This document shows positions 1-64,000 of a stretch of DNA of 64,000 nucleotides, one piece after another. This stretch comes from Prevotella sp. GTDB lineage: Bacteria; Bacteroidota; Bacteroidia; Bacteroidales; Bacteroidaceae. Each line of letters starts with the position of its first letter. Position 1 is the first letter of the stretch. The notes under the pieces are model-generated. The model worked only from the letters and a program-made list of their open reading frames with translations, was not told the DNA's origin and did not search any database. The position numbers were made by a program, and so were the translations under genes. The stretch covers positions 39,881 through 103,880 of the forward strand of contig JAFWQE010000179.1 of assembly GCA_017509155.1 (NCBI GenBank). The letters are read 5' to 3'.

Positions 1-2145
1 ATGGCCCTGAAACTGGACACCGAGGCGGGCGACACCGTCAAGATGGGGCGCCGCATGTCGCAGATGGCCGACGTCTATCTGGCACGCAAAGAATACGGAA
101 AGGCCGTCCAGCTCTACCAAGAAGCCATCAATATGCTGACGAAGAAGAAAGAACGGACGTCCACATGCATCACCTACAAGCAGCTGGGACAGGCATACAT
201 GCGCTCCGGCCAGACCGCCAAGGCGCGCGAATGTCTGGAGATCAGCCTGCAGATGGCGAAGGACATCAACAGCCGGTACATCATCCAGTCCACCTGCGAA
301 CACCTGGGCAACCTGCTCTCGCAGACCGATCCCGCCACCGCCTTTGAGTACATGAAGCAGAGCTCGGCGTGGAAAGACACCCTCTTCAACGAGAAAAACT
401 CGCAGCTGCTCAGCAGCTATGCCGCCCGCTTTGAGAGTGCCGAGAAGGCGCACACGATAGAACAGCAGGAGGCAGAACTACGCGCCCACCGCCTGTTTAT
501 ATGGGTGGGCGCCATCATCCTGATACTCCTGTCGCTGCTCTGCGGCGCGCTCTATTATATGTTCCGCGAACGCACGCGCTCGAGAAACGCAACGCAGAAG
601 CTCATAGACATCAGAAACACCTTCTTCACCAACATCACTCACGAGTTCCGCACGCCACTGACACTGGTGCATGGCCTCAGCCACCAGATGCTTTCCCACC
701 CCGACATGAGTCAGGAAGAGCGGAAACGCTGTCTCACCGACATCCAGGAACAGGGCGATTCCCTGCTGGAACTGGTGGGCGAACTGCTGGAGGCATCGAA
801 GATGATGAGCGGACAGAACACGCCGCCATGGATGCATGGCAACGTGGCAGCCTACGTGGCCATGACCGTAGAAACCTATCGCAGCTACGCCGCCACGCAA
901 GGCGTCACCCTCCACTATCAGCCCGAACAGCCCGACGTTGAGGCAGATTTCGTGGGCAACTACCTGGCAAAGATTCTGCGCAACCTCATTTCCAACAGCC
1001 TGAAATACATGCCTTCGGGCGGCGACATCATCGTCAGCCTGCAGGCCACCGACAAACGGCTGAGCCTACACGTGGAGGACACGGGCGGCGGCATTGCCGA
1101 AGACGACATCGACAACATCTTCGAACCGTTCTACAGAGGCAAGAGCAGCAAGGAAGGAAACAGCACGGGCATCGGCCTGAACTACGTACAGCAGATGGTC
1201 AACCAGATGCACGGCACGGTGAGCGTGGCCAACACGCAGCATGGTGCCAGGTTCTCAGTGGTGCTGCCGCGCAGAAACGAGAAGGCCGTGACGCACGAAT
1301 GGGACGGCAGCGCCGTCGACGCGCCCAAGCCCATCTCCTCGCCCACCAAGGCTCACACGGCCTTGCCGACGACCACCGATGCCAGCCAGACCGACCCATC
1401 TCTGCTCATTGTCGAGGACAATCCGGAGATTGCGCGCTTCATCGGCATGGTCATGGGCTCGCACTACAACATCCAGTTTGCGCTCAACGGCGAGGAAGCG
1501 CTGCTGAAGGCTCAGGAAAACATGCCCGACATCCTTCTCACCGACCTGATGATGCCACAGATGGACGGACTGGAACTGTGTCGCCGCGTGCGCCAGTCCG
1601 ACGTTCTCAACCACATTCCCATCATTGTCATCTCGGCCAAGGATGCAGACAGCGACCGTATGGAAGCCTTCCAGGCAGGCGCCGACGCCTATCTCATCAA
1701 GCCTTTCAATGCAGAGGAGCTCACGCTGCGCGTCGAACAGCTGCTGCGTCAGCGACAGCTGCTGCGCCAGAAGTTTGCAAGCGGACTGCCTGCCGACAAC
1801 GACTACACCGGCCTGAAGGAGGGCGAACGGCAGTTCCTGGAAAGACTCACAGCCCTCGTGGAGTCGCAGCTCAGCAACCGCGAACTGAACACCGAAATGC
1901 TGGCCGACGGCATGAAGATGACGCGAGCACAGCTGAACAGCAAGACACGCGCCGTGACGGGCAACACCGCCAACAACTATATTGCACGCATCAGAATGGA
2001 CCGCGCCGCCAGAATGCTGAAGCAAACAGACATGAATATCGGCGAGGTGGCCATGAAATGTGGGTTTGAAGACGTGAGCTATTTCAGCCGCGTGTTCAAA
2101 CAAGCCTTCGACTGCACGCCATCGCAGTATCGAAAATTAGCATAA
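1..2145 (+). CDS. Hybrid two-component system histidine kinase/response regulator (HTCS-like), 5' end outside window
   Basis: A single polypeptide carries sensor, kinase, receiver and DNA-binding modules, as in Bacteroidetes hybrid two-component regulators that switch on glycan-use genes. TPR-like helices fill residues 15-140, a membrane segment lies at about 166-188, and the HisKA helix has the H box FFTNITHEFRTPL with phospho-acceptor H214. The ATPase domain shows an N box (NLISNSLKY, about 328-336), a DTGGG G1 box and STGIGL. The receiver domain begins LLIVEDN near 469, with phospho-acceptor D515 and K547. An AraC-type helix-turn-helix occupies about 620-714. The first base of the window is an ATG, but no signal peptide or periplasmic sensor precedes the TPRs, so the protein very probably starts upstream. 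The sensor is TPR-based rather than the long beta-propeller of classic family members. Its targets cannot be named because the upstream neighbourhood is missing. Confidence 0.9.
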   Translation: MALKLDTEAGDTVKMGRRMSQMADVYLARKEYGKAVQLYQEAINMLTKKKERTSTCITYKQLGQAYMRSGQTAKARECLEISLQMAKDINSRYIIQSTCEHLGNLLSQTDPATAFEYMKQSSAWKDTLFNEKNSQLLSSYAARFESAEKAHTIEQQEAELRAHRLFIWVGAIILILLSLLCGALYYMFRERTRSRNATQKLIDIRNTFFTNITHEFRTPLTLVHGLSHQMLSHPDMSQEERKRCLTDIQEQGDSLLELVGELLEASKMMSGQNTPPWMHGNVAAYVAMTVETYRSYAATQGVTLHYQPEQPDVEADFVGNYLAKILRNLISNSLKYMPSGGDIIVSLQATDKRLSLHVEDTGGGIAEDDIDNIFEPFYRGKSSKEGNSTGIGLNYVQQMVNQMHGTVSVANTQHGARFSVVLPRRNEKAVTHEWDGSAVDAPKPISSPTKAHTALPTTTDASQTDPSLLIVEDNPEIARFIGMVMGSHYNIQFALNGEEALLKAQENMPDILLTDLMMPQMDGLELCRRVRQSDVLNHIPIIVISAKDADSDRMEAFQAGADAYLIKPFNAEELTLRVEQLLRQRQLLRQKFASGLPADNDYTGLKEGERQFLERLTALVESQLSNRELNTEMLADGMKMTRAQLNSKTRAVTGNTANNYIARIRMDRAARMLKQTDMNIGEVAMKCGFEDVSYFSRVFKQAFDCTPSQYRKLA

Positions 2146-2159
2146 AATGAACAAATATT

Positions 2160-2200
2160 AGGATTTTCCGGGCGATAACCTGGAAAATCCTAACTTTTTT
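2160..2200 (+). terminator. Rho-independent terminator after the hybrid regulator
   Basis: The arms AGGATTTTCC and GGAAAATCCT (2160-2169 and 2182-2191) form a 10-bp stem, followed by a T-rich run ending in six T. It lies 15 bases after the regulator's stop codon. Confidence 0.75.
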
Positions 2201-2235
2201 CCAAAAAATCCTAACAAATTGCCTCCGTTCCATCG

Positions 2236-2243
2236 TACCTTTG
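2236..2243 (+). promoter_or_regulatory. Bacteroidetes -7 box without an annotated gene downstream
   Basis: TACCTTTG matches the TAnnTTTG -7 consensus, with a TTG (in AAATTG, 2216-2221) at roughly the expected -33 distance. It sits between two terminators and faces only the short candidate transcript that follows. Confidence 0.6.
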
Positions 2244-2248
2244 CAATG

Positions 2249-2377
2249 TAAACGATGGCCTGCCGTGAGGCACGCAACCATTTCTCAGTGCGTGAGAAAG
2301 TTATCACCAATACAAAATTTCAATATATTCTATATGTGACTCAGGAAATCCTCGCATAAGGTTTCCTGAGTTTTTTT
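2249..2377 (+). ncRNA. Candidate small RNA (or 34-codon mini-gene) of about 130 nt
   Basis: A consensus -7 box at 2236-2243 and a strong terminator at 2340-2377 enclose about 130 nt with no conventional gene. The predicted RNA has a hairpin TTTCTCA-GTGCG-TGAGAAA (2281-2299) and the terminator stem. An alternative reading exists: an ATG at 2255 opens 34 codons (MACREARNHF... to TAA at 2357-2359), but the stop falls inside the terminator loop, which is unusual for a protein gene. The reading as a non-coding RNA or a leader-like mini-gene is inference. No match to a named RNA family was recognised. Confidence 0.45.
2340..2377 (+). terminator. Rho-independent terminator of the candidate small RNA
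   Basis: CTCAGGAAA (2340-2348) pairs with TTTCCTGAG (2362-2370) and is followed by seven T. The opposite strand lacks a T run after the stem, so it acts on plus-strand transcripts and not on the convergent AraC gene. Confidence 0.75.
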
Positions 2378-2431
2378 CGTGCCTGTCCGAATCGCGGTCG
2401 CGTGTGGAGAAACGTAGCCGGATGCCTCCCG

Positions 2432-3676
2432 CTATTCCTGCTTGGCCTTGGGCGTGCGCCCTCTAATGCTGCGATAGTTCCGATAGAACGTCGACAGACT
2501 GGTGTAGCCCGAGCGCTCGGCAATTTCAGTTATGGCGTATTCGGGATGCTCTTCGAGCAGTCGGTCGGCGTAGTCGATGCGCAGCTGGTTGATATATTCC
2601 GAGAACGAGCACTTTCTAATCTCCAGGATAGCGCGCTGTATGTAGGTGCGATTGGTGTTCAGGCGGTAGGCCAGGTCTATGATTCTCAGGTCGTGCTGCA
2701 GGTAGACCTGCTCTTCTTCCATGAGGTTGCTGATGCGCTCACCCAGCCATCGCATCTGCTCACGCGACGTGTTTTTTTCGATGGAATCGTTGTTTTTCTC
2801 ATCTTGTTCCTGCTGCTTTAGCTCAGTCGTTTCTTCGTTGCTACTGTTTTCCTCTGCTCCTTTCTCTTTGAAGTCAGAATCGTTTGCGCAGTCGTTTTCG
2901 ATGTCGCGCACCGAGAATTCCTGCACCAGTCCGACATATCCCAACAGGAAAATGAGCGTGGTGAAAAGGAAGGAGGCTGTAGCCAGTGCCACGATGGAGT
3001 CTGTGAAGCGATAGCGCCCCAGGATGTTGCTGACGATGGAGAGCACTGACGCCAGCACAAACAGGATGAGGGCGAACTGCACACGGTGGAGCTTTTTGTC
3101 CTCCACGTCGGCGTAGTTGTCGTCTACCATCTTGTTATATCGTCGGATGAACTGGAGGCCGAACACCAACAACAGCACCACTTCCAGCATGAAAAGTCCC
3201 TTGCCCACATGGTGCACGATGCCCAAGGCCAGCGCCTTTCCCTGCAGGGTGCTCAGTCTGTCGTGGTAGAGATATTCATCGATGAAATGGGCGGTTTCTG
3301 CCTTTCCCATGCACATATACAACACGCCGATGCTCACACCGATGAGCAAGGCCGGCATGGTCAGCTTGATGGCCGACGACTTCTGACGACGACGGTCCGA
3401 AAGGAAATAGGGAACGGTGAGTCCCTTCACGTACATATAATATAAAGGAAAGACAAGCAGGTTGCACGTCACATACAGAATGTCGCTCATGGGAACAGTG
3501 CTCATGTACCTGTTGAAGAAGACACAGTGGCCGAAATAGAGTATCGTGCAGGCAAGCATAAACCACAAGAGCCACCGCAGAAGCTCATCGCCCTTGCGTC
3601 TCCATTCCAAAGCCAGCACACATGTCCAGTACAGACACATGAAGAAAGGCATGGTCGTAACGAGTGATTCTATCAT
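2432..3676 (-). CDS. Membrane-anchored AraC-family transcriptional regulator
   Basis: The N-terminal 250 or so residues hold about six to seven hydrophobic segments (for example LLRWLLWFMLACTILYFGHC, and further segments near residues 65, 110, 160, 200 and 230). A charged Glu/Asn/Gln-rich linker follows at about 250-300, then a C-terminal AraC-type helix-turn-helix at about 320-410 (LAYRLNTNRTYIQRAI, then ITEIAERSGYTSLSTFYRNY and RTPKAKQE). This is the Bacteroidetes layout in which a membrane domain senses a signal and the tethered C-terminus binds DNA. The start is the first Met of the hydrophobic region, 80 bases below a TACATTTG box. The gene is monocistronic, convergent with the hybrid regulator and divergent from the lipoprotein gene. 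The ligand is unknown. The second AraC protein at 19898-20989 has the same architecture. Confidence 0.85.
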   Translation of the reverse strand: MIESLVTTMPFFMCLYWTCVLALEWRRKGDELLRWLLWFMLACTILYFGHCVFFNRYMSTVPMSDILYVTCNLLVFPLYYMYVKGLTVPYFLSDRRRQKSSAIKLTMPALLIGVSIGVLYMCMGKAETAHFIDEYLYHDRLSTLQGKALALGIVHHVGKGLFMLEVVLLLVFGLQFIRRYNKMVDDNYADVEDKKLHRVQFALILFVLASVLSIVSNILGRYRFTDSIVALATASFLFTTLIFLLGYVGLVQEFSVRDIENDCANDSDFKEKGAEENSSNEETTELKQQEQDEKNNDSIEKNTSREQMRWLGERISNLMEEEQVYLQHDLRIIDLAYRLNTNRTYIQRAILEIRKCSFSEYINQLRIDYADRLLEEHPEYAITEIAERSGYTSLSTFYRNYRSIRGRTPKAKQE

Positions 3677-3755
3677 CTTTGTCAGGTGGGCTTCTGTCGG
3701 CTTCGCCGCCCAGAGGCCGTTTCAAAAGTGATTGTCTATAGTCTATATTCTCATG

Positions 3756-3763
3756 CAAATGTA
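3756..3763 (-). promoter_or_regulatory. -7 box for the membrane AraC regulator
   Basis: Minus strand reads TACATTTG, a TAnnTTTG match, 80 bases upstream of the chosen start codon. Confidence 0.5.
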
Positions 3764-3857
3764 AGGTATTTTTATCATTTTGCATCCCTTTTGTCTAATT
3801 TTTTCTTCTCTGAGTCACAAAATATGCTAAAAACGCGCGGCGTATGAATATTTTTCG

Positions 3858-3865
3858 TACCTTTG
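3858..3865 (+). promoter_or_regulatory. -7 box for the coiled-coil lipoprotein gene
   Basis: TACCTTTG lies 46 bases upstream of the ATG at 3912, leaving a short AT-rich leader (ATAGAAGAAAAGAATT) before the start. Confidence 0.65.
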
Positions 3866-3911
3866 ACGCCGTTTTCAACCATTTGTTGTTTATCAATAGA
3901 AGAAAAGAATT

Positions 3912-4784
3912 ATGAAGAAACTCATCAATTTGGTTTGGGTGGCCCTGGCCGTAATCGTGCTGGCTGCCTGCAATGGAAAGGACGAAGCCCAGATGTCGAG
4001 ACTGCAGCAGCAGATTGACTCTCTGCAGCGCATCGCCGCCCAGAAGGACGGCAGTCTGAGCGACTTGGACGCTTTTGTGGACGAACTGTCGGCAGGTCTC
4101 GACACCATCGCCATGCAGGAAAACCTGCTCATCAGCAGTTCTAAGGAGGGCAACAAAGCCAACCGCACGCAGATGCTCCAGAACGTAAAGGCCTTCGCCA
4201 AGACACTTCGCGAGCAGCGCGACCGCATCGCCAAGCTCAGCAACGACCTCAAAGCAAAAGGCGTGAAGCTGGACAAGCTGGAGGGACTGGTGAACTTCCT
4301 GAACAAACAGCTCGACGAAAAGGAAATGATGATAGCAGAACTGCGCTCCGAACTGGAGAAGAAGGACGTGGACATTGCACAGCTCAGCGAGCGAGTCATC
4401 GGACTGAAGCACGACAACACGCAGCTCGAGGAGACCGTCAGTGAGCAGGGACAGCAGATAGCCTCACAGGATGCCCAGATCAACACGGCATTCGTGGTGG
4501 TGGGAACCTCGAAGGCACTCAAGGAAAGCGGTGTCACCACAGGCGGATTCCTAAAGAAGACCAAGGTGAACTACAACGAGCTGCCGCACGATGTGTTCAC
4601 AAAGATCGACATCCGTTCGTTCAACGAGCTGCCCATACCTGCAGGCAAGGTGAAGGTGCTCAGCGCCATGCCCGCCTCGTCTTACCAGATTGTGAAGGTT
4701 GACAACAACCACAGCACGCTCCGCATCATCAATCGCGATGCCTTCTGGAGCGCATCTCGCTACCTCGTCATCCAGACGAACTAA
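3912..4784 (+). CDS. Coiled-coil lipoprotein of unknown function
   Basis: The protein begins MKKLINLVWVALAVIVLAAC, a signal peptide with lipobox LAAC and lipidated Cys20. Residues 28-200 are almost continuous heptad-like helix rich in Leu, Lys, Glu and Gln (for example LQQQIDSLQRIAAQKD, and later ELRSELEKKDVDIAQLSERV), a long coiled coil. The last 90 residues are more globular (VVVGTSKALKESGVTTGG, then IDIRSFNELPIPAGKVKVLS). The Bacteroidetes lipoproteins with this plan have no assigned function. The start is supported by the signal peptide and an upstream TACCTTTG box. A terminator follows 40 bases after the stop, so the gene is monocistronic. A role in envelope organisation is possible but unproven. 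Confidence 0.8.
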   Translation: MKKLINLVWVALAVIVLAACNGKDEAQMSRLQQQIDSLQRIAAQKDGSLSDLDAFVDELSAGLDTIAMQENLLISSSKEGNKANRTQMLQNVKAFAKTLREQRDRIAKLSNDLKAKGVKLDKLEGLVNFLNKQLDEKEMMIAELRSELEKKDVDIAQLSERVIGLKHDNTQLEETVSEQGQQIASQDAQINTAFVVVGTSKALKESGVTTGGFLKKTKVNYNELPHDVFTKIDIRSFNELPIPAGKVKVLSAMPASSYQIVKVDNNHSTLRIINRDAFWSASRYLVIQTN

Positions 4785-4823
4785 TCGAATCTACATATTT
4801 CAGGCCCTCAAGGGGCCACAATT

Positions 4824-4855
4824 CCCCGCACATCTCACTGTGCGGGGTTTTTTAT
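4824..4855 (+). terminator. Rho-independent terminator after the lipoprotein gene
   Basis: CCCCGCACA (4824-4832) pairs with TGTGCGGGG (4839-4847) around a six-base loop and is followed by a T run. Confidence 0.9.
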
Positions 4856-4893
4856 TGCGCCAGAATATAGCAGCTAAACCGACGCTTTCAGAC

Positions 4894-5392
4894 ATCAAAA
4901 CCGCCAGTTTTCAGAAACAAATCCATTGATTTCGCTTAACAATTCCATTGGTTTCGTTCAACGATTCCATTGGCTTTGTTGAACAATTCCATTGGTTTTG
5001 TTACTCAAATCTGCCGCTTTTGCTGCTTGCATCTGCCGTTTTTATCATCTGTTTCTAACGGTTTAGGTCCAATGGCGGAGAGGATTAAAGCCTGCGGCGC
5101 TACACGAATGCGCACGAATAACCACGAATGAATCATGAATAATTCATCTTTCGGAAATGTTGAAGTTGCAGGAGTTCTCTGCAAGCAGAGCGTCCAAGGC
5201 CTATTGCCCTTGGCCGAGCGCAGGAGTTACAGGAGTTGCAGACTTTAGTTCTATTAGCTACATTTAGCAACTCGCGCTAAAAGTATCGTCTGTAACTCCT
5301 GCAACTCCTGTACTCTTGAACTCCACAACTTCAAGAATATTTTATGATTCATTCGTGTTCATTCATGCCCATTCGTGTAGCGCCGCAGGCGA
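4894..5392 (+). repeat. Composite non-coding repeat, copy I (order C-B-A-A'-B')
   Basis: This 0.5-kb gene-free stretch between convergent genes is built of three repeat families. C (4894-5088) has iterated CCATTGGTTTCGTTCAACGA-like units. B (5091-5147) starts GCCTGCGGCGCTACACGAAT. A (5162-5331) is a long palindrome whose arms carry GGAGTT and CAGGAGTT units, ending in their complements. B' (5333-5392) is B in reverse. The same order recurs reverse-complemented at 42789-43245 and forward at 58180-58882. No credible reading frame is present. Two small hairpins (CTCTGCAAGCAGAG, and GGCC-type near 5195-5215) sit inside the A arm. Confidence 0.85.
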
Positions 5393-5502
5393 AAAAAAGT
5401 CCGTGTCAGTCCGTGGCAAAGAAAAAGGAGCGCTGACCAGCGGCTGGCATCCCTGTCAGTCATCTATCGCACCTTCGGTGCTTTTCCCTTGTCACTAATA
5501 AA

Positions 5503-5550
5503 CATTTATGAATCATTAAATGGGCATTCGTGTAGCGCCGCAGGCGAATA
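5503..5550 (-). repeat. Solitary family B repeat
   Basis: Minus strand carries GCCTGCGGCGCTACACGAAT followed by the GAATCATAAATG-type tail, the same unit as in the composite elements. It lies 30 bases beyond the stop codon of the M16 peptidase gene. Confidence 0.75.
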
Positions 5551-5582
5551 CAACGAGAGAAAAAGGAAGAAAAGGTGCGTGA

Positions 5583-6905
5583 CTACCGGAAGATGAGGGT
5601 GGCGAGGCGGTGAGTGTCGAACACCTCGGCGGCGGCCTGCTGCAGCTGCTGTGGGGTGAGGGCGTCGATGTCCTGACAGAGATGATTGACGTCCTTTGGC
5701 CGATGCAGATGGAGATACGTGCGGGCCATGTCGAGGGCGTAGCTCTCGCGGTTGTCTGCCGCCACGCCTATCTGGCCTTTTATCTGCTGCTTGGCAGCGG
5801 CGAGCTGTCGGTCGGTGAGCGGCTGTCGCACCAGCTGGTGCAGTTCGTGCTTTACCATGCGCAGGCATTTCTCCACATCGTCGGGGTCGCAGCCGAAATA
5901 GGTGCACCACAATCCAGTGTCGCTGTAGGACACCATAGAGCTTTCCACCGTGTAGACGAGTCCGTTTCGCTCACGCAGGGCGACGTTCAGACGGGCATTC
6001 ATGCCCGGTCCGCCCAGCAGGTTGTTGAGCAGATAGAGCGGCAGACGGAGAGGATGGTCGAAGGGGAAAGCACGGGTGCCGAGCATGACATGGGCCTGGT
6101 GGGTGGATTTGTTGAAAATGATAACCTCCCCCAACCCCTCCGAAGGAGGGGAGTTCAAAGAGGCGGAGGGAATCTCCACCAAGTCCTCAAGGGGAACCTC
6201 CCCCAACCCCTCCGAAGGAGGGGAGTTCAATGAGGCAGAAGGGGCTGTCATTTGAGAAGGTGTAGACGGGGGATTGGGGGTGGTTTTCTCCAACTGTCGG
6301 AGAAGACGGGGGAAGGAGAGGTCGCCGGAAGCGAAGAAGACGGCGTTGGAAGGTTGGTAGTAGCGGCGGGTGAAGGCGAGGGCGTCGGCCGTGGTGAAAG
6401 AACGGACGCGCTCGGCAGTGCCCAGAATATTATGGCCCAAAGGATGGCCCGAGAAGCAATAATTCTCGATTTCATCGAAGATAAGCTCCGCCGGCGAGTC
6501 GTTGTAGCTCTCAATCTCGTCGCAGATGACCTCCACTTCGCGGTCGATTTCCTGCTGCGGATAGACGCTGCGGAAGACGAGGTCGGAGAGCAGTTCCACG
6601 GCGCGTGGCAGGTGCTCCTTCAGGATGGCGGCGTAGAACACGGTGTCTTCCTTGTTGGTGAACGCATTCAGGTCGCCGCCCACGCGCTCCAGTCGGTTCA
6701 GTATCTGCATGGCCGAGCGCGTCTGGGTTCCCTTGAAGCTGACGTGCTCGCAGAAATGTGCCAGGCCCTCGTGGCCAGGTTCCTCGTGGCGCGACCCCGC
6801 TCCGATGGCGAAGCCGCAATAGACCACCTGCGCATCCGACGGCAGGTGGATGACGCGAAGCTGGTTGGGCAGGGTGGCGGTATTGTAGAGGGGTTGCGGG
6901 TTCAT
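5583..6905 (-). CDS. M16 family zinc metallopeptidase (pitrilysin/processing-peptidase-like) with an in-frame repeat-derived linker
   Basis: The zinc site HFCEH (H50-x-x-E53-H54) is the inverted HxxEH motif of M16 peptidases, and EVICDEIESYNDSP around residue 125 supplies the distal glutamate region. The C-terminal half contains LLNNLLGGPGMNARLNVALR and GLVYTVESSM, typical of bacterial single-chain M16 enzymes of about 410 residues. This one has 440 because residues about 210-262 are extra and contain two identical 13-residue segments (SLNSPPSEGLGEV) encoded by repeat DNA. The insert falls between the N- and C-terminal lobes, a linker position that may tolerate it. No signal peptide is visible. 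The start lies 16 bases after the stop of the GH2 gene, so the two are probably cotranscribed. Confidence 0.9.
   Translation of the reverse strand: MNPQPLYNTATLPNQLRVIHLPSDAQVVYCGFAIGAGSRHEEPGHEGLAHFCEHVSFKGTQTRSAMQILNRLERVGGDLNAFTNKEDTVFYAAILKEHLPRAVELLSDLVFRSVYPQQEIDREVEVICDEIESYNDSPAELIFDEIENYCFSGHPLGHNILGTAERVRSFTTADALAFTRRYYQPSNAVFFASGDLSFPRLLRQLEKTTPNPPSTPSQMTAPSASLNSPPSEGLGEVPLEDLVEIPSASLNSPPSEGLGEVIIFNKSTHQAHVMLGTRAFPFDHPLRLPLYLLNNLLGGPGMNARLNVALRERNGLVYTVESSMVSYSDTGLWCTYFGCDPDDVEKCLRMVKHELHQLVRQPLTDRQLAAAKQQIKGQIGVAADNRESYALDMARTYLHLHRPKDVNHLCQDIDALTPQQLQQAAAEVFDTHRLATLIFR
6125..6229 (-). repeat. Two family D repeat units inside the M16 coding sequence
   Basis: Two identical 33-base units (6125-6157 and 6197-6229), each built on CCCCTCCGAAGGAGGGG, lie 72 bases apart, exactly 24 codons, so the frame is kept. 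Each encodes SLNSPPSEGLGEV. The core is a short palindrome of the same kind as the intergenic family D repeats. Confidence 0.85.
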
Positions 6906-6921
6906 GTGGCTACTTGTTTCC

Positions 6922-9801
6922 TCAATAGGGCGAAATGTTGTTCAGTTCGCCTATCTTTCCCTCCACCACGGGCGTGGTGAAGAGTCGTTGCAGGTCGGTT
7001 GTGGTGACGGAGGTCTGCGGATGGAAGTCGGCAGAGAGCATATACTGGCAGATGCTGCTGTAGAGCTGGCGCGCCTCGGCATACTGCTGCAGCTGGTCGA
7101 GGGGCGACATGCAGACGAGCAGCTTGCCCTTGCCCACGGCGAATTCGAACACAAGGCCGAGCTTATGGTTGCGCTCAATGTTGTCGATGACCTGAACGAT
7201 GGGGCGGTATTTCGGTGCAGTGTTGTCGAGCATGAACGGCCGCGAGGCCTTGATCATGGGGAACCACTGCCACGAGGTGTGCATGTCGGTGGGGAAGTCG
7301 CGGAAGATGGGGTGCGCGGGGTCGGTGAGCAGACCGAGTGTGCCAGGCGACACGGGCTTCTTGTTGTTCTCGCTGATGGTCTTGAACATGCGGTAGTTCC
7401 AGTAGTCCGTCTGGAAGAGTCCGCCCACGGTGAGGCTCTTCAGCTCGGTACTGTCGGGCATCAGCAGCACGCTCTTGCCGCTGTCGAGGTTGCGGAAGAG
7501 GGCGTCGTCCACATGGTGGGCCACCACGATGGCGTCCTTGCCTGACTTTGTCGAGACCACGGTGTTGGCGGGGAACACCCACAGGGGATACGTGTTGGTG
7601 AAGGGCTTCTGCGTGTCCTTATTATAATAGGTACGGAGTTCGAGCGTCACCTTCTGTGCCTTGGCGATGCCGGCGGTGTTGACGCTGATGGTCCCGATGT
7701 CGGTCAGCCCGTGGCTCTGCTTCGCTATGGGCAGGGAGCCCTGGCTCAGCACCGTTCCGTCGGTGGCTTTCACCAGCCAGTCCAGGTGTCCTTCGTTCCA
7801 GGCATAGTCGCCTGTGGGCTCGGCATAGTTGGCCAGCTGAATGCGGCCAGTGAGCGGCTCGTCGTTGGTGAAACAGAACTTCGAGGCCTCGAACAGCGGC
7901 ACGATGGGCGAGCAAAAACCCCTGAATTCATCGGGCGTGATGAGCCCTTTCGACTCCATGAATGCGTCGAGCACCCCCACGTAGGCCGACCCCTGTCCGG
8001 GGTAGTCTTGCAGGTCGAGCAGCTGGAATCCGCCAAAGCCCGGCGTGCGGAGGTCCATCTCGATGTCGGCCTTGTAGAGCTGCATGCTCCACAGACCGGA
8101 AGCCTTGTGGAACGCGTCGGCCTGATCGGCCATGCCCGCCTGTTCGAGTCGCGAGCGGAACACCTCCATGTTGTAGGGATAGAGCACACCGCGGTATTTC
8201 TGAATCTCGCGGTAGTCGGGATAGGTCTGGAACTGCGCCGTCTCGTGGCTTATCACGGGAACGGTCAGTCCCTTGATGCCTTCGCTGAAGTTCATCACGG
8301 AGTTGGGGTAGCTGCTGTTGAGGAGTCCGCCGTCGTAGGTGTCGGCAAACGAGAAGGAGCCCCTCGTGTGGGTGTTGAATTTTCCCCACTCTTCGCCGCC
8401 GTTTCTACACGTGGTGAAGTAGTCCATTCCCTCTTTCCATCCCTGATAGCCCAGGTAATAGTTGGAGCCGAAGGTGTAGAGCTTCTGCGGTGCCATCTTC
8501 CGGAAAAGGTCGACAAAGGTCTTCATGGTGGGAATGTCGCCCCAGAGCTCGTTGCCGAGGGCCATCATCACGAACGAGGGGTGGTGGCCATACTGGCGGA
8601 TGATGTTCTGTCCCTCCTTCATGAGGAACAGCATAAGTCGCTTGTCGTCCTTGTTGAAGTCGCCCCAGAACGGCAGTTCGGGCTGCAGATAGATGCCTTC
8701 AATGTCGGCGGCGGTGAAGCATTGCTCGGGCGGGCACCATGAATGGAAGCGCACGTGATTGATGCCATAGCCCTTGCAAATCTGGAAGTATCGGCGCCAT
8801 TCATCGACGTCGGTAGGCACATAACCCTTCATCGGGAAGACGCAGGCATCGTGCTTGCCACGCAGGAAGGTGGTGTTGCCGTTGACGCAGAACTGCGTGC
8901 CGCGCGTGGTGAAGTCGCACAGTCCGAAGGCTTTCTCTGCGATGTCGCTGTTTCCCACTCTCACGACGATGCGGTAAAGAGTGGGGTGGAACTCGCTCCA
9001 GCTCTCCAGTCCGTCGTCCTGGAGACTCACCCTGACGCGCACCGACTGCTGCTTGGTCTTCTTCAGTGTACTTGACGAGAGGAGGATGCCCTGCTCGCTG
9101 CCCCATGGCGCCAGATAGAACTCCACGTCGGTGTCCTTGTTCATCTTGCCGCAGATTTCGGCCGTGACCACTATCTCGTGGCGCTCGGCGCTGCTCTCTA
9201 TGAAGATGTCGCTGACGTAGACCTGCGGCCTCATCTCGATGTAGAAGTCGCCGACAATGCCGTTCCAGTTGGTCTGGGTGTCCTCGGTGTACGCGTGTGA
9301 GTTGCTGACCACCTGTGGCGGCACAGCCTGGTCGCTGTTGTCTATCATGATGGTGAGTTCCTGCCGCTTGCCGAGTTTGACGTATGGCGTGAGGTCATAT
9401 TCCTGCGGCGTGGAGATATTGTCGCTGCTGCCCACCTCTTTTCCGTCCACATAGACGGTCGACGGCTTCGTGCGCTCCATGTGTAGAATGTAGCTGAAGC
9501 CCTTCAGCGATAAGGGGATGGTGAAGGTTCTTCTGTACCATGCGCGTCCCACATAGCTGTGGAGGCGCGTCAGGTGGGTGGTCTCGTCCTTGCGCTGCGG
9601 CTCCATACCCTTGCCGTTGGTGTCGGTGGTGCCCGGCAGTTCGATTTTGTCGTCCAGCGCACTTGCGGGAGTGAGCGTTCGCTGAGGGTCGAGGGCAAAG
9701 TTCCAGGTGCCGACCAGCGGGTAGTGATAGCGCATGATGCGCTGGGCAGAAAGACTGGTTGCCAGCAGCGCAAATGTCAGAATCAGAAGGTTTCTTTTCA
9801 T
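6922..9801 (-). CDS. Exported glycoside hydrolase family 2 enzyme
   Basis: MKRNLLILTFALLATSLSAQ is a clear signal peptide. A GH2 sugar-binding jelly roll follows (residues about 30-200, with AWYRRTFTIP and TVYVDGKEVG), then an Ig-like domain (about 200-295) and a TIM barrel from about 300 (FLRGKHDACVFPM, INHVRFHSWCPPEQCF). Catalytic candidates are the acid/base E418 in ALGNELWGD and the nucleophile E520 in VISHETAQFQTYPDY. About 340 further residues form a C-terminal region of unknown fold. The substrate is not set by the motifs; beta-galactosidase, beta-glucuronidase and related activities are all possible. The start was chosen because a TATCTTTG box lies 20 bases upstream, making the longer reading from 9882 impossible. 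The M16 gene follows 16 bases downstream. Confidence 0.88.
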   Translation of the reverse strand: MKRNLLILTFALLATSLSAQRIMRYHYPLVGTWNFALDPQRTLTPASALDDKIELPGTTDTNGKGMEPQRKDETTHLTRLHSYVGRAWYRRTFTIPLSLKGFSYILHMERTKPSTVYVDGKEVGSSDNISTPQEYDLTPYVKLGKRQELTIMIDNSDQAVPPQVVSNSHAYTEDTQTNWNGIVGDFYIEMRPQVYVSDIFIESSAERHEIVVTAEICGKMNKDTDVEFYLAPWGSEQGILLSSSTLKKTKQQSVRVRVSLQDDGLESWSEFHPTLYRIVVRVGNSDIAEKAFGLCDFTTRGTQFCVNGNTTFLRGKHDACVFPMKGYVPTDVDEWRRYFQICKGYGINHVRFHSWCPPEQCFTAADIEGIYLQPELPFWGDFNKDDKRLMLFLMKEGQNIIRQYGHHPSFVMMALGNELWGDIPTMKTFVDLFRKMAPQKLYTFGSNYYLGYQGWKEGMDYFTTCRNGGEEWGKFNTHTRGSFSFADTYDGGLLNSSYPNSVMNFSEGIKGLTVPVISHETAQFQTYPDYREIQKYRGVLYPYNMEVFRSRLEQAGMADQADAFHKASGLWSMQLYKADIEMDLRTPGFGGFQLLDLQDYPGQGSAYVGVLDAFMESKGLITPDEFRGFCSPIVPLFEASKFCFTNDEPLTGRIQLANYAEPTGDYAWNEGHLDWLVKATDGTVLSQGSLPIAKQSHGLTDIGTISVNTAGIAKAQKVTLELRTYYNKDTQKPFTNTYPLWVFPANTVVSTKSGKDAIVVAHHVDDALFRNLDSGKSVLLMPDSTELKSLTVGGLFQTDYWNYRMFKTISENNKKPVSPGTLGLLTDPAHPIFRDFPTDMHTSWQWFPMIKASRPFMLDNTAPKYRPIVQVIDNIERNHKLGLVFEFAVGKGKLLVCMSPLDQLQQYAEARQLYSSICQYMLSADFHPQTSVTTTDLQRLFTTPVVEGKIGELNNISPY

Positions 9802-9820
9802 GATAGCATGTATTTTGCCG

Positions 9821-9828
9821 CAAAGATA
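9821..9828 (-). promoter_or_regulatory. -7 box that fixes the start of the GH2 gene
   Basis: Minus strand TATCTTTG, 20 bases upstream of the ATG at 9801. A longer reading frame starting at 9882 would begin upstream of this promoter. Confidence 0.65.
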
Positions 9829-9905
9829 CGAACTATTTTTTGAAAAACCCGCACGACAAGGGAATAAAGTTCTAGCGCACACATATTAGGGAAGGCTAAG
9901 CGTAC

Positions 9906-9924
9906 GAAGCGGCACCGCCGCTTC
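9906..9924. repeat. Short hairpin repeat GAAGCGGCACCGCCGCTTC
   Basis: Seven-base arms with a five-base loop. An identical 19-mer, with the same GTAC flank on its left, occurs at 12545-12563 inside a family A palindrome. Confidence 0.6.
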
Positions 9925-10003
9925 CACACAACAGCTGCGGCCCGTTTCGTTGAAAAAAAACGCCGTTTCGAAGAAAAATCTTTACCGGAAAGAAACATTT
10001 CCC

Positions 10004-10011
10004 TACCTTTG
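10004..10011 (+). promoter_or_regulatory. -7 box for the two-gene exported-protein operon
   Basis: TACCTTTG, 41 bases upstream of the ATG at 10053. Confidence 0.65.
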
Positions 10012-10052
10012 CCGTGCAATTACGCAAACAACCGAAAAGGAAAGGAAACGAT

Positions 10053-10460
10053 ATGAAAAAAACATTGCCAATGGCCTTGATGCTGGCAGCCAGTGCGCCG
10101 GCCCTGGCCTACGACTATCCCTATCTCACCGTGCATACCGCCGAAGGACAGACGGTTGCGCTGAGCGTAGAACAACTGGAACTGACCATCGCCGACGGAA
10201 AACTGGTGGCCATCAACGAACAGGGGGAGCAGACCTTTGAACTGGGCGCTCTCGACAGCATGTACTTCTCCGCCGCCTCTGGTGGAGGAGCGGTGGGCAT
10301 CGCGACGGTGGCCCAGAACTCAACGGGTGTCGATGCCTACTCGATGAGCGGCATCCACATGGGCCATTTCGGCTCGCTGACTGAGGCGCAGAGCCAGTTG
10401 CGGCAAGGCGTCTACGTAATGAAACTCGAAGGGAAAACCATCAAAATGACCGTGAAATGA
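10053..10460 (+). CDS. Small exported protein with Prevotella-type C-terminal tail
   Basis: A 135-residue protein begins MKKTLPMALMLAASAPALA, a signal peptide, after an AAAGGAAACGAT leader. The N-terminal module (LTVHTAEGQTVALSVEQLEL, then FELGALDSMYF) resembles the short beta module at the start of the next protein (LTVMGKVFQLTDITRMYV). The C-terminus, GVYVMKLEGKTIKMTVK, matches the GIY...GKK-type tail on other exported proteins of this window, possibly a type IX sorting signal or its relic. The stop overlaps the start of the next gene (ATGA), indicating translational coupling. It may be a partner or accessory of the beta-helix protein. No enzymatic motif is visible. Confidence 0.75.
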   Translation: MKKTLPMALMLAASAPALAYDYPYLTVHTAEGQTVALSVEQLELTIADGKLVAINEQGEQTFELGALDSMYFSAASGGGAVGIATVAQNSTGVDAYSMSGIHMGHFGSLTEAQSQLRQGVYVMKLEGKTIKMTVK

Positions 10461-12469
10461 AGAAACTGACCATCTTGATAGCACTGATGCTGACGATAGC
10501 AGCACAGGCGCAGACGCTGAACGTGGTGACGGGAAGCGTCACATACCAGTTCCCGGCAGCTCAGACCGGACCGATGAACTATGCCGACGGCACCACCTTG
10601 ACCGTCATGGGAAAGGTGTTCCAGCTGACTGACATCACGCGGATGTATGTCGACAACACCGAAGTGACCGACAACGAAGTGAGCGTGAGCTACGACGGAA
10701 CAACAGCCCACGTGACCGTGGCCGGCAACGTGGCACAGTATGTGGAGCCGGTAGTGAGCGGTGCTCATGTGAGCATCGTGCAGAGCGCCGACGTCAGTGC
10801 CGACAACGTGGGCGAGATTACCTACTCGCTGAGCGGCACTTCCGACGATGGTGAACTGACGCTTAGCGGCTCCTACAAGACCACCATCGAGCTGCGCGGA
10901 CTCAGTCTCACCAACCCCAGCGGGGCCGCCATCGACATTCAGAACGGCAAGCGAGTGGCCATCAGCATCAAGAAAGACACCGAGAACACACTGCGCGACG
11001 GTGCCGGAGGTGGACAGAAAGCCTGTCTCGTTGTGAAAGGACACACCGAGCTGAAAGGCAAGGGAACACTCAACATCTACGCGTTTGAGAAGCACGGAAT
11101 CAAGTCGGGAGAGTACCTTAGCGTCAAGAACTGCACGGTGAACGTGCTGAAAGCCGAGGGCGACGGCATCCACTGCGCCGAGTATTTCCTCATGGAAAGC
11201 GGCACAGTCAACATGAGTGGCGTGGCCGACGACGGCATCCAGGCTGAGCTCGACGGCACCGCTTCGACGGGCGAGACCACCGACCACGAGGACGAAGACT
11301 CTGGCAACATCTACATTCTCGGCGGAACCATCAGCGCCAGCGTGTCGGCCAATGCCGCCAAGGGCATCAAGGCCGACGGCGACATCCGCATCGAAGGCGG
11401 CGACATCAGTGCCACCACCAGCGGCGGAGGCGTCTGGGAACAGGCCACCACCAGCACCGAGACATCGAAGACCAAGGCTTCGGCCGCCATCGGACTCGAC
11501 GGCAATATCACCATCAACGGCGGAACGCTCACGCTCAAGAGTACAGGCGGCGGAGGCAAGGGTATCAGCGCCGACGGTTCCTTCACCATGAACGACGGCA
11601 CACTCAACGTAACCACAGAGGGCGGCATCTGCGTCTATTCCGCCAACGTCATCAACAACAACTACACAGGAAACACCGACCGCATCAACACCAACTACAA
11701 GTCGTCGCCAAAGGGCCTGAAAATCGACGGAGACATCCTCATCGCTGGCGGCACGCTCAACATACAGACGACCAACAGCGAGGGCATAGAGTCGAAGGCC
11801 ACACTCAACATCACCGGCGGACAAATCTACAGCCAAAGCGGCGACGATGCCATCAACAGCAGCAGCCATCTCACCATCGAAGGCGGCTATGTGTGCGCCT
11901 ATTCCAAAGGTAACGACGGAATCGACGCCAACGGCAACTGCTATGTCAAAGGCGGCACCGTATACGCTATCTCATCACAGTCACCCGAAGTGGGCATCGA
12001 TGCCAACACCGAGCAGAACTACAAGCTCTATGTGACGGGCGGCACACTCGTCGCCATCGGCGGACTGGAAAGAGGCGCCAGCATCACACAGACATGCTAT
12101 CAGGTGAGCAACAGCAGCAACAACAATGAAGGGGGAAACAACGGCGGTCACGGCGGTGGACCGGGAGGAGGTGGACCAGGCGGAGGACCGGGCGGCAACC
12201 AGCAGACCACATGGGACGCCAACACATGGTATGCACTCTATGACAACGGACAGCTCGCACTGGCATTCTTGACACCACAGAGCGGCGGAGCATCACTCGT
12301 CGTCAGCACATCCGGCACACCCACCATGAAGAAAAACGTCGATGTCACCGGAGGTACAGACCTCTTCAACGGCATGGCCAACATCGGCGGAACCGTCAGC
12401 TACGACGAAACCAACAGCAACACACAAGTCAACCTCAGCCAATACAGCTCAGGCGGAGGCTGGTGGTAA
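10457..12469 (+). CDS. Exported carbohydrate-binding beta-helix protein (Cthe_2159 / DUF4353 family)
   Basis: MKKLTILIALMLTIAAQAQ is a signal peptide. Residues about 20-75 form the short beta module shared with the preceding gene. From about 110 to 560 the chain is repetitive beta-helix: GAAIDIQNGKRVAISI, TLNIYAFEKHGIKSG, VLKAEGDGIHCAEYF, DGNITINGGTLTLKSTGGGG, ITGGQIYSQSGDDAI and ANGNCYVKGGTVYA, the pattern of Cthe_2159-type proteins that bind cellulose-like or acidic sugars. A Gly-rich linker with GGG-P repeats follows at about 560-580, then a small beta domain to 670. The product is probably at the cell surface. No carbohydrate-active catalytic signature is seen. Family membership is well supported; the ligand is inferred only from the family. 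Confidence 0.85.
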   Translation: MKKLTILIALMLTIAAQAQTLNVVTGSVTYQFPAAQTGPMNYADGTTLTVMGKVFQLTDITRMYVDNTEVTDNEVSVSYDGTTAHVTVAGNVAQYVEPVVSGAHVSIVQSADVSADNVGEITYSLSGTSDDGELTLSGSYKTTIELRGLSLTNPSGAAIDIQNGKRVAISIKKDTENTLRDGAGGGQKACLVVKGHTELKGKGTLNIYAFEKHGIKSGEYLSVKNCTVNVLKAEGDGIHCAEYFLMESGTVNMSGVADDGIQAELDGTASTGETTDHEDEDSGNIYILGGTISASVSANAAKGIKADGDIRIEGGDISATTSGGGVWEQATTSTETSKTKASAAIGLDGNITINGGTLTLKSTGGGGKGISADGSFTMNDGTLNVTTEGGICVYSANVINNNYTGNTDRINTNYKSSPKGLKIDGDILIAGGTLNIQTTNSEGIESKATLNITGGQIYSQSGDDAINSSSHLTIEGGYVCAYSKGNDGIDANGNCYVKGGTVYAISSQSPEVGIDANTEQNYKLYVTGGTLVAIGGLERGASITQTCYQVSNSSNNNEGGNNGGHGGGPGGGGPGGGPGGNQQTTWDANTWYALYDNGQLALAFLTPQSGGASLVVSTSGTPTMKKNVDVTGGTDLFNGMANIGGTVSYDETNSNTQVNLSQYSSGGGWW

Positions 12470-12471
12470 AA

Positions 12472-12585
12472 TAGGAGTTACAGGAGTTCAGGAGTTGCAG
12501 AAGTTACAGACGACGCCAGATTCCCCCAAGGAGGCTCTGCGTACGAAGCGGCACCGCCGCTTCCTGTAACTCCTGCAACTCCTAC
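12472..12585. repeat. Family A palindrome between convergent genes
   Basis: The left arm (TAGGAGTTACAGGAGTTCAG...) and the right arm (...CTGTAACTCCTGCAACTCCTA) are complementary over about 25 bases. The loop contains the hairpin GAAGCGGCACCGCCGCTTC (12545-12563). The element fills nearly all of the 123-base gap between two convergent genes and could serve as a bidirectional terminator. Confidence 0.8.
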
Positions 12586-12592
12586 AAAACCC

Positions 12593-15500
12593 CTACTTCA
12601 CGATAACCTTCTGTCCCTTCTTCAGGTAGATGCCCTTGCGATTAGGTCTCTCCCATGGCCGGCCCATCAGGTCGAAGTATTCCTCGGCATTGACTGTTTC
12701 CACCTGCACGTCTTTCACATCTGTAGGCACATTGCCCGATGATGCTCCCAGGATGGTAACAGGCAGCACGTTGTTGGAGGGACGAACGTCTTTCAGTGTC
12801 TTGTCGCCCTCCATCGGTGTTGTACGCAGGTAAAGGGTCTGGCTGAACTCAGGCTTGCTCGCGGTCAGCGCCACAATTGTCACCTTGTTCTTCTGCTCAG
12901 TCGTGGCATCGTAGAGGTCGCGGCTGCTCACCGTCACTTCAGTCGTGCCGGCGGCAGGTTCCGTAGCCAGCGGTGAAGCATAGAGGCCTACCTTTACGCT
13001 CATTCCGTCGGTCAGTGGCAGCAGCGAGGCATTGGTCACCTCGGCAACCACGGTTGTCAGACCGTCACCGTCAGTCTTCTTGCTCAGCACCTTCAGCGCC
13101 ATGTCCACGTGTCGCACATTCATCTGCGTGCCACCCTGCTCAACGCGTCGCGGACGGGCGGCAGCCCTGTTGCGCATCTTCAGCGCATTGCTGTTGCCTG
13201 CCACGAAGTTGGCGGCCACATCATAGTCAATGGTACCGTCGAAACTGTCGTCTACGGTATAGTCGAACTTCAGTTCGGCAGTCTGTTGCGGCATCAACAT
13301 CACATCGCGGGTAAACGTCTCGCCACCCATCATCACGTCGATGCTCTCGATAGGTTCGAAACCGTTGTTCGCCACGGTGATGGTCACAGGCACCTGATGC
13401 TCATTGGACACCTCGTAGGGGTTGTATCTGATCTTGTGGTCGATGGCGTTGGTGAAGGCAACGGTAGACTCGAGGATGGCTGCTCCGTCTTGTTCGTTGG
13501 CTACGCAGTAGGCCACCTTCATGTCGAGTCCGTCAAGATAGCCGTCCATAGACTGCAGGCGCACGTCGGCGGGTATGGTGGCTGCCTCGACGGGTGTTGA
13601 GAAGTAGAGGCTCTTGTCGTGGGAACAGAGCTTGGCGGCAAAGAGGCGGTTCTTGAAGGAGAAAGCGTTCTGGGAATCAGTCTCCTCCCCTCCTTCAGAG
13701 GAGTCCGGGGAGGTCTGGTCGGTCTGGCTCCAGAGCAATGCCACGTCGCTGAGGTCAGTGGCCTCGTTGTCCACGATGAGCCGGAAGTCGTTGACCATGT
13801 ATCGCTCCATTCCCATCGTGCCGGCAATCTTGGCCGTGGACTCGCCCTTCATGTTGACAGTATTGAGTGCTATGTCGCGCCCGGTGTCGGTCTGCTGAAT
13901 ATAGGCCACGAGGTTGGCGCCGCCTACATTCACCATCTGCGGCTTACTGCCTGCGAGCAGGGTGTAGCGCTCGCGCACCTTGTCGGTGGGTGAGACACTG
14001 AGGTAGACAATCGACGCATTGGTCTCGCTGTTATCGATGTCCTGCTTCAGGGTAATCATCACGAGAATGCTGTCTTTGCTGATGGTCAGCTGATAGTCAG
14101 CCGGCACACTCCTACGATGGATTCGCTTGATTTCGATGGGGCTTCCCCAGCCGTTTGCGGCATCATAACGTGCAAGCATCAGACTTCCGTCTATGTAACG
14201 GTCGCCTTGTTCGTTGAACATCACCTTGCCCTGCTGCCATACAACGGCAGCTGCCTGTCCGTCGGCCTGCACGGCCACAGCCGGACTGACGCAGGCACGG
14301 TCCCAGTAGGCGCCCACCTGCTCGGTCGTCCAGGCCTCGCCGTTTTGGCGCATGGCGACATACACTTCCGACTTCTGGCTAAGGTCTCTCACCTGGTCGT
14401 CGTCGGAGAGGGCTTCAAACTGGCTCTTGACGATGGGCTCACTCAGCTGTTCGTAGGCCACCATCTCGAGACCGCCGCCATGGGCGGTGCTGAAGTCATA
14501 CATCGGCACCTCGGCATCCGACTGAGCGATGAGGTCGGTCTTGTTGCCGCTTTTATACACCTGTAGGCGATCGTCGTTGTAGTTGCCGGGGGTCTTCAGG
14601 TTGTTGAAAAGCAGACTATTGCCTCCCATCAGGTAAGCGGGTCGGGCCATGCCGCTGACGTCGGTAATGATCGGTGTGCCAAGCTCTGCAATGGTACGGC
14701 GGCGCAGTTTCCGGTAGCTCTTGGTGATGTTGTCCTGCCGGCTGTAGGAGAAGATGGGTTCGCCGTAGTCAGGATGGAAGGGGTTCGTGGAGTCATCGGG
14801 CGAGAGATATGTCTTGCTGACGTCGAAGATGGTCCAGCTCTTCTTCTTTCTGAAACAGAGAAACTTCGCTTCTGCAAACACCTCCATCGCCAGACGCAGG
14901 TCGGTCTTGAACCCCATGCTGGGCTGATGGTCGTAGGTAGGTATGATGGTACGCGTCAAAACGTCTATGCTACCACCACCCTGCACGCCGACAGCGGCCT
15001 TGGCAATCCAGAGGTCGATGCCGCAGTAGGCCCAGGCGCACATCTTCACGCGGCACTGGGTGTCAAGCTGGAAATCTATCTTCGGCAACGTCGCCACCTG
15101 ACCATTGGCAGCAGCACGGTTCACAACAGCCATGCTGAGCGCCACCTTCGCGTCGAGCGAGAGGCCGAAGCCGCCGATGAAGAAGCTCACGTCGGCACGG
15201 GCCGAAGCAGAGGCTTCAAGGGTGAGACCTCCGTCGTAGAAGTTGATGTCCAGTTTTCCCGTCTCGCGGTTGATGTAGCCGATGCCGCTGAGGAAACCCT
15301 TCACGCCGACAAAGGCCGAAGGCCAGCGGGGAATATCGTCGAAGAAGTCATCGTCGTGTGGCTTCGCCGCATTCACCGCATCCATGCAGGCCTGGAACTG
15401 CTCGTCGAAGTATTTCAGGTCGTCCAGAGAGCCCATCGCGTCCATGAGGGGTCCGCCGGGGAGGAAGTTGGCCTCGCAGACGGCACGCACAAGGAAGTAG

Positions 15501-18500
15501 TCGCCGTTGCGCTCGATGTTCACGGTGAAGGGCAGCACGGGAGGCACCTGGAAGTTGAACTTGTCAAAGGCTTTTCTCGTGTCCTTCATGTCGATGCCCT
15601 GCGCCTCGGCGTCATCGTCGATTTCAGTGAGTTCCGCAGCATTGGGCTCCATGTCGACATTGTTCTCCTCTGAGAGGACGATGAGGTCGATGCTGCTGTT
15701 GTGGAGCGAGGGTAGCGTGACCAGCGTTTCGTTGCCGGCCATGAGGGCTGGCTGCACGGTAGCCCCTGTGGCTATCTGGTCGGTGAGGTCGAAGTCGAAA
15801 AGGGTGTAGTCTTGGCTGAAGTGTGTGAACACGTCGCGGCTGATGTGCGCCGTGCTGGCTGGCTGGAGGTTGAGTGAGGGGGCGACGAGGCGTAAGGATC
15901 CTTGTGGAGAAGCCTCTGACCCGGCGATGCAGCCATAGATGTGGGCGTACTTCGTGCCACTCCATCCCTCGGTGCCGGTGCGTCCCTCGTGCACAATCTT
16001 CGTAATGCTCTCGTAGTCGGCGGTCTCAGAGTAATCGAGCTGGTCGGCAGCATCGATGGCCAAGAGGTCGATGGTCTCGATGGAGGCGTTCATGCTTCCA
16101 TTGCGCACGTTGCCCTGTCGCATGAGTGTTTCCAGAGAGACACTGTTGACGCGCTCGTCGGCAGGGGTGAGAACGATAGTGTAGTGGCGCGTCTTGATGT
16201 TGTGGAAACGGTCATGACGCCAGTAAGGTTTGTAGTAGTCGTAGTCCCAAAGATACATGGTATTGAGCATGGGCTGATAGCCGGGCGCCACCACTTCGAT
16301 GAGTTCGGCATAGAAGTCGGGATCGGCGCTGAGCAGGTAGCCGCCAACGCCCTCGTTGTAGAAGGCGGTGCCGGCATCCAGCTGCGGGGTCATGTCCTTA
16401 TCAACGCAGGCATAGTTCACAGTGGCATCGGTGATGGGCTGGCCTTGAGGGTCTACCACCGTCACAATGGTGCTGCCCAGCTGCAGATGGTCGAAACTGC
16501 CAAAGCTGAAAACGGGACTGGGACTGTCCCACTTGGAGAAACCTGCAGGGTAGGTGTGCCTGAGGAGGATTCCATCGTAGCTGTTGGCAATGGCCTCACT
16601 GCGGCTGTAGACGCGGTGAAGCTCTCGCAACTCGGGCACAAAGTTCTTCTGCAGTGGCTGGAACATGTTGGGCATGCCGACGCGTGCGTACTTGTCGCCC
16701 TCATGAAAGACGAAGGACGTGGGTTCCTCACAATAGAAGTACAACATATTGATCCTAGTACCATGCAAGTTCAGGTCGGCGCTGTGCTCCCGTCCGTTTT
16801 CCACATAGCTGATGTCGCCGTCGAAGTTATTGCAATGCAACGAGAGCTGATGGATGTTGTCAAGAGGATGGCTCACAAAGGTGTTGGTGTAGGTCTTGCC
16901 GTAACCGGGGAAGTGAACGGTGAGCGTGTAGGTGCGGCCGTCGGTCGGCGGCATGAAGGCAATCACACCGTTGTAGTGGCTGATCTGCTGGATGACCTCG
17001 CCCTCGCACGACAGCGTCAGGTCGGCACCCTCGCCAAACAGCTCGTCGTAGATGCTGAAGCTGGCGCGGGTCTTATAGAGTATGTCACGGAGCCTGTCCT
17101 CCGACTGAGAACTCGGTTCATTGCTGTTGGTGTCAGAGAAGCCATTTGCCTTCAGCTCGTCCACAAACTGCTGCAGTTCCTTCTCATTGTCAAAGGTAAG
17201 GTCGCCGCTGGTCTCCTCGCCGTTGACGTAGTAGACAGCACCAGACTCGATGCCGTGGTAGGCAAAGCGAGCCATACAGGTCTCGTAGCGCTCCATGGCC
17301 TCACTGGCGTCGTAGCTGCGCTGGGCCAAGGTGTAGAGGTGGAGCGTCGTGAGCTGGTCGGGCGCAAAGCCTATGTCGGGCCGCACTGTTATCTGGGCGG
17401 TGTAATACAAGTCGTGTTCCTCCAGCTGGATCCACGAAGGAACAGCATCGCCACTTAGGTTCGAGTAGGTCTCGCTAAGTCCCAGCTCAGGAATCTCGTA
17501 GCCCACGGTGAAGCCCTTGCGTGGCAGATACATCACCTCGGACGTGAGCACGGCGGGATGCACTTCGTTATAGACGGGGAAGATATCTATATGGTCGCTG
17601 AAGGACGGTCGTCTGAGGTCGGGCACCAGCGTAGCCGTTGCCTCAACGGTGGTCTTGTGGCCTGAGCCGTCCTTCACTGGCAACAGCACCTGGGCAGTGA
17701 CGAGCGGCTCACCGACGGTGGCATCGGTCGTGACGTCAGGATGGTCCTCGGTGAAACCAAAGGGCAGGTCGTAGAGATAGCTGTTCTGCCATTCGGTCTT
17801 GTGTCGCTTCAGTTCGCTGAACGGGTAGCGCTCGGTCCAGGTGGTTCCGTTAGCATGGGTGAAGTTGACGGTGATGTAGTCGCCGTCAATGCGCCAGTCG
17901 TCGGTCGTCTCCAGTCCGAACTGCAGCAGCGGGAATGCCGTGCCGATGTAATACTTGTTGACGACGGTCTTGCCGAAGGGCGGTGCCGACTGTATATTAA
18001 AGGTACGCGAAGTGCTCAGACCGCCTGCTAAGGTTGCCGTCACCTGTACTGTGCCACTGTTGGTGCCTGGGTTGAGGAAGAAACCCCGTTCGGCCCAGCC
18101 TTCAATCTCGGCGTCGGCTCCGCCACTGTTCGTCACACTGTAAGACACGGTGGCTCCGTCGGTGGCGTTGGCTGGCAACGTACTGACGGCAAGCGGATAT
18201 GTTCGTCCGATGGTGTTACCCCAACGGTCTTTCTCAATCGTGATGGTACTTCCGTCGGCAGGGAGTCCCTCGAAGGCCACCTGCGTGGCGTGGACAGCCG
18301 TGGTGGCCTCGGGCTGCACGCTGACAGCGAACGAGCCACTGCCACCAATGGCGAGTTTCGGGAAATAACCGCCCTCTTTCAGCGCACCGAATTCAACATG
18401 AACGGTCTTTTGCGACGCCACCGTAGGAACCGTCACACACAGTGTCAGCTTTCCAGTTGCCTCGTCGAAGGTGGCGCGATGGGGAGTAAGCGTGGCACCG

Positions 18501-19672
18501 TCATCCATCGTCACGCCAAAGGTGTTCATGAAGTTCTCCTGATGGGCACGCTTCACAAGGCGCCAGTTGTCCATCGTCGCACTGAGCTGCAGCGTCTCAC
18601 CGCTCTTCGCCGTGGTCTTGTCTATACTTATATTAGAGAACTGGGGCAGAAAATGCTGTCTGTCCGCCAGCACCTGGAAACCCGACGCATTCTCCGGCAG
18701 GTCGGTCTGCGAATAAAACAGGTACTGCAAGCCTTCGTCAGCGGGGTTGGCCACCTCAAAGGGACCCAGCTCGCAAGTGGGATAGACCACCACAAGGGTG
18801 TTGGTCGAGGTGCGGTTGTTGTAGTTGTCGTCATAGAAGGTGTGCAGGAACTCATCATCCTGAGGACGATAGAGGTAGTAGGCCTTGTTGCACACCGACC
18901 CTGCATTAAGCGGAGTCAGCACCACCTGCCGGGTGCTGGCCCGACCGTAATCGTCGGCATCGGAGGCCAAACCTGTGTGATTGGCAGACCGCGCCTTCAG
19001 CACATAGCGGCTGTCGGATGCAACATGCACGTCGGCAGGGAGGTCGATGCTCAGCAGAACATACTCTCCCCAGCGGTCGAGATTCTGCCACCGGCTGCTG
19101 AAGCCGTAGGTGTTCTGGATGGCTTCCAGCTGCGTGCTCAGCTCGCTCGGCTCCGGTGCCGACGTGGCACTGCGGTCGATGTTGAGCAGAAGCACCTCAT
19201 AGCCTGCATCGGCATGAGAGACATTGGACACGGAAAAGACACCCGGAAGATGTCCACTCCATGAAGGTGACGACGATACCGTGAGCGTCACCGTCTTGGT
19301 TCGTACGCCAGGCGAAAAGGTAACGGTCGTCTCGTCGAAGCTGATCAGATTCTTCAACGTGATGCGGGCCTCATGGGTGGCCGTGGTTCCCTGTGGACGC
19401 ACCAGCGTGACGTTGAAGGCTGTCTGGCTGGAAGAAGCCGTGCCCGCGTCAATGACATAGATGTTCGGGTCGTTCGCATCGGCATGACCGCCCGAAAAGG
19501 TGATGACATCTCGCGTCTGCGCAAAAGCAGGACAGGAAAGGCCTCCTGACAGCAGCAGCAGCGCAAGCCACAGACGGCGCAAAGCCATGCCAACGTTCAA
19601 ACGGCGCCGACCTTGGCCTTTTGTCTCAACAATAGTGTTTTCTTTCATAGCTCTATTTATTTTTTTGTTCAT
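12593..19672 (-). CDS. Giant multidomain surface protein, about 2360 residues
   Basis: The chosen start, MNKKINRAMKENTIVETKGQ, gives a long n-region followed by the hydrophobic stretch LWLALLLLSGGLSCPAFAQ, a signal peptide. A reading from 19705 is excluded because that codon lies inside a TATCTTTG box. A Calx-beta-like domain follows (about 55-170). Later come Ig/Big-type segments (near VSTLPANATDGATVSYSVTN), carboxypeptidase-regulatory-like segments (GSTIVTVVDPQGQPITDATV), a beta-rich central region (FGLSLDAKVALSMAVV), beta-propeller-like stretches and CARDB-like repeats near the C-terminus (VTVANNGFEPIESIDVMM). The last residues, YFDLMGRPWERPNRKGIYLK plus KGQKVIVK, are the Prevotella C-terminal tail. 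No catalytic motif is recognised; an adhesin or surface-scaffold role is inference. A repeat-derived segment lies at 13684-13713. The 3' end converges with the beta-helix protein gene. Confidence 0.8.
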   Translation of the reverse strand: MNKKINRAMKENTIVETKGQGRRRLNVGMALRRLWLALLLLSGGLSCPAFAQTRDVITFSGGHADANDPNIYVIDAGTASSSQTAFNVTLVRPQGTTATHEARITLKNLISFDETTVTFSPGVRTKTVTLTVSSSPSWSGHLPGVFSVSNVSHADAGYEVLLLNIDRSATSAPEPSELSTQLEAIQNTYGFSSRWQNLDRWGEYVLLSIDLPADVHVASDSRYVLKARSANHTGLASDADDYGRASTRQVVLTPLNAGSVCNKAYYLYRPQDDEFLHTFYDDNYNNRTSTNTLVVVYPTCELGPFEVANPADEGLQYLFYSQTDLPENASGFQVLADRQHFLPQFSNISIDKTTAKSGETLQLSATMDNWRLVKRAHQENFMNTFGVTMDDGATLTPHRATFDEATGKLTLCVTVPTVASQKTVHVEFGALKEGGYFPKLAIGGSGSFAVSVQPEATTAVHATQVAFEGLPADGSTITIEKDRWGNTIGRTYPLAVSTLPANATDGATVSYSVTNSGGADAEIEGWAERGFFLNPGTNSGTVQVTATLAGGLSTSRTFNIQSAPPFGKTVVNKYYIGTAFPLLQFGLETTDDWRIDGDYITVNFTHANGTTWTERYPFSELKRHKTEWQNSYLYDLPFGFTEDHPDVTTDATVGEPLVTAQVLLPVKDGSGHKTTVEATATLVPDLRRPSFSDHIDIFPVYNEVHPAVLTSEVMYLPRKGFTVGYEIPELGLSETYSNLSGDAVPSWIQLEEHDLYYTAQITVRPDIGFAPDQLTTLHLYTLAQRSYDASEAMERYETCMARFAYHGIESGAVYYVNGEETSGDLTFDNEKELQQFVDELKANGFSDTNSNEPSSQSEDRLRDILYKTRASFSIYDELFGEGADLTLSCEGEVIQQISHYNGVIAFMPPTDGRTYTLTVHFPGYGKTYTNTFVSHPLDNIHQLSLHCNNFDGDISYVENGREHSADLNLHGTRINMLYFYCEEPTSFVFHEGDKYARVGMPNMFQPLQKNFVPELRELHRVYSRSEAIANSYDGILLRHTYPAGFSKWDSPSPVFSFGSFDHLQLGSTIVTVVDPQGQPITDATVNYACVDKDMTPQLDAGTAFYNEGVGGYLLSADPDFYAELIEVVAPGYQPMLNTMYLWDYDYYKPYWRHDRFHNIKTRHYTIVLTPADERVNSVSLETLMRQGNVRNGSMNASIETIDLLAIDAADQLDYSETADYESITKIVHEGRTGTEGWSGTKYAHIYGCIAGSEASPQGSLRLVAPSLNLQPASTAHISRDVFTHFSQDYTLFDFDLTDQIATGATVQPALMAGNETLVTLPSLHNSSIDLIVLSEENNVDMEPNAAELTEIDDDAEAQGIDMKDTRKAFDKFNFQVPPVLPFTVNIERNGDYFLVRAVCEANFLPGGPLMDAMGSLDDLKYFDEQFQACMDAVNAAKPHDDDFFDDIPRWPSAFVGVKGFLSGIGYINRETGKLDINFYDGGLTLEASASARADVSFFIGGFGLSLDAKVALSMAVVNRAAANGQVATLPKIDFQLDTQCRVKMCAWAYCGIDLWIAKAAVGVQGGGSIDVLTRTIIPTYDHQPSMGFKTDLRLAMEVFAEAKFLCFRKKKSWTIFDVSKTYLSPDDSTNPFHPDYGEPIFSYSRQDNITKSYRKLRRRTIAELGTPIITDVSGMARPAYLMGGNSLLFNNLKTPGNYNDDRLQVYKSGNKTDLIAQSDAEVPMYDFSTAHGGGLEMVAYEQLSEPIVKSQFEALSDDDQVRDLSQKSEVYVAMRQNGEAWTTEQVGAYWDRACVSPAVAVQADGQAAAVVWQQGKVMFNEQGDRYIDGSLMLARYDAANGWGSPIEIKRIHRRSVPADYQLTISKDSILVMITLKQDIDNSETNASIVYLSVSPTDKVRERYTLLAGSKPQMVNVGGANLVAYIQQTDTGRDIALNTVNMKGESTAKIAGTMGMERYMVNDFRLIVDNEATDLSDVALLWSQTDQTSPDSSEGGEETDSQNAFSFKNRLFAAKLCSHDKSLYFSTPVEAATIPADVRLQSMDGYLDGLDMKVAYCVANEQDGAAILESTVAFTNAIDHKIRYNPYEVSNEHQVPVTITVANNGFEPIESIDVMMGGETFTRDVMLMPQQTAELKFDYTVDDSFDGTIDYDVAANFVAGNSNALKMRNRAAARPRRVEQGGTQMNVRHVDMALKVLSKKTDGDGLTTVVAEVTNASLLPLTDGMSVKVGLYASPLATEPAAGTTEVTVSSRDLYDATTEQKNKVTIVALTASKPEFSQTLYLRTTPMEGDKTLKDVRPSNNVLPVTILGASSGNVPTDVKDVQVETVNAEEYFDLMGRPWERPNRKGIYLKKGQKVIVK
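13684..13713 (-). repeat. Diverged family D repeat inside the giant surface protein gene
   Basis: The plus strand reads CCTCCCCTCCTTCAGAGGAG then TCCGGGGAGG, a degenerate copy of the units in the M16 gene. It is translated in frame as TSPDSSEGGEE within a loop-like region. Confidence 0.65.
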
Positions 19673-19702
19673 TGTTTCCGATGGCGCTTGCAAATAGGCA
19701 TG

Positions 19703-19710
19703 CAAAGATA
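19703..19710 (-). promoter_or_regulatory. -7 box for the giant surface protein gene
   Basis: Minus strand TATCTTTG, 30 bases upstream of the ATG at 19672. It decides the start because the alternative TTG codon at 19705 is part of the box. Confidence 0.65.
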
Positions 19711-19805
19711 CAAAAAAACGACGCTACTTGTTTGCGCTCTCACGTGGTATTTTTCCGAAACGTAAAAATACCACGCGTTATCAGGTAACGTGCAGGATGA
19801 TCCCA

Positions 19806-19848
19806 CAACTTACCCTTCCCCTTTGAAATGGGAAGGGAATAGCTGCGC
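19806..19848. repeat. Single family D repeat
   Basis: CCCTTCCCCTTTGAAATGGG followed by AAGGGAATAGCTGCGC, one arm of the D palindrome with its AGCTGCGC end. It lies in the 225-base gap between the AraC gene and the giant protein gene. Confidence 0.65.
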
Positions 19849-19897
19849 TGGAGTTGTGGCGAGCGGCTTGTCTACGTTCCATGTGTGCTCACCTGTT

Positions 19898-20989
19898 TCA
19901 GACAGAGTCTGCGGCGTCTTCCTCCCTCCATTCGGCGAGCGACTTCCCCGTCACCTTCTGGAAATGCTTGTGGAAATTGCTGCGGTCGTTGTAGCCACAC
20001 CGTGCGCAGAGCTCGCCAGTGGGGATGGAGGGATTGTCTGTCAGGATGCGCTTGGCTTCTTCGATGCGCAACTGGATTCGCCACGAGCGGAAAGGCTGAT
20101 GCAGGACCGTGGAGAAATAGTCATTGAGCAACTGGCGACTGACGCCCATCTGCTGGGCTATCTCGTCCACCGACACGTCTGGCTTCAGGAAACGCTTCGA
20201 GGCCACCCAACGGTCCACGGCGTCACGCACGTGGGCAAGGCTGTCGGCATCTGCTTCCTGCCCGTCGGTGGTCTGTGGCTCTTCGGACAGTCCGGCTGCC
20301 TTCACGACAAAGGCTGCACGAGGCATATAGTTGACGAAACTGATGGTGACATAGGTGTAGTAAACGGCCACCACAACGCCAAAGACGGCATCGAGCGTCT
20401 GGTCTGTAAGCAGGATAACGACCACAGCCAGCAAACCTAAGGCCAGCGCAGAGAAGAAAAGACGCTTCACCCACGCCAGACGCGATGAGAGGTCGTCGGC
20501 ATATACTTCTTCAAGATGATGCACATTGGCTCGATAGACTACGATGAAATAACGGGTGTAGAGGGAAAGCTGGAAAAAATAGCACGCGCCGCTGACCACC
20601 AGCAAATAACCAATGCCCTTCAGGGAATACGTGTGGGCAATGGCGGTGAGCATCGTCAGCACGGCAAGGGGAAGGAGGTTCCACAGGACAAGCCTACGCA
20701 TTCGTGTCTGCGGAGCCACGAAGATCACACACGTGAACGTGAAAAGAAGGGCCTGAAGACCGGCCACCACAAACCATACAAGCAGCATGGGAACACCTGA
20801 CGTCCACCCCATAAGGGCCGACGAACAATAGGCCACGCACAGCACCACACATGCCAGCGCAGTGTAAGACTTGGCCTTGCGAAACGCATGCCATGCGGAA
20901 ACCGTTGGCACACGTAGAAACAACAGGAGCGCTGCCTGGCACAGCAACACGCCCATCACAAAGGCACTAATAAGTCGATAGATGTCCAT
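19898..20989 (-). CDS. Membrane-anchored AraC-family transcriptional regulator
   Basis: A 363-residue protein has about six hydrophobic segments in its first 230 residues (LISAFVMGVLLCQAALLLFL, ALACVVLCVAYCSSALMG, MLLVWFVVAGLQALLFTFTC, LFFSALALGLLAVVVILL, VFGVVVAVYYTYVTISFV). A short linker precedes the C-terminal AraC helix-turn-helix (about 260-355): DVSVDEIAQQMGVSRQLLND, FRSWRIQLRIEEAKRILTD and ELCARCGYNDRSNFHKHFQK. It has the same plan as the regulator at 2432-3676. A TAACTTTG box lies 52 bases upstream of the start. Neighbours are the giant surface protein (upstream-facing promoter across a 225-base gap) and the S46 peptidase; whether it regulates either is not known. Confidence 0.85.
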   Translation of the reverse strand: MDIYRLISAFVMGVLLCQAALLLFLRVPTVSAWHAFRKAKSYTALACVVLCVAYCSSALMGWTSGVPMLLVWFVVAGLQALLFTFTCVIFVAPQTRMRRLVLWNLLPLAVLTMLTAIAHTYSLKGIGYLLVVSGACYFFQLSLYTRYFIVVYRANVHHLEEVYADDLSSRLAWVKRLFFSALALGLLAVVVILLTDQTLDAVFGVVVAVYYTYVTISFVNYMPRAAFVVKAAGLSEEPQTTDGQEADADSLAHVRDAVDRWVASKRFLKPDVSVDEIAQQMGVSRQLLNDYFSTVLHQPFRSWRIQLRIEEAKRILTDNPSIPTGELCARCGYNDRSNFHKHFQKVTGKSLAEWREEDAADSV

Positions 20990-21040
20990 CGGTGGTCTGG
21001 AAGGGGTGTTTCAAAATGGCTGCACAGCCATCATCTGTTG

Positions 21041-21048
21041 CAAAGTTA
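21041..21048 (-). promoter_or_regulatory. -7 box for the second AraC regulator
   Basis: Minus strand TAACTTTG, 52 bases upstream of the start codon. Confidence 0.55.
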
Positions 21049-21140
21049 CTCTTTTTATTCCGATTCGGAAGCATCGCGCTCCGTTTTTTTGCTTTTTTCA
21101 CATTATGTTTCTCGAGGTGTTTTTCTAAACTATAGGCAAA

Positions 21141-21184
21141 TAAAAAGGTGTGCAGCTCCTGGCTTCGACCGGGAACTGCACACT
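21141..21184 (-). terminator. Rho-independent terminator after the S46 peptidase
   Basis: On the minus strand GTGTGCAGTTCCC pairs imperfectly with GGAGCTGCACAC and is followed by CTTTTTATTT. It begins 44 bases after the peptidase stop codon. Confidence 0.8.
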
Positions 21185-21227
21185 TCTTCATGAAGACGCC
21201 ACGCCTCTTATGCTGGCATGGATGGCG

Positions 21228-23339
21228 CTATTGCGGATTGATCTCGCGAATCAGGTGGTCGGCATGTCCCCACTTGTCCATCATGAACAGCACGAAACGG
21301 ATGTCCACACCGATGCAGCGGGCCAGCTGGCGGTCGAAGAAGATGTCGCTGGAGAGGCTGTCCCAGTTGCCGTCGAAGGCGAGACCGATGAGGCGGCCCT
21401 GACCGTCGAACATCGGCGAACCGCTGTTGCCGCCGGTAATGTCGTTGTTGGTGAGGAAGCAGAGCTGCATCTTGCCCGTCGTCGGGTCGGTGTACTGGCC
21501 GAAATCGGTGCTGCCGAGCAGCGTGTGAAGCTCTGGTTCGGCGAAATAATCCTCGATTTCATCGGCTTTCTTCATCTTGTCCACAAGGCTCTCGGCCGTG
21601 GTGTAGTAGCCTGAGGGCTGACCGTTCAACAGGTATTCGCCCACCTGCCCGTAAGACAGGCGCATGGTGAAGTTGGCGTCGCTGTAGTGGGGCATATCCT
21701 GCTCCATCTGGAGCTTGGCGGCGCAGAGGTGGCGCTCCTGCTCCTCTATCAGCTCATAGGTGGGGGCAAAACCCACGCGAATGGTGCCCAGGGTGGCCAT
21801 CAGGTCAATGCCCATCTGCACACCGGGGTCGTTGAGATAGCTTTTCGAGGCGGGATAGATCTGACCGGGCTTCATCAGGACTGAGTGGCTCCACACGTAG
21901 TCTACGTAGGCCTGACAGTCTCCGTGGAACTTCTTGTCGACGGTCTTGTAGAAGTCGGGCAGATAGCGGCTGTCCACATGTTCGCGGTAGTTCTGCATAA
22001 GCGTGCCGAGCACCTCACGGTCCAGGGCGGCGTCCCACTCGCTGCTGTTGTCCTCAAACTCCACATACTGCTTCTTGGGGTCGTCTGCCGGGCCCTGCAG
22101 CTGCATGTTCGTGTTCACGCGCATAGCCCTTGTGGTGAGCTCATTGGTGCGGATGAAGGTCTCATAGAAATAGTAGAAGGCGCGCACGTCTTCATATCTG
22201 TCGCTGTAGAGCTTCTCCAGCTTCTTCAGGTCCAGACGGTCTTTCATGTAGTCCCACGTCTTTACGAACTCCACGATGCGTGCCTCGTGCTCCTGCTTCT
22301 GGCGGATAATGCCGATGGAATCGATACATTTGTTCATTCCCATCGAGTTTTTCCAGTAGTTGGAACTCTGGGCGTACTTCGAATCGTACTTGATTCTGAC
22401 GGCCTCCGACGCGTCCATGTGCTTCTTCATCACGGCCTGTTTGACGCCGCGAACCTGAGCGCGGGTGGCGTTTTCTGCATCGCGCATCTCCTTGATGCCG
22501 AAGCTGGAGAGGTAGCGGCTGGTGCTGCCGGGGTAGCCAATGGTCATGGAGAAGTCGCCGTCCTTGTAGCCGTGCATCGAGACGGGAGCCCACGACTGCG
22601 GATGATAGGGCACATTGTCCTTGGAATAGGCAGCCGGACCGTTGGTCTTCGGATCGGCATAGATGCGGAACACGGAGAAGTCGCAGGTCTGGCGGGGCCA
22701 CATCCAGTTGTCTGTGTCGCCACCAAACTTACCCATCGACTTCGGAACGGTGAACACCAGACGCAGGTCGGTGAACATCTGATAGGTGGTGGCGAAGAAG
22801 CGGTTGCCCTCGTAGAAGGCGTTGATTTCCACATGCAGCGACGGGTCGATATTCCTCACGCTGTCGGTCATGGCCGTCTGCACCGAGTCAATGAGCGATT
22901 CCCACTGGTCGGTAGTGATGCCTTTGTGGGCCAGGGCCACCAGCTGGTCGGTGATGTCCTTCTGCTCGCGCATGAAGCTCACGAACATATCCTCGTTGGG
23001 CAGTTCTTCTTCATGGCTTCTGGCACAGAAGCCGTTGAGCATGTAATCGTGCTCCACGGTGGAATGGGAGCGTATGCTCTCGAAACCGCAGTGGTGGTTG
23101 GTGAACACCAGACCGTCGGGCGAGACGACCACACCAGAGCAATAGCCCGAGAAATTCACCACGCAGTTCTTGATGGCATTGTCACTGCTGTAAAGGTCGT
23201 CGTAGGGCAACAGGAAGCCTTCGGCCTTCATTTGCTCATATACCGCAGGGGGAAGGTTGTAGAGCGTCCACATGCCTTCGTCGGCCTTGACTTGACACAG
23301 GGCCACAAGACTGAGAATCAATAAAGCTGTTCTTTTCAT
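21228..23339 (-). CDS. dpp7: S46 family dipeptidyl-peptidase, DPP7-like
   Basis: A 703-residue exported serine peptidase (signal peptide MKRTALLILSLVALCQVKA). The chymotrypsin-like catalytic histidine lies in LVFTNHHCGFESI (H82/H83) and the serine S639 in TGGNSGSPMF; DEGMW at the mature N-terminus is also typical of S46. Counting 18 residues on from the serine reaches G657 in AFDGNWD. In Porphyromonas enzymes this position is Gly in DPP7 (hydrophobic P1) and Arg in DPP11 (acidic P1), so a DPP7-like specificity is expected. Such enzymes release dipeptides in the periplasm for uptake. The flippase gene ends 60 bases upstream, so the two may share a transcript, and a terminator follows the stop. 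The family is certain; the specificity call rests on one ungapped count. Confidence 0.92.
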   Translation of the reverse strand: MKRTALLILSLVALCQVKADEGMWTLYNLPPAVYEQMKAEGFLLPYDDLYSSDNAIKNCVVNFSGYCSGVVVSPDGLVFTNHHCGFESIRSHSTVEHDYMLNGFCARSHEEELPNEDMFVSFMREQKDITDQLVALAHKGITTDQWESLIDSVQTAMTDSVRNIDPSLHVEINAFYEGNRFFATTYQMFTDLRLVFTVPKSMGKFGGDTDNWMWPRQTCDFSVFRIYADPKTNGPAAYSKDNVPYHPQSWAPVSMHGYKDGDFSMTIGYPGSTSRYLSSFGIKEMRDAENATRAQVRGVKQAVMKKHMDASEAVRIKYDSKYAQSSNYWKNSMGMNKCIDSIGIIRQKQEHEARIVEFVKTWDYMKDRLDLKKLEKLYSDRYEDVRAFYYFYETFIRTNELTTRAMRVNTNMQLQGPADDPKKQYVEFEDNSSEWDAALDREVLGTLMQNYREHVDSRYLPDFYKTVDKKFHGDCQAYVDYVWSHSVLMKPGQIYPASKSYLNDPGVQMGIDLMATLGTIRVGFAPTYELIEEQERHLCAAKLQMEQDMPHYSDANFTMRLSYGQVGEYLLNGQPSGYYTTAESLVDKMKKADEIEDYFAEPELHTLLGSTDFGQYTDPTTGKMQLCFLTNNDITGGNSGSPMFDGQGRLIGLAFDGNWDSLSSDIFFDRQLARCIGVDIRFVLFMMDKWGHADHLIREINPQ

Positions 23340-23399
23340 AAATGCTATTGTTTTTTTAGGGTTTATTCCGATGAAATGGGCAAAAACCGTGCCTCGCGC

Positions 23400-24890
23400 C
23401 TACTTGAAGTACTTGCCGATGTAGGGCAGCGACTTCAGCGGAAGGTCGCGCCTGACGATGAATATCACGTAGCACACCACCCACGCGGTGTTGATGAGGA
23501 GCGCCGGAACGGTGGAGAAGTGACGGTTGGTGACCATGATCCAGAAGAAGATGAACGCCGCAAACAGCACGTAGATGGCGATGTCCTTCAGCGGATACTG
23601 TATGGGATAGTACTTCTGCCCGAAGAAATAGCTCAGCACCATGGAGACGCCATAGGCGCCGAATCCTGCCCAGGCGCAGGCCATGTAGCTGAAACGGGGG
23701 ATGAACACCACGTCGATGGCGATGAGAACCACCGCTCCGATGCCCGAGAACCACGCACCCCAGATGGTGCGGTCGGTGAGCTTGTACCAGAACGACAGGT
23801 TGAAGAAGATGCCGAACATAATCTCTGCGGCCATCACAATGGGCACCACTTTCAGGCCTTCCCAGTAGCTTTCGCCAACCAGATAGCGCAGCAGGTCCAT
23901 GTAGGCCATCACAACAAGGAAGGCCAGCAGGGTGAAAATGATGAAGAATTTCATCGACTGGGCGTAGGTCTCCTTGTTGTCCTTGTCGCCGTTCTTGCCA
24001 AAGACGAAGGGCTCGTAGGCGTAGCGGAAGGCCTGCACAATCATCACCATGATCATGGCAATCTTGATGCATCCGCCGTAGATGCCGAGCTGCACGCGGG
24101 CGTCGGCTTCCGAACCTGTGTACAGATAGGGGAAGAGTATCTGCGAGGCGGCCTGATTCAGCTGCCCTGCAAGTCCCATCACCAGCAACGGCCAGGCGTA
24201 GGTCAGCATCCTCTTGCAGGCTCCGCGATCGAAGCCGAAACGTATGCCGCCCAGCTCCTTCCACAGCAGCAGCAGCTTCACCACCGTGCAGATGAGGTTG
24301 ATGTAGAACACCCACACCACCTCGAGCGTGAAGTTGGCGTCGTAGATGCCGAAGGGATTGAAGCGCAGGGCGGGGAACACCATCAGGTAGAGCACGTTCA
24401 GGAGGATGCTCAGCGCAATGTTGAAAATCTGGATGGAGGCAAACTTCACCGGCCGGTGCTTATAGCGCAGGTAGGCCATGGGGATGGCTACGAAGGCGTC
24501 GATGGCCACCGTGATGAACATCACCCACACATATTCGGGATGGTCGGCATAGCCCATGGCGGAGGCAAGGGGCCGGATGAACAGACTGACCACGCAGGCG
24601 AAGACGAGCGAGGTGGTGGCCACCATGCGCATAGACGTCGCATACACGCGCTGAGGGTCCTCGCCTTCCTTGCTCATGAAACGGAAAAAGGCCGTCTCCA
24701 TGCCGTAAATGAGCAGGATGATGAGCAACGACACGTAGGCATACACGTTGGTGACAATGCCGTATTGACCGCCATACGCATTGAAGCATTTCGTCTGGAT
24801 GGGCACCAGCAGGTAGTTGATGAAACGTGCTACGATGCTCGACAGACCGTAGATGGCCGTATCCTTGGCCAGTGATTTCAGGTTTGCCAT
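23400..24890 (-). CDS. Polysaccharide/lipid-linked oligosaccharide flippase (MATE/MVF superfamily, Wzx-like)
   Basis: A 496-residue integral membrane protein begins MANLKSLAKDTAIYGLSSIV, the usual start of Polysacc_synt-type flippases, and has about 12-14 hydrophobic helices spread through its length (SLLIILLIYGMETAFFRFM, FIIFTLLAFLVVMAYMDLL, IAIYVLFAAFIFFWIMV). Conserved family features include the N-terminal RFINYLLVPIQTKCF and an LYTGSEADARVQLGIYG loop. It should move undecaprenyl- or lipid-linked glycans across the inner membrane. The start was chosen because a TACCTTTG box lies 15 bases upstream, ruling out longer readings that run back into a family A repeat. No glycosyltransferases are nearby, so the glycan is unknown. 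The S46 peptidase follows 60 bases downstream. Confidence 0.85.
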   Translation of the reverse strand: MANLKSLAKDTAIYGLSSIVARFINYLLVPIQTKCFNAYGGQYGIVTNVYAYVSLLIILLIYGMETAFFRFMSKEGEDPQRVYATSMRMVATTSLVFACVVSLFIRPLASAMGYADHPEYVWVMFITVAIDAFVAIPMAYLRYKHRPVKFASIQIFNIALSILLNVLYLMVFPALRFNPFGIYDANFTLEVVWVFYINLICTVVKLLLLWKELGGIRFGFDRGACKRMLTYAWPLLVMGLAGQLNQAASQILFPYLYTGSEADARVQLGIYGGCIKIAMIMVMIVQAFRYAYEPFVFGKNGDKDNKETYAQSMKFFIIFTLLAFLVVMAYMDLLRYLVGESYWEGLKVVPIVMAAEIMFGIFFNLSFWYKLTDRTIWGAWFSGIGAVVLIAIDVVFIPRFSYMACAWAGFGAYGVSMVLSYFFGQKYYPIQYPLKDIAIYVLFAAFIFFWIMVTNRHFSTVPALLINTAWVVCYVIFIVRRDLPLKSLPYIGKYFK

Positions 24891-24904
24891 AACACAATTT
24901 TCGG

Positions 24905-24912
24905 CAAAGGTA
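24905..24912 (-). promoter_or_regulatory. -7 box for the flippase gene
   Basis: Minus strand TACCTTTG, 15 bases upstream of the start codon at 24890. It excludes the longer reading frame from 25082. Confidence 0.6.
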
Positions 24913-24986
24913 CACATATTTCTTGAATAAAGACACAAAAGGACCGCAATTTTATTCGATTGACGTTGCAAGGGAAGCATTATGTG

Positions 24987-25080
24987 GGAGTTCAGGAGTT
25001 CTCTGCAAGCAGAGCGTCCAAGGCCTAATGCCCTTGGCCGAGCGCAGGAGTTACAGAGAACTCCTAAACTTCTGAACTCC
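24987..25080. repeat. Family A palindrome between divergent genes
   Basis: GGAGTTCAGGAGTTCTCTGC at the left pairs with the GAACTCCTAAACTTCTGAAC-type right arm. The inner hairpin block (CTCTGCAAGCAGAG, then CCAAGGCC...GGCCGAGCGCAGG) is nearly identical to that in composite copy I. Confidence 0.75.
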
Positions 25081-25164
25081 ACAACACCTACACATGTTTC
25101 TTAAGAAACTTCCCCCAAGGTGCTTTTTTTCGCGGAAAAACATGGTCGGGTCAGTTTTTTTTCG

Positions 25165-25172
25165 TAATATTG
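25165..25172 (+). promoter_or_regulatory. Probable -7 box for the sialate O-acetylesterase gene
   Basis: TAATATTG is one mismatch from TAnnTTTG and lies 33 bases upstream of the ATG. Confidence 0.4.
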
Positions 25173-25205
25173 CACGCAGAATGAAAACCTAAGAAGAAAA
25201 GAACT

Positions 25206-26654
25206 ATGAAGAAAACAATGATTCTCGCTGCGCTGGCCCTGCTGAGCATGGGCACGCAGGCCAAGGTGCGTCTGCCCCACATCCTGGGCGACAACATGAT
25301 TCTCCAACAACAGACCGATGCCCGACTGTGGGGCTGGGCAAAGCCCGGACGCACGGTGAAGGTGACCACGTCGTGGAGCAAGGACGTAAGCACGGCAAAG
25401 GCCGACAAGGACGGTCGGTGGCTGCTCACGGTGAAGACGCCGGCGGCCAGCTACGAACCACTGAGCATCACTTTCGACGATGGCGACAAGCTGACGCTCA
25501 ACGGTGTGCTCAGCGGTGAGGTATGGGTGTGCGCCGGCCAGTCGAATATGGAGATGCCGGTGAAGGGTTTCGGCAACTGTCCCGTGGAAGGATACAACGA
25601 TGCGGTGGTAACAGCCAACGACTATAAAGGCGTGCACTATGTGAAAATCCCCAGCGTCATGCGCATGGAACCGCAGGAAGACGCCGACTGCCAGTGGCAG
25701 GTGGTGAGCCCGCAGACCGTGGGCGAGGCTTCGGCAACGGGCTATTTCTTCGCACAGGTGGTGACGAAAGCGCTCGACGTGCCGGTGGGACTCATCATGG
25801 CAAATAAAGGTGGTACGCGCGTGGAAAGCTGGCTGACGAAGGAGAACCTGGAGAAATACACGCAGGAACCCACCGACTCGTCGGGCATCGTGGCCTACAA
25901 ACCCGAGTGGGACTACCACCGCGCCATGCTCTGGGGCAACGGAACATTCAACCCCATACTGAAATACACGGTGAAGGGTATACTCTACTACCAAGGGTGC
26001 TCCAACGTGGGCGACCCGGGCGACCAATACTCTGAGCGCATGGCTCTGCTGGTGAGACAGTGGCGAGCTCAGTTCGGACTGGGCGAACTGCCGTTCTATT
26101 TCGTCGAGATTGCTCCCTATCACTACGACAACAAAGACGGTGACTGGGGCGCCCGACTGCGCGAACAGCAATACCGGGCCTCTAAAATCATTCCGGGAAG
26201 CGGAATGGTATGCACCAACGACCTGGCCTATCCCTACGAGTCAACACAGATTCACCCGGCGCAAAAGAAGCCGGTTGGCCAGCGTCTGGCGTTCCTTGCG
26301 CTGAACAAAACGTATGGGATGACGGCCGTGGGCTGCCAGAACATGACGTTCAAAGACATGCGTGTGGTGAACGATACCATACACATCCACGTGGCCGATG
26401 ACCTAGGAGCCATCAGCCGTTTCGAGGACATACAGGGCTTTGAAGTGGCGGGCGAGGACCGCATTTTCCATCCTGCCAAGGCCGAACACTTCTGGCAGCC
26501 GGGCGGCGGATACTGGGATGAGACCATCCGCATCACCTGTCCCGACGTGAAACAACCTGTAGCTCTGAGATACTGCTTCAAGAACTTCCAGATAGGAAAC
26601 CTCAAAAACGCCGCCGGACTGCCACTGGTTCCCTTCCGTACAGATCGGTGGTGA
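25206..26654 (+). CDS. Exported sialate O-acetylesterase-like carbohydrate esterase (SASA domain)
   Basis: A 482-residue protein has a signal peptide (MKKTMILAALALLSMGTQA) and an N-terminal beta domain (about 20-105, VRLPHILGDNMILQQQ). The SASA/SGNH esterase domain contains the nucleophile S113 in VWVCAGQSNMEMPV, GYFFAQVV, GTRVESWL, KGILYYQGCSNVGDP and a His in QIHPAQKKPVGQRLA near residue 350. Enzymes of this family remove O-acetyl groups from sialic acid or from acetylated plant polysaccharides, in the periplasm or at the surface. A C-terminal beta domain covers about 385-480 and ends cleanly. No sialidase or NanA/NanE gene is nearby, so the substrate is open. The GxxExxY gene lies downstream after repeats. 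Confidence 0.88.
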   Translation: MKKTMILAALALLSMGTQAKVRLPHILGDNMILQQQTDARLWGWAKPGRTVKVTTSWSKDVSTAKADKDGRWLLTVKTPAASYEPLSITFDDGDKLTLNGVLSGEVWVCAGQSNMEMPVKGFGNCPVEGYNDAVVTANDYKGVHYVKIPSVMRMEPQEDADCQWQVVSPQTVGEASATGYFFAQVVTKALDVPVGLIMANKGGTRVESWLTKENLEKYTQEPTDSSGIVAYKPEWDYHRAMLWGNGTFNPILKYTVKGILYYQGCSNVGDPGDQYSERMALLVRQWRAQFGLGELPFYFVEIAPYHYDNKDGDWGARLREQQYRASKIIPGSGMVCTNDLAYPYESTQIHPAQKKPVGQRLAFLALNKTYGMTAVGCQNMTFKDMRVVNDTIHIHVADDLGAISRFEDIQGFEVAGEDRIFHPAKAEHFWQPGGGYWDETIRITCPDVKQPVALRYCFKNFQIGNLKNAAGLPLVPFRTDRW

Positions 26655-26744
26655 AGTTGAAGACATATCTGACAAATTGGACAGATTTTTGGTTTGAGGG
26701 AAGACAGATTTTACAAATATGATAGATTGGAAAGTATTATAACT

Positions 26745-26924
26745 CAACTTTCGCAAGTTGATGGAGTTCAGGAGTTTCAGGAGTTCAGACAATACTTCCA
26801 ACCCCTGTAAACTGACGCAAAGAGAGCCTTCAGCACTATCGTCTGCGCTCGACCTTTGGTCGCTCTGCTTGCAGAGAACTCCTGAACTCCTGAACTCCAA
26901 GAAGTTGAGCGAATGCGAAAGTTG
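26745..26924. repeat. Family A palindrome with extended outer arms
   Basis: The outer arms CAACTTTCGC (26745-26754) and GCGAAAGTTG (26915-26924) enclose the usual A arms (GGAGTTCAGGAGTTTCAGGA on the left, CTCCTGAACTCCTGAACTCC on the right). The inner part has CGTCTGCGCTCGACC...GGTCGCTCTGCTTGCAGAG hairpins. It fills the gap before the GxxExxY gene together with a short family F half-copy at 26656-26700. Confidence 0.75.
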
Positions 26925-26967
26925 AATATTATAATTGAGAATAGGTTATAGTATAGATTTGATTGAT

Positions 26968-27357
26968 ATGGAGAACGAAATCGATGAGCTGATTAAAAAG
27001 GTGATTGAATGTTCGGTGAACGTGAGACAACAACTGGTAAATGGATACGAGGAAAAAGTGTATCGCAACGCCTTGTGTATTGAACTGGGCAAACACGGAC
27101 TATTGGCTGAGATGGAGGTTCCGTGTTCCGTGCTTTACGACAACATCGTAGTGGGACAATACCGGGCCGACATCATAGTGGAGAAGCGGCTCGTACTGGA
27201 ACTCAAAGCCCAGGAAAAACTGCTCGTCACACATGAGGTACAGCTGGTCAACTACCTCACCGCATCAGGCATCGACGATGGACTTCTCATCAACTTCGGC
27301 TCTACTCCCATTCAGTTCAAAAGGAAATTCAGACACTATAAGCCCACCCGCAAATAA
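26968..27357 (+). CDS. GxxExxY protein, PD-(D/E)XK nuclease-like
   Basis: A 129-residue protein carries the name-giving motif G26-x-x-E29-x-x-Y32 (NGYEEKVYRNAL). A PD-(D/E)XK-type core follows: D68 in QYRADIIV and the E78-x-K80 pair in LVLELKAQ. Members of this family (PDDEXK_3 type) are widespread in Bacteroidetes and Planctomycetes; their biological role is unknown. The start at MENEIDELIKKV was preferred because family members usually begin shortly before this helix; an in-frame ATG at 26935 is the alternative. The gene stands alone, with a family A palindrome upstream and a cluster of inverted family F repeats immediately downstream, including a perfect 26-base inverted pair. No typical -7 box was found. 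Confidence 0.8.
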   Translation: MENEIDELIKKVIECSVNVRQQLVNGYEEKVYRNALCIELGKHGLLAEMEVPCSVLYDNIVVGQYRADIIVEKRLVLELKAQEKLLVTHEVQLVNYLTASGIDDGLLINFGSTPIQFKRKFRHYKPTRK

Positions 27358-27383
27358 CATTTTTGACAAGAACTGGGACAGGG

Positions 27384-27636
27384 GAAGACGTATCTGACAG
27401 ATAGGACATGTTTGTATTAATTTTTTGAAGACATATTTGACAAATCGGACATTTTTTTTTCTTTAAGTCTGAAACGCGATATGGCATGAGCCTTTGTCAG
27501 ACTAAATGACAATTATAAAAGAACTGTCAAATTTGTCAAATATGTCCTCAATATATAAATAAAAAATATGTCCTATCTGTCAAATATGTCTTCAACACAT
27601 AAATATAAATATGTCCGATTTGTCAAATATGTCTTC
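27384..27636. repeat. Family F inverted repeats downstream of the GxxExxY gene
   Basis: Two inverted pairs interleave. The 26 bases at 27427-27452 (GACATATTTGACAAATCGGA core) are exactly complementary to 27611-27636. The 26 bases at 27384-27409 (CTGACAGATAGGACAT end) pair with 27568-27593, differing at one position. A half-copy of the same unit lies upstream of the gene at 26656-26700. The stretch is AT-rich and otherwise featureless; it fills the 305 bases between the GxxExxY and CotH genes. Confidence 0.75.
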
Positions 27637-27662
27637 AAAAAAGTCAGATATGTTCGTTTATG

Positions 27663-29504
27663 TCACCGTGCCACTTGTTTCCGCGCCGTCCCGTCGCTAT
27701 ATCTGAAGATGTATGTCTGTCCGCTGACGGGTGTGTTTACTTTTATTCCGCTCAGCGTGTATATCCCTTCGAGTCGGCGGTTGGAATTGTCCATGTCGTT
27801 CACCATCTGTTCGTCCACGCGTGTGTTGTCGTAGGCGAAGCAGGCATCGAGGAAGTCGATGCGTCCCTGTATCCATTGGTAGAGTCGTTCCATGCTGTCG
27901 CGGTTGGCGTTGATGATGAACGGCTTGACGCCCGTCACGGTTGCCGTGGCGCGCCAGAGCCGTCCTTCCAGCCAGCACACGTCGTCTTTGTGGTAGGTTG
28001 TATACGCGTTATAGGTGGGAAGTCCCACCACCTGGTACACGGGGTCGTCGGTGCTGACCGCCTCCCATCCATTATTGCACACGGCATCGCTGTAGCAGGG
28101 ACTGCCTCCCCAGCGGTCTTCCTCGCTGGCATAGAGCGCCTCGCCCACGCGGTCGTGCCAGTCGTCGAAGAGTGCCACCACGTTGTCATAGTCGAAAACC
28201 CCTTTCCTGCGCAACTCGCCATAGCGATCGGCAATGTCGTGGGCGTAGTATCGGTCCATCCAGTAGAACGGTCCCGAGGTGAGTTTTTCGAGGGGACGGT
28301 TCGGCGGAAGCAGGTTTCCATAGAGCCCCACACCGAAAGTCTGGTCGAGGTCGTATGGCGTCACCGCCCACCGTTTTCCGTCGTAGGTGAACCACTGCCA
28401 GTTCTTTAGCGACCCGTCGCCGTTGTAGGTGAAGTAGAAGTGCACGGCATAGTCGGTGAGTGCTTCCACATCGTAGCGCTCCTCCATCTCACTGCGCATC
28501 TGCGCGGCGGTGGCGCCCCGGCTCTCCAGCTGCTGCAGTTCGCCCCAGTAGAGGCTCATGGCCACGATGTGCTGCTTCACCTGTTCGCTCAGCTGTTTGG
28601 CCGCCCTCACGGTGTCGTTGTCGTCGGATGCGTAGTACATCGAGCACTGTTTGTCGATGAGTTCCGTCGGACTGTTGCCGTCGTAGGGTCTGCCCACGAT
28701 GTCGTAGAGTTCCTTTGGCGTGCGCACCTCAAACTGGTTCCAGCTGATGTGCCCTTTGAAGAGGTAGTTGTCGTTCAGGTTTCCGTCCAGGTGGATATGC
28801 TCTGCCAGCGCCTTCTTCTGGTTCATGTTCTTGCGGTGTTTCTTCAGCTGCCAGGCGAACACGCCGTGGAACTTGCCGTTGAGATAGACAGCGCAGGGGA
28901 AGCCGTCGGGAAAGCAGCGCGCCTCACTGTCGTGGAAATAGCCGCCGCGTTCCCAGTAGGGCCGGCGGTCGGCCACCATCTGGTCGAACAGCTTGTAGCC
29001 CACTTCGCCGATGCCACGGAGAAATTCGGTGTAGAAGGCCTTGAAGTGGAAGGCGTCTTGTTTCACCCATTGCCCAATCTTGATGTCGGGCGCCCCGTCC
29101 TCGTTCCATCGGTTGTCGGTGAAATGGCACACGAAGTTCTTCTTCGGAAAACGGGTGGTGTAGCCTCCCTGCCCTGCAATGGTCACGGGTTTGTTGAAGT
29201 AGTGGCCGTTGCCGTCGTACACCTCGATGCGCCCCTGCCGCGTATCGTGCTTCGTCTGTGGCCATGTGGCAAAGCCCGTAAGGTTGACCAGTGCGAGCGA
29301 TGGTTCCTCAATGTCGATGTCATCGTCGTCGCTCAGGTCCACCACATCTACATCATACCCCCGCTCGGCCACCGCCTTCTCAAACTGGCTCTGCGCCCAG
29401 CCGGTGCCGGATCCTATCGCCACCATGACCATCAACACAAAAAAACGCTGTACCACAGACCCATACGTCCGTGACCACTTGTCGACAAAGAGCTTCTTTT
29501 CCAT
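27663..29504 (-). CDS. Exported CotH-kinase family protein
   Basis: A 613-residue protein. MEKKLFVDKW starts an unusually long n-region followed by FFVLMVMVAIGSGTGWAQ, a signal peptide. The CotH fold is seen in LVNLTGFATWPQTKHDTRQG, KPVTIAGQGGYTTRFPKKNF, HFKAFYTEFLRGIGEVGYKL, PCAVYLNGKFHGVFAWQLKK and the distal WAVTPYDLDQTFG, which holds the metal-binding Asp pair. CotH in Bacillus phosphorylates spore-coat proteins; exported Bacteroidetes members have no established substrate. The C-terminus (LEGIYTLSGIKV, then TYIFRYSDGTARKQVAR) is a Prevotella-type tail. A TACCTTTG box 17 bases upstream rules out the codons at 29531 and 29513 as starts. The gene is monocistronic. Confidence 0.85.
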   Translation of the reverse strand: MEKKLFVDKWSRTYGSVVQRFFVLMVMVAIGSGTGWAQSQFEKAVAERGYDVDVVDLSDDDDIDIEEPSLALVNLTGFATWPQTKHDTRQGRIEVYDGNGHYFNKPVTIAGQGGYTTRFPKKNFVCHFTDNRWNEDGAPDIKIGQWVKQDAFHFKAFYTEFLRGIGEVGYKLFDQMVADRRPYWERGGYFHDSEARCFPDGFPCAVYLNGKFHGVFAWQLKKHRKNMNQKKALAEHIHLDGNLNDNYLFKGHISWNQFEVRTPKELYDIVGRPYDGNSPTELIDKQCSMYYASDDNDTVRAAKQLSEQVKQHIVAMSLYWGELQQLESRGATAAQMRSEMEERYDVEALTDYAVHFYFTYNGDGSLKNWQWFTYDGKRWAVTPYDLDQTFGVGLYGNLLPPNRPLEKLTSGPFYWMDRYYAHDIADRYGELRRKGVFDYDNVVALFDDWHDRVGEALYASEEDRWGGSPCYSDAVCNNGWEAVSTDDPVYQVVGLPTYNAYTTYHKDDVCWLEGRLWRATATVTGVKPFIINANRDSMERLYQWIQGRIDFLDACFAYDNTRVDEQMVNDMDNSNRRLEGIYTLSGIKVNTPVSGQTYIFRYSDGTARKQVAR

Positions 29505-29520
29505 AGCTGCCATTTTGCTG

Positions 29521-29528
29521 CAAAGGTA
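29521..29528 (-). promoter_or_regulatory. -7 box for the CotH gene
   Basis: Minus strand TACCTTTG, 17 bases upstream of the chosen ATG at 29504. The alternative ATG at 29513 would have almost no leader. Confidence 0.6.
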
Positions 29529-29672
29529 CAACTTTTCCCTATTTCAACAAAGAAAAGAAACGAATTACACTTCATTCCATCTAATTGTTCCCCTCAATTA
29601 AAGGCGAAAAAGTAGCAGATGGCGTCATATAGGCACCACTTTTATACCCGTAATTCGTCTACCTGTTTTCTG

Positions 29673-29797
29673 GCGCAGCCACTCCCCTCCCATTTTAGGG
29701 GAGGGGTAAGGGGTGGGGTAAGCGTAAACCTTGCGCTCAATAGTTTTGTACCCCACCCCTGCACCCCTCCCCTAAAATGGGAGGGGAGTGGCTGCGC
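29673..29797. repeat. Family D inverted pair (REPIN-like), intergenic
   Basis: Two arms of 34 bases (29673-29706 and 29764-29797), each with the CCCCTCCCATTTTAGGGG core and a GCGCAGCCA end, are exactly complementary. Pairing resumes further in with GGGGTGGGGTA/TACCCCACCCC around a loop of about 30 bases. The element sits in the 635-base gap between CotH and the Nudix gene. The rest of that gap is AT-rich and holds only small repeats (AATAATTATTCCAATTT and AACCAATTATTCCAATTT near 30003-30043). Confidence 0.85.
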
Positions 29798-30097
29798 ACA
29801 GATGGAAACACACATTTGAAACGCAATACAAACCTTCATTCCTATCTTAACCACATGGAGCTGCGAACTTCTATATTGTTACCCCTTTAAAGGCAATCTC
29901 AGAATAATTCGTGGACAAAATTAAAAACAATTAAGCAGAATTCGTTTCTTCAAAAGAAAGAAACCGGAACATTCTGAATAACGACATTCAGAAATGACAA
30001 AGAATAATTATTCCAATTTCTGAAACCAATTATTCCAATTTATCCTCATTTCTTTCAAAAAAGACGACCGGCCAAACCGTTTTTCCATATTTTTCAC

Positions 30098-30105
30098 TAC
30101 CTTTG
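30098..30105 (+). promoter_or_regulatory. -7 box for the Nudix gene
   Basis: TACCTTTG, 34 bases upstream of the ATG at 30140. Confidence 0.6.
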
Positions 30106-30139
30106 CCCTCAGTAAATCACATTTGTTTCTAATTTCCGT

Positions 30140-30652
30140 ATGTTGCATTTCACCTATTGCCCCGTGTGCGGCAGTCCTGGTTTCGAGCCGTCTTCGTTCA
30201 AAAGTCGCCGCTGTCCGAGCTGCGGCTTCGAGCTGTTTCAGAACCCTTCGTCGTCGGTGGCGGCGTTCATCCGCAACGACCGCGGCGAACTGCTGCTGGC
30301 CGTTCGCGGCTGCGAGCCGATGAAAGGCACGCTCGACCTTCCCGGCGGCTTTGCCGACAAGGGCGAGACCGTGGAGCAGGCCCTGCGGCGCGAGGTGATG
30401 GAGGAAACCGCGCTCAGCGTGGTCGGCGAGCGCTATCTATTCTCGCTGCCCAACGAATACGAGTACAGCGGACTCATCATTCCCACGCTCGACATGTTCT
30501 TCGAGGTGACCGTCGGCGACCTTTCGCCGCTCCGTCCGTCCGACGATGTCTCGTCGCTTGTGTGGATGCAGCCCGACGAGGTCAATGCCGACGACATCGG
30601 ACTGCTCAGCGTCCGCCGCGCCTTCTTGCGCTATCAAGAGATGCTCAAATAG
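30140..30652 (+). CDS. Nudix hydrolase with N-terminal zinc ribbon
   Basis: A 170-residue protein. The zinc ribbon has CPVC (C7, C10) and CPSC (C25, C28). The Nudix box GGFADKGETVEQALRREVME followed by ET fits Gx5Ex7REUXEE, running from G70 to E89. This arrangement resembles NudC-type and other NADH or nucleotide-sugar pyrophosphatases, but the enzyme is far shorter than NudC and lacks its N-terminal half, so the substrate (NADH, ADP-ribose or a nucleotide derivative) is undetermined. The gene is monocistronic, with a TACCTTTG box upstream and a perfect terminator 14 bases after the stop. Cytoplasmic location is expected. Confidence 0.9.
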   Translation: MLHFTYCPVCGSPGFEPSSFKSRRCPSCGFELFQNPSSSVAAFIRNDRGELLLAVRGCEPMKGTLDLPGGFADKGETVEQALRREVMEETALSVVGERYLFSLPNEYEYSGLIIPTLDMFFEVTVGDLSPLRPSDDVSSLVWMQPDEVNADDIGLLSVRRAFLRYQEMLK

Positions 30653-30665
30653 AATCTCCCGCTTC

Positions 30666-30702
30666 AAAAACGCCGATTTTACCCGATGAAATCGGCGTTT
30701 TT
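30666..30702. terminator. Bidirectional Rho-independent terminator after the Nudix gene
   Basis: AAAAACGCCGATTT (30666-30679) pairs exactly with AAATCGGCGTTTTT (30689-30702), leaving T runs on both strands. Confidence 0.9.
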
Positions 30703-30713
30703 GCGCTCTCAAA

Positions 30714-30815
30714 CCGCCAATCTCGCGCAACCATTCCATTGATTTCGTTGAACAAATCCATTGATATTGTTGAACGATTTCAATGGAATCGTTGAACAAA
30801 ACCAATGACTTTGTT
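30714..30815. repeat. Family C repeat array
   Basis: Five spaced units of CCATTGATTTCGTTGAACAA type and their reverse form (CAATGGAATCGTTGAACAAA), matching the C block of the composite elements but without B or A blocks next to it. Downstream, 30829-30885 has a short direct repeat of AAAAAAGACGCCAAATAAAA. Confidence 0.75.
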
Positions 30816-30969
30816 CTTTTTATTTGGCAGATTAAGTGAAAAAAGACGCCAAATAAAATGAAAAAAGACGCCAAATAAAATGATGAAAGAAACAGTTTTA
30901 ATTGGCACAAGCCAGCATTCGTGAGTTGAGAGTTCAGGAATAATAGTATTCAGGATTTATAATAACGAA

Positions 30970-31015
30970 CCCCATCCCTGGACCCTCCCCTAAAATGGGA
31001 GGGGAACTGCTGCGC
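30970..31015. repeat. Single family D repeat upstream of topA
   Basis: CCCCATCCCTGGACCCTCCC then CTAAAATGGGAGGGGAACTG and CTGCGC, one D arm with its terminal CTGCGC. The rest of the 31016-31202 gap is AT-rich promoter DNA. Confidence 0.7.
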
Positions 31016-31202
31016 ATTGTTTCGGCGATAGCCACTGGCTTTCCTTTCGGGGAGATGCCGGGGATGGAGTGCCAAAAAAGAGAGATTCCAACGTTCGGAT
31101 GACTCTGTTTTTGAACGCTCGGGCACCCAAATAGAAACCTCGCGAAGAGTTAATAAATCAAAAAAATAATATATATAATAAGGTGTATGAGAAAGTTTTG
31201 CC

Positions 31203-31210
31203 TACTTTTG
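31203..31210 (+). promoter_or_regulatory. -7 box for topA
   Basis: TACTTTTG matches TAnnTTTG and lies 28 bases upstream of the ATG at 31239. Confidence 0.55.
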
Positions 31211-31238
31211 CATCCCAAATTCAAAACATGTAAGACAA

Positions 31239-33572
31239 ATGCAACAAAATCTGGTGATTGTGGAGAGCCCTGCAAAGGCCAAGACAATCGAAAAGTTTCT
31301 GGGAAAAGACTTCAAAGTCATGTCTTCTTACGGCCACATCCGCGACCTGAAGAAGAAAGAAATCAGCATCGATATGAAATCGCTCGAGCCCGACTACGAG
31401 ATACCCGACGAGAAGAAAAAGCTGGTGAGCGAGCTGCGCAGTCAGGTGAAGAAGTCGGAAAAGGTGTGGCTGGCTTCCGATGAAGACCGCGAGGGAGAGG
31501 CCATCTCATGGCACCTGTGCGAGGTGCTCGGCCTGGACGAGGCTCAGACCAACCGCATCGTGTTCCACGAGATAACCAAGCAGGCCATTCTCAACGCCAT
31601 TGAGAACCCGCGCCGACTGGACATGAACCTGGTGAACGCGCAGCAGGCGCGCCGCGTGCTCGACCGTCTGGTGGGCTTCAAGCTGTCGCCCGTGCTCTGG
31701 AGAAAGGTGAAGCCCGCACTCTCGGCAGGACGCGTGCAGAGCGTCGCCGTGAGGCTCATCGTGGAGCGCGAACGAGAGATTCAGGCCTTCGTCAGTGAGC
31801 CTTACTACCGCGTGAACGCCATCTTCGGACTGCAGCACGAGGACGGTTCGCAGAGCGAAGTGAAGGCCGAGCTCGACACCCGCTTCAAGACGCACGACGA
31901 GGTGCTGCAGTTCCTCGAGACCTGCAAGACGGCCCGCTTTGAGGTGGGCGACATACAGAAGCGACCGCTCAAGCGCACACCCGCACCACCCTTCACCACC
32001 TCGACGCTGCAACAAGAGGCGGCCCGCAAGCTGGGATTCACGGTCAGCCAGACCATGATGGTGGCACAGAAGCTCTACGAGAGCGGACACATCACCTATA
32101 TGCGTACCGACTCGGTGAACCTGTCGTCGCTCTGCATCGGCACCAGCAAGGAGGAGATTGTCCGCCAGTGGGGACAAGACTACAGCCACACGAGGCAATT
32201 CCACACCAATGCCAAGGGAGCACAGGAGGCGCACGAGGCAATCCGTCCCACCTACATGAGCAAGAGCGAGATTGAAGGCAACGCCCAGGAGCGCCGGCTC
32301 TATGAGCTCATCTGGAAGCGCACCATCGCATCGCAGATGGCCGACGCGCAGATTGAGAAGACCACCGTGGAAATCAACATCACCCCAGGCGCCGACGCAC
32401 CTGCAGCCGACTCACAGCACCCGTCGCCCAAATTCATCGCACAGGGCGAGGTGGTGAAGTTCGACGGTTTCCTGAAAGTGTATCGCGAGAGCAACGACGA
32501 CGACAACGAGCAGCAGGAAGAGTTCTCGCACGTGCTGCCGCCGATGGACCTCGGAGCCGAGCTGACCAGAAGAGAAATCGTGGCAACCGAGCGCTACAGC
32601 CAGGGACCGCAGCGATATACCGAGGCATCGCTGGTGCACAAGCTCGAGGAACTCGGCATCGGACGCCCGTCGACCTACGCTCCCACCATCTCCACCATAC
32701 AGCAGCGCGAATACGTGCAGAAGGGAGACAAGAAGGGAGTGGAGCGGCCTTACACCGTGGACACGCTGCACGGACTGGTCATCAACACCAAGAAACGCAA
32801 GGAAATGGCCGGGTCGGACAAAGGAAAGCTGCTGCCCACAGACATCGGCATGGTGGTGAACGACTTCCTGCTGAAGTACTTCCCCACCGTGATGGACTAT
32901 AACTTCACGGCAAAAGTGGAACAGGAGTTCGACGAGATTGCCGAGGGCAAAGAGGCCTGGACGGCAATGATCAAGGACTTCTACAAGGGATTCGAACCCA
33001 CCGTGGAGCGCACCATGAACGCCAGAGAAGAACACAAGGCGGGCGAACGCGAGCTGGGCAACGACCCGAAGACCGGGAAACCGGTGTTCGTGAAGATAGG
33101 CCGCTTCGGACCCGTCGTCCAGATAGGCACGGCCGACGACAAGGACAAGCCGCGCTTTGCACAGCTGCCGTCGGACAAGAGCATGGAGACCATCACCCTG
33201 GAAGAGGCCATCGAGCTGTTCAAGCTGCCGCGCACCGTGGGCGAGTATGAAGGCGAGGAGGTGGTGATAGGCAGCGGACGCTTCGGTCCCTATGTGCTGC
33301 ACCAGAAGAAATACGTCAGCCTGCCTAAGGGAAAAGACCCCATGGCCATCACGCTGGAAGAGGCCATCGAACTCATTGAGGACAAGCGCAAGCAGGAGAC
33401 ACAGCGCCACCTGAAGACATTCGAGGAGGACCCGAAGCTCGAAATCATGAACGGACGCTACGGACCCTACCTGAGCTACGACGGCAAAAACTACCGTCTG
33501 CCCAAGGCCATGCACGCAAAAGCTGCCGAGCTCACACTCGAAGAGTGCATGAAAATCGTCAACAAGGAATAG
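31239..33572 (+). CDS. topA: DNA topoisomerase I
   Basis: A 777-residue type IA topoisomerase that relaxes negative supercoils. The Toprim domain opens LVIVESPAKAKTIEKFLG and holds the acidic triad region LASDEDREGEAI (D81-x-D83). The strand-passage core includes ALSAGRVQSVAVRLIVERER, and the catalytic tyrosine is Y287 in GHITYMRTDSVNLS. The C-terminus carries three Toprim_Crpt-type repeats (IGRFGPVVQIG, GSGRFGPYVLH, NGRYGPYLSYDGKNY) in place of the zinc fingers of the Escherichia enzyme, as is usual in Bacteroidetes. The start is fixed by the conserved N-terminus. aroK follows 51 bases downstream and is probably cotranscribed. Confidence 0.97.
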   Translation: MQQNLVIVESPAKAKTIEKFLGKDFKVMSSYGHIRDLKKKEISIDMKSLEPDYEIPDEKKKLVSELRSQVKKSEKVWLASDEDREGEAISWHLCEVLGLDEAQTNRIVFHEITKQAILNAIENPRRLDMNLVNAQQARRVLDRLVGFKLSPVLWRKVKPALSAGRVQSVAVRLIVEREREIQAFVSEPYYRVNAIFGLQHEDGSQSEVKAELDTRFKTHDEVLQFLETCKTARFEVGDIQKRPLKRTPAPPFTTSTLQQEAARKLGFTVSQTMMVAQKLYESGHITYMRTDSVNLSSLCIGTSKEEIVRQWGQDYSHTRQFHTNAKGAQEAHEAIRPTYMSKSEIEGNAQERRLYELIWKRTIASQMADAQIEKTTVEINITPGADAPAADSQHPSPKFIAQGEVVKFDGFLKVYRESNDDDNEQQEEFSHVLPPMDLGAELTRREIVATERYSQGPQRYTEASLVHKLEELGIGRPSTYAPTISTIQQREYVQKGDKKGVERPYTVDTLHGLVINTKKRKEMAGSDKGKLLPTDIGMVVNDFLLKYFPTVMDYNFTAKVEQEFDEIAEGKEAWTAMIKDFYKGFEPTVERTMNAREEHKAGERELGNDPKTGKPVFVKIGRFGPVVQIGTADDKDKPRFAQLPSDKSMETITLEEAIELFKLPRTVGEYEGEEVVIGSGRFGPYVLHQKKYVSLPKGKDPMAITLEEAIELIEDKRKQETQRHLKTFEEDPKLEIMNGRYGPYLSYDGKNYRLPKAMHAKAAELTLEECMKIVNKE

Positions 33573-33623
33573 CGCGACGGGCCGCGTGCCTGCAAGCAAA
33601 AAGCAATCAGCAAAACTGCAAAG

Positions 33624-34151
33624 ATGTTGCGAATCATTCTTTTAGGCTACATGGGCGCCGGGAAGACAACCGTCGGACACGCCCTCGCCAAAGAACTGGG
33701 CATCCCGTTCTACGACCTCGACTGGTACATAGAAAGCAGAATGAGGAAGAAGGTGTCACAAATCTTCGCCGAGAAAGGTGAGGAAGGCTTCCGCACAATT
33801 GAGCACAACATGCTGCACGAGGTGGCAGAATTCGAGAATGTGGTCATGAGTTGCGGAGGCGGCACTCCTTGTTTTTTCGACAACATGGAGTACATGAACC
33901 AGCAGGCAGAAACGGTATATCTGAAAGCCCGGACCGACGTGCTCTACGACCATCTGCGCATGGGTCGCACCGAGCGTCCGCTCATCAAGGGCAAGTCGCC
34001 CCAGGAACTCAAGGCTTTCATCGAGCAGCAGATAGCACTCAGGGAGCCCTTCTACTCGCAGGCAAAGCACACGCTCGACGTCAGCCTGATGGAGAACTAC
34101 GAGAAGATAAAAATCAGTGTGGAGCGGCTGCGCAAACTGCTTGGCATATAA
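33624..34151 (+). CDS. aroK: Shikimate kinase
   Basis: A 175-residue enzyme that phosphorylates shikimate at O3 in aromatic amino acid biosynthesis. The P-loop is GYMGAGKTT (residues 8-16). The shikimate-binding FYDLDWYIE and FRTIEHNML segments, the CGGGTP Walker-B-like motif and the lid arginine in MGRTERPLI are all present. Cytosolic. It follows topA by 51 bases without a visible promoter or terminator, suggesting joint transcription; the pairing looks positional rather than functional. Confidence 0.95.
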   Translation: MLRIILLGYMGAGKTTVGHALAKELGIPFYDLDWYIESRMRKKVSQIFAEKGEEGFRTIEHNMLHEVAEFENVVMSCGGGTPCFFDNMEYMNQQAETVYLKARTDVLYDHLRMGRTERPLIKGKSPQELKAFIEQQIALREPFYSQAKHTLDVSLMENYEKIKISVERLRKLLGI

Positions 34152-34254
34152 AGGCTGCAGGACCCGAGACAGGTTAACGCTTGCAAATTTCCGATGAAAT
34201 GGCCAAAAAACGAGCTTTTTCGCCGATTATCATTGGACAGGATTACAGCTTGCA

Positions 34255-34373
34255 GGAGTTCAGAAGTTCAGGAGTTCAGAAGTTACAGACGATACTGTTA
34301 GCGGTAGGTTTTAAAGAATGGGGCAAAAAACTAACGTCTGCAACTCCTGTAACTCCTGAACTCCTGTAACTCC
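34255..34373. repeat. Family A palindrome between aroK and speA
   Basis: GGAGTTCAGAAGTTCAGGAG on the left and CTCCTGAACTCCTGTAACTC on the right are complementary. The inner ends read GACGATACTGTTAGCG and AACGTCTG, the core seen in other A copies. Confidence 0.8.
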
Positions 34374-34399
34374 ATAACAACTGAAAGTTGAATAAAAGA

Positions 34400-34464
34400 G
34401 AAAAAGGAACTGCGGGAGCTACAGGAGTTTTTGACTCATAGCGCCCGCAGCTCCTTTTTCTTTT
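34400..34464. terminator. Strong hairpin with T run, terminator-like
   Basis: GAAAAAGGAACTGCGGG (34400-34416) pairs with CCCGCAGCTCCTTTTTC (34444-34460) with one mismatch, followed by TTTT. The loop contains a fragment of family A (CTACAGGAGTTTTTGACTC). It lies 90 bases upstream of the speA promoter and should insulate speA from aroK. Confidence 0.65.
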
Positions 34465-34552
34465 GAGGCGCTCCTTTGCGCAGAATGGAACTTTCGCACG
34501 GCCATACCAAAAGAAAAAACCGTTTTCTTTTTGCATTGTCCTCGCTTATTCG

Positions 34553-34560
34553 TACCTTTG
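34553..34560 (+). promoter_or_regulatory. -7 box for speA
   Basis: TACCTTTG, 21 bases upstream of the ATG at 34582. It excludes the in-frame ATG at 34531 as start. Confidence 0.65.
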
Positions 34561-34581
34561 CAGCCTATATGTTTGATGAGA

Positions 34582-36474
34582 ATGAAAAAGTGGACCATTG
34601 ACGACGCCCGCGAGCTGTACAACATCAACGGCTGGGGCACAAGCTATTTCGGTATCAACAACACCGGAAATGTTTATGTTACACCGTGCAAGGACGGCAC
34701 GGAGATAGACCTTCGCGAAGTGATGGACGAGCTGTCGCTGCGCGACGTGCAGGCGCCTGTGCTGCTCAGGTTTCCCGATATTCTCGACAACCGCATCGAG
34801 AAGACCTGGAGCTGTTTCAAGAAAGCCGCCGAGGAATATGAATACAAGGCCGAGAACTACGTGGTCTATCCCATCAAGGTGAACCAGATGCAGCCCGTCG
34901 TAGAGGAGATTATCTCGCACGGAAGAAAGTTCAACCTCGGACTGGAAGCAGGGTCTAAGCCCGAGCTGCATGCCGTCATCGCCATGCAATGTCAGAGCGA
35001 CAGCATCATCATCTGCAACGGATACAAGGACCAGAGCTACATCGAGCTGGCACTGCTCGCCCAGAAAATGGGCAAGCAGATATTCATCGTGGTGGAGAAG
35101 ATGAACGAACTGGAGCTCATCGCCAAGGAAGCCAAGAAACTGGCTGTGAGGCCCAACATCGGCATCCGCATCAAACTGGCCAGCAGCGGAAGCGGGAAAT
35201 GGGAGGAAAGCGGCGGAGATGCGTCGAAGTTCGGACTCACCAGCGCCGAGCTTCTTGAGGCTCTCGACCTGCTCGACAAGAAAGACATGCGCGACTGTCT
35301 GCGCCTCATCCACTTCCACATCGGCAGCCAGATAACAAAGATACGCCGCATTCAGACCGCCCTTCGCGAGGCTTCGCAGTTCTACATTCAGCTGCACAAG
35401 ATGGGCTACAACGTGGACTTCGTGGACTGCGGCGGCGGACTGGGCGTCGACTACGACGGAACAAGGTCGCCCTCAAGTGAAAGCTCGGTCAACTACAGCA
35501 TACAGGAATACGTCAACGACTGTATTTATACGTTCGTAGATGCCGCCAATAAGAACAACCTGCCCCACCCAAACATCATCACCGAAAGTGGCCGTTCGCT
35601 GGCCGCTCACCACTCGGTGCTGGTCATCGATGTGCTGGAAACGGCCTCGTTGCCTGAAATGGACGAGGAGTTTGAACCCGACGAAAACAGCCACCAGCTG
35701 GTGAAAGACCTCTATGAAATCTGGGACAACCTGTCGCCGAGAAACGTGCTCGAGGACTGGCACGACGCCGAACAGATCAGGGAAGAAGTGCTCGACCTCT
35801 TCGCGCATGGTATCGTTGACCTGAAGACACGCGCCGAGATTGAGGCCATGTACTGGAGCGTTTGCCACGAAATCAATGCGCTGGCGAAGAACCTGAAGCA
35901 CATTCCCGAGGAGCTGATGAACATAGACAAGCTGCTCGCCGACAAGTATTTCTGCAACTTTTCCCTCTTCCAGAGCCTCAGCGACTCGTGGGCCATCGAC
36001 CAGCTATTCCCCATCATGCCGCTGCAGCGCCTCAACGAAAGGCCCACACGCAACGCAACCATCCAGGACATTACGTGCGACAGCGACGGAAAGATTGCCA
36101 ACTTCGTGACCAACCGCAACAACTCTCACTCGCTGCCGGTGCACACTTTGAGGAAGAACGAACGCTACTATCTGGGCGTCTTCCTGGTGGGTGCCTACCA
36201 GGAAATCCTCGGTGACATGCACAATTTGTTCGGAGACACCAACGCCGTACACATATCGGTGAAGGACAATAGCTACCACATCGACCAGATTATCGACGGC
36301 GAAACCGTGGAGGAAGTGCTCGAATACGTGCAGTACAACCCCAAGAAACTGGTGCGACAACTGGAAATCTGGGTCACCAAGAGCGTGAAGCAGGGCAGGA
36401 TTTCGCTCGAGGAAGGCAAGGAATTCCTGAGCAACTACCGCTCAGGTCTCTACGGCTACACCTACCTCGAGTAG
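34582..36474 (+). CDS. speA: Biosynthetic arginine decarboxylase
   Basis: A 630-residue fold-III PLP enzyme that converts arginine to agmatine, the first step toward putrescine and spermidine. The PLP lysine is K99 in YPIKVNQMQP. EAGSKPELHA, GIRIKLASSGSGKWEESGGD, LIHFHIGSQ, DCGGGLGVDYDGTRS and HPNIITESGR are all SpeA signatures, and the C-terminus GLYGYTYLE is also conserved in Bacteroides orthologues. The start MKKWTIDDARELYNI was chosen by comparison with the remembered Bacteroides N-terminus (MRKW...ELYNI) and by the TACCTTTG box 21 bases upstream; an ATG two codons earlier is the alternative. argB follows after 119 bases. Confidence 0.95.
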   Translation: MKKWTIDDARELYNINGWGTSYFGINNTGNVYVTPCKDGTEIDLREVMDELSLRDVQAPVLLRFPDILDNRIEKTWSCFKKAAEEYEYKAENYVVYPIKVNQMQPVVEEIISHGRKFNLGLEAGSKPELHAVIAMQCQSDSIIICNGYKDQSYIELALLAQKMGKQIFIVVEKMNELELIAKEAKKLAVRPNIGIRIKLASSGSGKWEESGGDASKFGLTSAELLEALDLLDKKDMRDCLRLIHFHIGSQITKIRRIQTALREASQFYIQLHKMGYNVDFVDCGGGLGVDYDGTRSPSSESSVNYSIQEYVNDCIYTFVDAANKNNLPHPNIITESGRSLAAHHSVLVIDVLETASLPEMDEEFEPDENSHQLVKDLYEIWDNLSPRNVLEDWHDAEQIREEVLDLFAHGIVDLKTRAEIEAMYWSVCHEINALAKNLKHIPEELMNIDKLLADKYFCNFSLFQSLSDSWAIDQLFPIMPLQRLNERPTRNATIQDITCDSDGKIANFVTNRNNSHSLPVHTLRKNERYYLGVFLVGAYQEILGDMHNLFGDTNAVHISVKDNSYHIDQIIDGETVEEVLEYVQYNPKKLVRQLEIWVTKSVKQGRISLEEGKEFLSNYRSGLYGYTYLE

Positions 36475-36542
36475 CCTTTACCCCGCCCTTGAGCAGCCTT
36501 CCGCTCGCCTTGGAGCGACCTTGAGCTCTCCCTTGTCCCGTG

Positions 36543-36563
36543 GACTGCGGTACCTCCGCAGTC
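36543..36563. repeat. Short perfect hairpin between speA and argB
   Basis: GACTGCGG and CCGCAGTC flank TACCT. A related ACTGCG...CGCAGT palindrome occurs at 60144-60162. No T run follows, so it is not an obvious terminator; an operator or small repeat is possible. Confidence 0.5.
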
Positions 36564-36593
36564 AATACCATTCCTAACAACCACCCATCATCA

Positions 36594-37400
36594 ATGAAAC
36601 AAAAACTCACAATCGTAAAAGTTGGGGGAGCTGTGGTCGAAGACGAACTGCAGCTCTCTCGGTTATTGAACGACTTCTCCGCCATCGAGGGCAACAAACT
36701 GCTGGTGCACGGAGGCGGACGCCGGGCCACGAAGGTGGCCGCCCAGCTCGGCATAGAAAGCCAGATGGTGAACGGACGCCGCATCACCGACGCATCCATG
36801 CTTGAGGTTGTGACGATGGTGTATGGCGGTCTGGTGAACAAAAACCTCGTGGCACGTCTGCAAGCCTGCGGTGTCAATGCGCTCGGACTCACCGGTGCCG
36901 ACATCGACATCATACGCAGCCATCGCCGCCCACCTGTACCCGTCGCAGCCGAGAACGCCGATTCTGCGCCGCAATACATCGACTATGGCTTCGTGGGCGA
37001 CGTGGAAAAGGCCGACGGACAACGCCTTGCCGACCTCATCGGAAGTGGCATCACGCCCGTCATAGCACCACTCACCCACGACGGAAAAGGACACATTCTC
37101 AACACCAACGCCGACACCATGGCCAGCGAAGTGGCCACGGCCCTGGCACCGTTCTACGAGGTTACCCTCGTCTTCGCGTTCGAAAAGCCCGGCGTGCTGG
37201 CCAATGCCGACGACGACAACAGCGTGATTCCAACCATTAATGCCACCGATTTCGAGCGCTACAAGGCCGACGGCACCATCTCGGGAGGCATGCTTCCCAA
37301 GATAGAGAATGCGCTTCAGGCCGTGGAGAAAGGCGTTGCCCGCGTCGTCATTACCAAGGCCGATGCCATCGGAAGCGACGCCGGCACTATTATTTGTTAA
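36594..37400 (+). CDS. argB: Acetylglutamate kinase family enzyme (possibly acting on N-succinylglutamate)
   Basis: A 268-residue amino-acid kinase. TIVKVGGAVVEDE gives the nucleotide-binding Lys/Gly-Gly, LLVHGGGRRATKVAAQLGIE the substrate loop, ALGLTGADIDII and LNTNADTMASEVATAL the core, and FAFEKPGVL with SGGMLPKIENA the C-terminal ATP site. The enzyme carries out the second step of arginine biosynthesis. In Bacteroides fragilis the pathway runs through succinylated intermediates (argF' is a succinylornithine transcarbamylase), so the natural substrate may be N-succinylglutamate; nothing in this sequence decides it. The ATG at 36594 gives a conventional kinase N-terminus; an upstream reading from 36540 would cross a hairpin. 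The gene lies downstream of speA, which consumes the pathway's end product. Confidence 0.92.
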   Translation: MKQKLTIVKVGGAVVEDELQLSRLLNDFSAIEGNKLLVHGGGRRATKVAAQLGIESQMVNGRRITDASMLEVVTMVYGGLVNKNLVARLQACGVNALGLTGADIDIIRSHRRPPVPVAAENADSAPQYIDYGFVGDVEKADGQRLADLIGSGITPVIAPLTHDGKGHILNTNADTMASEVATALAPFYEVTLVFAFEKPGVLANADDDNSVIPTINATDFERYKADGTISGGMLPKIENALQAVEKGVARVVITKADAIGSDAGTIIC

Positions 37401-37463
37401 CGTTTTTTTGCAGCTCAGCTGTAACTTTTCCCCTACCCAATCGTCGTTAATTATAGAGAGCAG

Positions 37464-37979
37464 ATGAAAACAATCAGTTTCCGAAACGATATCCTGCCGT
37501 TGAAAAACGTGCTCTATCGTCTCGCCTTGCGCATTACCCTCAGCCACGAAGACGCTGAGGACGTGGTGCAAGACACACTGATGAAGGTCTGGAGCAAGCG
37601 AAACGAATGGCCGCAGATAGAAAACATCGAGGCCTACGCGCTCACAACAGCCCGCAACATCGCCCTCGACAAGACCAAGCGTGCAGAAGCCAACCTCACC
37701 ACGCACATCACAACGCCGCAGGCAGCATTGCTTGAACCGGCCGTGCACACAGAGGAACGCATCATTGAGCAAGACAGGCTGCAGCTGGTGAGAAACCTCA
37801 TCGACCAACTGCCAGAGAAGCAACGAAGCTGCATGCAACTCAGAGACGTGGAGGAGAAAAGCTACCGCGAAATAGCACAGATTCTCAACATCAGCGAGGA
37901 ACAGGTCAAGGTGAACATCTTCCGCGCACGTCAAACCATTAAACAGAAATTCAAAGAAGCCGACGAATATGGACTATAA
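37464..37979 (+). CDS. ECF-type RNA polymerase sigma factor
   Basis: A 171-residue sigma-70 family protein with only regions 2 and 4. Region 2 is ALRITLSHEDAEDVVQDTLM and VWSKRNEWPQIENIEAYALT (residues about 20-62). Region 4 is LIDQLPEKQRSCMQLRDVEE and SYREIAQILNISEEQVKVNI (about 112-155), a typical helix-turn-helix. Such factors direct transcription of small, signal-specific regulons. The stop overlaps the start of the next gene by 11 bases, the usual coupling between an ECF factor and its regulator. It begins 63 bases after argB, so it may be read through from speA-argB. It is not accompanied by SusC/SusD genes, unlike glycan-linked ECF factors. Confidence 0.9.
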   Translation: MKTISFRNDILPLKNVLYRLALRITLSHEDAEDVVQDTLMKVWSKRNEWPQIENIEAYALTTARNIALDKTKRAEANLTTHITTPQAALLEPAVHTEERIIEQDRLQLVRNLIDQLPEKQRSCMQLRDVEEKSYREIAQILNISEEQVKVNIFRARQTIKQKFKEADEYGL

Positions 37980-38442
37980 GTACATCGAGCAACTACTGGA
38001 ACGCTACTGGGAATGCGAGACTTCCATCGAGGAAGAGAAAATCTTGCGCTCCTTCTTCAGCCAGGAAAACATTCCTGGTTCGCTCCTGTCGTACAAGGCT
38101 CTCTTCACTTCCATGCAGGAAGACAAGCACACGAACGTGCTCGGCGACGACTTCGACCAGCGCATGCTGGAAATGGTGGAAGAGCCAACCCGCGTCAAGG
38201 CGCGCACAATGAAGCTCACGCAGCGACTCATGCCGCTCTTCAAGGCTGCTGCCGTCGTCGCCATCATCCTTTCATTGGGCAACGCGCTGCAGATGGCTCT
38301 GGACACACAGGGCAACACGCCCACCAACATGGCAGGAATGGAACAGCACACCGACGGACCCAGCGTGGCCAAGAACGACACCATCAAGGTGGACACCACG
38401 CAGAAATCGGTGCAACTGCCGCCCACTGCCATCATTAAATAA
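37969..38442 (+). CDS. Putative membrane anti-sigma factor
   Basis: A 157-residue protein, translationally coupled (11-base overlap) to the ECF sigma gene. The cytoplasmic N-terminus (about 1-88) has YIEQLLERYWECETSIEEEK, the acidic helical start common in Bacteroidetes proteins downstream of ECF sigma genes. One hydrophobic segment follows at about 90-106 (LFKAAAVVAIILSLGNAL), then a Thr/Asn/Pro-rich tail to residue 157. The topology fits an anti-sigma factor with a short periplasmic tail, but no zinc-binding HxxxCxxC is present, so the call rests on position and topology. A terminator follows 120 bases downstream. Confidence 0.65.
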   Translation: MDYKYIEQLLERYWECETSIEEEKILRSFFSQENIPGSLLSYKALFTSMQEDKHTNVLGDDFDQRMLEMVEEPTRVKARTMKLTQRLMPLFKAAAVVAIILSLGNALQMALDTQGNTPTNMAGMEQHTDGPSVAKNDTIKVDTTQKSVQLPPTAIIK

Positions 38443-38564
38443 CAACGATATATTTCTATGCTTTCTCTATAAATTTAGTAAAACTCATGAAGATTTTTTA
38501 AAACACGAAACTGTGAAGTTTCAATTCTCTCAAATTTTTCATAACATACTTAACGTAAGACGAG

Positions 38565-38602
38565 GAGGGCATTGCCGAGATTTGGCAACGCCCTCTTTTT
38601 AT
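38565..38602 (+). terminator. Rho-independent terminator after the sigma/anti-sigma pair
   Basis: GAGGGCATTGCC (38565-38576) pairs with GGCAACGCCCTC (38584-38595), followed by TTTTTATTTGG. Confidence 0.85.
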
Positions 38603-38634
38603 TTGGTTTCCTTTTTACTCTGCGTCAGATAGTG

Positions 38635-38688
38635 CTGGAGTTGCAGGAGTTTCATGAGTTGCAGAAGCCTCCCACAAAACTCCTGAAT
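38635..38688. repeat. Shortened family A repeat
   Basis: TGGAGTTGCAGGAGTTTCAT on the left and CAAAACTCCTGAATG on the right are a truncated A palindrome. Together with the terminator and a -7 box at 38764-38771 it accounts for the 355-base gap between the anti-sigma and DUF2851 genes. Confidence 0.6.
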
Positions 38689-38763
38689 GTTGAGCGAACG
38701 CGAAACTTGGGCGAAATATGAAAAAAACGAGCGTGAAGGGGAGCTTGTTTGAAGAAAAAACCG

Positions 38764-38771
38764 TAAATTTG
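38764..38771 (+). promoter_or_regulatory. -7 box for the DUF2851-thioesterase-dprA-dusB group
   Basis: TAAATTTG matches TAnnTTTG and lies 26 bases upstream of the ATG at 38798. Confidence 0.55.
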
Positions 38772-38797
38772 CAGGTCAAACAGCCATTCATCAAACC

Positions 38798-40129
38798 ATG
38801 GAACAACTGCTTCACTACTGCTGGAAACACCGACTGCTGCCGCTGGGCGAGCTGCACACCACCGACGGACGCACAGTGGAGGTGATTGACCCGGGCCTCT
38901 ACAACCGCCGCAATGCGGGTCCCGACTTCTTCAATGCCAAGGTGAAGCTCGACGGCACGCTGTGGGTGGGCAACGTGGAGATTCACGAAAAGGCCAGCGA
39001 CTGGTACGCCCACGGACACGAAACCGACGCCGCCTACGACAACGTAGTGCTGCACGTGTGCCGCCAGGCCAACAAACCGGTGGTCACAAGCAAGGGTCTG
39101 GAGCTGCCCCAGCTGGAGATTGAGGTGCCGCGCAGCGTGAGCGACAACTACCGGGAACTGCTCAACGAGGACCAGTATCCGCCGTGCTACCGCATCGTTC
39201 CCTCCTTGTCGGCGCTGACCATCCACGCCTGGATGAGCGCCTTGCAGACGGAACGGCTCGAGCAGAAGACAGTGGCCATCGAGCAGCGCGCCCACCGCGC
39301 CGCCGATTCGTGGGAGGCTGCCTATTTCACCACACTGGCACGCAACTACGGCTTCGGCATCAACGGCGACGCCTTTGAGGAATGGGCGAACGCCATTCCG
39401 CTGAACAGCGTGGCCCATCATCGCGACGATCTGTTCCAGATTGAGGCCATCTTCATGGGCCAGGCCGGACTGCTGGACCTCGAAACAGTGCCCGAGCGCT
39501 ATCGCAGCGACGCACTCACCGAGGGCTATTTCACCCGTCTGCGCAACGAATATCTCTATCTGCAGCACAAGTTCTCGCTGCAGCCGATGGATGCCAAGCG
39601 CTGGCGTTTCCTGCGCCTGCGCCCGCAGAACTTCCCCCACATCCGCATTGCCCAGCTGGCTTTCCTCTACTACGAGCGGCGGGCGGGCCTGAGCCAGCTG
39701 CTGGAGTGCACCACGGTGGACCAGCTGCGTCAGCTCATGCAGACCCACGTGACGCCCTACTGGGAGACCCACTACCTCTTTGGCGCTGCCAGCACCCGAT
39801 CGGAGAAGCACCTCGCAGCGGCATCCATCGACCTCATCATCATCAACACCGCCGTGCCCATGCTGTTTGCCTACGGACGCACCCACAGCAAAGAGGCGCT
39901 CTGCGACCGCGCCTTCGACCTGCTCGAACAGCTGCATGCCGAGAAGAACCACATCACGCGCATGTGGCAGCAGTGCGGAATAAACGTGGAAAACGCAGGC
40001 GACAGCCAGGCGCTCATTCAGCTCAAGCGGATGTATTGCGACCGGCGCGACTGCCTCAGATGCCGCATCGGCTACGAATACCTGAAGGCCGGCAACGCCA
40101 GACCGGCCGCAACGACCACGGAACAATAG
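38798..40129 (+). CDS. DUF2851 family protein
   Basis: A 443-residue protein. The start MEQLLHYCWKHRLLP and the motifs LGELHTTDGRTVEVIDPG, NRRNAGPDFFNAKVKLDG and WVGNVEIHEKASDWYAHGH identify the DUF2851 family, which is nearly universal in Bacteroidetes and has no assigned function. A C-terminal Cys cluster (QQCGI, YCDRRDCLRCRIGYEYL) could bind metal. No signal peptide or membrane segment is present, so it is cytosolic. It heads a run of four genes with small gaps or overlaps (thioesterase, dprA, dusB). Confidence 0.88.
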   Translation: MEQLLHYCWKHRLLPLGELHTTDGRTVEVIDPGLYNRRNAGPDFFNAKVKLDGTLWVGNVEIHEKASDWYAHGHETDAAYDNVVLHVCRQANKPVVTSKGLELPQLEIEVPRSVSDNYRELLNEDQYPPCYRIVPSLSALTIHAWMSALQTERLEQKTVAIEQRAHRAADSWEAAYFTTLARNYGFGINGDAFEEWANAIPLNSVAHHRDDLFQIEAIFMGQAGLLDLETVPERYRSDALTEGYFTRLRNEYLYLQHKFSLQPMDAKRWRFLRLRPQNFPHIRIAQLAFLYYERRAGLSQLLECTTVDQLRQLMQTHVTPYWETHYLFGAASTRSEKHLAAASIDLIIINTAVPMLFAYGRTHSKEALCDRAFDLLEQLHAEKNHITRMWQQCGINVENAGDSQALIQLKRMYCDRRDCLRCRIGYEYLKAGNARPAATTTEQ

Positions 40130-40139
40130 AACATGACAC

Positions 40140-40571
40140 ATGGAATACATCTTTGAAACCCGCATGCAGGTGCGCGACTACGAATGCGACATTGAGGGCA
40201 TCGTGAACAACGCCAACTACCTGCACTACGCCGAACACACGCGCCACCTCTTCCTAAAGGCCTGCGGACTGAGCTTCGCCGACATGCATCGCAAGGGTGT
40301 GGATGCGGTGGTGGCACGCATGAACCTACAGTTCAAGACGCCGCTGACGTGCGACGACGAGTTCATCTCAAGACTCGCGCTCACCAACGAAGGCGTGAAA
40401 TACGTGTTCCATCAGGACATCTACCGCGCACACGACGAGAAGCTCTGCTTCCGAGGACGCATGGAACTGGTGTGCCTTGTGAACGGAAGGCTCGGACGAA
40501 GCGAAGACTACGACCGCGCCTTCAACAGCTACATGGAGAAAAACTTCCCTGACCATGGAGAACAACCATAA
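40140..40571 (+). CDS. Acyl-CoA thioesterase, 4HBT hotdog fold
   Basis: A 143-residue hotdog protein. VRDYECDIEGIVNNANYLHY is the 4HBT/YbgC-type active-site stretch, with the Asp (D17) that activates water and the VNNxxY segment. Later strands (VARMNLQFKTPLTCDDEFIS, YVFHQDIYRA) fit the fold. Family members hydrolyse acyl-CoA or acyl-carrier thioesters; the acyl chain preferred here is unknown. The start follows the DUF2851 stop by 10 bases and its end overlaps dprA by 17 bases. Confidence 0.88.
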   Translation: MEYIFETRMQVRDYECDIEGIVNNANYLHYAEHTRHLFLKACGLSFADMHRKGVDAVVARMNLQFKTPLTCDDEFISRLALTNEGVKYVFHQDIYRAHDEKLCFRGRMELVCLVNGRLGRSEDYDRAFNSYMEKNFPDHGEQP

Positions 40572-41712
40572 CCCTACGGCCACCGCTCCGACGCAGGAGG
40601 CCTTCTATGCCATGGCTCTCACCCGGCTGCCGGGACTGAACGCCGCTGCTGCCATGCACCTCTACACCGAGCTGGGCAGCGCTGCCGACGTGTATGCCCA
40701 CCGCATGGACGTGGCCGACGTGCTGCCCGACTGCTCGCCACGCGTCGTGGAGGTGCTTAGGAACTGGGACGAAGCCTTTGCACGCGCGGAGGAAGAGCAG
40801 CGCTTCTGCGAGAAACACAGGGTGGAAGTGCTGACGATGAACGACGCCAACTATCCGGTGCGACTGCGCGAATGCAGCGATGCGCCGCTGGTGCTCTACT
40901 ATCGCGGCAGCGCCAGTCTGAACACGCAGCGCGTGGTAAGCATCGTGGGAACGCGCCATTGCACGGCATACGGGCGCGACCTGACGGCACGGTTCCTCAC
41001 CGACCTCCGACAGCTGTGCCCACAGGTGCTCATCGTGAGCGGACTGGCCTACGGCATCGACATCTGCGCCCATCGCGGCGCCCTGCAGCAAGGATATGAG
41101 ACGGTGGGCGTGCTGGCCCACGGACTCGACGAGCTCTACCCCACTGCCCACCGCGACACCGCACGGCAGATGCTGACACAGGGTGGACTGCTCACCGAAT
41201 ACATGACCCACACACGGGCCGACAAGATGAACTTCGTGCGCCGCAACCGCATCGTGGCGGGCATGGCCGACGGCATCATCCTCGTGGAGAGCGCCGCCAA
41301 GGGCGGTGGCCTCATCACCATGCGCATCGCACAAAGCTACGACCGCCAGACCTTCGCCTTTCCGGGCAACGTGGGCGCAGCCTTCAGCGAAGGGTGCAAC
41401 AACCTGATTCGCGACAACGGCGCAGCGCTGATTGCGTCGGCACAGGACTTCGTGGAAGCCATGGGATGGCAGGACGACAACAGCCGCCAGACGGCGCGAC
41501 AGGAGGGCGTGGAGCGACAGCTCTTCCCCGCACTCACGCCCGAAGAGCAGGCCGTGGTCAGTCTGCTCCAGGACACCAACGACCTGCAGCAGAACGTCAT
41601 CGCCGTGAAAACAAACATCTCCATGGGACAGCTCACCGCGCTCATGTTCAGTCTTGAGATGAAGGGCGTGGTGAAACCACTCGCCGGAGGGGTGTTCCAT
41701 CTGCTGCTGTAG
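40555..41712 (+). CDS. dprA: DNA-processing protein DprA
   Basis: A 385-residue protein that loads RecA onto incoming single-stranded DNA during transformation. The N-terminal helix-hairpin-helix/SAM-like part (ALTRLPGLNAAAAMHLYTEL) precedes the Rossmann core: VVSIVGTRHCTAYGRDLT, the DNA-binding ILIVSGLAYGIDICAHRGAL region, GVLAHGLDELYP, FVRRNRIVAGMADGIILVES and AFPGNVGAAFSEGCNNLI. A winged-helix DprA_WH-like domain ends the chain (about 325-385, TALMFSLEMKGVVKPLAGG). The start overlaps the thioesterase gene. No other competence gene is in the window. Confidence 0.95.
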   Translation: MENNHNPTATAPTQEAFYAMALTRLPGLNAAAAMHLYTELGSAADVYAHRMDVADVLPDCSPRVVEVLRNWDEAFARAEEEQRFCEKHRVEVLTMNDANYPVRLRECSDAPLVLYYRGSASLNTQRVVSIVGTRHCTAYGRDLTARFLTDLRQLCPQVLIVSGLAYGIDICAHRGALQQGYETVGVLAHGLDELYPTAHRDTARQMLTQGGLLTEYMTHTRADKMNFVRRNRIVAGMADGIILVESAAKGGGLITMRIAQSYDRQTFAFPGNVGAAFSEGCNNLIRDNGAALIASAQDFVEAMGWQDDNSRQTARQEGVERQLFPALTPEEQAVVSLLQDTNDLQQNVIAVKTNISMGQLTALMFSLEMKGVVKPLAGGVFHLLL

Positions 41713-41751
41713 AACTCTGGCAGCCTCCAAAACTTCCCAAACATACGAACA

Positions 41752-42756
41752 ATGAACATAGGAAACATCACGTTCGGTCCCCATCCTGTCTTCCTCGCTC
41801 CCATGGAAGACGTCACCGACATCGGCTTCCGCCACTTGTGCAAGCGCTTCGGCGCCGCCATGGTCTACACGGAATTCGTATCGGCCGAGGCCTTGGTGCG
41901 CTCGGTGAAAAGCACGGTTACCAAACTGCAGATAGACGACAGCGAGCGTCCCGTGGGCATTCAGATATACGGTCGCGACGTGCCTCAGATGGTGGAGGCA
42001 GCGCAAATCGTGGAGCAACAGGCCCATCCCGACGTCATCGACCTGAACTTCGGCTGTCCGGTAAAGAAGGTGGCGGGCAAAGGGGCGGGCGCCGGCATGC
42101 TGCAGAACATACCGTTGCTGCTCGACATCACGCGGGAAGTGGTCAAGGCCGTTAGCACTCCGGTCACCGTGAAGACTCGTCTGGGCTGGAACCAGGAGCA
42201 ACTGGTCATCACCACACTGGCCGAACAGCTGCAAGACTGTGGCATACAGGCGCTGACCATTCACGGACGCACCCGCTCGCAGATGTACACTGGCGAGGCC
42301 GACTGGACCCTCATCGGCGAGGTGAAGCGCAACCCGCGCATCCATATTCCCATCATCGGCAACGGCGACATCACCACACCTGAGCAGGCACGACTGGCTT
42401 TCGAGCGCTACGGCGTCGACGCCATCATGGTGGGACGAGCCACCTTTGGCCGACCATGGCTGTTCAAGGAAATCAACGATTACCTGGAACCGGGCCTTAA
42501 AAAGCCCACTGATGAGGGCAGCATCGGAGGAATGTCGATAGGCGAAAAACTCGATATCCTCATCGAACAGCTGCACATCAACGTAGACCGCATCGGCGAA
42601 TACCGAGGCATTCTTCACACACGCCGCCACCTGGCCGCGACTCCGCTGTTCAAGGGAATCCCCGATTTCCGTCAGACACGCATCGCCATGCTGCGCGCCG
42701 ACACGCTCGACGAACTGCTTCCCATCCTCGAACAATGCCGCCAGCGGCTACAGTAA
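41752..42756 (+). CDS. dusB: tRNA-dihydrouridine synthase
   Basis: A 334-residue FMN enzyme that reduces specific uridines in the tRNA D-loop. VFLAPMEDVTDIGFRHLCKR starts the TIM barrel. The catalytic cysteine lies in LNFGCPVKKVAGKGAGAGML, and VKTRLGWN, TIHGRTRSQMYTGEADW, IIGNGDI and DAIMVGRATFGRPWLF are family motifs contacting FMN and tRNA. The extended 'LAPMEDVTD' start is the Bacteroidetes DusB form. Cytosolic. It lies 39 bases after dprA, the last gene of the group before a composite repeat. Confidence 0.95.
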   Translation: MNIGNITFGPHPVFLAPMEDVTDIGFRHLCKRFGAAMVYTEFVSAEALVRSVKSTVTKLQIDDSERPVGIQIYGRDVPQMVEAAQIVEQQAHPDVIDLNFGCPVKKVAGKGAGAGMLQNIPLLLDITREVVKAVSTPVTVKTRLGWNQEQLVITTLAEQLQDCGIQALTIHGRTRSQMYTGEADWTLIGEVKRNPRIHIPIIGNGDITTPEQARLAFERYGVDAIMVGRATFGRPWLFKEINDYLEPGLKKPTDEGSIGGMSIGEKLDILIEQLHINVDRIGEYRGILHTRRHLAATPLFKGIPDFRQTRIAMLRADTLDELLPILEQCRQRLQ

Positions 42757-42788
42757 TGCTCTGCAGCATTTACGATAAGACCAAGGGG

Positions 42789-43245
42789 GTTCGCCTGCGG
42801 CGCTACACGAATGGGCGCGAATAAACACGAATGAATCATAAATATTCTTGAATTTGTGGAGTTCAGAAGTTCAGGAGTTACAGGAGTTGCAGACGATACT
42901 TTTAGCGCTTCTTTTTTGCATGGAGCTAATAAAACTAACGTCTGCAACTCCTGTAACTCCTGAACTCCTGCAACTCCAACATTTCCAAAAGAAGAATTAT
43001 TTATGATTCATTCGTGTTTATTCATGCCCATTCGTGTAGCGCCGCAGGCTTTAACCCACTCGGCCAGTGGACCGAAACCGCCAGAATGAAGCTGTCAAAA
43101 CGGCAGATGCAAGCAGCAAAAGCGGCAATTTGTGGAAACAAAATCAATGGAATTGTTGAACAAAACCAATGAAATCGTTGAACAAAATCAATGGAATTGT
43201 TCAACGATTTCAATGGAATGGCTGGCAGAAACCGCCAGTTTTCGT
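42789..43245 (-). repeat. Composite non-coding repeat, copy II (reverse of copy I)
   Basis: Blocks on the plus strand are B (42789-42851), A palindrome (42858-42977), B' (42988-43051) and C' (43052-43245). Read on the minus strand this gives C-B-A-A'-B', the order of copy I. The junction between C and B is also conserved: both copies read ATTAAAGCCTGCGGCG or GTTAAAGCCTGCGGCG there. It fills the whole 493-base gap between convergent dusB and the LacZ-type gene and contains no credible gene. Confidence 0.85.
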
Positions 43246-43249
43246 CCGT

Positions 43250-46459
<3,210 letters not shown>

Positions 46460-49400
46460 TTATTCTATGGTGAGCGCATCGAAGATCATGTCGCCCAGTC
46501 CGTCGCCCGTAAGCACCACATGGTAGGTTCCGGCATTCACCTGCGAGCCCGTTGTGATGCTGGTTGTCTTGCGCTTGGTCTTTTTGGCCTGTGTCTGCAC
46601 AAAGGTGATGTCGTCGTCTTTGTAGACCACACCCTTGGCATCGGTGATGCGCACGTGCAGCTGTCGCGGTTTTTCGGGGTTGTTATACCGCCAGCGGAGG
46701 GCGTAGACCTTGGCCACACCAACAGAAAAGTCCCATTCCATGCGGTTTCTAACACGACGTCCCTCCACTTCGAGGGCGGCGCTGGTCTTCGGGGGAAGCA
46801 AGGAATCGGGGGTCTTTACGAGGATGTCTTTGTCGAAATCGGCCCAGAGAGTAGGCGGTGTGACAGCGGAGATACCGCTGTCTACGAGACCGGAGGCAGA
46901 AGACGTGGAAGGGGAAGACGAAGAAGAAGGGAGAGGAGAATGGGGTGATGCCAGGACGGCATCATCGGGAACGGCGATAGCGATGGCCGAAATCATGGCC
47001 TGTCCGGCCTTGACATTGGGGAAGCTTACCTTTATTTCGTTGCCATGGTTTTCGATGTCTACCACTCGTTTGTAGGCGTGGCCGTAGTGGGCCTGTGCCC
47101 AGATATCGAGGTCGTGAATGACAACGCTGTCGTTGATAGCGACGTCGAAGAGGCGCAGGCCTTCCGCATCGGACTGCCGATACCAAGGCTCAACGAAGTA
47201 GAGTTCCACGCGGTAGCGGCCGGGCTGTGCCGGGAAATGGTAGCTCAGACGGTGGCGCCCGAAGCGCGATGTCTGGAACAAAGGCGACGAAAGCGAGTCG
47301 TTGCGCGTCTGAGAAGTCTGGTAGGGTGAGCCGAAGGCATCGCCCCAGGAGCGCGACCACTTTGTGTTGTCCTGCATCCATTTTTGCCCCATTTCATCGG
47401 TATAGTCGTCACCGCCGCAGTTGAGCCTGAAGAGATATGTATACTTTTGTATACCTCGCACGATGCGCTCGTCGATGTGGCTGCGGCGGGGTGCCAGCGG
47501 CTGCGGGTTGTAATGCTGCATGTAGCTGTAGAACGCATCGGTGGGCTGCTCCCACGGCGACAGCAGACCTTTGTAGTTATAGGGACCCACCTTGTCGATT
47601 CTGCGCAAGGCCTCGTCGGGCTGGCGACGTCCGGGGTTGTCGTGACTGACGAGCAGCCAGAGGAATTGTCCACAAACGCTGTCGCGAACACGCTCTGCCA
47701 GCGTCACCTTTTTCATGAGCAGGTCGGTGAAACGCTCCTCGGTGTATCCCTCGCCGATGTGGTTGCCCAGTGTCCGCCAGGCGCCATACTCGCCGTTGAG
47801 CAGCTGGTCGGGCTGCTTCAGTTCGTTTCCGTAGTTGTCGATGTCGCCGCCATAGGTGCCGCTCCAGTTCTGAACAACGTTCCAGTCGGTGCCCTCTCCT
47901 CCGTTGCAAGTCGTAACGAGTCGCTGCGAACGACAGCGGGGGTCCATCTCGCGGATGATGTCGGCACACTCCTGGGCAAAGTCCTTGGGCAGCGTACTCT
48001 CGTTCTGCAGGCCCCACAGAATGATGGACGGTGAGTTGCGTCGCTCTTTCACCCACTGGCGCAGATGGCGCTTGAAACTCTCGCGGAACTCAGGCGTGTC
48101 GTACCAGATGTGTGCCGAGAACTGCGGCCACCACAGGATTCCCTCGCGGTCGAGGACTTCTTGGTAGTGTAGGTTGTGCGGCTGATGGGCATCGCGGAAG
48201 GCATTGAAGCCCGCATCCTTGACGAGTTTCACGCGGGCCTCTATCTGTTCGTTGGTGAAAGCATGGCTCTGGCCAAACGCATGTTCGTATTCGCATACGC
48301 CATTGATGAACACCGGCTCGCCATTGAGACGGAAACGGCCGTCGGCCGGAGAATGTGCCGTGGCAGGGCAGTCAATCTGCCGAGGCCAGCTCAGCGTGAC
48401 GAACCCGAACGGCGTATGTGTACTCTCGGTGGCCTTGCCGTTGCGCTTCACGATGGTGTTCAGGTCGTAGAGATATGGCTTTTCCGTCGTCCAGCGCTTC
48501 ACATTGTTCACGTTTTCCGACTGTCTGACGACAACCGTCTTACCCGGAAAAACCTCGATTTCATCGGTCAGACGCAACACCTGCTGTCCGCTTTTATCAA
48601 CGATCTTGCTCACCAGCTGCACCAGCTGCGCGTCGGTTCCGTAGTTGTGCAGCTCGGTTTCCACAAAGACGGAGTCGCAGGCGTCGTTGTTCCACACATG
48701 GACGCCATACGGTTCGACGCGCACCTTGTCGGTCACCTCGAGCACCACTGGCCTGTAGATGCCGAAAGGCTGCGACCCTTCGCTGAATCCCCACTCACTG
48801 CTGCATCCGCCACATACCCAAGGCATGTTGGTGATGCCGGCAGGATGGCTCACACGGACCGACAGCCGGTTGTCGCTGCCAGACAAGATATAGGGCGTGA
48901 CATCGATGGTCTGCGTGGTGCGTCCTATGTCATAATGTCCCAGGAATTGACCATTGAGGGTGACGTCGGCGTAGGTTCCCACTCCCTCGAAGCGCAGGAA
49001 ACAAGCCTTGCCCAACACATCGGGCGCGGCGAAAGTCTTCTCGAAGAGCGCCTCTCCGTGCAGATTGCCGTGCTCACCCTGCTGGGTGCCGTAGTAGTCG
49101 TCAAGATTGATGGGGATGGAAGCTGTCAACGGCCGGTCGGCTGTTGGCGAAGTAATGGTCCAGTTGTCGTTGAGTTGCAGCACTGTGCGGTGTCCGCTGG
49201 GCTCGGGCGTCGGGAAGTTCAGCTCGCTCTTTCCCATGTGTCGGCTTGTAGCAACGGCTATGCCACGCTGTCCGTCACTGTTCACGGCGCAATAGAAATG
49301 GTAGACCACGCCGTCGTGCTTCACCACATAGCTCTTGTGGGCAAACATCTCATCGTAGGGTTTTGAAGGAATGATGAGGTCGGGACCTGTCCAGTCGAAC

Positions 49401-50449
49401 CAGTGAACGAGGTCGGTGCTCACGGCGAAGGTGTTGAAAGCGTTGTATTCGCGTGTGGGGTTGAAGGCCGAGAAATAGAACATCACGTATACCGTCTCGC
49501 CGTCAATGTTCATGTTCACTATCTGTGCGTCGCCGGTGATAGTGCCGTCGCTGTCGTGTGCAAACACAGGGTTGCCCTCGTAGCGCCGCCAGTGTTTCAT
49601 GTCCTTCGACAGTGCAATACCGATGCGTTCGCCCTTGGGATGGGAGTCGTCCTTGCCACCTGCGTTGTAGAACATCATAAACGGGCAGTCCTTTTTCAGT
49701 CGTCGCTGCTTGTCCTTTATCCAGTAGATGGTGCTCTTATACTGCGTGAGCTGTTCCCACCATTGGGCGTCCTTGTCGTTGTAGCTCATCAGTGGTGCAG
49801 GGTATGTCTGCCACTGATGGGCCGATGAAATGGACGATTTTGTGGTGGCAAGACCGATGCTAAGCGGGGCGTTTACGGCTTCATAGCCCGTGCCAGGTCC
49901 TCCGATGTAGGTCATCCAATGTTGACCTTTGTACGCTTGCATCTCATATGAGCCGCCCCACGTCCAATCTATCAATCCCGGAAAACCACCGCGTTGGTTA
50001 TGGTCCCACACCTCCCCCCGCGCCCCTCCCAAGGAGGGGGAGAGGGCAAAGCCCGTACTATTATTATTTTGGTCCTCTTCACTTACCTTTCCATTGCGTA
50101 GTTGCGCCCCCCCTCCTTGGGAGGGGGCTGGGGGGAGGTCCAAAACCTTCCCCTTAGTCACCCAGTGCAGCAAGTCGTCGCTCTCGGCGAGCCACGTCGT
50201 GTAACCCCGTCCGTCGGTGCCGTCTTTTCCATCGTAGCAGACGTAGGTCATATACCATTTGCCTTGCTCGCGGAACACTGTCGGGCAGTCGAACTTATGG
50301 TAATTGTCAGCTGGGGCCATGACAAGACCGTACTTATAGGGCGTCTTGACCTCTTGATAGATATGTTCCATCACGTCCTTCGGGACCTCCTGCGCAGCGA
50401 CACAGAGGCAAACGGTCGTGAAAAACAGGCAAAGCAGATGTCTATTCAT
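46460..50449 (-). CDS. GH43-like/GH2 fusion glycoside hydrolase with C-terminal malectin-like module and in-frame repeat linker
   Basis: A 1329-residue protein begins MNRHLLCLFFTTVCLCVAAQ, a signal peptide. Residues about 40-430 form a five-bladed-propeller-like GH43/GH130-type domain (FDCPTVFREQGKWYMTYVCY, GDAQIVNMNIDGETVYVMFY, HKSYVVKHDGVVYHFYCAVN). A GH2 part follows: jelly roll (about 445-585), Ig-like (about 590-690) and TIM barrel (about 695-1000), with acid/base E in ILWGLQNESTL and a nucleophile candidate in LLNGEYGAW. Residues about 1040-1180 look malectin-like (YRVELYFVEPWY), then a Ser/Pro-rich linker and a small C-terminal domain. Residues about 106-147 are encoded by a family D repeat pair. 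Two catalytic modules in one chain suggest stepwise removal of two sugars. It starts 8 bases after the upstream gene. Confidence 0.85.
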   Translation of the reverse strand: MNRHLLCLFFTTVCLCVAAQEVPKDVMEHIYQEVKTPYKYGLVMAPADNYHKFDCPTVFREQGKWYMTYVCYDGKDGTDGRGYTTWLAESDDLLHWVTKGKVLDLPPAPSQGGGAQLRNGKVSEEDQNNNSTGFALSPSLGGARGEVWDHNQRGGFPGLIDWTWGGSYEMQAYKGQHWMTYIGGPGTGYEAVNAPLSIGLATTKSSISSAHQWQTYPAPLMSYNDKDAQWWEQLTQYKSTIYWIKDKQRRLKKDCPFMMFYNAGGKDDSHPKGERIGIALSKDMKHWRRYEGNPVFAHDSDGTITGDAQIVNMNIDGETVYVMFYFSAFNPTREYNAFNTFAVSTDLVHWFDWTGPDLIIPSKPYDEMFAHKSYVVKHDGVVYHFYCAVNSDGQRGIAVATSRHMGKSELNFPTPEPSGHRTVLQLNDNWTITSPTADRPLTASIPINLDDYYGTQQGEHGNLHGEALFEKTFAAPDVLGKACFLRFEGVGTYADVTLNGQFLGHYDIGRTTQTIDVTPYILSGSDNRLSVRVSHPAGITNMPWVCGGCSSEWGFSEGSQPFGIYRPVVLEVTDKVRVEPYGVHVWNNDACDSVFVETELHNYGTDAQLVQLVSKIVDKSGQQVLRLTDEIEVFPGKTVVVRQSENVNNVKRWTTEKPYLYDLNTIVKRNGKATESTHTPFGFVTLSWPRQIDCPATAHSPADGRFRLNGEPVFINGVCEYEHAFGQSHAFTNEQIEARVKLVKDAGFNAFRDAHQPHNLHYQEVLDREGILWWPQFSAHIWYDTPEFRESFKRHLRQWVKERRNSPSIILWGLQNESTLPKDFAQECADIIREMDPRCRSQRLVTTCNGGEGTDWNVVQNWSGTYGGDIDNYGNELKQPDQLLNGEYGAWRTLGNHIGEGYTEERFTDLLMKKVTLAERVRDSVCGQFLWLLVSHDNPGRRQPDEALRRIDKVGPYNYKGLLSPWEQPTDAFYSYMQHYNPQPLAPRRSHIDERIVRGIQKYTYLFRLNCGGDDYTDEMGQKWMQDNTKWSRSWGDAFGSPYQTSQTRNDSLSSPLFQTSRFGRHRLSYHFPAQPGRYRVELYFVEPWYRQSDAEGLRLFDVAINDSVVIHDLDIWAQAHYGHAYKRVVDIENHGNEIKVSFPNVKAGQAMISAIAIAVPDDAVLASPHSPLPSSSSSPSTSSASGLVDSGISAVTPPTLWADFDKDILVKTPDSLLPPKTSAALEVEGRRVRNRMEWDFSVGVAKVYALRWRYNNPEKPRQLHVRITDAKGVVYKDDDITFVQTQAKKTKRKTTSITTGSQVNAGTYHVVLTGDGLGDMIFDALTIE
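50008..50143 (-). repeat. Family D inverted pair inside the GH43/GH2 coding sequence
   Basis: CCTCCCCCCGCGCCCCTCCC on the plus strand and its near-complement about 100 bases later (CTTGGGAGGGGGCTGGGGGG) form a pair like the intergenic REPIN-like elements. The reading frame is kept. It encodes residues about 106-147 (PPAPSQGGGAQLRNGK ... STGFALSPSLGGARGEV), between WVTKGKVLD and WDHNQRGGFPG, where a GH43-type propeller would normally have a short loop. Confidence 0.85.
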
Positions 50450-50457
50450 AATTCTTG

Positions 50458-53130
50458 TTATTTCATGAAGAGCCAATCAACCTCGTCGCCGGCACCCATC
50501 AGTCCGGCGTCACGCGGCCTGATGTCGTCACTGGTGAAGCCTGCCACCATGATGATTCCCTTGGGCAGGTTGATGACGTGCTGTCCCTTGTCGAAGTGAT
50601 AGGCGTGGATATTCACGGGCGGCATGTTGGTCATGGCCACCGCATTCGTCAGAATGGGCTCGGCCTGACCGTATTCGTTGCCTGTGGCATCGATTTCCAG
50701 TTTCGGCGGCTTGGCCCATTTGGGGTCGTCGTCCTGGAAGAATCCCACGAGCATTTTCACCGGACGATTGGTCGAGAAGGCCACCGTGGTTCCGGCAATG
50801 CGCGTTGTGTCGCGGTTGAGCACGAGACCTTGCAGCCTTCGTAGTTCGGGCGCCACCTTGTCGATTAGCTCTGGTCGCTGTTCAAAGAGTTGGGCACCGC
50901 CTTGCAAGGCCAGCGTCGGAATCGACTGGGAGTTCCCTGACAGAGTTGACAATGATGCGAACTGTTCGGAAGAGGTCGGCGCGCCTACATAGGTAAGTGT
51001 CACTGGGGCAGCCGTAGCGGCGGCAATCAGGCTGTCGGTGACTGTCTGAGGCGACCGCAGCTTGGCGATGTTCGCCTTCAGTTCTTCGAGCTCCTCTTCA
51101 TACACGGGAAGCATGTCTGACCAGGTCTTGAAGTTGCCGTTGTCGCCACCAACGGGCACTCGGCGCTGCGACGTCTGCATGGAGTTGGCGTAAAGATAGG
51201 TATCTTCGGTCAGTATGCTAAGAATCTTCCATGCGCCCAGACTCTCCTCAAGCAGCGGCACAGCAGCGTCGAGATACTTAATGTCCTTGGTCCATTTGTA
51301 GTTGAGCACTTGCTGGGCTGCCAGCACTTTCTTTTGAAACGAGAGGGCAAAAGTCAAGTAACAACTGAAGTCGCAGAGCACCCTTTTCAGTTCATCCTGA
51401 TGTCTGGTAGGCTGTTGGAGACTGTCCAAAAGCTCCTCCGCAGCCTTCAAGCCGTGGTCGATGCATTGTTGGGCAATGTCGAGCGGTAGTTCGCCCGCAT
51501 GCTTCTCGCCTTTCCATTCCTTCTCTACATACTCAATGAGCTTCTCACCCTGTGGTCCGCAACTCTCATAGAAGCCTGGATAGATGGTGAACTTGTAGGG
51601 ATTGACCAGCTGAGCCATCCTCATGCCTAGCAGAAGGGTTTGGCGGTTGCCCTCGGTAATGCCGAAACGGCGCAGTAGCTTTGGCGCAATCTCACCCACT
51701 TCGTCGTAGGCATTCAGCAGATGACCGGCCGAGATGGAATCAATGCCGTAGTAGTCGCTCAACTGTTGTGTCCAGTATTCGCGGTCGTCGCCTCGATGAC
51801 AGTTCCAGGCATATCGTTCCCAAGCCTTATACCACATCCAGTCGCGGTCGATCTGAAGCAGACGGGAGCCGTCGTCAACACGGTCGGCTGTGTAGGGCCA
51901 GTCCCAATAAGAGGCTTGCGGATACAGATGAAGTCCCTTGCTGTGGTGCACGCGGTGCATGGCCTGCACGGCTTTCTGCGTGAAGGCAGGCGACGACCAA
52001 CGCCACGGCTCGAGGTTGGCCAGGATATGCACGTTGTCGATGTGGATGGGTGCGGCAGCGGCCAACTGCCGATGCGTCTCGCCCCAAGGTCCGCCCGGCT
52101 CGTAAGTAGTGAGACTCTCGCCTGTGTACTTGTTCATCGTATAGATGTTGGGATAGAGGGGCAGCGATGCCGCCAGCACGGCCGGTCCGTCGGTGTCGTG
52201 GTTGCGCAAGATAATGGGCGGTGTGTCGGTACGGCCCGAAGCTTGCAGACCGTCCTTGATGCCGGGGATGATGGTCTCTGTCATCCATTTGATGTCCGTC
52301 TCGATGCCCGACATGGCCTCGCCCAGACAAACGAGGAAGCCCACCCGCGGGTATTTCTCCACGAAGGCGGCAATCGACTTGCGCGTGTAGTCGCTGATGA
52401 GCGGCGTAATAGGACGGTTGCGGTCCTGCGTCTTCAGTCCGTAGTGGTCGGCAAAGGGCTTAGAGAGGATGATGTTGTAGAACATCTGGATGACGCGGAT
52501 GCCGCGGCGGTCGGCCTCATCCACCAGAAATCCGAACATCTCCTGATTCTTCTGCATCGTAGCATCGTCAACTTCGGGCGCGAAAGGATAGTCCTTCAGC
52601 TTCACCAACGAGGCAAAGGGATGTCCGTTCCACAGGTAGACGGTGTTCATATTGTTCTCGGCCAACAGGTCAAGATAGCGTATCCAAAGGTCGCGGTCGT
52701 AGAACCACGGGAAGTTCTCCGGCGTGTAAGGGTACTCATAAACGCGGTGGCCTGGCAGATAGACCGTCTTCTGCAACCCCACACAAGCGCCGCGAAGCTT
52801 CATCTCTGGCAGCGATGAAATGGTCGATTTCCGGCTCTTTTGTGTAAGAATTGCGAAATTCTCACGTACATAGTTTGCGCCATAGATGGCACCCGAGGGG
52901 TCGTTGCCTGTGATGGTGATGCGTTTTCCTCGCGTGCTGATGGTAAAGCCCTCGGCCTCGCCGGCGTTTCTCAGCGCAATGGTGATGGTGGCATTGCCCT
53001 GCAGTCCGTCCAGACGCGAGGCGGCATACTGGGTCTGGGGCGTGCTGTCCTTGACCACTACCTTCACCTTGGCCGCGGCGGCGCAAGGCAGGAGCAGACA
53101 GAAGGCGAGCAGGATGTTCTTTGTCTTCAT
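50458..53130 (-). CDS. Exported glycoside hydrolase-like TIM-barrel protein, family unassigned (GH67N/GH20b-like N-terminus)
   Basis: An 890-residue protein with signal peptide MKTKNILLAFCLLLPCAAAA. The N-terminal alpha/beta domain (about 20-105) ends GNDPSGAIYGANYVRE, the pattern of the accessory domain in front of GH67, GH115 and GH20 barrels. A barrel follows from about 110: MKLRGACVGLQKTVYLPGHR, PENFPWFYDRDLWIRYLDLL, AENNMNTVYLWNGHPFASL, and DEADRRGIRVIQMFYNIILS. Candidate acidic residues are E in VCLGEAMSG and D/E around HDTDGPAV. The last 450 residues are mostly helical (EEELEELKANIAKL) with a small beta C-terminus. I could not assign a CAZy family; alpha-glucuronidase-like activity is one option. 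The start overlaps the GH78 gene by 4 bases. Confidence 0.75.
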   Translation of the reverse strand: MKTKNILLAFCLLLPCAAAAKVKVVVKDSTPQTQYAASRLDGLQGNATITIALRNAGEAEGFTISTRGKRITITGNDPSGAIYGANYVRENFAILTQKSRKSTISSLPEMKLRGACVGLQKTVYLPGHRVYEYPYTPENFPWFYDRDLWIRYLDLLAENNMNTVYLWNGHPFASLVKLKDYPFAPEVDDATMQKNQEMFGFLVDEADRRGIRVIQMFYNIILSKPFADHYGLKTQDRNRPITPLISDYTRKSIAAFVEKYPRVGFLVCLGEAMSGIETDIKWMTETIIPGIKDGLQASGRTDTPPIILRNHDTDGPAVLAASLPLYPNIYTMNKYTGESLTTYEPGGPWGETHRQLAAAAPIHIDNVHILANLEPWRWSSPAFTQKAVQAMHRVHHSKGLHLYPQASYWDWPYTADRVDDGSRLLQIDRDWMWYKAWERYAWNCHRGDDREYWTQQLSDYYGIDSISAGHLLNAYDEVGEIAPKLLRRFGITEGNRQTLLLGMRMAQLVNPYKFTIYPGFYESCGPQGEKLIEYVEKEWKGEKHAGELPLDIAQQCIDHGLKAAEELLDSLQQPTRHQDELKRVLCDFSCYLTFALSFQKKVLAAQQVLNYKWTKDIKYLDAAVPLLEESLGAWKILSILTEDTYLYANSMQTSQRRVPVGGDNGNFKTWSDMLPVYEEELEELKANIAKLRSPQTVTDSLIAAATAAPVTLTYVGAPTSSEQFASLSTLSGNSQSIPTLALQGGAQLFEQRPELIDKVAPELRRLQGLVLNRDTTRIAGTTVAFSTNRPVKMLVGFFQDDDPKWAKPPKLEIDATGNEYGQAEPILTNAVAMTNMPPVNIHAYHFDKGQHVINLPKGIIMVAGFTSDDIRPRDAGLMGAGDEVDWLFMK

Positions 53131-55271
53131 ATCGTAGCAGGATTGATGTCAACGGTGATTTCCTCGTGTGGCGGTATGTCTACCAACAGCGTTCCACAGA
53201 CGAGGCGGCCTTGACCGCCGTCACTTCTGACGCTGATACGCCGACCATCGGCCTTCACATGGATGCGGCCATAGGGTGTCGGCACGTCGCCTTCCATCCA
53301 TTCGAGACCGCCGAGCACCGGGCGCACCTCATACTCTTCGTAGCCCGGCCGCGTGGGACTGACGCCGAGGAAATAGCGCCCCAGCAGATAGAGCGGCGAG
53401 GCGCCCCAAGCGTGGCAGAGGCTCTTGCCGAAAGGACGGCCATACATGGCCAGATGCTCGCTGCCTTTTTCGGCAGGATTGTATTTCTCCCAGAACGAAG
53501 TGGCGCCCTTGTCGAGCATGCCTCCCCAGTAGGAACTGATTTCCTTCAGCACCTGCTGGTGGCAGTTCATCTGGCACAGGGCCTCCAGTTCATAGAAGCG
53601 CATATAGGGCGTTGTGATGGCAGGGACGTCGCTGTTGAGCAGCACGTGCTGCAGGATGTCGCGCCGCTCGTCGTCTGTGGCGAAGTCGTAGATGATGGCG
53701 AACATGTTGGGAAAACGCGTTATCATTGCGTTCTTCTCGCCGTCTTCCACGGCGTGGAGCAGCGCATGGACATCGGCAGACCAGAAGATTTCGTGGGTCT
53801 TAGGCTTCACTTTTTCGGCCATTTCATCGTAGAACAGGGCATCGCGGGCGTAGGTTTCGGTCGTGATGCCGGGTGCATACCGCGCCAACTGCGGACAGTC
53901 GCGCAGCAGGGCGGCGCAGCGGGCCAGCACCTGAAGCGATTTCCAGAACAGTATCTGCTCGAAACACAGCGTGCCGCGTTTGTGCATGGGGAAGTCCACC
54001 CAGTCCACGAAGATCCAGTCATCGGGCTGTCCCTCGGCCAGACCGTCGGCATTGGTGCGCCGCAGACAGTAGTCCATGAGCGTGACCATGCGCGGATAGA
54101 TCTCGGCCACGAAGGCCGCGTCGGCGGTGTAGAGATAGTAGTCGAGGATGGACTTGAACCAATAGAAGGTGTAGTCCATGATGGTGTTGACGTGGGCGGT
54201 CACCGGGTCTTTGCCCCTGAGCTGGCGGATGGTGCGCCGCACGCATGCCGTGTCGAAGCGCAGATAGTAATTCATCAGATACGACTGAATGGCGTCGCCG
54301 CTCCATGTCCAGCGGTCGCGTTTGATGCCGTCGACGAAGAACTCTCGCGTGGTAAGGTCCAAGGTGTAGGCGCTGACCTGCCAGATGCGGTTCAGCTTGT
54401 CGTCGCTGCAAGTGAACGAGCCGCTCCTTTCGGGGTTGAAAGGGGCGTACTCGAAGTCCATGGTCACGCGGACCTTGGCGTTTTCTTCCGTCGGCAGCAC
54501 ATGAACGAAGCGGAAGGCCTTGCTGTCGAGCGTGTAGACAGGCTGCTCCTCCGGCGTACTGTGCTGCAGGTCTGTGGCGCTGATGTGGTCGAGAGTTTCG
54601 CAGTGGTCAGCGCTGAGCGCCTCCTGACGGCTTTCGCCATAGTAGACCTGCGTGGGTTGCTGCACATGATGTAGCTTCAGACGTCCGAACACCTCGCGCC
54701 CGAAGTCATAGAGTCGTCCGTTGCCCATCTTCCAGCTTCTCACAGGCTTCATCGGCCTGCTCGGGAGACGATAGTGCGACGGCGGCTCGGTGCATTTGTC
54801 GAAGTTCCACGACCCCACCGGCACATAATGGCCCGAGCCGTGGGCCTCGCCGCGCTCGTCAATCCAGATCTTGTCCTCGTAGGTCACCTCCCACGAGGCA
54901 TCGCTGACGATGTGCTGCCCCATGACGAAGAGCGCAGGCGGCGTGGCCTGGTTCCACACCTTGATGCATAGCGTGTGGGTGCCGCGGGGCACGATGAGCG
55001 ACCGACTGCCGCCCTGCAGCTGTCCGTCCACTGAGCAGTTGGCCTTGCCCTCGGCGACAATCACGATGAACTCGTCCTCGTCAATGCACACCGTCTTTCG
55101 GAACACCACGGTGGGCCAGTGGGAATCCTGTTTCCAGAAGGGTGGAAACATGGCTCCCCGCTCGGTGCGCCTGTTGTTGAACTCATTGCCCAGCCACACC
55201 TCGAAGTCGCCCGGATACCATATCCATGTGGGGCGGACAGCCTCTGCCACTGGGCTACTGGTCGTTGCCAT
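53127..55271 (-). CDS. GH78 alpha-L-rhamnosidase-like enzyme
   Basis: A 714-residue protein. N-terminal beta-sandwich segments (IWYPGDFEVWLGNEFNN, CSVDGQLQGGSR) precede a central beta domain and an (alpha/alpha)6 barrel. FFVDGIKRDRWTWSGDAIQS matches the catalytic region of GH78, which carries the general acid, and FTCSDDKLNRIWQVSAYTLD is the usual entry to the barrel. A C-terminal beta domain (RPVLGGLEWMEGDVPTPYG) ends the chain. The predicted reaction is removal of terminal alpha-L-rhamnose. There is no recognisable signal peptide (it begins MATTSSPVAEAVRPTWIWYP), unlike its exported neighbours, which suggests a cytosolic role after uptake by the MFS protein. The start overlaps the transporter gene by 17 bases. 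Confidence 0.88.
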   Translation of the reverse strand: MATTSSPVAEAVRPTWIWYPGDFEVWLGNEFNNRRTERGAMFPPFWKQDSHWPTVVFRKTVCIDEDEFIVIVAEGKANCSVDGQLQGGSRSLIVPRGTHTLCIKVWNQATPPALFVMGQHIVSDASWEVTYEDKIWIDERGEAHGSGHYVPVGSWNFDKCTEPPSHYRLPSRPMKPVRSWKMGNGRLYDFGREVFGRLKLHHVQQPTQVYYGESRQEALSADHCETLDHISATDLQHSTPEEQPVYTLDSKAFRFVHVLPTEENAKVRVTMDFEYAPFNPERSGSFTCSDDKLNRIWQVSAYTLDLTTREFFVDGIKRDRWTWSGDAIQSYLMNYYLRFDTACVRRTIRQLRGKDPVTAHVNTIMDYTFYWFKSILDYYLYTADAAFVAEIYPRMVTLMDYCLRRTNADGLAEGQPDDWIFVDWVDFPMHKRGTLCFEQILFWKSLQVLARCAALLRDCPQLARYAPGITTETYARDALFYDEMAEKVKPKTHEIFWSADVHALLHAVEDGEKNAMITRFPNMFAIIYDFATDDERRDILQHVLLNSDVPAITTPYMRFYELEALCQMNCHQQVLKEISSYWGGMLDKGATSFWEKYNPAEKGSEHLAMYGRPFGKSLCHAWGASPLYLLGRYFLGVSPTRPGYEEYEVRPVLGGLEWMEGDVPTPYGRIHVKADGRRISVRSDGGQGRLVCGTLLVDIPPHEEITVDINPATI

Positions 55272-56649
55272 ATCGTTCGCGTGTAATCTGTTCCAGACTC
55301 TTTCCTCTTGTATCGGGCGCTCCGGCGGTGCCTATCACCAGCGAGATGACCAGCAGCGCGAGCATCACCCACGCGGCCCTCGTGAAGCCTTCGCCCTGTT
55401 CACCATATATATATACGAAGCCGAGACCCCAAGCCGCCGACAGACCGCGCACCAGGAAGAACATAACGCCCTGGGCGGCGGCACGATAGCGGGCGGGGAA
55501 CAGCTCCGACGCCCACAGCGCATAGAACGACTGAACGGAGATGCCGCCCTGAAGGCCCCACAGCAGCGTGAACAGCAGCAGACCGCCAAGGCTGGTGATG
55601 CCCACCGTGAGCACAAGCACCCAGGCCAGGACCGCAAACATGACGCCCGTGAAGAAGAGCCACCGCTGGTTCACCTTGTCGACAATCATGGAGAACACGA
55701 ACGTCGTGCCGATGATGACCAGCCACTGCCCTACAGACAGCATGTTGGCATATTCGTTAGACAGTCCGCCGGCCGTCTCGTAGATGTGCTGCTGGAAGAA
55801 TCCCATGACGGAGGAAACAAGGTTCCACGTGAGATACATGCCCGCCAGGAAAAGAATGGTACGCACGTTGATGCGGTTGGTGAACAGCGAGCTGAACGAT
55901 GCAAAGGCGCCCTCTGTCCGACGCACCTCGGCCTCGTTTTTCTTCGATTTCATCGACTTCCACTCTTCCGACTCGTCCAACCTGCGCTGCAGCAGCCAGG
56001 CAATGAAAGCGACGACAAAGAGCGACGCAAACACGATGCGCGAGCTGAACACGTGCAGCGGAGCGCCGGCCGTGGTGCCGAACATTGCCGCCACGCCTTC
56101 GACGAATCCAAAGAGCACGCCTTCCGACCCGGCGCCTCCTGTCGGCGGTGCCAGCAGCGTGCCCAGGATGAGGATGATGGTGGGACCGATGCCCCACGCC
56201 ATCTGCGAGATGCCGATGTTGCGTCCGCGGTTGCCAACCTCCGAACTCTCAGAGATATAGGTCCACGAGGCCGGCACGCCCACACCGACGGAAATGCCGG
56301 TGACGAGGAAGCCCGCAAGGAGCATGGGGAACGCCGTTGACAGCAGGATGAGCAGCACACCCAGCATGTATATGAGCATATTATAGGTGTAGATAGCCTT
56401 GCGCCCGTATTTGTCGGCCAGGAATCCGCCGATGATGGCGCCGATGGCAGCGCCCAGACAGTTGGCACTGATGGCATTGAGCCATCCTAAATGTCCCTCT
56501 GTAAGGTTCAGATAGTCTTTCCACAACGTCAGTCCGCTGGCACCGGCCACAATGGCACCGGCATCCAGATAATTGGTCAGCGACACGGCAATGGTGCTTT
56601 TCAGGCTGCTACGCTTCATGGGAGCCTGGCTCTGTCGTTCTTTTTCCAT
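55255..56649 (-). CDS. Major facilitator superfamily sugar transporter
   Basis: A 464-residue integral membrane protein with about 12 hydrophobic segments. The cytoplasmic loop signature GGFLADKYGRKAIYT after helix 2 is the MFS motif A, and the N-terminal half also has GVGVPASWTYISESSEVGNR, resembling sugar-porter-like members. A longer Lys/Glu-rich central loop (LQRRLDESEEWKSMKSKKNE) separates the two six-helix halves. It probably imports the mono- or oligosaccharide released by the downstream enzymes; the solute is inferred from context. The start MEKERQSQAPMKRSS was chosen because a TATCTTTG box lies 57 bases upstream, within which the earlier TTG reading would begin. It is the first gene of a five-gene operon. 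Confidence 0.88.
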   Translation of the reverse strand: MEKERQSQAPMKRSSLKSTIAVSLTNYLDAGAIVAGASGLTLWKDYLNLTEGHLGWLNAISANCLGAAIGAIIGGFLADKYGRKAIYTYNMLIYMLGVLLILLSTAFPMLLAGFLVTGISVGVGVPASWTYISESSEVGNRGRNIGISQMAWGIGPTIILILGTLLAPPTGGAGSEGVLFGFVEGVAAMFGTTAGAPLHVFSSRIVFASLFVVAFIAWLLQRRLDESEEWKSMKSKKNEAEVRRTEGAFASFSSLFTNRINVRTILFLAGMYLTWNLVSSVMGFFQQHIYETAGGLSNEYANMLSVGQWLVIIGTTFVFSMIVDKVNQRWLFFTGVMFAVLAWVLVLTVGITSLGGLLLFTLLWGLQGGISVQSFYALWASELFPARYRAAAQGVMFFLVRGLSAAWGLGFVYIYGEQGEGFTRAAWVMLALLVISLVIGTAGAPDTRGKSLEQITRERYGNDQ

Positions 56650-56706
56650 AGATTCGTCTTTTCGTAATTTGTTTGCTGCGAGCGCCACATAGGCACATAT
56701 AACATG

Positions 56707-56714
56707 CAAAGATA
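56707..56714 (-). promoter_or_regulatory. -7 box of the five-gene glycan operon
   Basis: Minus strand TATCTTTG, 57 bases upstream of the MFS start codon. No other -7 box is visible at the four downstream junctions, which have overlaps or gaps of 15 bases or less. Confidence 0.65.
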
Positions 56715-56788
56715 GCAAAAAAAAGAGACAAATCCAAGAAGCTATACCTTATTTAATATTATTTAATTGAAGTTGGGGGGATTTGGAA

Positions 56789-56822
56789 ACCCACCCCCGG
56801 CCCCTCCCCAAGGGAGGGGGGG
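56789..56822. repeat. Single family D repeat
   Basis: AACCCACCCCCGGCCCCTCC then CCAAGGGAGGGGGG, one D unit of the CCAAGG variant, the same variant as in the GH43/GH2 gene. It lies upstream of the glycan operon. Confidence 0.65.
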
Positions 56823-56955
56823 CAGAGAGGCAGGTTGTAGGGGAACACTGAGACACAAAGACGCAGAAGGCTTGTGCAAAGAGAAAGGCAACAACACATC
56901 AGATAGCATCGTATAAGCCCGACGTTTGTAGTCGTAACCGTCTACCTGTTTTCTG

Positions 56956-57078
56956 GCGCAGCCACTCCCCTCCCATCTCAGGGGAGGGGTAGGGGTGGGG
57001 TAAGCGTAAACCTTGCGCAAGAAAGTTTTATACCCCACCCCTGACCCCTCCCCTGAGATGGGAGGGGAGCTGCTGCGC
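56956..57078. repeat. Family D inverted pair (REPIN-like)
   Basis: Arms GCGCAGCCACTCCCCTCCCA... and ...TGGGAGGGGAGCTGCTGCGC are complementary, with GGGGTGGGGTA/TACCCCACCCC further in. The loop GCGTAAACCTTGCGC is nearly the same as at 29673-29797, and the left flank TCTACCTGTTTTCTG is shared with that copy. Confidence 0.85.
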
Positions 57079-57232
57079 ATGGTGTCTGCGGTAGCCACTC
57101 TCCTCTCATCGAAGGGGAAGGAGACGCAAAGACGCAGAGGGCTTGTGCAAAGAAAAAACTCTGTGACTCTGAGTCTCTGTGTTCATTTATCTCTCGACGG
57201 GTTTGAAAAACCGGACCAAGCGGAGAGAGAAC

Positions 57233-57334
57233 CCCACCCCTGACCCCTCCCCTGAGATGGGAGGGGAGCTGCTGCGCATGGTGTCTGCGGTAGCTGCTCT
57301 TCTCCTATCTTAGGGGAAAGTCAGGGGTGGGGTG
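57233..57334. repeat. Family D inverted pair, third intergenic copy
   Basis: ACCCCACCCCTGACCCCTCC at the left pairs with the TCAGGGGTGGGG end at the right. The segment GCTGCTGCGCATGGTGTCTG at 57267 repeats that at 57069 with the same following bases. Between the two D elements the DNA holds only spurious frames, so 56715-57376 is repeat-filled intergenic DNA. Confidence 0.75.
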
Positions 57335-57376
57335 TGTGGCGCGCTATTCAAATACGCGCATAAGGTTTGCGGGCGA

Positions 57377-58069
57377 TTACTTCGCCATCATCTTCTTTCC
57401 GTTGACGATATAGATGTTTCCGTGCTGCATCTTCTCCACCTTCACGCCCTGCAAGGTGTAGATGCCCTGCGGTGCGTTGCTGTCGGCAGGCTCGATGTCC
57501 TGGTCGTCGATGCCCTTGATGTCGGTAGGCACTGGCGGCTGCGAGATGCCGTTGTGAATCTCGAACTGGTAGGATACGTCGGGAGTGTGGTACGTATCGG
57601 CAAGATAACCGTCGGACCACACAAGCTCGATGTTACTTACGTCAATCTGATAGCTGCCATCACTCATACCGTATGCTATGGCCGGTTTAAGGGTGCATAT
57701 ACGCCAGGGTCCCGCATAGTCAGGAAAAGGTTCATTATAACCTGCTTCGTACTTGGGTATGATGCAAACGAAGCTGCGACAGGAATGATCGACGTATGGA
57801 GTGACAAACACGTTGTGATGTGACAATCCTCCATGGAGCGTCGCATATCTGTCTTCATCTCCAATAATACCTGTGGGGAAGTCGATGTCGAAGCTGAGGG
57901 CGATTATAGGAACGTAGCTATACCACCAAGAGCCACCCATGTCGGCCGTCCTGTTGTTGATGTACACTCCAATCTCCATGTAGGAAGACGAACTCTTGTC
58001 AATTTCCAGCCAAAAATCGAGAAATCGGTCCATTTGTCCTTTCGCGGTCAGGGCCAGCAGCAAGGCCAA
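57377..58069 (-). CDS. Small exported protein with Prevotella-type tail, start codon apparently lost at a repeat junction
   Basis: About 230 residues. A hydrophobic signal-like stretch is present (RNIFITLALLLALTAKGQ when read from 58087), but the ATG expected before it is absent: an in-frame TAA lies at 58088-58090, and the sequence beyond it is a family B repeat. The only starts left are an ATA or the TTG at 58067-58069, which cuts the signal peptide short. The body is a beta-rich domain (WWYSYVPIIALSFDIDF, WRICTLKPAIAYG), then a Pro/Asp linker and the tail GIYTLQGVKVEKMQHGNIYI followed by VNGKKMMAK. Function is unknown. It is likely weakly expressed or a recent pseudogene. Confidence 0.55.
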   Translation of the reverse strand: MALLLALTAKGQMDRFLDFWLEIDKSSSSYMEIGVYINNRTADMGGSWWYSYVPIIALSFDIDFPTGIIGDEDRYATLHGGLSHHNVFVTPYVDHSCRSFVCIIPKYEAGYNEPFPDYAGPWRICTLKPAIAYGMSDGSYQIDVSNIELVWSDGYLADTYHTPDVSYQFEIHNGISQPPVPTDIKGIDDQDIEPADSNAPQGIYTLQGVKVEKMQHGNIYIVNGKKMMAK

Positions 58070-58091
58070 TGTGATAAATATGTTTCTTTAT

Positions 58092-58134
58092 TCGCCTGCG
58101 GCGCTACACGAATATGCATGAATGAACACGAATG
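58092..58134 (+). repeat. Family B repeat abutting the truncated gene
   Basis: TTCGCCTGCGGCGCTACACG and the ATATGCATGAATGAACACGA tail match the other B copies. Its left edge lies within four bases of the in-frame stop that precedes the signal peptide of the small exported protein. Confidence 0.75.
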
Positions 58135-58179
58135 CTGCGCCCAGCTGATCGGCGGGATTGGAAAATCGGGGCGACCAGA

Positions 58180-58882
58180 TGAACGGATGGATTTCTGCAG
58201 TTTTCGGTCGATAGACTGGCAGATAGGAAAAAGTAAACTGGCGGATGAGAGAAACAAATCCATTGGTTTTGTCTGGCAATTCCATTGATTTTGTTCAACA
58301 ATTCCATTGGTTTTGTTGAACGATTCCATTGGATTTGTTTCGCCAAACTGTCGCTTTAGCTTCTTGCATCCGTCGTTTTCATCGCTTCATTCTGACGGGT
58401 TCTTCCGGGCGGAAAATAGAAATGCCTGCGGCGCTACACGAATATGCATGAATGGACACGAATGTTTCAAAAATGATTTTTTCCAGCTCTGCCTGTCCTT
58501 TGGAGTTTGGGAGTCTGGGAGTTTGGGAGTCTGGACGATACTTTTTGTCCATCTCCATTCTGCCGAAAGAACTATTGTCCAAACTCCAGCGGCTGAAGCC
58601 GCGAAAACTACTAAACTCCCAAACTCCAATGGACACGAATGTTTCAAAAATGTTTTTTTCTAGCTCTGCCTGTCCTTTGGAGTTTGGAAGTCTGGGAGTT
58701 TGGGAGTCTGGACGATACTTTTGTCCTGCTACATTCTGCCGAAAGAACTGTTGTCCAAACTCCAGCGGCTGAAAGCCGCGAAAACTCCTAAACTCCCAAA
58801 CTCCTTAGATTTGAGAAACTTGATAAATTATTTCTGAATCATTACATGTCCATTCATGCATATTCGTGTAGCGCCGCAGGCG
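58180..58882 (+). repeat. Composite non-coding repeat, copy III (C-B-A-A-B')
   Basis: C block 58180-58420 (CCATTGATTTTGTTCAACAA units), B 58421-58465, a family A-like palindrome 58502-58627 in which the arms read GGAGTTTGGGAGTCTGGGAG, a second A copy 58679-58804, then B' 58825-58882. The order matches copies I and II except that the A block is duplicated. No credible gene is present; the open frames here are repeat translations. Confidence 0.85.
58452..58804. repeat. Tandem duplication of about 177 bp
   Basis: 58452-58628 and 58629-58804 are direct copies, both starting ATGGACACGAATGTTTCAAA and ending AAACTCCCAAACTCC, with scattered single-base differences and small indels. The unit contains the 3' part of a B repeat plus a whole A palindrome. 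Confidence 0.85.
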
Positions 58883-58977
58883 AATAATCGTGAATGAACA
58901 CGAATGTTTCATGAATAAACTCCTACATCGATAATTCTCAAATTCGTGATAGAAAGAGTTGGAAAGTTGTCTAAATG

Positions 58978-59156
58978 CCTGCGGCGCTACACGAATATGC
59001 ATGAATGGACACGAATGTTTTAGTTTTGATGTTGAGGAGTTCAGGAGTTCAGGAGTTTCAGGAGTTGCAGACGATAGTTTTATTCCCAGCAAACCATAAT
59101 TGCAGCGCATAAAAGTATCGTCTGTAACTCCTGTAACTCCTGAACTCCTGAACTCC
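58978..59156. repeat. Family B repeat followed by a family A palindrome
   Basis: B at 58978-59028 (GCCTGCGGCGCTACACGAAT) precedes an A palindrome at 59046-59156, whose left arm GGAGTTCAGGAGTTCAGGAG and right arm CTCCTGAACTCCTGAACTCC are perfectly complementary. The inner ends are GCAGACGATA and TATCGTCTG. It reaches to 15 bases from the stop of the YARHG lipoprotein gene. Confidence 0.8.
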
Positions 59157-59171
59157 TAAAAAACTGATGTC

Positions 59172-60095
59172 CTACTCGTACCTCTGTATGAACTGTATGT
59201 TGTAGGTTTCGTACTTGTTGAGCTCGCTGGCGGGAATCTCGTCGCGCAGTCCGTCGTACCACTGCTGCTGGTTGAAGAAGTTGCGGAGTCCGGCATCCTT
59301 GAACTTGCGGTAGTGGCGTGCATAGATGGCGTTGCGAAGTATGCGCAGCTGCTGGCTGTTCATGCCTGCCAGGTCGCTGGCGGTGACGTAGCGAGCGGCG
59401 AGCCAGTCGTATTTGGTTCCGGTGGCGACGCGCCCTGTCTGCGGTGCGCTGACGGTCGGGGCACTGGCCACCACCTTGCTGGAGTGCATATATCCCAGGA
59501 ACTGTCCCTGCTGGTCGTAGATTTCGCACCAGCTGTTGTTGTAACGCTTGTAGTAGATGGGCGAACCGTCCTTGATCTTGGTGACGATGGCTGCCGAGGT
59601 GCTTGGCGACTGGCGGACGTTGGTGTAGCCACCTTCGCGTATGACGCTGCCGACGAGCAGTCCGGCGGGCACGGCCTGTGGTGCTGCTGCCTTCTGGACG
59701 ACGGGAGCCTGTGCGGCGGGTGCTGCCTCGGGTGCGGATGCGGCAGCGGCGGTAGCCTTCTGGTTGTAGGCATCGATGACGCCGAGGAGCTCGCTGGCGG
59801 TGCGCTTGTGGCGCTCGGCATAGACGCCCATGCGCTGCAGGGCCGATGCCACGATGGCGGCATCGTCTTCACCCATCTGGGCGGGCAGGTTGCGGATGGC
59901 GGTCTCCAGGTTGTCGGCCATGGCGTCCCATTGTTCTTTCTCCCAGTTCTCGCTCTCGGAGGCGATGTCGTTGCCCAGGGCTTCAATCATCGCGACGGGG
60001 TTGGAGGCGTCGTAGCTCTTGCCGGCTTTCGGCAGGCACGACATGAAGGACAGCACCAGGGCTGCCACTGCTGTTAGAATCAGGTTTTTTCTCAT
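59172..60095 (-). CDS. Lipoprotein with SH3-like and YARHG domains
   Basis: A 307-residue protein. MRKNLILTAVAALVLSFMSC is a lipoprotein signal with Cys20. Residues about 30-110 are helical (NPVAMIEALGNDIASESENW), an Ala/Pro-rich linker (EAAPAAQAPVV) follows, then an SH3-like domain (about 148-210: GGYTNVRQSPSTSAAIVTKI, KDGSPIYYKRYNNSWCEIYD). The C-terminal YARHG domain (about 233-306) has SQQLRILRNAIYARHYRKFK and NFFNQQQWYDGL. YARHG proteins are extracellular or envelope proteins of unknown role, often with SH3 modules thought to bind peptidoglycan. No promoter box was found in the 60 bases upstream. Its product is probably anchored in the outer or inner membrane facing the periplasm. Confidence 0.85.
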   Translation of the reverse strand: MRKNLILTAVAALVLSFMSCLPKAGKSYDASNPVAMIEALGNDIASESENWEKEQWDAMADNLETAIRNLPAQMGEDDAAIVASALQRMGVYAERHKRTASELLGVIDAYNQKATAAAASAPEAAPAAQAPVVQKAAAPQAVPAGLLVGSVIREGGYTNVRQSPSTSAAIVTKIKDGSPIYYKRYNNSWCEIYDQQGQFLGYMHSSKVVASAPTVSAPQTGRVATGTKYDWLAARYVTASDLAGMNSQQLRILRNAIYARHYRKFKDAGLRNFFNQQQWYDGLRDEIPASELNKYETYNIQFIQRYE

Positions 60096-60143
60096 TGTTC
60101 TTATCTTTTTTGGTTTGACATATAGATTTCTTTGGCGGGGAGG

Positions 60144-60162
60144 ACTGCGACACTGTCGCAGT
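60144..60162. repeat. Short perfect palindrome ACTGCGACACTGTCGCAGT
   Basis: Nine-base arms around a single base, upstream of the YARHG gene. It resembles the hairpin at 36543-36563 in its ACTGCG...CGCAGT ends. Confidence 0.5.
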
Positions 60163-60314
60163 TTACTCGACGGGGGGGAGCGGAGGGGCGGAAGGCGGGC
60201 GGCAGCTTACTCGGATGATGCGCCACGCCTCGCCCGTGAAGGTCATGATGAGGAAGATGCCGAGGATGTAGAATGAGCCCTTGTGCTTACTGTCTGCGGA
60301 ACGTTGCGCGATGG

Positions 60315-60767
60315 TTATCGCGACAGAATCTGTACGGCGTGCTCCTTGGTCTTGATCTGTCGTCCGGAGAAAACCTGCTCGATGATGCCCTCTTCGTTGA
60401 TGACGAACGTGGTGCGGATGGTGCCCATGGTCTTGCGGCCATACATGTTCTTCTCGCCCCATGCGCCCATGGCCTCGAGCAGCGTGTGGTCTACGTCGGC
60501 AATGAGCGGGAACGGCAGCTGGTGCTTCTCCTTGAACTTCTGGTGCGAGTCGGCACTGTCCTTGCTGACGCCGACAATCTCGTAGCCCGCACCCTGCAGT
60601 TCGGCATAGTGGTCGCGCAGACTGCAAGCCTCAGCAGTGCAGCCGCTGGTGTTGTCCTTCGGATAGAAATAGAGCACGAGCTTGCGGCCTCGGTAGTCGC
60701 TCAGACGGATGTCGCGGCCCTGTTCGTCCTTGCCCAGTATCTCGGGCGCCTTGTCTCCAATGTTCAT
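60315..60767 (-). CDS. bcp: Thioredoxin-dependent peroxiredoxin, Bcp/PrxQ family
   Basis: A 150-residue enzyme that reduces hydrogen peroxide and organic peroxides with electrons from thioredoxin. The peroxidatic cysteine is C43 and the resolving cysteine C48 in NTSGCTAEACSLRDHY, the C-x4-C arrangement of atypical 2-Cys PrxQ. VLYFYPKDNT precedes them, and TFVINEEGII is a conserved strand. Cytosolic. The start MNIGDKAPEILG is supported by a TATCTTTG box 40 bases upstream; a much longer frame through to 61673 on this strand is the shadow of the opposite gene. It is divergent from the TPR-like gene and their promoters lie about 70 bases apart. Confidence 0.95.
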   Translation of the reverse strand: MNIGDKAPEILGKDEQGRDIRLSDYRGRKLVLYFYPKDNTSGCTAEACSLRDHYAELQGAGYEIVGVSKDSADSHQKFKEKHQLPFPLIADVDHTLLEAMGAWGEKNMYGRKTMGTIRTTFVINEEGIIEQVFSGRQIKTKEHAVQILSR

Positions 60768-60807
60768 AATCTGTAGTTTTTTGATAGAATTCTCGCTTTT
60801 CTGCCCA

Positions 60808-60815
60808 CAAAGATA
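60808..60815 (-). promoter_or_regulatory. -7 box for bcp
   Basis: Minus strand TATCTTTG, 40 bases upstream of the bcp start codon; it excludes a start within the opposite gene. Confidence 0.65.
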
Positions 60816-60877
60816 CGAACATTTTTTCAAAACGCTTACAAATCCGGCAATAAGTTGCACGTGTTTCGAAAAAATAG

Positions 60878-60885
60878 TATCTTTG
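60878..60885 (+). promoter_or_regulatory. -7 box for the TPR-like gene
   Basis: TATCTTTG, 20 bases upstream of the ATG at 60906, with TTGCAC at 60855-60860 in the -33 position. Confidence 0.65.
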
Positions 60886-60905
60886 CATGGTGTTAATCTA
60901 TTACC

Positions 60906-61850
60906 ATGACAGTAAAGGAAGTTTTTGAACTGCGCAAGCAGGGAAAGATAGAAGAAGCCTACGAGGCCATACGGCCCATGTATGCCACGCACAAGGGCAA
61001 GTACACCACGTTGTGCATGTTCTGGACGGCCAGCGACATCCTGAAGAAACGGCTTCAGGAGAAGCGCGTCGGCGAGGCAGAGAAAATATTCGCGGCATTG
61101 CTGCGTGTGCTGCCCAATATCGACGACAAAGACGGGAAGGCGCACACGGCGGTGCTGAACGATGCGCTGAGACTGGCTGAGCAAAGTGCCGGTTTCAGCA
61201 TGCTCGACTTCATGGAACAATACGACACGACGCTGCTGAAGGACGACGACTGGAGAGGAACCACCAGTCAGGAGGGCCATCCCTTGCCCTCCACGGCGCA
61301 ACGCCTGCTCACCCGATGCTTTCACGAGATACAGCAAAAGCCCGATGCCGACCACGCACTGAAGGCCATGCCGCTGTTGCAGGAGGCCATGCGCCGCAAT
61401 CCGCGAAACAAGAACAACCAGCGATACATGGCTGTGGTATACACCATCATGGGCGAGAACGAGAAGGCGGAAAGCATCTATCGCCTGCTGCTGACGCGGC
61501 ATCACGACAGCTATCTCTATGCCGAACTGGCCGCTTTGACCAAAGACCTCGGCGAGAAGGCGGCCCTGCTGTGCAGCGCCATCCAGAACCAACGGCAAGA
61601 GAAGTTCCGCATGGGCTACCGCCTTGCGCTGGCCCACATGCTCATCGACCGCGACAAGCCTCGCGCCGCTCACGAGCTACAGAAGTGCATCGCCACGCGC
61701 AAGGCTCTGGGCTACGCCATCACCCGCGACCTGCAGTCGCTGTCAGAAAAGCTCAACAACGTGCAACCAGCCACCGACCGCGACCAGCAGCTCTTCTACC
61801 AGCGCATGGCCCGGAAGTTCCTTGAAACCGAACTCGCGCCACTGATGTGA
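60906..61850 (+). CDS. TPR-like cytosolic protein of unknown function
   Basis: A 314-residue, largely helical protein. Repeated helix pairs with TPR character include VFELRKQGKIEEAYEAIRPM, LKAMPLLQEAMRRNPRNKNN, MAVVYTIMGENEKAESIYRL and FRMGYRLALAHMLIDRDKPR. The N-terminal helix pair followed by a stretch ending DIDDKDGKAHTA-like (PNIDDKDGKAHTAVLNDALR) is common in Bacteroidetes DUF7017-type proteins, but that assignment is tentative. No signal peptide or enzyme motif is present. The start is supported by the TATCTTTG box and a leader of about 15 bases. It is monocistronic; an AT-rich region follows. Confidence 0.75.
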   Translation: MTVKEVFELRKQGKIEEAYEAIRPMYATHKGKYTTLCMFWTASDILKKRLQEKRVGEAEKIFAALLRVLPNIDDKDGKAHTAVLNDALRLAEQSAGFSMLDFMEQYDTTLLKDDDWRGTTSQEGHPLPSTAQRLLTRCFHEIQQKPDADHALKAMPLLQEAMRRNPRNKNNQRYMAVVYTIMGENEKAESIYRLLLTRHHDSYLYAELAALTKDLGEKAALLCSAIQNQRQEKFRMGYRLALAHMLIDRDKPRAAHELQKCIATRKALGYAITRDLQSLSEKLNNVQPATDRDQQLFYQRMARKFLETELAPLM

Positions 61851-61907
61851 AAACAATGCATTCTATCAAGTTTTTCCATCTACTATAGTGTACAACCAAG
61901 CTTTACA

Positions 61908-62153
61908 TTATCCTTCTTCCTCCCATATTCCCATCTCTCCAATAAAAGTAACAACAATTACTATAATCCAATAACACCATGATTCTTTCCAAACAAAAGT
62001 GTCGAAGCCACCTATTGTTTCGGCCAGTTTTGATAATGAGCCTTGCTCAAAAAAGCCTAACAATTCGATTATACAAGCAAGAACAAATAACACAATACGA
62101 ACAATAATTGCGACGAGCACAGGGCAGAAAATAGACAAAATAATCTTTTGCAT
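61908..62153 (-). CDS. Small membrane protein, uncertain
   Basis: An 81-residue frame (MQKIILSIFCPVLVAIIVRI start) has two hydrophobic segments, about 4-35 and 60-75 (WCYWIIVIVVTFIGEMGIW). It is markedly AT-rich compared with its neighbours. No -7 box or ribosome site supports it, and a longer reading would need a TTG start at 62186. The remainder of the gap to the PIN gene (62154-62434) shows no credible gene. It may be a genuine small envelope protein or chance. Confidence 0.4.
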   Translation of the reverse strand: MQKIILSIFCPVLVAIIVRIVLFVLACIIELLGFFEQGSLSKLAETIGGFDTFVWKESWCYWIIVIVVTFIGEMGIWEEEG

Positions 62154-62434
62154 ATAAAAGAAAAGTAAAAAGGCGGAACCATTCAATGCTTATCAAAACT
62201 CTGGCACCGCCAAGTAGCCAAACACAACAACAAGCACAGAAGAGTCCACGCCTTCAAGCGTGAACTTTCGGCAACTTGTTCCTGTTGTGTCGAAGATTTG
62301 GCGGTTTCGAGTTTAAAGAACAAGAGCAAAAGCTCAATATCTATGTATAAGTACGAACAGAAACGCTGATCTGTAAGGTAAAATAATAAGGTGTATCCTG
62401 CCACCGTCGGGCGATGGAGACGAGAGGTTGAGTG

Positions 62435-62848
62435 TCAATCAGAATCTATCTGTCGCATGAATTCCTGTATTTTCAGCACAATCACCTTGGGCCATTCAAT
62501 CTCTTTCAGGATGTTAAAGTGCTTGTCGTTCGACACAATGTATTCGGCATCGGCAGCAACAGCACAGTCAACAAACTTGTTATCGTCGGCGTCTTGAGTT
62601 ATGAGACCGAAATGAATATAAGCATCCTGATAGATTGTTGTACTGAGCCTTGCAATTGCTTCAACAACGCCTTTAGCAATTTCCTTTGTTGTCTTCTCAG
62701 CAAGAATCTCTTCGTATTCATTAAGGATTTCAGTATTGACGCATAAACTTATTTTATGCTTTAGAACATCCGCCCATATCTTATGATACGGGCTTCTTGT
62801 GGGGAGGGCCTGCAGAAGACAGTTTGTATCAAGAACGATTCGACGCAT
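62435..62848 (-). CDS. PIN-domain toxin (putative RNase)
   Basis: A 137-residue protein. MRRIVLDTNCLLQAL gives the first acidic residue (D7) and the TN pair of PIN nucleases, NTEILNEYEEIL a central acidic position, and ITQDADDNKFVDCAVAADAE with SNDKHF the distal metal-binding acids. It belongs to the COG1569-like PIN family, in which toxins cleave RNA. The start at MRRIVLDTN is the conserved one; an in-frame codon at 62902 would extend into the upstream gene. The upstream 76-codon gene overlaps it by 20 bases and is the expected antitoxin. The pair lies in an AT-rich patch. Confidence 0.82.
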   Translation of the reverse strand: MRRIVLDTNCLLQALPTRSPYHKIWADVLKHKISLCVNTEILNEYEEILAEKTTKEIAKGVVEAIARLSTTIYQDAYIHFGLITQDADDNKFVDCAVAADAEYIVSNDKHFNILKEIEWPKVIVLKIQEFMRQIDSD

Positions 62849-63059
62849 ATTTGTAAGGAGTGCGCATATGTTCTGCACCCCACTGCTCAATGGTATCTTC
62901 ATTAATCACTCCATTGTCCCAAAGTTCATCAATAGCCTTCTGGGCCTTTTGAGCGAAAAATCGCGCCACTAAGTCCTTGAACTCATTCAACTCTTCTTCA
63001 GAGTTTATGCTGTTCAAGGCATTCATAAGCTCAAGTTGCGCTGTTTGACTATACGACAT
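62829..63059 (-). CDS. Putative antitoxin partner of the PIN toxin
   Basis: A 76-residue acidic helical protein (MSYSQTAQLELMNALNSINS, then EEELNEFKDLVARFFAQKAQ and AIDELWDNGVINEDTIEQW). The end GAEHMRTPYKYASNRS overlaps the toxin gene. Short, acidic, cotranscribed proteins of this layout precede many Bacteroidetes PIN toxins; no DNA-binding domain is clear. A start three codons earlier (63068) is equally possible. No typical -7 box was found upstream. Confidence 0.7.
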   Translation of the reverse strand: MSYSQTAQLELMNALNSINSEEELNEFKDLVARFFAQKAQKAIDELWDNGVINEDTIEQWGAEHMRTPYKYASNRS

Positions 63060-63094
63060 AAATTCCATAACATATATAATAATGTGAAAACATC

Positions 63095-63131
63095 CCAGCC
63101 CCTCCCTTTTGAGGGAGTGGGGCTGGGTGGA
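63095..63131. repeat. Single family D repeat after the iron-sulfur subunit gene
   Basis: CCCAGCCCCTCCCTTTTGAG followed by GGAGTGGGGCTGGG, a hairpin of the family D type. It begins seven bases after the stop of the sdhB/frdB-type gene and may act as its 3' end structure. Confidence 0.65.
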
Positions 63132-63137
63132 GTTGTA

Positions 63138-63896
63138 TTAGTCGGCGAACTTCGCCTTGATCATCTCGCGGTTGAGGCGTGCGATGTTGGCGATGGTCTC
63201 GTTCTTCGGGCAGACGGCCTCGCAGGCGCGGGTGTTGGTGCAGTTGCCGAAGCCGAGCTCGTCCATCTTGGCAATCATGTTCTTCACGCGACGTGCGGCC
63301 TCTACGCGACCTTGTGGAAGGAGTGCGAGCTGGCTGACCTTCGAAGAAACGAAGAGCATGGCTGAGCCGTTCTTACAAGCGGCGACGCAGGCGCCACATC
63401 CGATGCACGAAGCGCAGTCCATTGCCTCGTCGGCATCTTCCTTCGGGATGAGGATGGCGTTCGCATCCTGAGCCTGACCTGTGCGGATGGTGGTGTAGCC
63501 ACCGGCCTGAATGATCTTGTCGAAAGCATTGCGGTCTACCATGCAGTCCTTAATCACGGGGAAGGCAGCACTGCGCCAGGGCTCCACGGTGATGACGTCG
63601 CCGTCGTTGAAGCGGCGCATGTAGAGCTGACAGGTGGTGGCACCGCGCTCGGTCTTTCCGTGCGGCGTTCCGTTGATGTAGAGCGAGCACATGCCGCAGA
63701 TGCCCTCGCGGCAGTCGTGGTCGAACACGAAAGGCTCCTTGCCTTCGTTGATGAGTTCCTCGTTCAGGATGTCGAGCATCTCAAGGAATGAGGTATCATC
63801 TGGGATGTCGTGCATTTCGTGCGTGTCGAAATGTCCCTGGTCCTTGGGGCCGTTCTGGCGCCAGAACTTTATTGTAAACGAAATATTCTTTGCCAT
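63138..63896 (-). CDS. sdhB/frdB: Succinate dehydrogenase/fumarate reductase iron-sulfur subunit
   Basis: A 252-residue subunit that passes electrons between the flavin subunit and the membrane quinone site. The [2Fe-2S] cluster has C62, C67, C70 and C89 in [14 protein letters not shown] and ERGATTC. The [4Fe-4S]/[3Fe-4S] region has C161, C164, C167 and C170/C174 in [14 protein letters not shown], and a further cysteine pair in [12 protein letters not shown]. In Prevotella and Bacteroides this enzyme mainly runs as fumarate reductase for succinate production. The start [14 protein letters not shown] is the conserved one; the gene is minus-strand, so the flavoprotein gene would lie beyond the right edge of the window. 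A family D repeat sits immediately upstream. Confidence 0.95.
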
Positions 63897-63910
63897 AACA
63901 ATTAAAAGCC

Positions 63911-63983
63911 TCACCCCCAGCCCCTCTCCGAGGGGAGAGGGAGTGGTTACTCTTGCTATTCCGCTTTCGCAGAGGGGCTGGTC
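63911..63983. repeat. Family D repeat pair at the right edge
   Basis: CTCACCCCCAGCCCCTCTCC, then GAGGGGAGAGGGAGTGG, and an inverted GCAGAGGGGCTGGTCATGAG about 50 bases on. The element lies between the iron-sulfur subunit and whatever gene is upstream of it. Confidence 0.65.
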
Positions 63984-64000
63984 ATGAGGACTTTTCTATA

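Follow-up and report, generated by a model that had tools for sequence, protein, structure and literature searches.

Phased, evenly spaced arrays of DNA dyads in a Prevotella genome as possible chromosome-organising or self-spacing sites

The window (the whole stretch of 64,000 nucleotides that was analysed, from contig JAFWQE010000179.1 of the Prevotella sp. assembly GCA_017509155.1) contains three repeat families, A, B and C (Table 1). C is an element of about 220 bp, in which four Y dyads (AACRAWWYCAWTGRWWTYGTT) follow each other at exact 22-bp steps and are flanked on each side by three weaker X dyads in the same phase. B (GCCTGCGGCGCTACACGAAT), a REP-like hairpin, is present nine times in the window. 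A, a long GGAGTT palindrome, is widespread, occurs also alone and is sometimes nested in a B pair. The neighbouring genes with a Pfam match, among the subset searched, encode an M16 peptidase, a DNA topoisomerase, a glycosyl hydrolase 2, a dihydrouridine synthase and a YARHG/SH3 protein; judged by these domains, they appear unrelated to one another. In the original prediction, three gene-free stretches were thought to carry one composite of the order C-B-A-A'-B', which spreads as a unit or forms a structured RNA. The block positions given there were correct with small corrections; the exact 22-bp phasing, the even spacing and a fourth array (C array 2, 30729-30815) were absent from it.

Table 1. 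Positions of the repeats in the window.
Feature	Position	Strand	Remarks
C array 1: four Y dyads, 22-bp steps	4916..5002	+	whole element with X dyads ~4850-5068
C array 2	30729..30815	-	without B or A; overlooked in the original prediction
C array 3: four Y dyads	43137..43223	-	element ~43071-43249
C array 4: four Y dyads	58253..58339	+	element ~58187-58405
B hairpin repeat, REP-like	5090..5109	+	
B'	5371..5390	-	partner of B at 5090
Extra B	5526..5545	-	single
B	42793..42812	+	
B'	43030..43049	-	adjoining C array 3
Extra B	58094..58113	+	
B	58424..58443	+	adjoining C array 4
B'	58862..58881	-	
Extra B	58977..58996	+	followed by a GGAGTT palindrome
A palindrome (GGAGTT)	5165..5330	.	nested between B and B'
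A palindrome	42853..42981	.	nested between B and B'
GGAGTTTGGGAGTCTGG palindromes, two in tandem	58500..58805	.	between B and B'
A palindrome	59032..59160	.	beside B 58977, outside any B pair

The order C-B-A-A'-B' was found in copy 1 (C 4894-5090, B 5090, A, B' 5371-5390) and, reversed, in copy 2 (42793-43242); both copies share 281-nt arms with 83% identity, which excludes chance. Copy 3 (58180-58882) departs from this order: C and B 58424 are followed by two tandem GGAGTTTGGGAGTCTGG palindromes, which are related to the A palindrome but different, and by B' 58862, with extra B copies at 58094 and 58977. Likewise, the C-B junction TTAAAGCCTGCGGCG, described as shared by all three, is present in copies 1 and 2 and in contig C192, whereas copy 3 has AGAAATGCCTGCGGCG without the TTAAA junction; TTAAAGCCTGCGGCG was also found in genome G105, without any C in the 3 kb examined there. 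Among the further stretches examined, C-B-A-B' occurs at C37, C123, C200:19014 and C93:8500, and in C192 C-B-A runs into the contig end, so that the composite recurs at seven full places and one cut place. The proposed nested hairpins were borne out by the DNA fold of B-A-A'-B' of copy 1 (-90.7 kcal/mol, z -12.4), which was matched by none of 100 shuffles.

The idea that the blocks spread together, however, did not hold. In whole contigs, 32 of 39 arrays lack B, and A is unassociated with arrays (9 of 45; null mean 13.2). B pairs occur both with and without A (GGAGTT words in 8 of 19 pairs), and A, B and C match differing sets of genomes in a search of 398 genomes of the genus with two candidates scored per genome, in which 44 genomes, the own one included, match some part. 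The blocks thus occur independently, which the original prediction had named as evidence against itself, although their order is kept at the seven full places. The composite is real, yet it is a mosaic of three repeat families, and one composite unit was rejected as a general rule because its parts mostly occur apart. One structured RNA or element C-B-A-A'-B' can appeal to the recurring order, to the nested palindrome and to a mildly better RNA fold of C in copy 1 than in shuffles (z -2.4, 2 of 200 equal), but the parts mostly lie apart, C lacks pairing covariation (see below) and no Rfam match was found in the window at gathering scores; it is the most improbable of the readings considered here.

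The spacing of A is random (36 gaps, CV 0.97, P 0.90) and served as a control to the Y spacing test described below. A 64-nt insert in A palindromes (TCTCTGCAAGCAGAGCGTCCAAGGCC...) is 98% identical between 5169-5232 and 24993-25056, and similar DNA recurs in the genome; the A palindromes behave as if they exchanged pieces. Two other repeats were noted in the window: a dispersed palindromic family CCCCTCCC...GGGAGGGG with GCTGCGCA / TGCGCAGC (29656-29798, 30969-31056, 56939-57332), the better ones of its several copies being 82-92% identical, and an AT-rich inverted repeat at 27384-27636, whose 76-nt arms are 84% complementary and lie 101 nt apart.

At up to one mismatch, B has 55 copies in the 3.44 Mb genome, and a control pattern has none. 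Its anatomy, GTAG-CGCC-GCA-GGCG, is that of a GTAG-tagged short stem-loop, and in the stretches examined nine tail-to-tail pairs of 102-105 bp, all without GGAGTT words, have the form of REP inverted dimers, next to ten longer pairs, eight of which enclose GGAGTT words. The second stem pair is T-A in 33 cases and C-G in 26, without mismatch, at 16 loci of other Prevotella genomes; in the own genome it is C-G in 56, T-A in one and mismatched in two. By its anatomy, B is therefore a predicted GTAG-type REP. It resembles the GTAG-tagged REPs and BIMEs described in the available text of PMC3733652, which likewise carry a GTAG tag next to a short stem-loop, form tail-to-tail dimers (about 64 nt apart) and show compensated stem variants. 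In that text, the groups given for GTAG repeats are Proteobacteria, Cyanobacteria, Chloroflexi and PVC; for Bacteroidetes, CGTC repeats alone are mentioned. B, in contrast, has a Bacteroidota host, and no adjoining RAYT gene was found. Y1_Tnp matches are present, but B flanks none of the three in the own genome (one of them below the cut-off) and none of the 14 in related genomes, within 1.5 kb flanks and in incomplete MAGs; with this scope, a RAYT was rejected as the helper of B. Two Y1 transposase genes (L031 and L032; contigs C21 and C57) lie near another palindrome family, CGCCCTGAAAGGGC and CCCAGGGCGTTGCCCTGGG, which is possibly their own REP.

In whole contigs, seven of eight B clusters have an array no more than 500 nt away (null mean 2.4, P 0.0011), and the spacing of the clusters is random (P 0.46, with only four gaps). 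B adjoins 7 of the 39 arrays in whole contigs and 27 of 66 in a wider set, a count inflated by the fact that this set was partly gathered via B matches and the best BLAST score; where B comes within 400 nt (27 arrays), it stands 81-87 nt off the array edge in 13, on either side. B thus prefers or shares array flanks, which explains the C-B link of the original prediction.

The Y dyads are 21 bp long and abut with 1 nt between them, so that their centres lie exactly 22 bp apart. An alignment of 30 C copies showed a 22-nt periodic element, with steps of 22, 22 and 22 between the four dyads in all 30 arrays. Exactly four units were found in all 31 Y arrays of 662 kb of whole contigs; in the wider, overlapping set of 66, four units were scored in 63 arrays and five in three. 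In the half-site AACRAWWYCA (n=240), C3, A5 and A10 were never changed and C9 was changed twice, while R4, W6, W7, Y8 and the centre are variable. The contact bases deviate in 8 of 2112 cases, a constancy which is favoured, but not forced, by the search pattern allowing 4 mismatches per 21-nt unit. Mean pairwise identity is 0.47 and 0.54 in the X flanks and 0.26 in the outside DNA. In the profile of 66 copies, information extends from about -65 to +152 around the array start, which corresponds to about ten 22-bp units (3 X, 4 Y, 3 X); beyond these limits the profile is flat. No isolated Y site (at most one mismatch) was found outside arrays in 662 kb.

The dyads show no pairing covariation. 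In 30 arrays (n=120), positions 4/18 pair as expected (95 versus 92.8), and the inner positions pair below expectation (6/16, 32 versus 59; 7/15, 49 versus 62; 8/14, 82 versus 90); each Y dyad is kept imperfect. Because symmetric positions are conserved without favoured pairing, the constraint on C is that of a DNA dyad rather than of an RNA hairpin. RNA hairpins were rejected for C, since compensatory pairs are lacking, and so was a CRISPR array, since there are no unique spacers and the dyads abut.

The genome is a MAG of 229 contigs (82% complete, 6% contamination). A two-unit pattern with up to three mismatches matched 345 places per strand and its reversed control none; because of these 345 matches, the genome is estimated to hold 115 C arrays. 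Spacing was analysed in nine whole contigs (661,855 bp), picked for their length and because several were already known to hold arrays. Genes were called with a simple codon-bias script rather than a standard caller (371 genes in 662 kb). These contigs hold 31 Y arrays. Overall, there is about one array per 17 kb, with a mean gap of about 15 kb and none closer than about 8 kb. The 22 Y gaps span 8.2-25.8 kb (minimum 8177 bp, CV 0.33), and neither this minimum nor this CV was reached when arrays were placed at random 20,000 times in the intergenic gaps of these contigs; the even spacing of Y is thus non-random. Fifteen further gaps between the arrays listed for contigs known from searches alone were all at least 7.8 kb long (minimum 7.8 kb). 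The orientations of the arrays are mixed, and a fixed polarity along contigs was rejected.

A search of the 662 kb for tandem periods gave 47 matches for period 22 and 0-7 for every other period from 10 to 40. Of these, 27 fall on Y arrays, and the 20 others comprise four X flanks of Y, one X-only array (C138:51235, counted below), X units beside a D array (C16:106097), seven tracts that were left out and seven arrays of a second flavour, D. The D unit (GGACTCGAGTAGTWTGGCG) has a CTCGAG core; three or four such units succeed each other at exact 22-bp steps, and X-like units often adjoin them. D arrays fill places that lack Y: C138 has four, the end of C16 two and the start of C193 one. In the whole genome, the D pattern matches 44 places, counted as 22 arrays. 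C138 (G000:C138; 109 kb; gyrA-, fusA- and clpC-like genes by reading of translations) has four D arrays and one Y array. The two flavours may be regional.

Y, D and the X-only array together make 39 arrays with 30 gaps (CV 0.32; none of 20,000 placements). With Y fixed, the distance of D from all other arrays has P 5e-5 under a null that let two D arrays share one gap. The joint result was still 0 when each contig was left out in turn (2000 placements each) or other nulls were used; D and Y obey the spacing jointly. The seven tracts left out of this test (C16:57427, C193:76331, C172:27025, 27557, 27713, 37073 and 40767) were judged simple-sequence, non-dyad or very weak, a choice made after seeing them. 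Each lies less than 8 kb from a counted array, so that the minimum distance would no longer hold with them included; the Y-only test is independent of this choice, and the D flavour itself is post hoc. C172 27025-27742 and C16:57427 are simple-sequence tracts of GATGGATGAAGGATTGATA and complement-like forms, with a 22-nt period and no dyads.

Multi-site operators are common. The arrays, which are intergenic, could serve a large regulon as transcription signals, namely operators, insulators or terminators. Their context (19 tandem, 7 convergent, 4 divergent and 1 edge for Y) shows no clear bias that would argue for a role of gene orientation when compared with all gaps of at least 250 bp (80 tandem, 23 convergent, 38 divergent), and divergent gaps are somewhat under-used (4 of 30). 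There is thus no strong upstream or downstream preference, the Pfam-matched neighbours in the subset searched look unrelated and a regulon is not expected to be evenly spaced; although BrickBuilt segments contain promoter elements with bidirectional capability (available text of PMC4596501), we consider this explanation improbable.

We regard a neutral minisatellite within a MITE, on the pattern of BrickBuilt in Porphyromonas gingivalis, as very improbable. This species belongs to the Bacteroidales as well. BrickBuilt has 19 copies with 1 to 22.8 units of 23 nt between a leader and a tail, and its inverted-repeat ends are intact on both sides in four of the 19 (available text of PMC4596501); like C, it is intergenic and dispersed, with tandem units of similar length, and the main text contains 'dyad' once and neither 'palindrom' nor 'spaced'. 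One C array has five units here and four in a 96% identical contig, as a minisatellite might. However, the constant number of four units in 31 of 31 arrays, with five in only 3 of the 66, contrasts with the range of 1 to 22.8, no conserved termini of the kind expected of a MITE appear in the profile of 66 copies, the contact bases are constrained and the spacing is non-random. Furthermore, C differs from BrickBuilt as described there (PMC4596501) in its estimated 115 arrays, its four dyads each and its even spacing.

A C consensus search of 150 genomes of the genus matched the own genome alone (0 of 149 others). In the search of the 398 genomes, the C part was matched, among the matches listed, only in G245, in G171 and weakly in G180; the two-unit pattern confirmed G245 and G171 and left G180 unconfirmed. 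The composite had one match, weak and to the A part, in 79 other genomes of the order. No period-22 match was found outside the genus in 60 kb from two genomes, a sample much too small for a general statement. In viral contigs, one Y-dimer pattern and one B pattern were searched for, and neither matched exactly.

Arrays of the same phase with other palindromes occur in relatives. In G380, period 22 gave 6 matches in 113 kb (other periods from 14 to 33 at most 2) and 15 in 400 kb (others at most 3). Motif-based calls, which replaced these fifteen low-threshold matches in 20 stretches, gave 21 arrays of three other palindromes in 513 kb, with a minimum gap of 6.2 kb (P 0.001 versus uniform placement): eight of GTAACC-N5-GGTTAC (four units in six, three in two), eight of GTACAC-N5-GTGTAC (three units in all eight) and five of GAAACACTTTGTTTC (three units in four, two in one). 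No perfect F1 dyad was found outside arrays in these 513 kb, and 10 of the 20 stretches of 20 kb hold no array. Two GTAACC arrays (L299, G380:C10, at 169 and 6784), which lie 6.6 kb from each other, share their longer flanks but are oppositely oriented. G171 has 10 period-22 matches (0-2 at periods 19-25), mostly of X-type units, with one Y-type array. G059 has GGCAGCGGCCGCTGCC arrays of four or three, with period 22 narrowly ahead (5 versus up to 4), uneven motif-called gaps of 9.7-69 kb and long shared flanks; in G016, the ATTTGATGCAAAT arrays are weaker and lie 5.5-42 kb apart, without evenness. No array was found by motif in 91 kb of G251. Among 11 genomes of the genus that were sampled, five had only one period-22 match and five had none (G010, G285, G229, G127 and G009; 20-40 kb each). 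Repeats of period 18/27 or 21/28 instead of 22 were seen in L239-L240 (G285) and L245-L246 (G127, G009). As far as these sequences tell, the 22-bp phase is common to several genomes and the palindrome is not. Even spacing was seen in the own genome, and a minimum distance also in G380.

The own contig C12 and a 3 kb contig of G245 share 96.4% identity, and the G245 array has four units instead of five; the shared units differ by one substitution, whereas the adjoining 100 nt of each side differ by about ten and six. Another G245 contig, with 97-98% identical DNA, has an array where the own genome, broken there over two contigs, has other intergenic DNA and an A palindrome. Orthologous array positions between species were compared in 19 ortholog pairs only.

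Target immunity, by which a bound site blocks nearby insertion, is known for Tn7- and Mu-type elements. The main alternative is that C is a non-autonomous mobile element, whose arrays bind a transposase and whose even spacing results from target immunity over several kb. C indeed consists of arrays of about 22-bp sites with mutual exclusion, as in Tn7- and Mu-like elements, and the exclusion zone of about 8 kb fits the immunity known for Mu. The lineage-specific amplification and the one presence/absence difference between near-identical DNAs also favour such an element, and a dispersed element is suggested by the B at a fixed gap and by the long shared flanks of the G059 arrays. According to the available text of PMC8649781, the ends of Tn7-like transposons have 22-bp repeats, with four sites in one end, which likens them to C. 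Exclusion of neighbours is a further likeness. C differs from the ends described in that paper in being symmetric, without defined ends, with several unrelated site sequences and with joint exclusion between flavours. No sharp ends were seen, the homology of 66 copies fading at about -65 and +152. The two flavours exclude each other, whereas immunity would be expected to be element-specific unless it acted via the X-like units beside both. Array-free stretches are all shorter than 27 kb if the X-only array is counted (one gap is 33.7 kb without it), whereas a Poisson process predicts 7.9 longer ones. No linked transposase was found in a search that did not cover Tn7/Mu genes. A mobile element is thus possible, but somewhat doubtful.

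The reading that we tentatively prefer, at a little less than even confidence, is that C elements are DNA-binding arrays set along the chromosome for its organisation. The arrays are read as DNA-binding sites because they keep the bases expected of recognised contacts. A putative dimeric DNA-binding protein, a different one for each flavour, would coat each array, and the coated array would form a nucleoprotein knot about every 15 kb, acting as a domain boundary, an anchor or a supercoil barrier. Selection would keep the array positions apart, and the palindrome would be swapped between lineages with the phase retained. B would be a REP-like hairpin preferring array flanks, and A a separate palindrome sometimes inside B pairs. 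matS, KOPS, parS and Noc sites are dispersed, protein-bound DNA sites that shape the chromosome, as C would be; unlike C, with its evenly spaced, phased four-site arrays, the known bacterial chromosome-organising sites are, to our knowledge, single short motifs without phased arrays or even spacing. The organising role is weakened because the spacing in G059 and G016 is uneven and seven tracts were left out, and because Y arrays are nearly confined to the own genome, with one array absent here and present in near-identical DNA.

A literature search of limited scope yielded no description of C-type arrays; possibly they represent chromosome-organising or self-spacing sites of a kind not described before. 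A more far-reaching version, which we regard as rather unlikely, is a chromosome "ruler" in the own genome and some relatives. Every 15 kb or so it would carry a phased dyad array, recognised by a putative lineage-specific protein; the codes would be interchangeable (several per genome), but the 22-bp phase would be fixed, with four or three sites per array and the arrays a minimum distance apart. If it were true, bacterial domains would have regularly placed markers whose DNA code is replaced wholesale between species. Whether bacterial domains have sequence-defined, fixed borders is a long-standing question, on which evenly placed arrays would give a direct handle. If the spacing stems from target immunity instead, the genome would have preserved a natural record of that process over its whole length. 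Arrays that differ in palindrome but keep the phase would provide a natural series for studying protein-DNA coevolution.
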